IMG/VR virus record: IMGVR_UViG_3300030104_003633
Span: 1 to 21,781 of that record
Length of the DNA stretch: 21,781 nucleotides
Direction: 5' to 3' (one strand)
Origin: a virus
Shown: in pieces, positions 1 through 21,781 of the stretch
Position numbering within the stretch: position 1 is the stretch's first letter
Layout of the letters: each line of letters starts with the position of its first letter
Made by a program: the position numbers and the translations under genes
The notes under the pieces: generated by a model
Database searches by the model: none
Told to the model about the DNA's origin: nothing
What the model saw: only the letters and a program-made list of their open reading frames with translations

Positions 1-813
1 ATTATTTGTAGTAAAATCAAATTTATATGCAATATCATCATAATGCATGTCTACTGTTACTTCAGCACTTGCTGTTGAATTAGGGACTTCTGTACCTGAA
101 CTAGATTTATGAAGTCCTACAATTGTTGATCCACAAACCTCTTCACTCCTAAAAATTACTTGGTCTAAATATCCATCAAAAGGTACAACCATATGTCTCC
201 ATTCATTGCCACCTGATAAAGAAAATGACTCACCTGTAGTAGCACCAAGAGGTATATAAACTTTTGTTCCTGCTGTAGAGCTATAATTAAAGCCACTTGT
301 CTTTATATGTTTAAATGTATTATCTACATATGCTTTAATACTTGAACTTGAACTTATCTTTTTATTGCCAGAGATTCCTGTGCCAACCATATCATCATCA
401 TCAATAAATTCAATAATATATCCACTACCATCATTGAATGATAATCTTTGCATATTAGTAAGCCTATAATCACCCATATCAAGATGACCTGTCATAGTAC
501 CACCTGAGAGATTAAGCTTGGTAGCAAGTCCATCATATACTACATGATTCTCAACAGGATTAGCACTTGAATCACTTAATGCATCATCAACAGTTATAGA
601 GCCTACATAGTTCTTTAATTGTAAGCCTGTAACATATTTTGTAGAAGTTGCAGTATCATCTCCACCAACATCTATAAGAAATATATCATCATCAGCAATA
701 GTAATACTTGTTCCATCTGTAGCTTGTTTAACGGATACATATAACCCTTTAACCATTCTTATATTTGGATTAGCGTCTGGAGGGGCAATATCTGAAGCAA
801 GAGTTATAGGCAT
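1..813 (-). CDS. Tail fibre protein, 3' end outside window (partial)
   Basis: The reading frame is open from an ATG at 813-811 to the left edge, giving 271 residues with no stop, so the C-terminus is missing. Its start overlaps the stop of the upstream fibre gene by one base (TAATG), which suggests coupled translation. Residues about 78-100 contain the fibre-type motif DDALSDSSANPVENHVV, and residues about 101-126 contain LSGGTMTGHLDMGDYRLTN. Both are common in phage tail fibres and collar-type receptor-binding proteins, usually just before trimeric beta-structured regions. The rest is Ser/Thr/Gly/Asp-rich with short beta-like stretches. The position directly after another fibre gene at the end of the tail module fits a role in host adhesion. 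The family call is by motif; the receptor cannot be guessed. Confidence 0.75.
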   Translation of the reverse strand, partial: MPITLASDIAPPDANPNIRMVKGLYVSVKQATDGTSITIADDDIFLIDVGGDDTATSTKYVTGLQLKNYVGSITVDDALSDSSANPVENHVVYDGLATKLNLSGGTMTGHLDMGDYRLTNMQRLSFNDGSGYIIEFIDDDDMVGTGISGNKKISSSSSIKAYVDNTFKHIKTSGFNYSSTAGTKVYIPLGATTGESFSLSGGNEWRHMVVPFDGYLDQVIFRSEEVCGSTIVGLHKSSSGTEVPNSTASAEVTVDMHYDDIAYKFDFTTNN

Positions 814-3800
814 TATGCAGTAATCTTTACTGTTGTGCCTGCACCCAGTTGAGTGTTATCAGACCTTACTACATTATAAGTTTCTACAAATCCACCTTTA
901 TTTGTAACACTTAAAGTTTCTATAGTTCCTGCTGAACCTCCAAAATCCATACCCCCAGATAATAAAGCTCCAAGAAGAAAATATGTAAATGTACCATATC
1001 TGGTAGGGTAAACAAAATATAAATATTCACCTGCACCTACATCTACAGTAAACCTTGGGTCACCATGAAAAGAAGATGTTTGTCCATCTGTTTGATTTGC
1101 TGATTCAGTTACTATTGCACTATTTCCTAAACCTCCTAAATCAGATAAATCCCATCCTGAAGAAGTTGTATCTGTAGAAACCCCCCAATAATAATAATTA
1201 ACAAGTCTTGCTGTGCTATATGTTTTTATACCAAGATTTGCTCCTGAAAGCATATGTGTTATAGATGATGTATATACTTCATAATTATCACTCCAATCAT
1301 AATCATTTTTAACATCTAAAGAAGATGTTTTAGTAAATAATGCAGTTACAAAATCAGAGCCACCACTTGTTCCTACTGTAAAGCCAGTACCTGTTCCTGA
1401 AGTAGGAATATCAGTCCAATTTGAAGGAAAAGCCATGTGAACATATTTTCCAGCAGATGTGTTTAAATAATCACCACTACCTGTAAAATGGGTTGTAGAT
1501 ATAGATTGAGAAGAATTTGTAGCCGACCAATCATCTTTTCCTAATCCCTGCACTATACCTTCATCAGGAGTTTGAGTACTATTAGTACCCCACCAATATT
1601 GTGTTATAGGAGTTACACCATTATAGGCACTTATTTTACCTTCACCTAAAGTTGCTTTAGTACTTCTCCATATTGCATAAGTTTCTGCAAATCCAGCAGG
1701 ATTAGTCCATGATACTGAATCCTCAGTTTCTGTCATACCAATAGAACCTAAAGGATTGCTTCCTGTAGGATTCCATTGAAATTCATCTGCTGTAATGTTC
1801 CAGCCAGTAGGAATAGCAATATAAACATACTGACCTATACCACCTGTAATATTAGCATAAGAAGAATTTGCAGTTGTATTTGAAGTAGTTGTAAGAGCAA
1901 CAGTAGTTAGTGTACTATTTATATGATCTTCAGTAGTAAGAGTAGAAGAACTACTACCAGTCCTAATTTGATTCATAGGAGTAGAAGAATAAAATGTATT
2001 AACCAATAAAAGTATACTACTATCTAAATCAACACCTGTTAAATTAGATGTCCATAAATCATAATCTTCAGCAAAACCATTTTCATTTGTAACTGAATAA
2101 GTACTACCATCTTTAGTAAACCCTGCTGTCATTCCTTCTAATCTAAAATCAGTAGCTAATGGGTCTGTATATCTACTTGGATAAGCAACCCATATTTTTT
2201 CAGAATCAGCCAAACTACTGATAGTTTCAGACATTGTTTGAAAACTACTTGTACCTGCATCTACATTACTTAATGCCTCTATTGCTCCAGCAGAAGCTGT
2301 AGCTGATGATTTACCAACATACTGCCAATTCCTTATAGTAGAACCATTGTCAGAGGTTAATGTATAAGTAGCACTTGTTCTTTCTACTACACATCTGTAA
2401 AATCTAAAAGTCTCTGTATATCCTTGTGCATTTTGATAACTTGCTGTAGCTGTTTCAAAGTTAGCTGTTATATCATCTATTCTAAATGCCCCATTTATAG
2501 CATTTGATATTGTACCAAATCTACTTGCATAAGCAATGCAAAGATTATTACCTCCACTTGTTTGGTTATTCCAATTCTTTGTAGTATCTAAACCACTATC
2601 AGAGCCTCTATCTGTTAAAGTATTAGGGTCAATACTACCAACTGCTGAAGATGTAGCTCCTTGAAAATAATGGTTTATAGGAGTAGCAGGAAAAGTTGTA
2701 TCTACAACAGGGTCAGTACTACCAAGTTGTGCTATGTTGGAAACATACACTTTAAAGTCAGAGTCAAATCCATTAGCATTTGTATAGTCTGCTACAGTTT
2801 GTTTAGTAAAACCTGCTGTATAATCACCTATTCTTATATCAGTAGGGTCTAAATCAGCATAATGGTCATCATATGCATATACCATCCAATCATTAGAACC
2901 TGCTTCAGGCATTGAGCTTAAAGTTCTACTTACAAGATTAGTAGTAATTGATTGTGTTAAGTTATTTATATCTGCTTCATTTATTGAAGGAGAACCTGAA
3001 TTATTCTTTATCCCCCACCTCATTACATTATAAAAATAATGTGTAGTACCTTCAGTTAATTCATGAGTACCACTTGAAGCTTCAGCAGTATACCTAAATT
3101 TTACAGTACCACCTACAGATGAAGGATATGGTATACCAGCTACATTATTAGTAGGGGTTGTATCGGTTTCATTTGAAATAACTAAATAAGGGTCTGCTTG
3201 TATTTCTTCAATTTTAGCAGACACATTTGGAGGACCATTATTATAACTTACAGCAAAAGTATGAGCTCCTTGATCTTTCCAATTACCTGAACCTATTAAA
3301 TGGCTTGAACCACTTATTTCATCTGAGAAAGTATTTAAGGTAAAATTTAAATCTACTTCGCCATCTTTATAACTGTAATATAATTTAGAATTTGTATCAG
3401 AATACCACCATATTTTACCTGCATCTTTTTCTAATATTATATCTACACTTGAAAAATCAGATGCTGATGTAGGAGCTGTATCTGTTAAAGTTATTTCAGA
3501 GCCTCCTCCTCCTCCTGTTGCAGTACTTGATGTTAGACTTGAAATATGTCCATAAGTATCTAATGTAATATTTTGTATAAATTGCTGACCTGAATTATCA
3601 GATGATATTTGAGAAGATGTGTCAGCATGAGATAATGTTGCAACACCTGATGTTGAACCTCCTGTTAATCCACCTCCTGATGCAACTTCTGTTATATCTC
3701 CAGAGCCACCTCCACCTCCAGAGATACCTGTCAATGCACTCCCATCACCATAGAACTTTTCAGCATAAACATTCTTAAACGAATTGTTTTCATCACCTAG

Positions 3801-3971
3801 ATTGTAAGATAAATCTTCATTAGGGACTAAGTCTCCTATAACGCTCTTAGAGCTCTTAATATCTATATATTGATTAACGTTATCAATGACGTCATTAAGG
3901 TCGTCATAGACCTGTTGAAAGGCTCTATTTTCAAGCTTAACATAAGGACTTCTTTTTTTAGAAACAGCCAT
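813..3971 (-). CDS. Large tail fibre/appendage protein with six degenerate tandem repeats
   Basis: This 1052-residue protein is probably a virion adhesin. Residues 20-36 look like a short helical segment. Residues about 57-84 carry NSFKNVYAEKFYGDGSALTGI, a motif typical of phage tail fibres, followed by two glycine linkers (85-91 and 153-157) around a stretch containing DTYGHISSL. From about residue 312 to the end the sequence is built of six degenerate units of roughly 100-130 residues. Each has an aromatic-WG/QG entry, then an AY/YPSRY-like strand (near 365, 480, 596, 718, 847 and 987), then an NxxGFxExYxVxxS strand (near 400, 516, 631, 759, 893 and 1026). The repeats look like tandem beta-sandwich domains, which is an inference. 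The start overlaps the upstream stop (TAATG), as does its own stop with the next gene. No enzymatic motif was seen. Confidence 0.8.
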   Translation of the reverse strand: MAVSKKRSPYVKLENRAFQQVYDDLNDVIDNVNQYIDIKSSKSVIGDLVPNEDLSYNLGDENNSFKNVYAEKFYGDGSALTGISGGGGGSGDITEVASGGGLTGGSTSGVATLSHADTSSQISSDNSGQQFIQNITLDTYGHISSLTSSTATGGGGGSEITLTDTAPTSASDFSSVDIILEKDAGKIWWYSDTNSKLYYSYKDGEVDLNFTLNTFSDEISGSSHLIGSGNWKDQGAHTFAVSYNNGPPNVSAKIEEIQADPYLVISNETDTTPTNNVAGIPYPSSVGGTVKFRYTAEASSGTHELTEGTTHYFYNVMRWGIKNNSGSPSINEADINNLTQSITTNLVSRTLSSMPEAGSNDWMVYAYDDHYADLDPTDIRIGDYTAGFTKQTVADYTNANGFDSDFKVYVSNIAQLGSTDPVVDTTFPATPINHYFQGATSSAVGSIDPNTLTDRGSDSGLDTTKNWNNQTSGGNNLCIAYASRFGTISNAINGAFRIDDITANFETATASYQNAQGYTETFRFYRCVVERTSATYTLTSDNGSTIRNWQYVGKSSATASAGAIEALSNVDAGTSSFQTMSETISSLADSEKIWVAYPSRYTDPLATDFRLEGMTAGFTKDGSTYSVTNENGFAEDYDLWTSNLTGVDLDSSILLLVNTFYSSTPMNQIRTGSSSSTLTTEDHINSTLTTVALTTTSNTTANSSYANITGGIGQYVYIAIPTGWNITADEFQWNPTGSNPLGSIGMTETEDSVSWTNPAGFAETYAIWRSTKATLGEGKISAYNGVTPITQYWWGTNSTQTPDEGIVQGLGKDDWSATNSSQSISTTHFTGSGDYLNTSAGKYVHMAFPSNWTDIPTSGTGTGFTVGTSGGSDFVTALFTKTSSLDVKNDYDWSDNYEVYTSSITHMLSGANLGIKTYSTARLVNYYYWGVSTDTTSSGWDLSDLGGLGNSAIVTESANQTDGQTSSFHGDPRFTVDVGAGEYLYFVYPTRYGTFTYFLLGALLSGGMDFGGSAGTIETLSVTNKGGFVETYNVVRSDNTQLGAGTTVKITA

Positions 3972-5986
3972 TAGGTAGGCGTACCTCTAAGTGTTCTATA
4001 ATTTAAAGAAACAGTTGATAACCTACCTGCTCCTGTACCTGTAATTTTTAGTTGAGTAGAGTACATTTTAGCTGGAAGAGATAGGGTGGTTATGTTTTCA
4101 TAGTCATCATCATCTGCATCATACTCAGTAACAGCATAGCTATTAATAGGTATTGCTGATATAGTTACATTGGCAGATTTATCTGAATCTATTTTAATCA
4201 ATGATTTTTGTTGGCTATTATTGCCAAACATAATCTTATTACTAACCCATTCAAAGCTAGTTCTTGTAGCAATTTGGTTATCTTGAGATATACTTACGGT
4301 AGGGGATATTGCGTATATGCCTACACTTGTAGCTAAAAAACAAGTTCCTACTGCAATAAAATATGAATAGACTGTACAATTTATATCTGTATCTACATAA
4401 GGGGTTTTCCATAAATGCCAAGTATTCTGATCAATGCTATAAACAAGAGCTTTAGATATATTAGGTTTATTGAATGTGACCATTATTGAATTATTAATAG
4501 GGTTATAAGCAATTATATTATCAGTACCACCTGAAGTATCATATCCTAATATTTGATTAAATGAGCCATATCCCATTTTACCACTCACGTCTCCAAGAGC
4601 TGTGTTAAGATTGGGAAATTCAACAGGCTGACTAATAATCTTTGAGAAATTACCATTGTTCATATAGACATGATTATTGTCAAAATGGAACATTCCTTGT
4701 TCAGTAACCAATACAGCTTTCTGATGAGACGCTCCTGCTCCTACAAATGTATCTTCTATATAGAAATTATTAGGCTCTATTTTGTAAACACTATTTTTCC
4801 CAAATGCGTACAACCTTCCATTCCAAAATGATAAAGCTGTAGGTGTTTCTGGGAGTATAAGAAAATCGACTGACCAGTCGAATATACTATATTTAAAAGC
4901 TTTAGATTTGAATATATAATTCTTGGCATCTCCAATATCTGCCTGAGTACCTGCTCCTACAAAATGAAAGTCATTACCAGTTGTAGAAACACCATATTTA
5001 ATAGATGTATTACCAACTACTTCATTTATACCTGTAATTGCCTCATAAGAAGATGTTGTTCTACCTATATCTATAAATTTTGCTACACCTGTACCTCCAC
5101 TAGACCATTCTGTATCTAACGCTATTTGCTTCATAAAACGATAAGGTGTTTCTTCTACGCTGTTTAAACTGCCTGATGGTGAATAAGCTCTGTATATATT
5201 TACATGAGAGACTCTTTTTGATAGATTGGCTTCTGTGCCAATTGACAAATTAAATTCAATCTGATTTGTATTTGTAGCTACAAAAGAATTAGCACCTGTA
5301 TCAGGGGCAACTAGAGGAGATTCTTGATAACCATCGTATGTTAAAGAATATTTATAAAAATATTTATAGCCACTTATAATTCCTTGAGATTCTTCGCTGT
5401 CATGAGCAGGTGTGGTCATTGTAAACTCATTATTATAAGGCTTACATTCATCATGACCTGCATAATAATTAGAAGGAGTTTTAGTTGGAACGTCTCCTGC
5501 ACTTTGACCTGATGGAGTTATCCACCATTGACCATAAGATAAATAACCCACCCATTTTGCCTCAGCAGGAGTAGCATAATTGGCTTGACCAAAATGTATA
5601 GACTGATTTTTAACAACACTTGTATTGTCAGCATATACGCTATAACTACTTCCTATCTCAACTTTATCTGATGTTTCAATATTATCTGAACCAGCGTCTA
5701 AATGTACTGATGGTAAAACCATAAGCTTACTATCAGTACCATCTATATATACAATATCAGCGACATTCTGTTCACTTCTAATTATATTTATAAATCTAGT
5801 ACTTTGGTCATCACCATTACCCCCTACATCTAAAATCTCATCTGCTATTCTACCTTCTAATACACCATACTCTGAATAAAAATCTACATTCTCAGCAAAA
5901 GACGCTGTATTAGGAGTGGCATCTGAACTATCAATTCGATAATCTATACCTTTAAAATCTCTTATTTCTAAAAGCTGTTTAGGCAT
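3971..5986 (-). CDS. Tail nozzle/hub protein, beta-propeller-like
   Basis: This 671-residue protein is largely beta in character. It begins with MPKQLLEIRDFKGIDYRID and a phrase about an N-terminal FAENVDFYSEYGVLEGR segment, which is usual for podovirus tail nozzle or hub proteins. The central to C-terminal part contains successive blade-like segments such as LSFWNGRLYAFGKNSVYKIE and VTEQGMFHFDNNHVYMNNG. These resemble the propeller of T7 gp12 and P22 gp10-type proteins, which form the distal tail tube and seal the channel. The assignment is by sequence style and by position between the connector genes and the fibres; no single diagnostic residue exists. Both ends overlap the neighbouring genes by one base (TAATG), suggesting tight coupling with the peptidoglycan-binding protein upstream and the repeat fibre downstream. 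Confidence 0.65.
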   Translation of the reverse strand: MPKQLLEIRDFKGIDYRIDSSDATPNTASFAENVDFYSEYGVLEGRIADEILDVGGNGDDQSTRFINIIRSEQNVADIVYIDGTDSKLMVLPSVHLDAGSDNIETSDKVEIGSSYSVYADNTSVVKNQSIHFGQANYATPAEAKWVGYLSYGQWWITPSGQSAGDVPTKTPSNYYAGHDECKPYNNEFTMTTPAHDSEESQGIISGYKYFYKYSLTYDGYQESPLVAPDTGANSFVATNTNQIEFNLSIGTEANLSKRVSHVNIYRAYSPSGSLNSVEETPYRFMKQIALDTEWSSGGTGVAKFIDIGRTTSSYEAITGINEVVGNTSIKYGVSTTGNDFHFVGAGTQADIGDAKNYIFKSKAFKYSIFDWSVDFLILPETPTALSFWNGRLYAFGKNSVYKIEPNNFYIEDTFVGAGASHQKAVLVTEQGMFHFDNNHVYMNNGNFSKIISQPVEFPNLNTALGDVSGKMGYGSFNQILGYDTSGGTDNIIAYNPINNSIMVTFNKPNISKALVYSIDQNTWHLWKTPYVDTDINCTVYSYFIAVGTCFLATSVGIYAISPTVSISQDNQIATRTSFEWVSNKIMFGNNSQQKSLIKIDSDKSANVTISAIPINSYAVTEYDADDDDYENITTLSLPAKMYSTQLKITGTGAGRLSTVSLNYRTLRGTPT

Positions 5987-6567
5987 TAAAACTCGTAAGC
6001 ACCGTATCCAAAACGACTAGCATTGCTAGCTTGGTTTTCATTAAACTTAGCGACTTCTTCGCTAGGAACTTCATCAAAATCACGACTATCATAACCTAAA
6101 GCTTTATCTAAAGCAGGTATACCTTTATAAGGCTCATTAGCCTGTATTTTACGCATTACATGTAAAGACTTAGGACCAAACATCCCATCCACTTTAAGAC
6201 CTGCTCTTTCCTGCCATTGCTTAACAGCTTCAGGATTTGATATATCAAGTTCTTTCGACATCTGCCTCAAGGTTATTAAATTTTTAGAATCTTCTAAAGT
6301 CTGCTTGTACATTTGGTCACTTTTTTCATAATTATTAGCAATTGCCTGTCTTTGACCTTTGTCTGCGTTTGCCACTACTTGTGCTTCAGCATCAGAACTT
6401 AAGTTGTATGTATCTTTCATTCTATTCTGTTTAAACCTGTCCATACTATCTCTTAACCTTCCAAAAACTCTACCCTTTTCTCCTCCTTGAAACAAGCCTT
6501 TATCGTCAGTCATTAAACCTCTATCAGCAATTTCTTTTCCAATTAAATTTAATAAATTTTGATCCAT
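5986..6567 (-). CDS. Peptidoglycan-binding domain protein, probable virion component
   Basis: The protein has 193 residues. Residues about 110-142 match the PG_binding_1 helical fold: VKQWQERAGLKVDG, then MFGPKSLHVMRKIQ, with the conserved W/Q pair, the DGxFGP turn and the terminal Q. Residues 1-100 are helical and charged, and the tail (150-193) is acidic and Gly/Tyr-rich. No catalytic domain is present, so it probably anchors a virion part, or a partner hydrolase, to the cell wall during entry. It could also work with the nearby endolysin. A GGGGG Shine-Dalgarno lies 9 bases before the start. Its stop overlaps the start of the nozzle/hub gene, which favours a tail location over a role in lysis. 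Confidence 0.7.
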   Translation of the reverse strand: MDQNLLNLIGKEIADRGLMTDDKGLFQGGEKGRVFGRLRDSMDRFKQNRMKDTYNLSSDAEAQVVANADKGQRQAIANNYEKSDQMYKQTLEDSKNLITLRQMSKELDISNPEAVKQWQERAGLKVDGMFGPKSLHVMRKIQANEPYKGIPALDKALGYDSRDFDEVPSEEVAKFNENQASNASRFGYGAYEF

Positions 6568-6573
6568 ATTTAT

Positions 6574-7341
6574 TTACCCCCTAATAACCTTTCCATTATA
6601 AGTAGTTTTACCATTAATAATATTTAATACGATAAGATTGTACAACCCATTGTCATAAAAATCTATGACCCCAACATTATGAGTCCAGTTTGTTTTTCTA
6701 TTCTTTAAAAAAGACTTTTCCATTTTACATAAACAACCCATACTTTGAGCCATCTTAGGACCATCCATGTGCGTCATGACAGACCTCTGTGCATCATGCG
6801 TATGACCGTAAATAACATTTGCCCCCATGTTTTGTAAATGAGTACGAGTATGATTAACAGAAGAGTAATGACCTCCATGATACGCATATAGCTTAGAACC
6901 ATTAACTTTAAAGAGTTTACCATAGGGGTGCCATTTATAGCCTCTCTCTTTAATCTTAAGAACATTCTTTGAACTAAGTTCAGGTAGATAAGGGTGCTCT
7001 TCAACGAAGTGGTCAAACCAGATTTCATGGTTTCCCTGTGCAAAGACTTTCTTTTCACATTTAACTTCATTAAGAACTGCGTCAATTCTATCTAGTCCTT
7101 TACTTACTTGTTCAACTTCTTTATATATTTCAGGTAGAATATAGTCAATAGGAGGGCGTTTTTTCTTCTTCCACTTCCAATGAGAAACAGACTCCCCTTC
7201 TACAAAATCGCCTAGACACAAAAAGTAACTAGGCTTAATCTCTCGTATGATATTTAAAGCACAGCTAAGTGCTTTTTCATCATGATGAGGATAATGTATA
7301 TCTGGGAATATAACCCCAGTATCGTAAACACCCTTCGGCAT
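6574..7341 (-). CDS. Calcineurin-like metallophosphoesterase
   Basis: The 255-residue protein shows all five signature blocks of the metallophosphoesterase superfamily: DIH (D14, H16), GD (D45), GNHE (N104, H105), HGGH (H155) and GHTH (H180, H182). These residues bind the two metal ions, so the enzyme is expected to be active. The family cleaves phosphomonoesters or phosphodiesters, including nucleic acid ends. The substrate cannot be told from the sequence, and an Mre11/SbcD-type accessory domain is absent. It lies in the tail and lysis stretch, 6 bases from the peptidoglycan-binding protein gene, rather than among replication genes. No clear Shine-Dalgarno precedes the ATG, unlike most neighbours, so expression may be low or coupled. 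Confidence 0.88.
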   Translation of the reverse strand: MPKGVYDTGVIFPDIHYPHHDEKALSCALNIIREIKPSYFLCLGDFVEGESVSHWKWKKKKRPPIDYILPEIYKEVEQVSKGLDRIDAVLNEVKCEKKVFAQGNHEIWFDHFVEEHPYLPELSSKNVLKIKERGYKWHPYGKLFKVNGSKLYAYHGGHYSSVNHTRTHLQNMGANVIYGHTHDAQRSVMTHMDGPKMAQSMGCLCKMEKSFLKNRKTNWTHNVGVIDFYDNGLYNLIVLNIINGKTTYNGKVIRG

Positions 7342-7367
7342 CTATATAATATGTAATTTGTTGATTG

Positions 7368-7760
7368 CTACCCTTTAATTTCAAAGTGTACGAGATCATC
7401 GAAATTGTTATCCTTTAAATCGTTATCACTATCCCAGTCTCCACCATATCTAATATCTATATTGAGCTGTTTTGCAGTTCCCAAAACAAAGCCAGCAAAA
7501 TACTGAAAACGCTCCCTATCATCCCAATCAATAGGATAAGGAGCCACATCAACTGCGTTGGATGGTAATTTGTTATGCTTCCCATGGGGAAATTGTTTTT
7601 GAGAATTGCCAGCTTTGTACGCCTTATTTTGGGCTTTTTCTCCTCTGTGTCCACATGTGACTGAGCAGTCAAAGTGCTTAACCACTTCGTTAAATAATGT
7701 TTGCAATTTTTCATTACAAGTAGATAACCTTTTTTTTGATGTATCTGAAAAGCTTGGCAC
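7368..7760 (-). CDS. Endolysin, M15 family peptidase (probable L-alanyl-D-glutamate endopeptidase)
   Basis: This 130-residue protein has the zinc-site layout of M15 peptidases: H62 and D71 in GKHNKLPSNAVDVAPY, and H125 in the terminal DLVHFE. The GGDWD segment near 106-110 is typical of T5-type endolysins, which cut the L-Ala-D-Glu bond of peptidoglycan stem peptides. The length fits a single catalytic domain with no signal peptide, so export needs a holin or another route. Translation starts at GTG, overlapping the upstream TAG as TAGTG, with AAAGG nine bases upstream. Its place in the late operon next to two tiny genes suggests a lysis cassette. The M15 call is firm; the exact bond specificity is from family knowledge. 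Confidence 0.88.
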   Translation of the reverse strand: MPSFSDTSKKRLSTCNEKLQTLFNEVVKHFDCSVTCGHRGEKAQNKAYKAGNSQKQFPHGKHNKLPSNAVDVAPYPIDWDDRERFQYFAGFVLGTAKQLNIDIRYGGDWDSDNDLKDNNFDDLVHFEIKG

Positions 7761-7939
7761 TAAGCTTTACCTTTACTTAAAACACCTTCTACAATATCTA
7801 TTAAAGCATCGACTACTTTCTCTGCTAAAACCTGTTCTTTTTCTTCACTTACAAATGGCAAATTAATTTTCTTATTTAGAGACGTAGCTATCTCTGTTTT
7901 TTTATCTTTTAATGACATTACAACCATATTTACTAGCAT
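7760..7939 (-). CDS. Small protein, 59 aa, lysis-neighbourhood gene of unknown function
   Basis: This ORF fills most of the apparent gap before the endolysin. It reads MLVNMVVMSLKDKK at the start and ends IDIVEGVLSKGKA. The ATG at 7939-7937 was chosen because AAGGA lies eight bases upstream; internal ATGs at codons 5 and 8 are alternatives. It overlaps the end of the previous gene by seven bases and shares one base with the GTG of the endolysin. The N-terminus is moderately hydrophobic but too short for a sure membrane span, so I do not call it a holin. The remainder is a charged helix. The position suggests a lysis or virion accessory role, which is inference only. Confidence 0.65.
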   Translation of the reverse strand: MLVNMVVMSLKDKKTEIATSLNKKINLPFVSEEKEQVLAEKVVDALIDIVEGVLSKGKA

Positions 7940-8088
7940 TCACATATTCCTTTTAATTCATTTAACGCTTCAAGTTTACCTACTCTCTTATGGTATTCAG
8001 CTTCAATCTGTTTTAATTCAGACTCTAATTGAGCTATCTTATCCTCTAATGTAGGTTTAGGCTTATCTATTGGTTTAGTCTTAGCCAA
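7933..8088 (-). CDS. Small coiled-coil protein, 51 aa, TTG start
   Basis: The frame starts at TTG (8088-8086), five bases after a strong AAAGGAGA site, and overlaps the stop of the upstream gene. The protein begins MAKTKPIDKPKPTLEDK and continues as a heptad-like amphipathic helix, LEDKIAQLESELKQIEAEY, then ends LNELKGICEC with two cysteines. An overlapping ATG for the next gene follows (GAATGCTAG). The strong ribosome binding site and tight overlaps support a real gene despite the rare start codon. A short oligomerising coiled coil upstream of an endolysin could be a lysis accessory or a virion bridge; no family is recognised. Confidence 0.7.
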   Translation of the reverse strand: MAKTKPIDKPKPTLEDKIAQLESELKQIEAEYHKRVGKLEALNELKGICEC

Positions 8089-8359
8089 CTGTCTCTCCTT
8101 TTCCTTTATCTTCTAATTGAACAAATGCAGTAACTATAGGGGCAGGCTGTTTAGTCATAGTTTGTAGATGAGTAGATACAGCAGTTTTAATCTCAGCTTT
8201 TGTAGCTGTTTCAGATAATGTTATATCAGCCCAATCATAGTAATTACCATCTGCATCATTAACACCTACAATCATGCTTTTAAAAGTATCTCCTACCATC
8301 TTTTTATCTAACCTTGTTATTGTACAGGCATTTGCTTCTGCTTCTGTAAAGTTTGCCAT
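8081..8359 (-). CDS. Hypothetical protein, 92 aa
   Basis: The protein starts MANFTEAEANACTITRLDKK and has a mixed alpha/beta pattern, with a central DADGNYYDWADITLSE segment and an ETATKAEIKTAVSTHL helix. No family is recognised. AAAGGA sits upstream of the ATG at good spacing. It lies between the fibre gene and the lysis-side small genes and overlaps the TTG-started gene by eight bases, so it belongs to the late operon. A small virion or fibre accessory role is plausible but not shown by the sequence. Confidence 0.75.
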   Translation of the reverse strand: MANFTEAEANACTITRLDKKMVGDTFKSMIVGVNDADGNYYDWADITLSETATKAEIKTAVSTHLQTMTKQPAPIVTAFVQLEDKGKGETVG

Positions 8360-8375
8360 TTATTTATCCTTTATT

Positions 8376-9818
8376 TTAATCATGACCTATAGCTGACCAT
8401 GCCCAACCTGTGTAAACTAATTGGACAATTCTATGTCCATTTTTTGCCAAAGTAATATCACTTCCAATATAAAACCCATTTAGTTCAGGATTGTGTTTTA
8501 AAGTAACGTCACCATTATCGAGATTATCAACATTTAAATATATAATTTGCCCTAATTTTGGATTCCCACCATTGTAAGTAATATTATATAAATTTTGAGC
8601 TGATGCAGTTTGTTCTATTTCAACATATCCATCATTAGTAATGTCTATAGTTTCATCTCCAGCACCACCTGAAATAGCATAATTATTATATGTTGGATAA
8701 TCATTAACTGAATGTGATATTAAATTCCACTTAGAACTCCAATACATTAACATGATAGAATCTTCTGCCTGAGTTAATATCTTATCTTCCCCCATAAGTA
8801 AATTCCCAGTACCATGTTTTAGGGTTATTTCATGACTATCAGAGTGAAGTCTTAAGACTAAAATCTGTCCATCAGCAGGACTTGCACCACTTGGACCATT
8901 AATAGTAACTAAATCATCAGTATTACCAGATTCTGGCAATACCGAATGAACACAATGGTCAATTTCTATTACACCACTAGCAATTTCTTTATTGTAGCCA
9001 AGCTCAAGAGAAAATGTGCCATTTACTTGTAGTTTAGTAACAGGACTAGAACTACCTATACCCACATTACCACTTGAATCAATTGTAAACTTTTGAAGAT
9101 CATTTATAAAATATCTCAAATCTTGATTAGTAGAATCATGGTCTAAAAATGCACTGACTGTGCTTCCATTGTTTTTTAACCAACTTATTCTACCAAAAGC
9201 ATCATCACTTTCTGGATGAAATTTTATTTCTGCATTAGAGCCACCATCAACCTGTTGAACTTGAACTACTCCTTTACAAAGAAGAGTACCAGAAGTATTT
9301 ATTCTTAATCTTTCTACACTATTTGTCTTTGCCTGTAATCCATTGCTAGTACTGAATTTTATAGCCTCAGTACCTTCTACATTTGATAGCCATGAACCAC
9401 TATCTACTCTAACATTACCACTAGCATCTATACTTAAATGACCTGTGCCACTAGGACCATCTGCACCTGTTTTAAAATGTAATATTGAATCTTTATGATG
9501 CCATATACATGCTTTTTTAGTATCCTCATGCATAAAGTGTATCTCTCCATATTCACTATTACCGTTTGCATCAAGATAAAATCTGGATGAACCTGATCCT
9601 GTTGTTGCACTAGATTGCAATTTAAACTCAACATTGGTGCTTGGATGGCTTACATGTAAATTATATAAAGGACTTGCTGTACCTACACCTACTCTATTAG
9701 TAGATTTATCTACAACAAGAGTATTATTATCTATGTTTAAATCTGTGCTAGTATCAATAATCTGATTGATAGCACTATTAACATTAACTGCTGTTTGGTC
9801 TAAATTATAATTAGGCAT
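8376..9818 (-). CDS. Tail fibre protein with GIG-type repeats and duplicated C-terminal domain
   Basis: The 480-residue protein carries two fibre phrases, RVGVGTASPLYNLHV (42-56) and NVGIGSSSPVTKLQV (251-265). They are of the type found in trimeric phage fibres and adhesins, along with several DASGN/DSSGN turns. The C-terminal part holds two copies of one small beta domain: about 316-368 (DGQILVLRL, EITLKHGTGNLLMG, SKWNLIS) and about 421-478 (LGQIIYLNV, DVTLKHNPELNGFYIG, GWAWSAI). A strong GGAGG site lies inside the end of the preceding 54-codon gene. Position and style suggest a receptor-binding or neck fibre; no cleavage or chaperone motif was identified. The gene is separate from the terminal fibre cluster at 1-3971, so the virion may have more than one fibre type. 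Confidence 0.75.
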   Translation of the reverse strand: MPNYNLDQTAVNVNSAINQIIDTSTDLNIDNNTLVVDKSTNRVGVGTASPLYNLHVSHPSTNVEFKLQSSATTGSGSSRFYLDANGNSEYGEIHFMHEDTKKACIWHHKDSILHFKTGADGPSGTGHLSIDASGNVRVDSGSWLSNVEGTEAIKFSTSNGLQAKTNSVERLRINTSGTLLCKGVVQVQQVDGGSNAEIKFHPESDDAFGRISWLKNNGSTVSAFLDHDSTNQDLRYFINDLQKFTIDSSGNVGIGSSSPVTKLQVNGTFSLELGYNKEIASGVIEIDHCVHSVLPESGNTDDLVTINGPSGASPADGQILVLRLHSDSHEITLKHGTGNLLMGEDKILTQAEDSIMLMYWSSKWNLISHSVNDYPTYNNYAISGGAGDETIDITNDGYVEIEQTASAQNLYNITYNGGNPKLGQIIYLNVDNLDNGDVTLKHNPELNGFYIGSDITLAKNGHRIVQLVYTGWAWSAIGHD

Positions 9819-9821
9819 ACT

Positions 9822-9986
9822 TTACACCTCCACATTTACACGAAGGTCTTTATGACTACCATCATCTTCTGTGCTTCTAAGATCAGACATACCCCCTAAA
9901 AAATTTCCTGCTCTTAATTCATTTATAATATAAGATGTTATTCTCGATATAGCTGTTTTAACTAAATTTAATCCTATTGATAACAT
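9822..9986 (-). CDS. Small protein, 54 aa, in the late operon
   Basis: The frame runs from ATG (9986-9984) to TAA (9824-9822). The protein begins MLSIGLNLVKTAISRITSYI and ends DDGSHKDLRVNVEV. An AAAGGAG site lies six bases upstream, inside the end of the preceding gene, and the fibre gene that follows starts four bases after its stop. The N-terminal half is an amphipathic to hydrophobic helix, possibly membrane-associating, and the C-terminal half is polar. No family is recognised. The good ribosome binding site and exact fit between two genes argue that it is real. Confidence 0.75.
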   Translation of the reverse strand: MLSIGLNLVKTAISRITSYIINELRAGNFLGGMSDLRSTEDDGSHKDLRVNVEV

Positions 9987-9987
9987 A

Positions 9988-10269
9988 TTACGCTCCTTTG
10001 TAAGCTATACATTTACCTGCATCTACAGTTATAGCTGTAAATTCACCAAATATTGTTATTCCTTTAGGGATAGTTACACCTGTAAGCGCAGTGCCATCTC
10101 TTCCAGCGTCTGTAAGTGTAGTAAAATATGTATCGCTAATCATTGTTATAGCGTTATATGTAGTGCTAGCTGTTGAGTTATTACCATCTACCATATAGGT
10201 AGAACCTGCTTGTCCTAATCCTATATTTCCTGCTTCTTGAACTGATAATTTGTGCATTGATTTTGCCAT
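9988..10269 (-). CDS. Small virion-type protein, 93 aa
   Basis: The protein starts MAKSMHKLSVQEAGNIGLGQ and has a Thr/Gly/Ala-rich beta-like body ending in a GKCIAYKGA strand. GAGGA precedes the ATG at seven bases. The pattern (TLTDAGRDGTALTGVTIPKGITIFGEFTAI read in short strands) is like small decoration or fibre-base proteins of environmental phages, but I recognise no named family. It sits between the connector genes and a fibre gene in one operon. A structural role is inferred from location and composition. Confidence 0.7.
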   Translation of the reverse strand: MAKSMHKLSVQEAGNIGLGQAGSTYMVDGNNSTASTTYNAITMISDTYFTTLTDAGRDGTALTGVTIPKGITIFGEFTAITVDAGKCIAYKGA

Positions 10270-10312
10270 TTTTCTTCCTCTCTAAGCTTTGGCTGTTGCG
10301 TGAATGAGACCG

Positions 10313-10693
10313 TTAATACTCACCTCCAATGATGTTATAACCACCAGAGATTTTATTTTCGTTTTTAATTCTTTTCCCTCGTCTAACATAATCCATATAC
10401 TCTGATTTATAATACTGAGCCATCTGTGGATTACCTTTTATTTCAGCACATTTCTGCATAACCTTACATACAACGCCATATGCTAAAGCGTTTGGAAAGA
10501 TTACATTCTCTCCAAGTTCACTAATCTTTTTTGTTAAATCTGAAGATGTAAATTTATCAGGGCGTTTATGATGATGAACTCTTAGTGTTTTGCCTGTTAC
10601 ATCTAAAGTAGTAATTTTATTTGTAGACTCGCTATAAACACCTATACCAAGCTTACCATCTTTTATAAACCATACATTGCTACTAAGTGACAT
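10313..10693 (-). CDS. Head-tail connector protein, C-terminal-type part
   Basis: The 126-residue protein begins with WFIKDGKLGIGVY and ends with a helical FPNALAYGVVCKVMQKCAEI and YYKSEYMDYVRRGKR pattern. In many podovirus-like adaptor proteins a similar helical end follows a beta core in one longer chain. Here the start lies inside the end of the upstream gene (11-base overlap, different frame) with GAGG six bases upstream, so the two are translated separately but probably coupled. This suggests a split adaptor, an inference from pattern memory. The alternative is two independent connector-layer proteins. Confidence 0.6.
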   Translation of the reverse strand: MSLSSNVWFIKDGKLGIGVYSESTNKITTLDVTGKTLRVHHHKRPDKFTSSDLTKKISELGENVIFPNALAYGVVCKVMQKCAEIKGNPQMAQYYKSEYMDYVRRGKRIKNENKISGGYNIIGGEY

Positions 10694-11435
10694 CTGTATC
10701 CTCTATTGGTCCTGTATATCTATCTAATGCTATATTGTCTAAATCAACTTTATTAATAGAAAGTATTTCATCATCAAAGTTTTCAAATAAATAATAATAC
10801 CTGTTTGAACTATTTGGCTTAATGCTTACATCTAAAAAATCCATATACATTGCTGTAGAGCTATTATTAAATAGATTATAGATATAATAATCTGCTGTAG
10901 ATGTAGGAGTAATATTATAAGTAAGTGTATAATTTTCATATGCTATAGGAGATATTAAACCATCTCCTATTGATATATTCCCCGCCAATGTAGTACCACC
11001 TGCTATCGCTGAAGGTATAACAAGGCTTTTTACTTGACTATTACTATCAGCTTGTTGAGGCTTTACAGTCAAGGTAACAGTATATTCAATATTTTTATAA
11101 AGTTTTATACCTGTTGTATTTCTAAATCCTTGTCCATGAGTCCACCAAGCTGAACCTAAATCACCTCCATCAAGTGTAACTCTATATGCTCCACCTGCAT
11201 TTGAAGTAGTAGGGTCAGAAGAACTAGAACCCCAATATTCAGTCCAACCTGAATTATCACTAGAAAATGTATTATTACTTACTTTTTCAGTAAATGCTAA
11301 TGTTTTAGTATCTGTTAAAACTCTAGTCTCTTCTACAAACTCATCTAACGCATCATTGAGTAATAGACGCAATTGCGTTTCTCCCATATCAGGATATATC
11401 TGCTGAATACTCTCAATCATTTGCTGTTGAGTCAT
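10683..11435 (-). CDS. Head-tail adaptor-like protein with inserted beta-sandwich-like domain
   Basis: Residues 1-40 (MTQQQMIESIQQIYPDMGE then LRLLLNDALDEFVEETRVL) form the helical start usual for podovirus connector adaptors that bind under the portal. Residues about 57-205 look like a jelly-roll/carbohydrate-binding-type domain. A tryptophan-rich opening strand (GWTEYWG) is followed by NIEYTVTLTVKP, TADYYIYNLFNN and MDFLDVSIKPN, a layout common to CBM-like lectin domains. The chain then returns to adaptor-like NRYYYLFENFDDEILSINKV and stops. The start overlaps the upstream stop as TAATG. An adaptor carrying a surface-exposed sugar-binding-like insertion is inferred; no binding residues can be verified from sequence alone. 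Confidence 0.6.
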   Translation of the reverse strand: MTQQQMIESIQQIYPDMGETQLRLLLNDALDEFVEETRVLTDTKTLAFTEKVSNNTFSSDNSGWTEYWGSSSSDPTTSNAGGAYRVTLDGGDLGSAWWTHGQGFRNTTGIKLYKNIEYTVTLTVKPQQADSNSQVKSLVIPSAIAGGTTLAGNISIGDGLISPIAYENYTLTYNITPTSTADYYIYNLFNNSSTAMYMDFLDVSIKPNSSNRYYYLFENFDDEILSINKVDLDNIALDRYTGPIEDTDVT

Positions 11436-12022
11436 TATGATTTAGCTCCTGTAAGTCTTTGTATTTCTTTCTGATATAAAGCTGAGGTAGAGGCGATAAG
11501 CCCTTGAATTGTTTGAGCTAATTCTGTATCCTCATCTGTTACAATTAACGCACCTAGCTTTTTATTTAATAACTTTATAGACGCTGATAATACAACTGCA
11601 TGTTCTGCTGTGTCTGGAAATTGATTTATTGCAGTAAGGTCGTGTGTTACTGGAGGATATGTAATATGGTCTACATTCCCATCACTAGGTTTAATTTCTA
11701 AATTTTTATTACTTTTAATATAATAAGCAGGAGTTCGTGCAGTTGCATAATGAATAGAATTAGAATCAGAAACTTGAGTTGATAAACCTAAAGGTACTTC
11801 TTTAGCAATATATCCACCTGATGTCACTCTTAATATTCGCTTATTCTCTACATCAAGAACATTCGAGCTTGTAGCAGATGTAGAAGCATGTTTTAATAGC
11901 ATAGCATCAGGCAGTATATCCAATACTTCCTTGGCTGAGGCTGTTAAAGCGTCATCTACATCAGTTGATGCACCTACATCATATCCTACTATATTATCTA
12001 TTTGTAAACTAAAAGCTTGCAT
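11435..12022 (-). CDS. Connector/head-completion-type structural protein
   Basis: This 195-residue protein has an N-terminal beta/alpha region and the signature-like phrase FPDTAEHAVVLSASIKLLNKK. That phrase is typical of small structural proteins encoded after the capsid gene in marine-type podoviruses. It ends in a long helix (EDTELAQTIQGLIASTSALY). AGGAG lies close to the ATG. A hairpin separates it from the upstream decoration-like gene, and the downstream adaptor gene starts on its stop codon (TAATG). A role as gatekeeper or second connector ring is likely from order and style; a precise ring assignment is not possible here. Confidence 0.6.
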   Translation of the reverse strand: MQAFSLQIDNIVGYDVGASTDVDDALTASAKEVLDILPDAMLLKHASTSATSSNVLDVENKRILRVTSGGYIAKEVPLGLSTQVSDSNSIHYATARTPAYYIKSNKNLEIKPSDGNVDHITYPPVTHDLTAINQFPDTAEHAVVLSASIKLLNKKLGALIVTDEDTELAQTIQGLIASTSALYQKEIQRLTGAKS

Positions 12023-12036
12023 AAACTCCTAAATAA

Positions 12037-12060
12037 TAGGGGAGAGTTACCCCTCCCCTA
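12037..12060 (-). terminator. Intergenic hairpin after the decoration-like gene
   Basis: An 8-bp perfect stem (TAGGGGAG with CTCCCCTA) encloses an 8-base loop in the short gap between two late genes. In the direction of transcription it is followed by TTATTT, only a weak U run. It may cause partial termination or mRNA protection. That would lower expression of the connector genes relative to capsid and decoration proteins, a common phage strategy. Function is inferred. Confidence 0.5.
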
Positions 12061-12070
12061 AGATTATTTA

Positions 12071-12481
12071 TTAAGATATAGCAGTTATAAATGCCAAATC
12101 TGAACTTGCGTCTGTTATTAGCCATTTAGACCCATCACAAACTAAACTCATCTTTGAACCTGCTTTAGAGGCATCAGCAAATCCTCTACTTGCACCTGAA
12201 GTTGCATAAGCACTAGCACCTGTATCGCTATCAATTAAAAATCCTACGATATTGGTATCAGAAGTAACTAATACCTGTGTACTTCCATGATTAGCTACTC
12301 CTAAAATAATAGAAGTAACATAGCCTTTGCTTGATGCAGTTGCTGGCAATGTTATGGTAATATTACCTTCTGAACTTCCGTCTACAACTATTGTCTTTCC
12401 TGTGTCAGCTAAAGACAAAGTAGTGCTAGCAGAAACTGCTTTAATACCTGCGTTTGTACCACCTAAATAAGGTCTAGCCAT
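12071..12481 (-). CDS. Small decoration-like capsid-associated protein
   Basis: This 136-residue, Ser/Thr/Ala/Gly-rich protein follows the major capsid gene with a short gap. Its core pattern is GNITITLPATASSKGYVTS, then a hydrophobic strand, then KMSLVCDGSKWLIT. This resembles the small beta domain duplicated at the C-terminus of the fibre encoded at 8376-9818. A strong GGAGG site five to six bases upstream of the ATG predicts high expression, as for a virion component present in many copies. Head decoration protein or head fibre is the best reading; no family name can be assigned with certainty. A hairpin just after its stop may set it apart from the connector genes. Confidence 0.6.
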   Translation of the reverse strand: MARPYLGGTNAGIKAVSASTTLSLADTGKTIVVDGSSEGNITITLPATASSKGYVTSIILGVANHGSTQVLVTSDTNIVGFLIDSDTGASAYATSGASRGFADASKAGSKMSLVCDGSKWLITDASSDLAFITAIS

Positions 12482-12492
12482 TGACTGCCTCC

Positions 12493-13812
12493 TTACGCTG
12501 TGATTTTAAACAGATTGTGTGATTCTATTAATGACACACCAATTCCTTCATCTGAGAAGTACTGATCTTTAACACCATCATAGGCATTATCTGTTTTAAT
12601 GTTTGTTTGATACATTTGGTTTCTGTACTGAGCGTGGAACATATTACTATCATCAATAACAAGCATGTGTTTGTTATATGGTCCTCTAAGTGCAGGAGTT
12701 GGTATCAATTGTAATATTCCATGAGGTGTTTCTAAAGCTTTATAATTAAAACCTAAAGCATCTCTTTTCATATCACTAATATTAACAGTCCAACCTGAGT
12801 TGCCTGCCATACCTGTATTACCAGCCATTTTAGACCAATAACCTAATGCACCTGCTCCACAAAAAGCCTGTTTAACACCTGCTTCTGGAACATATTGGAA
12901 TACTTTTTCCATATCATCAACAAAGTTACTATATGAGTAACTTGCTTCAGATGCTGTAAAAATATTCTGATAATCTTTAGTGGTGTCAGAACTACCATAC
13001 TTATTAATAGCAGAAACAATACCATAGGTAGTCCGAGCTTTACCACTCACACCACCTGTTGAAATTGTTCTACCAGCGTCATTAAAGGAATCTGAAAAAG
13101 AGCCAGCTTGATTACTTTCACCAAGATTTGTACCTTGAAGTGATTGTCCAAACAAAAATGCTTTTTCTTTCTGCATTTTATGTTCTTGACCCTTCATAAT
13201 ACGGAGTCTTGCAAGCTCAGAAGATTCACCTTTAAGTGATGCTTGTAATAATGTGCCTGTAATCTCTAAAGGTGTTTTAAAGATTTGAGTTGAGTTCCAA
13301 ACTACTTCTAGTTCATCTTGCCATGCTTCAGGTGAATAAGTTCCTTCACCAAATGCATTTCCTACAACATGAAGAAAGTCATTATTAGCAGTTACAACTG
13401 TTCCAGCTTGAAGTGAAGTAAATAATGGTTCACCTCCAACAACTGATTTTACAATTACTGTACCTTTATTAGTGGTCTCAGCCTCATTCCATACTTCAAA
13501 AATCAAACCTACCCATGAATCATCAGCAGGATTTGCTAGATTTTCAATATTATCTATGTTAGTTGCTAATCCAACATCGTTGTCTGGAATTGTAATAACT
13601 TCTGTAGCTTGACATTTTTGTTTTACCCATGGATTTCTATGTTCAAACATCTTGAAAGTTGGGTCATTTGTTTGTCTAGTTTCTTTAGTAGAAACTACTG
13701 TAGTAAAGGGAGTTACATCAGTCCAGAGTTCTTTCGTCACATTCGGGTCGATGTAAAAGTCTCTACGGTCTGTATAAAGAACACCTGATGCTCCTAGGTC
13801 CTTAGTTGCCAT
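12493..13812 (-). CDS. Major capsid protein
   Basis: The protein has 439 residues, in the usual range for HK97-fold major capsid proteins. It starts MATKDLGASGVLYTDRRDF. Residues about 20-100 contain a P-x-T-type arm and FEHRNPWVKQK, and the C-terminal part has HGILQLIPTPALRGPYNK followed by a beta strand ending NLFKITA. The gene lies directly after the scaffold gene and before the decoration-like gene, the standard head order. A strong AAAGGAG site precedes the ATG. There is no sign of a protease gene or cleavage site, so the scaffold is probably a separate protein. The assignment rests on position, length and overall pattern. Confidence 0.8.
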   Translation of the reverse strand: MATKDLGASGVLYTDRRDFYIDPNVTKELWTDVTPFTTVVSTKETRQTNDPTFKMFEHRNPWVKQKCQATEVITIPDNDVGLATNIDNIENLANPADDSWVGLIFEVWNEAETTNKGTVIVKSVVGGEPLFTSLQAGTVVTANNDFLHVVGNAFGEGTYSPEAWQDELEVVWNSTQIFKTPLEITGTLLQASLKGESSELARLRIMKGQEHKMQKEKAFLFGQSLQGTNLGESNQAGSFSDSFNDAGRTISTGGVSGKARTTYGIVSAINKYGSSDTTKDYQNIFTASEASYSYSNFVDDMEKVFQYVPEAGVKQAFCGAGALGYWSKMAGNTGMAGNSGWTVNISDMKRDALGFNYKALETPHGILQLIPTPALRGPYNKHMLVIDDSNMFHAQYRNQMYQTNIKTDNAYDGVKDQYFSDEGIGVSLIESHNLFKITA

Positions 13813-13817
13813 TTATT

Positions 13818-14774
13818 CTATCTCCTTTTGGCGTTAGAAAATAGAGACGCTGAGAAAGCTTGGTCATCTGTCATTTGAGCAGGAGCTTGTCCTTTTTGAA
13901 CTGCTGTAGTCATTGGGACTTTTAAACGCTCTTGCTGTTGTTGCATCTGTACCACTTTCTGTTGTGACTCTATTTGTTGTTGATTACCGTTTTTTTGCAT
14001 TTCATAGAGTGCTTTAAGATTATTCATAGAGATATTTGATGGATTGGAAGCCCATTGAACAAAGCTGTCTGCATCTGTTTCAGTATAACCCCATGACGCA
14101 ATTGCGTTATTACGAGTGTTGTTATGTAACATCTGCTGTTGTTGAACTTGCATAGCTTGTTGCTGTTGCATTTGACGAGCTTGGTCAATATTGCCATACC
14201 AATCTATCATATCGTCTCTATGTTTATCTAAAGACATTCTATATTTAAACGACTCACTATTTGGGTCGTTGTACGCATCGACCTCGTTGTAAGAATGTGG
14301 TTTCTCTGGTCTGAGAGGTTTCTGCAATGATGTCTCTTGTGGATTTCCCTGTTGAGGGTTTAACCCTTGAGGTTGACCATTGGATAACGATTCTAAGTTA
14401 TCGAGCACTTTTGGATTCGATTTAATCATTTGTTCAACTGGACCTAAAGTATTTTTATAGTAATCCAGTTCATCCTGTACTCCTCTTAGCTCATTCTTTA
14501 CCTTGTCAGTTTGTGATTGCCAGTATTCATGTCTACGAGGGTCATCTTTAATCTCGCCCTGCTCTACTGATTCCTGTTGAGGAACAGCCTCTTGAGTTTG
14601 GGGTTGAGTTACATCTCCAATTGGAAATGTCTGCCCTTGGGGCATACCTTGTTCAGCAATTGATTGATTTCCAAATATAGGGTCTGCTGTTACAGGGGTA
14701 CTCTCTGCTTGAGGTATCTGTGCAGTCTCTACTGGAAACTCACCAGCATTACTTGTTTCTAGGATTTGGTCCAT
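13818..14774 (-). CDS. Capsid scaffold protein
   Basis: The 318-residue protein is extremely rich in Gln, Glu, Asn and Pro, with a Gln-rich helical stretch at about 200-215 (QARQMQQQQAMQVQQQQ) and another at about 265-290. An acidic N-terminal half carries a segment around QSQTDKVKNELRGVQDELDY that looks like a coiled coil. Such low-complexity helical proteins between portal and major capsid genes are scaffolds that guide procapsid assembly and are then lost. The C-terminus is basic (SLFSNAKRR), consistent with a scaffold contact to the capsid shell. No protease motif is visible. AAAGG lies nine bases upstream of the start. Five bases separate the stop from the capsid gene. Confidence 0.8.
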   Translation of the reverse strand: MDQILETSNAGEFPVETAQIPQAESTPVTADPIFGNQSIAEQGMPQGQTFPIGDVTQPQTQEAVPQQESVEQGEIKDDPRRHEYWQSQTDKVKNELRGVQDELDYYKNTLGPVEQMIKSNPKVLDNLESLSNGQPQGLNPQQGNPQETSLQKPLRPEKPHSYNEVDAYNDPNSESFKYRMSLDKHRDDMIDWYGNIDQARQMQQQQAMQVQQQQMLHNNTRNNAIASWGYTETDADSFVQWASNPSNISMNNLKALYEMQKNGNQQQIESQQKVVQMQQQQERLKVPMTTAVQKGQAPAQMTDDQAFSASLFSNAKRR

Positions 14775-14820
14775 TATTTATTACCTTTGTTTTCGTTGTT
14801 TGTCATAGACAGCAACAACA

Positions 14821-17046
14821 TTAAGCCAGACCTAACATTTCTTCATTTAGATCTGTTTGTTCGGTGCCTTTATCTCCCTGCACCTCTTTGACAGCCTCCT
14901 TGACTTTACTAAGTTCATCTGATGCTCTTGATTTATAAAGAGATGATGCCATTTCAACTTTAGCCTCAGCTTTAGCTAACTTGACTTCATATTTCATCAG
15001 TTCAACACGTTTACGGTCATGAAGTGATTCTCTCTGTGCAGTTTGAAGGTCACCTTTAAGTTTCTTAACTTCTTCATTCATCTGTTGCACTTGACCTTGG
15101 AGTTGGGCTGTTTGACTGGACCTCTGTAAAACGCCTTCCATATCAGCAACATCTGTTTGTTTTAATAATTCTGTTTGGTCGATAACACCCATTGAATACA
15201 ATTCTTTATAATATTCAAAACGAGCCCATCGGTTGGAGGGTAGGGTAGAGCCACTAACGACAACAACATCGTACTTACCGATAGTAACATCATTAATTCT
15301 ACCTATAAATCGTCCTGTAACATCAGAGTACATATTCTGATTAATTCTTAATTCTTTTGGAACACCTGAGTTTGGCTGGATTAAACGGACAACTTTCTCA
15401 TTGGTAAAGTAAGCTTGTATTAAACCTACAATTACTTTAGCCATCATATTTAAAGAGAACTCAATATCGTCTTTTTTAGACTTGATTCTTCTCTGTCCGT
15501 ACTCATCAAGAGCCACAGTACCTTTATAGGTCTGCGGTGCCGAACCTTGGTCTCCTTGCATTAAAGCGTAAATACCTAATATTCTTTCAATATCAGCTTT
15601 AGCATCTGCTTCATTTTTATACAACTCATTAGGTAATGGTACTGGACCTGCTACAATCGGCTGTCCTAGTTCAGGGTCGTATTCTATAACCGCAGTACCT
15701 GCACGACCCCATTGTTCTTCCAGTTCTTTTCTATCCATGCTACCCCTAGGTATTAGCAGCTTCACATTAGTTGAACTGGATGCATGAGCAATAATAAGGG
15801 AACGAATCTTATTAATATACTCCTGTAGACCCTTGACAAGACGAACATCACTAATTGGGAAAGGATTTCTGTTATGACCATTCATAAAGGCAACAATTGG
15901 ATAGTGTTCAATCGGTTTAATTGTTGAATACATCTCTTTATCACCTACTGCTACATTGCATTCAATATGGTCTACAATAATATCGTTTACCTTGATATGA
16001 CCTTCTTGAATTATATCAGCGATTGTCATTGGAACAATATCTGTTGTTGAATTAGGAATAGAGTTTTCAGTCTCCTTACCTTTAACCTGAATAGGCTGAC
16101 CTGTCATTTGGTCCATTGTTAAATGGAACCTACCATCATATTGGTCATATAAGGCTTGCGTCTGTTCTACCATTCTAGGATCAGTCACTATCTGCTCACC
16201 TTGAGGTCCTAATATCAAAAACGCTGGTTGCTCAATATATTTTTGGAAATCTTCTTCTTTTAATATCTGCTCTTGGTCCATCATCGGGTCATAAGTACGC
16301 TTGTATGGAATCTTTATTTTTGTAAAGCGTTCAAATAACTCTAGCTCTTCATCATCATCATTTGCCACAGAACCATTAGACATAAAGCGTTCACCTGATA
16401 CCTGTTCATCATATATACCATGTCTTGTGGTACTAACTGCTGAGGTATAATCAGTTGGGACTGCTTCTTGTACAATTTCTGCGTAGTCTGGATAATCAGC
16501 TTTAAGCTGACTTCTCATAATCTTTTTAGCCACAATAATGTGAGACGCATCCTGTAAGAATGGGTCAACACTATTGGGGTCGATATATAAATGTAAAGGG
16601 TCAACTGCTTTTACAAACACTTCGCCTTTACCATAATCAGCATTAGGGTCGTAATACGCACACATGGCTCCCATGCCTTTTACATAGTAATCATCAATTA
16701 CTTGTTTTAAAACGCTGTCCCCATTCGAGTTATCCCAGACCCATGTCATTAAATCTGAGAATATTCGACCTGTATTTACATCACTATCATCTCTGCCTGT
16801 AGATTGGAATTTAGGGGCATTTGAGGTAAGCATAGCTTTCGCCTGCTCTACTGCGGAATGGACTACATTGACAACAACAGGTGTTTGAGCTCTTTTCTTT
16901 AAAGCGTCAACATGCTTGTCTTGCCATTGTTTACCGTAACGAAATTCATTATCTTCTACAGCCTGTTTAGCCCATTTAGAGCGTGCAGAGCTGTACTCTT
17001 CTAATAAATCATGCGTAAGCTTGACTGAATCGGATTTTTGGGACAT
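14821..17046 (-). CDS. Portal protein, P22-like
   Basis: At 741 residues it is close to the length of the P22 portal. The start is family-like: EDNEFRYGKQW (32-42), PVVVNVVHSAVEQAKAMLTS (56-75), then PKFQSTGRDDSDVNTGRIF (78-96) and VKAVDPLHLYIDPNSVDPF (145-163). The C-terminal 100 residues are a long charged coiled coil, the barrel-type extension seen in P22-like portals, ending EEMLGLA. The portal is the dodecameric ring through which DNA enters and leaves the head, and it docks the terminase. It lies between the large terminase and the scaffold gene. No Shine-Dalgarno is visible before this ATG, and the gap before it has two AGTACT palindromes. Confidence 0.92.
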   Translation of the reverse strand: MSQKSDSVKLTHDLLEEYSSARSKWAKQAVEDNEFRYGKQWQDKHVDALKKRAQTPVVVNVVHSAVEQAKAMLTSNAPKFQSTGRDDSDVNTGRIFSDLMTWVWDNSNGDSVLKQVIDDYYVKGMGAMCAYYDPNADYGKGEVFVKAVDPLHLYIDPNSVDPFLQDASHIIVAKKIMRSQLKADYPDYAEIVQEAVPTDYTSAVSTTRHGIYDEQVSGERFMSNGSVANDDDEELELFERFTKIKIPYKRTYDPMMDQEQILKEEDFQKYIEQPAFLILGPQGEQIVTDPRMVEQTQALYDQYDGRFHLTMDQMTGQPIQVKGKETENSIPNSTTDIVPMTIADIIQEGHIKVNDIIVDHIECNVAVGDKEMYSTIKPIEHYPIVAFMNGHNRNPFPISDVRLVKGLQEYINKIRSLIIAHASSSTNVKLLIPRGSMDRKELEEQWGRAGTAVIEYDPELGQPIVAGPVPLPNELYKNEADAKADIERILGIYALMQGDQGSAPQTYKGTVALDEYGQRRIKSKKDDIEFSLNMMAKVIVGLIQAYFTNEKVVRLIQPNSGVPKELRINQNMYSDVTGRFIGRINDVTIGKYDVVVVSGSTLPSNRWARFEYYKELYSMGVIDQTELLKQTDVADMEGVLQRSSQTAQLQGQVQQMNEEVKKLKGDLQTAQRESLHDRKRVELMKYEVKLAKAEAKVEMASSLYKSRASDELSKVKEAVKEVQGDKGTEQTDLNEEMLGLA

Positions 17047-17097
17047 TGATGCGTTATACTCATAAGTACTGCAAAAGTTCCCTTAAGTACTATATAA

Positions 17098-18588
17098 TTA
17101 CGCTGTGAACCAACTATGATCGTTTGAAAAGATGTTTCTCTTTTTGTTATTATCCTGGGATTCAGCCTTGTGCGTAGGAGTATAAGCTTTCTTATTCGCA
17201 TAATAAAACCCATCAAGTAAATCATCATGCTTTGAACGTGGATATAAGAGGAGCTCGTTCTTAAAATCCTGCATATCTTCCTGCATTAAAACTTTCTTTT
17301 GAGCGAAGTAAGGTTGAAGTGTTTCCAGTCTTGACGATTTTGAGTTTCTGGGGTTTTCTTTAATTTCAAGACCTGATATAAAAAGACCTTCTTCTTCACA
17401 ACGCTGACGGATGTATTCTCGTAGCATTTCCTGATAGCCTACAGATTCTATCCTGCATTTATCAGGTTTATATAATTTAAACCTTTCTAAAATAGCATCA
17501 GCTAAAGCCATAGGGGAAACACGTTTACGGAAATAAGGTAGAAGGTAGCGGTTATTATCCTTATCAACAGCCACAGTAACAATAGTTGAAAAATCAGCAG
17601 TTTGTCGAGTAGAAGATGCAGGGTCAATACCCATAAAAATATTAACAGGGATTTTCTTATCGCATATCTCTCCTCTAAACTTTGTAAGATGTAAGACCTT
17701 ATCTGATTCCAAATTTCCTTCATAAAATTGAAAATACTCCTCTTTGAACAACTGGTCCTCATCACCTACAATTTCACATAAGTATTCTCTATAAAACACA
17801 GAAACCCTGCTGATGGATTCTAATTCTTCTTTCTTTTGTTTTAGTTTACTAATCGGTTGCCATTCTTCCCATAATGCTCTATTATTATCCATATCAGGTT
17901 TAAACAGCATATTATTCCAACCCTTCATTTCTTTGAGCGTCTCCACGAGGCATCTTTGATGGATAGGTGTACCAATAACAGCGAGTCTACCTTTCATCGG
18001 ATCAAGAGAGGGAACAGCAGATTGAAGTAACCATCTTAGATTGCCTTCCATCGCTTCGGCTGTCTTAGTATTGTTCTCATCCTCAGGGTCATCTACTACA
18101 ATAAGTGTAGGTCTTTGGTTTCCATGTTTAATTCCTCTAAGCTGTTGTCCTGTACCTTTACAGATAATCATAGAACCATCCTTAAGTTCTATTTCAGTCT
18201 TAGCCCATGCTTTAGCAGAATGCATACCCCAATAACCAAATAACGCCCTCAAGGATTCAGAATAATCTAATGCATCTTTAATCGTACCCAGCAGTTTAAC
18301 AGCATGGTCTTGAGTACGTGACACCAGTACAATCAGTTTCGGTCCTTTATCAAAGAACAAATGGTATAAAGGATAAACGCCCCCTACGATAGATGACTTG
18401 GCATGTCCTCTAGGTGCAATAATATTAATCTGTTTTTCATCTCTATCCATCAATACATCGGCAATCGTATAATGGAAGTCAGGAGAGGCAGATACAAACA
18501 TATTAGGCATTATAACTTTACCAAAAAGAATCATATTTCCTTTGAGTTTAGTTAATACTTCCTGTTGTGCTTTTTGTTCTTTATTCAC
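17098..18588 (-). CDS. Terminase large subunit
   Basis: The 496-residue protein has both motor and nuclease signatures. The ATPase half shows a Walker A-like APRGHAKSS (58-66), a Walker B TLIVVDDPED (161-170) and the coupling motif RLAVIGTP (201-208). The RNase H-like nuclease half has acidic residues in FMGIDPASS (D322), RIESVGYQ (E381) and SKHDDLLDG (D455, D456). Together these drive packaging and cut the concatemer. The start overlaps the end of the upstream gene by eight bases, as terminase subunits often do. The packaging mode (headful or cohesive ends) cannot be deduced from this window. Confidence 0.96.
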   Translation of the reverse strand: MNKEQKAQQEVLTKLKGNMILFGKVIMPNMFVSASPDFHYTIADVLMDRDEKQINIIAPRGHAKSSIVGGVYPLYHLFFDKGPKLIVLVSRTQDHAVKLLGTIKDALDYSESLRALFGYWGMHSAKAWAKTEIELKDGSMIICKGTGQQLRGIKHGNQRPTLIVVDDPEDENNTKTAEAMEGNLRWLLQSAVPSLDPMKGRLAVIGTPIHQRCLVETLKEMKGWNNMLFKPDMDNNRALWEEWQPISKLKQKKEELESISRVSVFYREYLCEIVGDEDQLFKEEYFQFYEGNLESDKVLHLTKFRGEICDKKIPVNIFMGIDPASSTRQTADFSTIVTVAVDKDNNRYLLPYFRKRVSPMALADAILERFKLYKPDKCRIESVGYQEMLREYIRQRCEEEGLFISGLEIKENPRNSKSSRLETLQPYFAQKKVLMQEDMQDFKNELLLYPRSKHDDLLDGFYYANKKAYTPTHKAESQDNNKKRNIFSNDHSWFTA

Positions 18589-19348
18589 TTAATTCTTTCG
18601 TTTCAGACATCTTAATAGACTTCTTTTCTTCACTATTAATAGCATCTAATATCTTAGTGGTAACACCCATCTCTAATGATTGAGTAATTTCCTTCTTATT
18701 AGGCTTCATATCCAGTAAATCCATAAAGTTTTCTGTGGCACGCAAGAACGATGATATATCATTCTTTTCTCTCGCCATTTCAATCGCCTCATTATGTAGG
18801 TCTAGTACCTTTTCCTCTGTAATACCTTTACCTATTAAGACTTTCTTTAATTCATCCTTAACCATGGTTTGAATTTCCTTTTGTTTAAATAATCTCTTAA
18901 CGGTCTTTTCAGGCTCTTTTTCATCAGACCTATATATTGTTCCCAAAACTTCCCAATCTGGCTTCTTACCAGCAATTGTGTAAGCCACAAACGCATTGAC
19001 TGCATTCTTAGTTCTTTTCTTTCTAACTTCAGCTTCTATCCAATGTTGTGGGCGTTGATGTGCATAGGAATTGTAAGCTCTATTTTTTTCATATAAAATT
19101 TTTGAGTATTTACTTATAAACGCAGTCCCATAACACAGCTTTACGACTGTACTTCGTTTGTTTTTAGAGGTGACATATTCACGTCTATACATACATTTAC
19201 CAACGTAACCATCATCACTAAGACCATAGTCCCCATCTGTACATTCTTTCCAATGGACATACGCTATACCAAGCTCATCAGCCTCATCTTGAGCATAAAC
19301 CCTAAAAGGTACCTTCTCCCCATCAATCTTCTTATAGATAATATCCAT
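18581..19348 (-). CDS. Probable terminase small subunit with extra N-terminal domain
   Basis: This gene ends inside the start of the large terminase gene, the usual place for the small subunit. Residues about 145-215 fit the helical pattern of small terminases: VKRLFKQKEIQTMVKDELKK, then AIEMAREKND and SSFLRATENFMDLLDM. Residues about 28-90 form a distinct, probably beta-rich part containing WKECTDGDYGLSDDGYVGKC, which I do not recognise as a classical DNA-binding domain. The small subunit recognises the packaging site and regulates the large subunit. GGGGAG lies just before the ATG. The upstream gap has a repeat array that could be an operator or the packaging recognition region. The call is by context and helical pattern. 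Confidence 0.62.
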   Translation of the reverse strand: MDIIYKKIDGEKVPFRVYAQDEADELGIAYVHWKECTDGDYGLSDDGYVGKCMYRREYVTSKNKRSTVVKLCYGTAFISKYSKILYEKNRAYNSYAHQRPQHWIEAEVRKKRTKNAVNAFVAYTIAGKKPDWEVLGTIYRSDEKEPEKTVKRLFKQKEIQTMVKDELKKVLIGKGITEEKVLDLHNEAIEMAREKNDISSFLRATENFMDLLDMKPNKKEITQSLEMGVTTKILDAINSEEKKSIKMSETKELSE

Positions 19349-19504
19349 TATCTCCCCTTATACTATAGTATATACTAGGGTATACTCAGAGTTATACACT
19401 TCTCTATTACCCCCTAGAGGGTAATAGAGTATACTTAAAGTTTAACTAGATCATACCCTAGTCATACCCAAGTATATACCCTAGTATACACTCCACACAT
19501 TACC
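19349..19504. promoter_or_regulatory. Regulatory-type intergenic region with ATACCCTAGT site array
   Basis: This gap upstream of the terminase genes contains ATACCCTAGT at 19453-19462 and 19476-19485, a variant (ATACCCAAGT) at 19464-19473, and an inverted copy at 19374-19383. The three same-strand sites are spaced by 11 and 12 bases, about one DNA turn. A longer 14-base inverted repeat pairs 19371-19384 with 19475-19488. This is the layout of a cooperative operator or of replication iterons. No convincing sigma70 promoter was found, so a phage-encoded regulator is likely if this is a late promoter. Function is inferred. Confidence 0.6.
19402..19429. repeat. 11-bp inverted repeat (hairpin) inside the site array
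   Basis: CTCTATTACCC (19402-19412) and GGGTAATAGAG (19419-19429) are perfectly complementary across a 6-base spacer, CCTAGA. An outer pair, GTATACTC (19380-19387) and GAGTATAC (19427-19434), adds a second symmetric element. It may be a protein-binding palindrome or an RNA hairpin in the leader of the terminase transcript. No U run follows on either strand, so a terminator is unlikely. Confidence 0.7.
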
Positions 19505-19693
19505 CTACGAATCATTTAACTCTTCCTGCGTTATAGCATTCTCCAGTATTGTCTTTACTACCTCTAACTCCGCAAGGTAATATTGATAGTGTGTATCAAA
19601 TTCATCCCTTGCGTCTAAAATCGACTTACTATCCTCTTTAGTAAACCTACCTAACTCCATGTCAAACACTTCATAATCTTTGGATTTGGACAT
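19505..19693 (-). CDS. Hypothetical protein, 62 aa
   Basis: This is the first minus-strand gene. It begins MSKSKDYEVFDMELGRFTKE and is a short acidic, largely helical protein ending ENAITQEELNDS. No family is recognised. Only a weak GAAAG precedes the ATG. It is separated from the terminase genes by the repeat array and faces the plus-strand genes across a 189-base divergent gap. The position would suit a small regulator, but there is no visible helix-turn-helix. Confidence 0.6.
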   Translation of the reverse strand: MSKSKDYEVFDMELGRFTKEDSKSILDARDEFDTHYQYYLAELEVVKTILENAITQEELNDS

Positions 19694-19882
19694 ATTTTAC
19701 TTTCATTGTACTTACCTGTATTAGTAATGTACTTATACAATATTTGTTCCTGATTATATACTTTGAAAATATAAACCAGAATGGGAGTGGTAGAATCACA
19801 TAGGGTGTACCCCCCATTGAATTAGGTTAGGTTGCACTAATTAGGTTGAGTTTAGTTGAGTTATAGTTAGGTTACACTATCG
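19694..19882. promoter_or_regulatory. Divergent intergenic region with TTAGGTT-rich repeats
   Basis: This 189-base gap separates leftward and rightward genes and should hold promoters for both. On the minus strand a TATAAT-like box lies at 19753-19758 but lacks a good -35 element, so I call no promoter firmly. The right half (19816-19880) is filled with TTAGGTT units, and two of them extend into TTAGGTTGCACTA and TTAGGTTACACTA. GGTGTAC occurs at 19804-19810 and 19882-19888. An origin or operator role is possible; nothing here proves it. Confidence 0.45.
19816..19844 (+). repeat. Copy 1 of an imperfect 29/30-nt direct repeat
   Basis: This begins ATTGAATTAGG and ends CACTAATTAG. It matches 21402-21431 with one substitution and one single-base gap, despite lying 1.6 kb away. 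Its ends (AATTAG and CTAATT) are complementary, so it can also fold as a small hairpin. A third, shorter relative (GTTAGGTTACACTAT) lies at 19866-19880. Confidence 0.8.
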
Positions 19883-20122
19883 GTGTACATCCTATATGTA
19901 TACAAGAAATTTAATCCCTCTTATGGATTTATTGGTGATAACGAGTTTAAAACCACTAAAGAATCTAAGATGAATAAGAATATAGAGGTGTTTGCTAATC
20001 TAATAAATATGAAAGCTAAAGACTCAGAGGGAGATTTACAGCGTTCTAATAATGATGACGCTTATTTCCTCACTTATAACTCACGTTCTGTAGAAGATTA
20101 TTTAGAGGTATTAGAGAGTTAA
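19883..20122 (+). CDS. Hypothetical early protein; start uncertain
   Basis: The longest frame uses GTG at 19883 and gives 79 residues, but no Shine-Dalgarno precedes it, and the GTG lies inside the second GGTGTAC element. The first ATG in frame is at 19970, which gives a 50-residue protein starting MNKNIEVFANLINMKAKDSE and ending SVEDYLEVLES; its ribosome binding site is also weak. The short form is at least as likely. The C-terminal part is polar and acidic with DDAYFLTYNSRSVEDY. No family is recognised. It is the first rightward gene and is followed by a series of hairpins. Confidence 0.55.
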   Translation: MYILYVYKKFNPSYGFIGDNEFKTTKESKMNKNIEVFANLINMKAKDSEGDLQRSNNDDAYFLTYNSRSVEDYLEVLES

Positions 20123-20305
20123 GGTAAATAGGTATAAGGGAGAGGTTTATCCTCTTCCTTTACCTTATTATGATAATTATACTACTACTAAAGTATTGAT
20201 TATCTTAGGGGATTTAATCCCCTATAAATAGCAATAGGTAAGGGGGGTTTATCCCCCTTTACCTTATTTTGATTATTTATATTACTAACAATTAAAGGAG
20301 ATACT
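20123..20305 (+). promoter_or_regulatory. Intergenic region with three tandem G/C-rich hairpins
   Basis: Three stem-loops lie in a row. The first, 20131-20164, has a 10-bp stem with one G-U pair, loop TTTAT, and a further 4 bp beyond a bulge. The second, 20206-20224, has a perfect 8-bp stem TAGGGGAT/ATCCCCTA with loop TTA. The third, 20236-20264, has AAGGGGG/CCCCCTT with loop GTTTAT plus 4 bp. Only the last is followed by a T-rich stretch (TTATTTTGATTATTT), so it is the best terminator candidate. The region otherwise holds the AAAGGAG site of the next gene. Confidence 0.7.
20236..20270 (+). terminator. Candidate intrinsic terminator (third hairpin)
   Basis: An 11-bp stem with one bulged T ends at 20264 and is followed by TATTTT. 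It would end transcripts from the first rightward gene. The T run is interrupted, so termination may be partial. Confidence 0.5.
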
Positions 20306-20572
20306 ATGGAGTACATAGAAGATATGAACAAAGTTGCAGAAAAACTTGATGTAAAAGAGTTTGCAGAGAAAACATACGAGGCTGTTACAGAGCGTAAAAG
20401 AAATGTTCAGGAAGAGGCTGATAAAGAGGTAAAGGAACGTGAATCTGTTATTTATACAGCTAAAAGATTTAGAAACGGAACTATGAAGTCATTAGGTATG
20501 GCTACACAATTCTTCATAAGAGAATCAATAGAGGCTTTTATGGAGGGTTATAATAAGGAGTTAAAGAAATGA
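20306..20572 (+). CDS. Hypothetical helical early protein, 88 aa
   Basis: An AAAGGAG site five bases before the ATG strongly supports this start. The protein is charged and mostly helical: MEYIEDMNKVAEKLDVKE, then a long Glu/Lys/Arg-rich helix around residues 20-50, then SLGMATQFFIRESIEAFMEG, which looks amphipathic. No family is recognised. Its stop overlaps the ATG of a 22-codon frame (ATGA), and its end supplies an AAGGAG site. Small helical proteins like this are typical of phage early regions that modify the host, but no target can be named. Confidence 0.8.
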   Translation: MEYIEDMNKVAEKLDVKEFAEKTYEAVTERKRNVQEEADKEVKERESVIYTAKRFRNGTMKSLGMATQFFIRESIEAFMEGYNKELKK

Positions 20573-20637
20573 TTAGAAGATTAGAATATGTAGGTATTAT
20601 TAGAAATATAAACAGGGAGTTTAGAGATGATAGATGA
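20569..20637 (+). CDS. Possible 22-codon overlapping small gene
   Basis: ATG at 20569 overlaps the preceding stop as ATGA, with AAGGAG eight bases upstream. The peptide is MIRRLEYVGIIRNINREF plus DDR, ending at a TGA that lies past the start of the next gene. The chain ATGA junction, good ribosome binding site and overlap with the next ATG look like a translation-coupling bridge. It may carry ribosomes across the 54-base gap rather than encode a functional peptide. Length is too short for a confident call. Confidence 0.4.
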   Translation: MIRRLEYVGIIRNINREFRDDR

Positions 20638-20818
20638 TGTAGTCGTAGAAAAGAGAGTACCTGAAGATAGAAAGTATGTAATATTAGAATTTCCATACTC
20701 TCAAAACTTTATAGGTAAAAAAGATTGTTATTTATTAGTAGGTAATAGTGATATAGGTAATTCTGCTTATGCAGTGCCTGTGAGTGTGTATGAAAAATAT
20801 TTAAACAAGGAGTCATAG
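20627..20818 (+). CDS. Hypothetical early protein, 63 aa
   Basis: GGGAG lies seven bases before the ATG. The protein reads MIDDVVVEKRVPEDRKYVIL at the start and contains hydrophobic strands (YVILEFPY and DCYLLVGNS) ending AYAVPVSVYEKYLNKES, suggesting a small beta-rich fold. No family is recognised. The next gene starts directly after its stop codon, so the two are co-translated. It belongs to the rightward set of small genes. Confidence 0.78.
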   Translation: MIDDVVVEKRVPEDRKYVILEFPYSQNFIGKKDCYLLVGNSDIGNSAYAVPVSVYEKYLNKES

Positions 20819-21025
20819 ATGATAAAGTTACAAATAGCTAAAGACATGCTTGGGGAATTAACCTTGGGCGTGTCTTTAATAGGAATAGGTTTTGTCATTG
20901 GAAGTTCTCTTACTTCAAGAGAAGAATGGAGGATTATGGAATATGAATCAATGGTAGAACAAGAGTTAACAAATGAATGCGTTCAGCAATGGAATGAATT
21001 AAATATGATAAAAATGCAAGATTAA
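20819..21025 (+). CDS. Small single-pass membrane protein, 68 aa
   Basis: AAGGAG lies six bases upstream of the ATG, which follows the previous stop with no gap. Residues about 12-31 (LGELTLGVSLIGIGFVIGSS) form one clear hydrophobic segment, preceded by a short basic stretch and followed by an acidic, helical tail (REEWRIMEYESMVEQEL). It is probably an inner-membrane protein with its C-terminal tail on one side; the orientation is not certain. It could alter the host envelope or exclude other phages, but that is not shown by sequence. A large structured RNA candidate begins directly after it. Confidence 0.75.
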   Translation: MIKLQIAKDMLGELTLGVSLIGIGFVIGSSLTSREEWRIMEYESMVEQELTNECVQQWNELNMIKMQD

Positions 21026-21401
21026 TGGTACCAATAAGTAAGTGTGTAGCAACATACAATATAAGTAGAGATGGGCGTTATTGTGTTCCCTAACTACACA
21101 CTTATGAATTTAGGTGATGAATGTTATATATCAGAAAGTTAATACTTCTCATTATAGCTACCTAATAATCAATGCACTCAAAGTAGCTGAATAGCGAAAT
21201 AAACTATGTGTATGTCCGAGAATACACACATTGATTAATGCAGAACCCTCGTTGCTTTGCGAGGCTAAAAGAAGTAAGCCATAAGCCTTATAGAGGGGCT
21301 TGACTATGTATTACAGGTTTACCAAAGGTAAGCGATAAGGATAGATACAAGATAAAGAGGCATCTACTCTTAGTAATTATAAGCAATCTAACTATGCTGA
21401 A

Positions 21402-21431
21402 ATTGAATTAGGTGTAGGTTACACTAATTAG
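21402..21431 (+). repeat. Copy 2 of the imperfect 29/30-nt direct repeat, inside the RNA
   Basis: This matches 19816-19844 with one extra base and one G to A change. The extra base improves a hairpin here: GTGTA (21412-21416) with TACAC (21420-21424), extended by AATTA/TAATT past one bulged G. Confidence 0.8.
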
Positions 21432-21662
21432 TAGGCAGGGACAGCACTCATTATTGCGATAATGTGTGTTGATTGTTTATAATTATGCATAACGGATATT
21501 GACAGGCGAGATAACTAGGTGGTGTGCACCGTACACAACTAACGAGGGTCAAGCCAATTAACAATGCCTTAGTATAAGGACTTCGTACTAGTTAAGGAGT
21601 TACACCGCTACTTCTCACTTTTTCAAACAACAATTGGGAGTGCAGAAGCAAATAGGCATGGA

Positions 21663-21727
21663 GGTAATAGAGAGTAGATACATTGTTCCTAGGAAATCAA
21701 GTTGATACTCTCTTTTTACCTTTTTTT
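21663..21727 (+). terminator. Strong intrinsic terminator of the structured RNA
   Basis: AGAGAGTA (21669-21676) pairs with TACTCTCT (21706-21713). After a small internal loop GGTAA (21663-21667) pairs with TTACC (21716-21720), and seven T residues follow directly (21721-21727). The loop contains the palindrome TTCCTAGGAA (21686-21695). This fixes the plus strand as the transcribed strand and the likely 3' end of the RNA. Confidence 0.75.
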
Positions 21728-21756
21728 GATACTTATTTAATAACTAAGGAGGTATA

Positions 21757-21781
21757 ATGAAGAATAAAGACAGAATAAGAG
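21757..21781 (+). CDS. Start of a gene cut by the right edge
   Basis: A full AAGGAGGT Shine-Dalgarno (21746-21753) precedes ATG at 21757, and the frame is open to the edge (MKNKDRIR). Only eight codons are visible, so the product cannot be identified. The gene follows the terminator closely, so it needs its own promoter or read-through. Confidence 0.65.

Follow-up and report, generated by a model that had tools for sequence, protein, structure and literature searches.

The window, that is, the whole stretch of 21,781 nucleotides analysed here, is a 21.8-kb IMG/VR virus record with genes for terminase (17098-18588, minus strand), portal and major head protein. Small genes lie on the opposite strand, to the right of the terminase, and after them comes the stretch 21026-21727, whose elements are collected in Table 1. 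The longest plus-strand ORF touching this stretch has 26 aa and no minus-strand ORF exceeds 41 aa; no reading frame is conserved across it, the differences from the sister locus L007 being insertions of whole hairpins. Scanning the window with Rfam returned zero families at the gathering threshold and at E ≤ 10, and ARAGORN found neither a tRNA nor a tmRNA in the window. The sequence-only reading had described about 700 nt of noncoding DNA with many stems and a terminator at its 3' end, and this description agrees with the ORF lists, with the 11-bp stem at the 5' end (21039-21049 paired with 21094-21104) and with the TGCG-loop hairpin (21445-21454 paired with 21459-21468, with a single T-T mismatch). 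The 3' end is formed by a hairpin at 21663-21720 followed by TTTTTTT at 21721-21727, a stem and T run that have the sequence form of an intrinsic terminator; a simple terminator scan did not list this hairpin, probably because its loop is longer than 8 nt. No known RNA had been recognised in that first reading, in keeping with the empty Rfam scans, and the reading frame or intron match that it had named as evidence against a structured RNA was looked for in the ORF lists and Rfam scans and was not found. Separately, we observe a repeated intergenic unit preceding small genes at window positions 20120-20300 and 21663-21745 and at about 5440-5280 of L007; it consists of an AGGTAA-hairpin-TTTACC element, then a T-rich TTATTNTGAT, then a ribosome-binding site, and resembles a shared terminator and spacer. 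Noncoding DNA at window 19349-19882 is likewise kept in many terminase relatives (TAGAATGGGAGTGG, ATTAGGTTGAGTT).

Table 1. Elements of the structured region, in positions of the window.
Element	Positions	Strand	Remarks
Whole multi-module noncoding RNA region	21026-21727	+	Reads the same way as the small upstream genes; free of ORFs and of Rfam matches, with comparative support
5' long hairpin, basal stem 11-12 bp	21038-21105	+	Predicted fold; nhmmer found zero relatives
Core block a: hairpin TTTAGGT...ACCTA, inner AGAAAGTTAATACTTCT	21108-21164	+	Near identical in L007 and L004
Arm D: complete hairpin	21164-21238	+	Present in the window; missing at this point in L007 and L004
Core block b: hairpins GCAGAACCCTCG-loop-CGAGG and AAGCC..GGGGCTT	21239-21301	+	Conserved in L007, partly in L004
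Variable arm	21302-21363	+	Hairpin predicted in the window and L007, with unlike sequences; no sequence relative
Core block c: 16-bp helix 21372-21387/21471-21486 bearing the TGCG hairpin 21445-21468	21365-21487	+	Conserved in L007
30-nt hairpin arm inserted in block c	21402-21431	+	Missing in L007; 93% like window 19816-19844
Module W1: GG-AUA-UUGAC-AGG-CG-AG (arm) CU-AA-CG-AGG-GUCAA-G-CC	21494-21555	+	49 other IMG/VR contigs
W1 apical arm AGGUG-GUGUGC-ACC-GUACAC-AAC	21517-21539	+	Shared sub-module; stem covaries in L148, L159 and L174
Further predicted hairpins	21566-21660	+	No relative found; missing from L007
Intrinsic-terminator-like hairpin GGTAA..TTACC and T7	21663-21727	+	GGTAATAGAG../..CTCTTTTTACC frame similar at the end of the L007 RNA

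We found that the folding of 21026-21727 exceeds chance for its composition (minimum free energy between −179 and −180 kcal/mol, for a z of −2.7; of 200 dinucleotide shuffles, one folds equally well), yet it is unremarkable inside the window. Since equal or lower scores occur in other 702-nt stretches of the window (z = −8.9 for 19601-20302 and −5.0 for 14001-14702), we rejected folding energy as proof of structure, and the proof is comparative, not energetic.

The comparison set comprised 80 loci with related terminases. The same RNA is carried by L007, whose terminase is 90% identical, and by L004 (96%), where the RNA is cut off at the contig end, and the core blocks are approximately 95% identical among the window, L007 and L004. 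All three blocks are near identical in L007 save for one inserted arm, whereas whole hairpin arms of 75, 30 and about 170 nt, arm D and the 30-nt arm among them, have been added, removed or exchanged at precise junctions. A hairpin resembling arm D (AACTATGTG..TG..CCGA..CACACA) precedes block a on its 5' side in L007 and is also present in the more distant L069. Furthermore, L007 lacks module W1 and the next 100 nt, and its terminator stem bears a different apical arm, M2. Patterns of the window core retrieved just L007 and L004 from IMG/VR, besides matches judged to be chance, and with these two relatives only, covariation lends the core stems themselves little support. Four other candidate relatives of the core (L095, L096, L097 and L099) were rejected on inspection.

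Module W1 extends well beyond the sister phages. The window copy matches L125, and when 2.9 million viral contigs were scanned with the W1 pattern, 50 of them were returned, L165 looking like a chance match, so that the module is placed in 49 other IMG/VR contigs (Table 1). The same pattern had three matches in cellular genomes (one per species; 84,980 bacterial and archaeal species), and these lack the extended consensus and were judged to be chance. Upon alignment, W1 consists of a varying outer stem, a freely varying apical arm and, around TGACAGGCGAG and CTAACGAGGGTCAA, a core that is invariant and folds as UUGAC/GUCAA, an AGG/AGG internal loop, CG/CG, a bulged AA and AG/CU. In the outer stem, 7 of 8 pairs are doubly changed in a compensatory manner, G-U pairs included, and 94% of the cells are paired, against 30-50% with slid partners; double-changed cells number 48 against 16.7 in shuffled alignments, and the score was reached by 0 of 500 shuffles. 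The stem pairs poorly in the window's own copy. The W1 of L180 is identical to that of the window (61/61), with no other similarity to the window in the 9 kb of L180 compared, and a copy of the L007 arm M2 lies beside it. We also find the same apical arm on different outer stems, in the pairs L138/L146, L140/L160, L141/L147 and L166/L173.

Several observations concern the surroundings of W1. The record of L161 (G058) is the sole examined record with two W1 copies, at 44433-44517 and 45178-45286, the second having a longer arm. Small proteins that look ubiquitin-like adjoin W1 in L138, L145, L148, L158 and other W1 loci; the resemblance consists of a weak ThiS match for one of them and a C-terminal KTGG or KSGG, and such a gene flanks 17 of about 45 W1 copies. 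JAB-like and ThiF/E1-like genes lie near W1 in L158, and similar JAB-like genes are found in L161 and L180.

The apical arm of the window's W1 sits on other cores, namely in L148, where it lies inside module X2, and in L159 and L174. All 5 copies of this arm pair at 6 of 6 positions, with four different stems (GUGUGC/GUACAC, GUCUAC/GUAGAC, GUAUAC/GUAUAC and GUGUAC/GUGCAC). The wider module set was derived by de novo word clustering of the noncoding DNA in the compared loci, and the clusters, counted by unlike contexts, were led by W1 (36), followed by X2 (13), X1 (10), X6 (7), X5 (6), X4 (6) and others, with some probably representing DNA-level signals such as promoters. The outer stem of X2 is paired at 8 of 8 positions and varies across 9 distinct copies, with inserts of 0 to >100 nt. 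Compensatory change, which the sequence-only reading had proposed as the check on a structured noncoding RNA, is therefore present in W1, in its apical arm and in X2, whereas the window core has just two relatives to judge it by. M2 offers no covariation test, as its three copies all share one palindrome.

Additionally, the order of the modules is shuffled between loci, with X5-A-X4-W1 in L125 and W1-X7-X5 in L150 and L177; X4 precedes A in L123, A precedes E in L126 and L129, and E precedes A in L069. The chains reach up to about 1 kb. The modules seldom fall inside ORFs, and they lie on the strand of the flanking gene in 181 cases and on the opposite strand in 12, related loci being counted separately. 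Rfam scans of the related loci, run at gathering and at permissive thresholds, returned nothing, and blastn against named phages gave nothing convincing, a search that a short conserved core would escape. We found no description of such modules in a limited search of the open-access literature, subscription papers and preprints being mostly outside its reach. Judging by the IMG record numbers, the sources are presumably largely marine.

Next, we consider module A (TTAACAAGC[AT]AAG-N6-CA[AC]GCC), which is found in related phages. It contains a perfect 8-nt palindrome in 15 of 15 listed copies (some being the same contig twice), and the palindrome takes six sequences: GCCTAGGC, GTTCGAAC, GCTCGAGC, GTACGTAC, GTCATGAC and GTATATAC. 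When the flanks were relaxed, all intact copies were palindromic, against 0 of 16 chance matches to a degenerate motif. Because adjacent bases within one loop cannot pair, this switching of palindromes points to pairing between two copies, and in OLE and GOLLD, loops of this kind have been taken as a sign of homo-oligomer kissing loops (PMC12286853). Module A is absent from the window, and 8-nt palindromes are not enriched in the noncoding blocks overall (197 observed, 184 shuffled); we therefore restrict the palindrome claim to module A, and the self-association signature speaks for the module set rather than for the window RNA. Given the self-complementary loop in this module of the relatives, at least some RNAs of the set probably pair with copies of themselves. 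In L019 (2340, minus strand) and L123 (2169, plus strand), an apparent intrinsic terminator between two genes has module A, palindrome included, as its loop.

Overall, it is near certain that 21026-21727 encodes a modular structured RNA, composed of a core that is kept in sister phages, arms that turn over as whole hairpins, the widespread W1 with its exchangeable arm, and a terminator-like hairpin. As for what it does, the best explanation in our judgement is an architectural, possibly self-associating RNA, a function we infer and to which we give about an even chance of being right. The RNA would be co-transcribed with the small upstream genes, its transcription would stop at its own terminator, and it would work as an architectural RNA in infected cells, with the invariant internal loops of the modules holding the fold and the arms supplying contact sites for other copies, other RNAs or proteins. 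Recombination would trade modules among phages, keeping the scaffold while diversifying the contacts. Several points stand against the architectural reading: the palindrome module is missing from the window and 8-nt palindromes are unenriched overall, the core stems draw little support from covariation, the outer stem of W1 is poorly paired in the window, and the position of W1 relative to start codons, described below, fits a cis role too. Taken further, a large group of uncultured phages may possess a combinatorial RNA kit of invariant-loop junctions, exchangeable arms and self-complementary loops, sorted by recombination into ever different RNAs that assemble within the infected cell as particles or networks made of RNA only, which we put forward as a tentative possibility.

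Somewhat more doubtful is the possibility that these are decoy or anti-defence RNAs, in which the modules mimic structures seen by nucleases, RNA-binding proteins or defence systems of the host, titrating these factors at an early stage of infection, the swapping of modules reflecting an arms race. Such a role would suit the position among small early-type genes, the variation of arms between phages over constant cores, and the presence of common modules in otherwise different phages, as well as one W1 class that keeps its place between the same two genes yet bears several different arms. However, we see no likeness to tRNA, tmRNA or any Rfam RNA, and the invariance of the W1 core argues for a fixed scaffold over mimicry of varied targets.

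We consider it unlikely that the W1-type modules are cis-acting leader or intercistronic elements, which would regulate the following gene at the level of translation, processing or stability in the manner of riboswitches or mRNA stabilisers. W1 does lie on the strand of the flanking gene, in many cases about 30 nt separate the end of its conserved part from a start codon, and the frequent neighbourhood of a ubiquitin-like-looking gene would also suit such a role. The ORFs downstream of W1, however, fall into about twenty unrelated groups, so that the constant downstream gene of a riboswitch-like leader is not found, and the window RNA has a terminator-like hairpin ahead of the next gene; both weaken a cis-acting role, and the length and shuffled order of the module chains likewise speak against it. 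A selfish hairpin element, that is, a MITE-like DNA repeat inserting between genes without an RNA function, would account for near-identical modules in otherwise unrelated phages and for whole hairpins that come and go at exact points. We regard it as very improbable given that 19 of 20 positive records, searched in full with a covariance model, contain a single W1 rather than many copies per genome, that the strand bias is strong, and that compensatory changes including G-U pairs surround an invariant internal-loop core; furthermore, no target-site duplication was seen. Least credible of all is a divergent member of GOLLD or ROOL, which the similar size, the phage location, the many stems, the terminator-like end and the combination of variable and conserved parts, as in GOLLD, would suit, but which is opposed by the absence of an Rfam match even at E ≤ 10 and of a tRNA island, and by a sharing and shuffling of modules between RNAs that is not described for those families in PMC12286853.

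The significance of the modular architectural RNA proposed here lies in the reuse of RNA modules, several with covariation evidence of their own, in different RNAs of different phages. GOLLD and ROOL are large phage RNAs known as isolated families, and their function is unknown. Where modules are reused across RNAs, natural swaps make it possible to read what each part does, and RNA structural biology gains natural, interchangeable building blocks; module A additionally offers a clear test for RNA self-association in phages. These findings suggest that Rfam lacks a sizeable noncoding fraction of uncultured phages.

Comparing the window RNA with known families, we find no support for the memberships that had been raised. 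Covariance models of group I and group II introns, RNase P, tmRNA, HEARO and OLE had no match in the window, GOLLD had none at the gathering threshold or at E ≤ 10, and ROOL had none in the window or the related loci. The sequence-only reading had left a choice between a new class and a divergent member of a known one, of which the former is the better guess. Its likening to the large ornate phage RNAs holds for a large structured noncoding RNA with a terminator-like end, and does not hold for a single giant class, the RNA being in truth a chain of modules. The resemblance to GOLLD, a family with symmetric loop contacts (PMC12286853), consists of a large phage-encoded RNA with many stems, a conserved and a variable part, and a function that is unknown. 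In contrast to GOLLD, the window RNA fails the model, its modules recur separately in other RNAs, and it is not beside tRNA genes, the window having none and tRNA-Met occurring in just 2 of 60 related loci. ROOL (Rumen-Originating, Ornate, Large) likewise comes from phages or prophages, has many stems and a comparable length, and forms RNA-only cages, which are octameric with quaternary kissing loops, whereas the window RNA has no Rfam match and belongs to a set whose phages exchange arms and entire junction modules; the one palindrome-switching loop seen in this set is that of the sister module A. The symmetric kissing loop L9.3 of OLE switches palindromes, as does module A of the related phages with its six palindromes; OLE, however, is a bacterial RNA without an Rfam match to these loci, and module A is absent from the window. 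In large-ribozyme peripheral domains and rRNA expansion segments, as is generally known, helices are inserted or lost at fixed points around a conserved core, as in the present RNAs. What differs here is that different RNAs have their peripheral arms, and indeed their junction modules, in common. The window RNA is thus one member of a combinatorially assembled, apparently undescribed set of phage RNAs, distinct from GOLLD and ROOL; the new element could be the combinatorial sharing of modules between RNAs or, on a stricter view, new families within the large structured phage RNAs.
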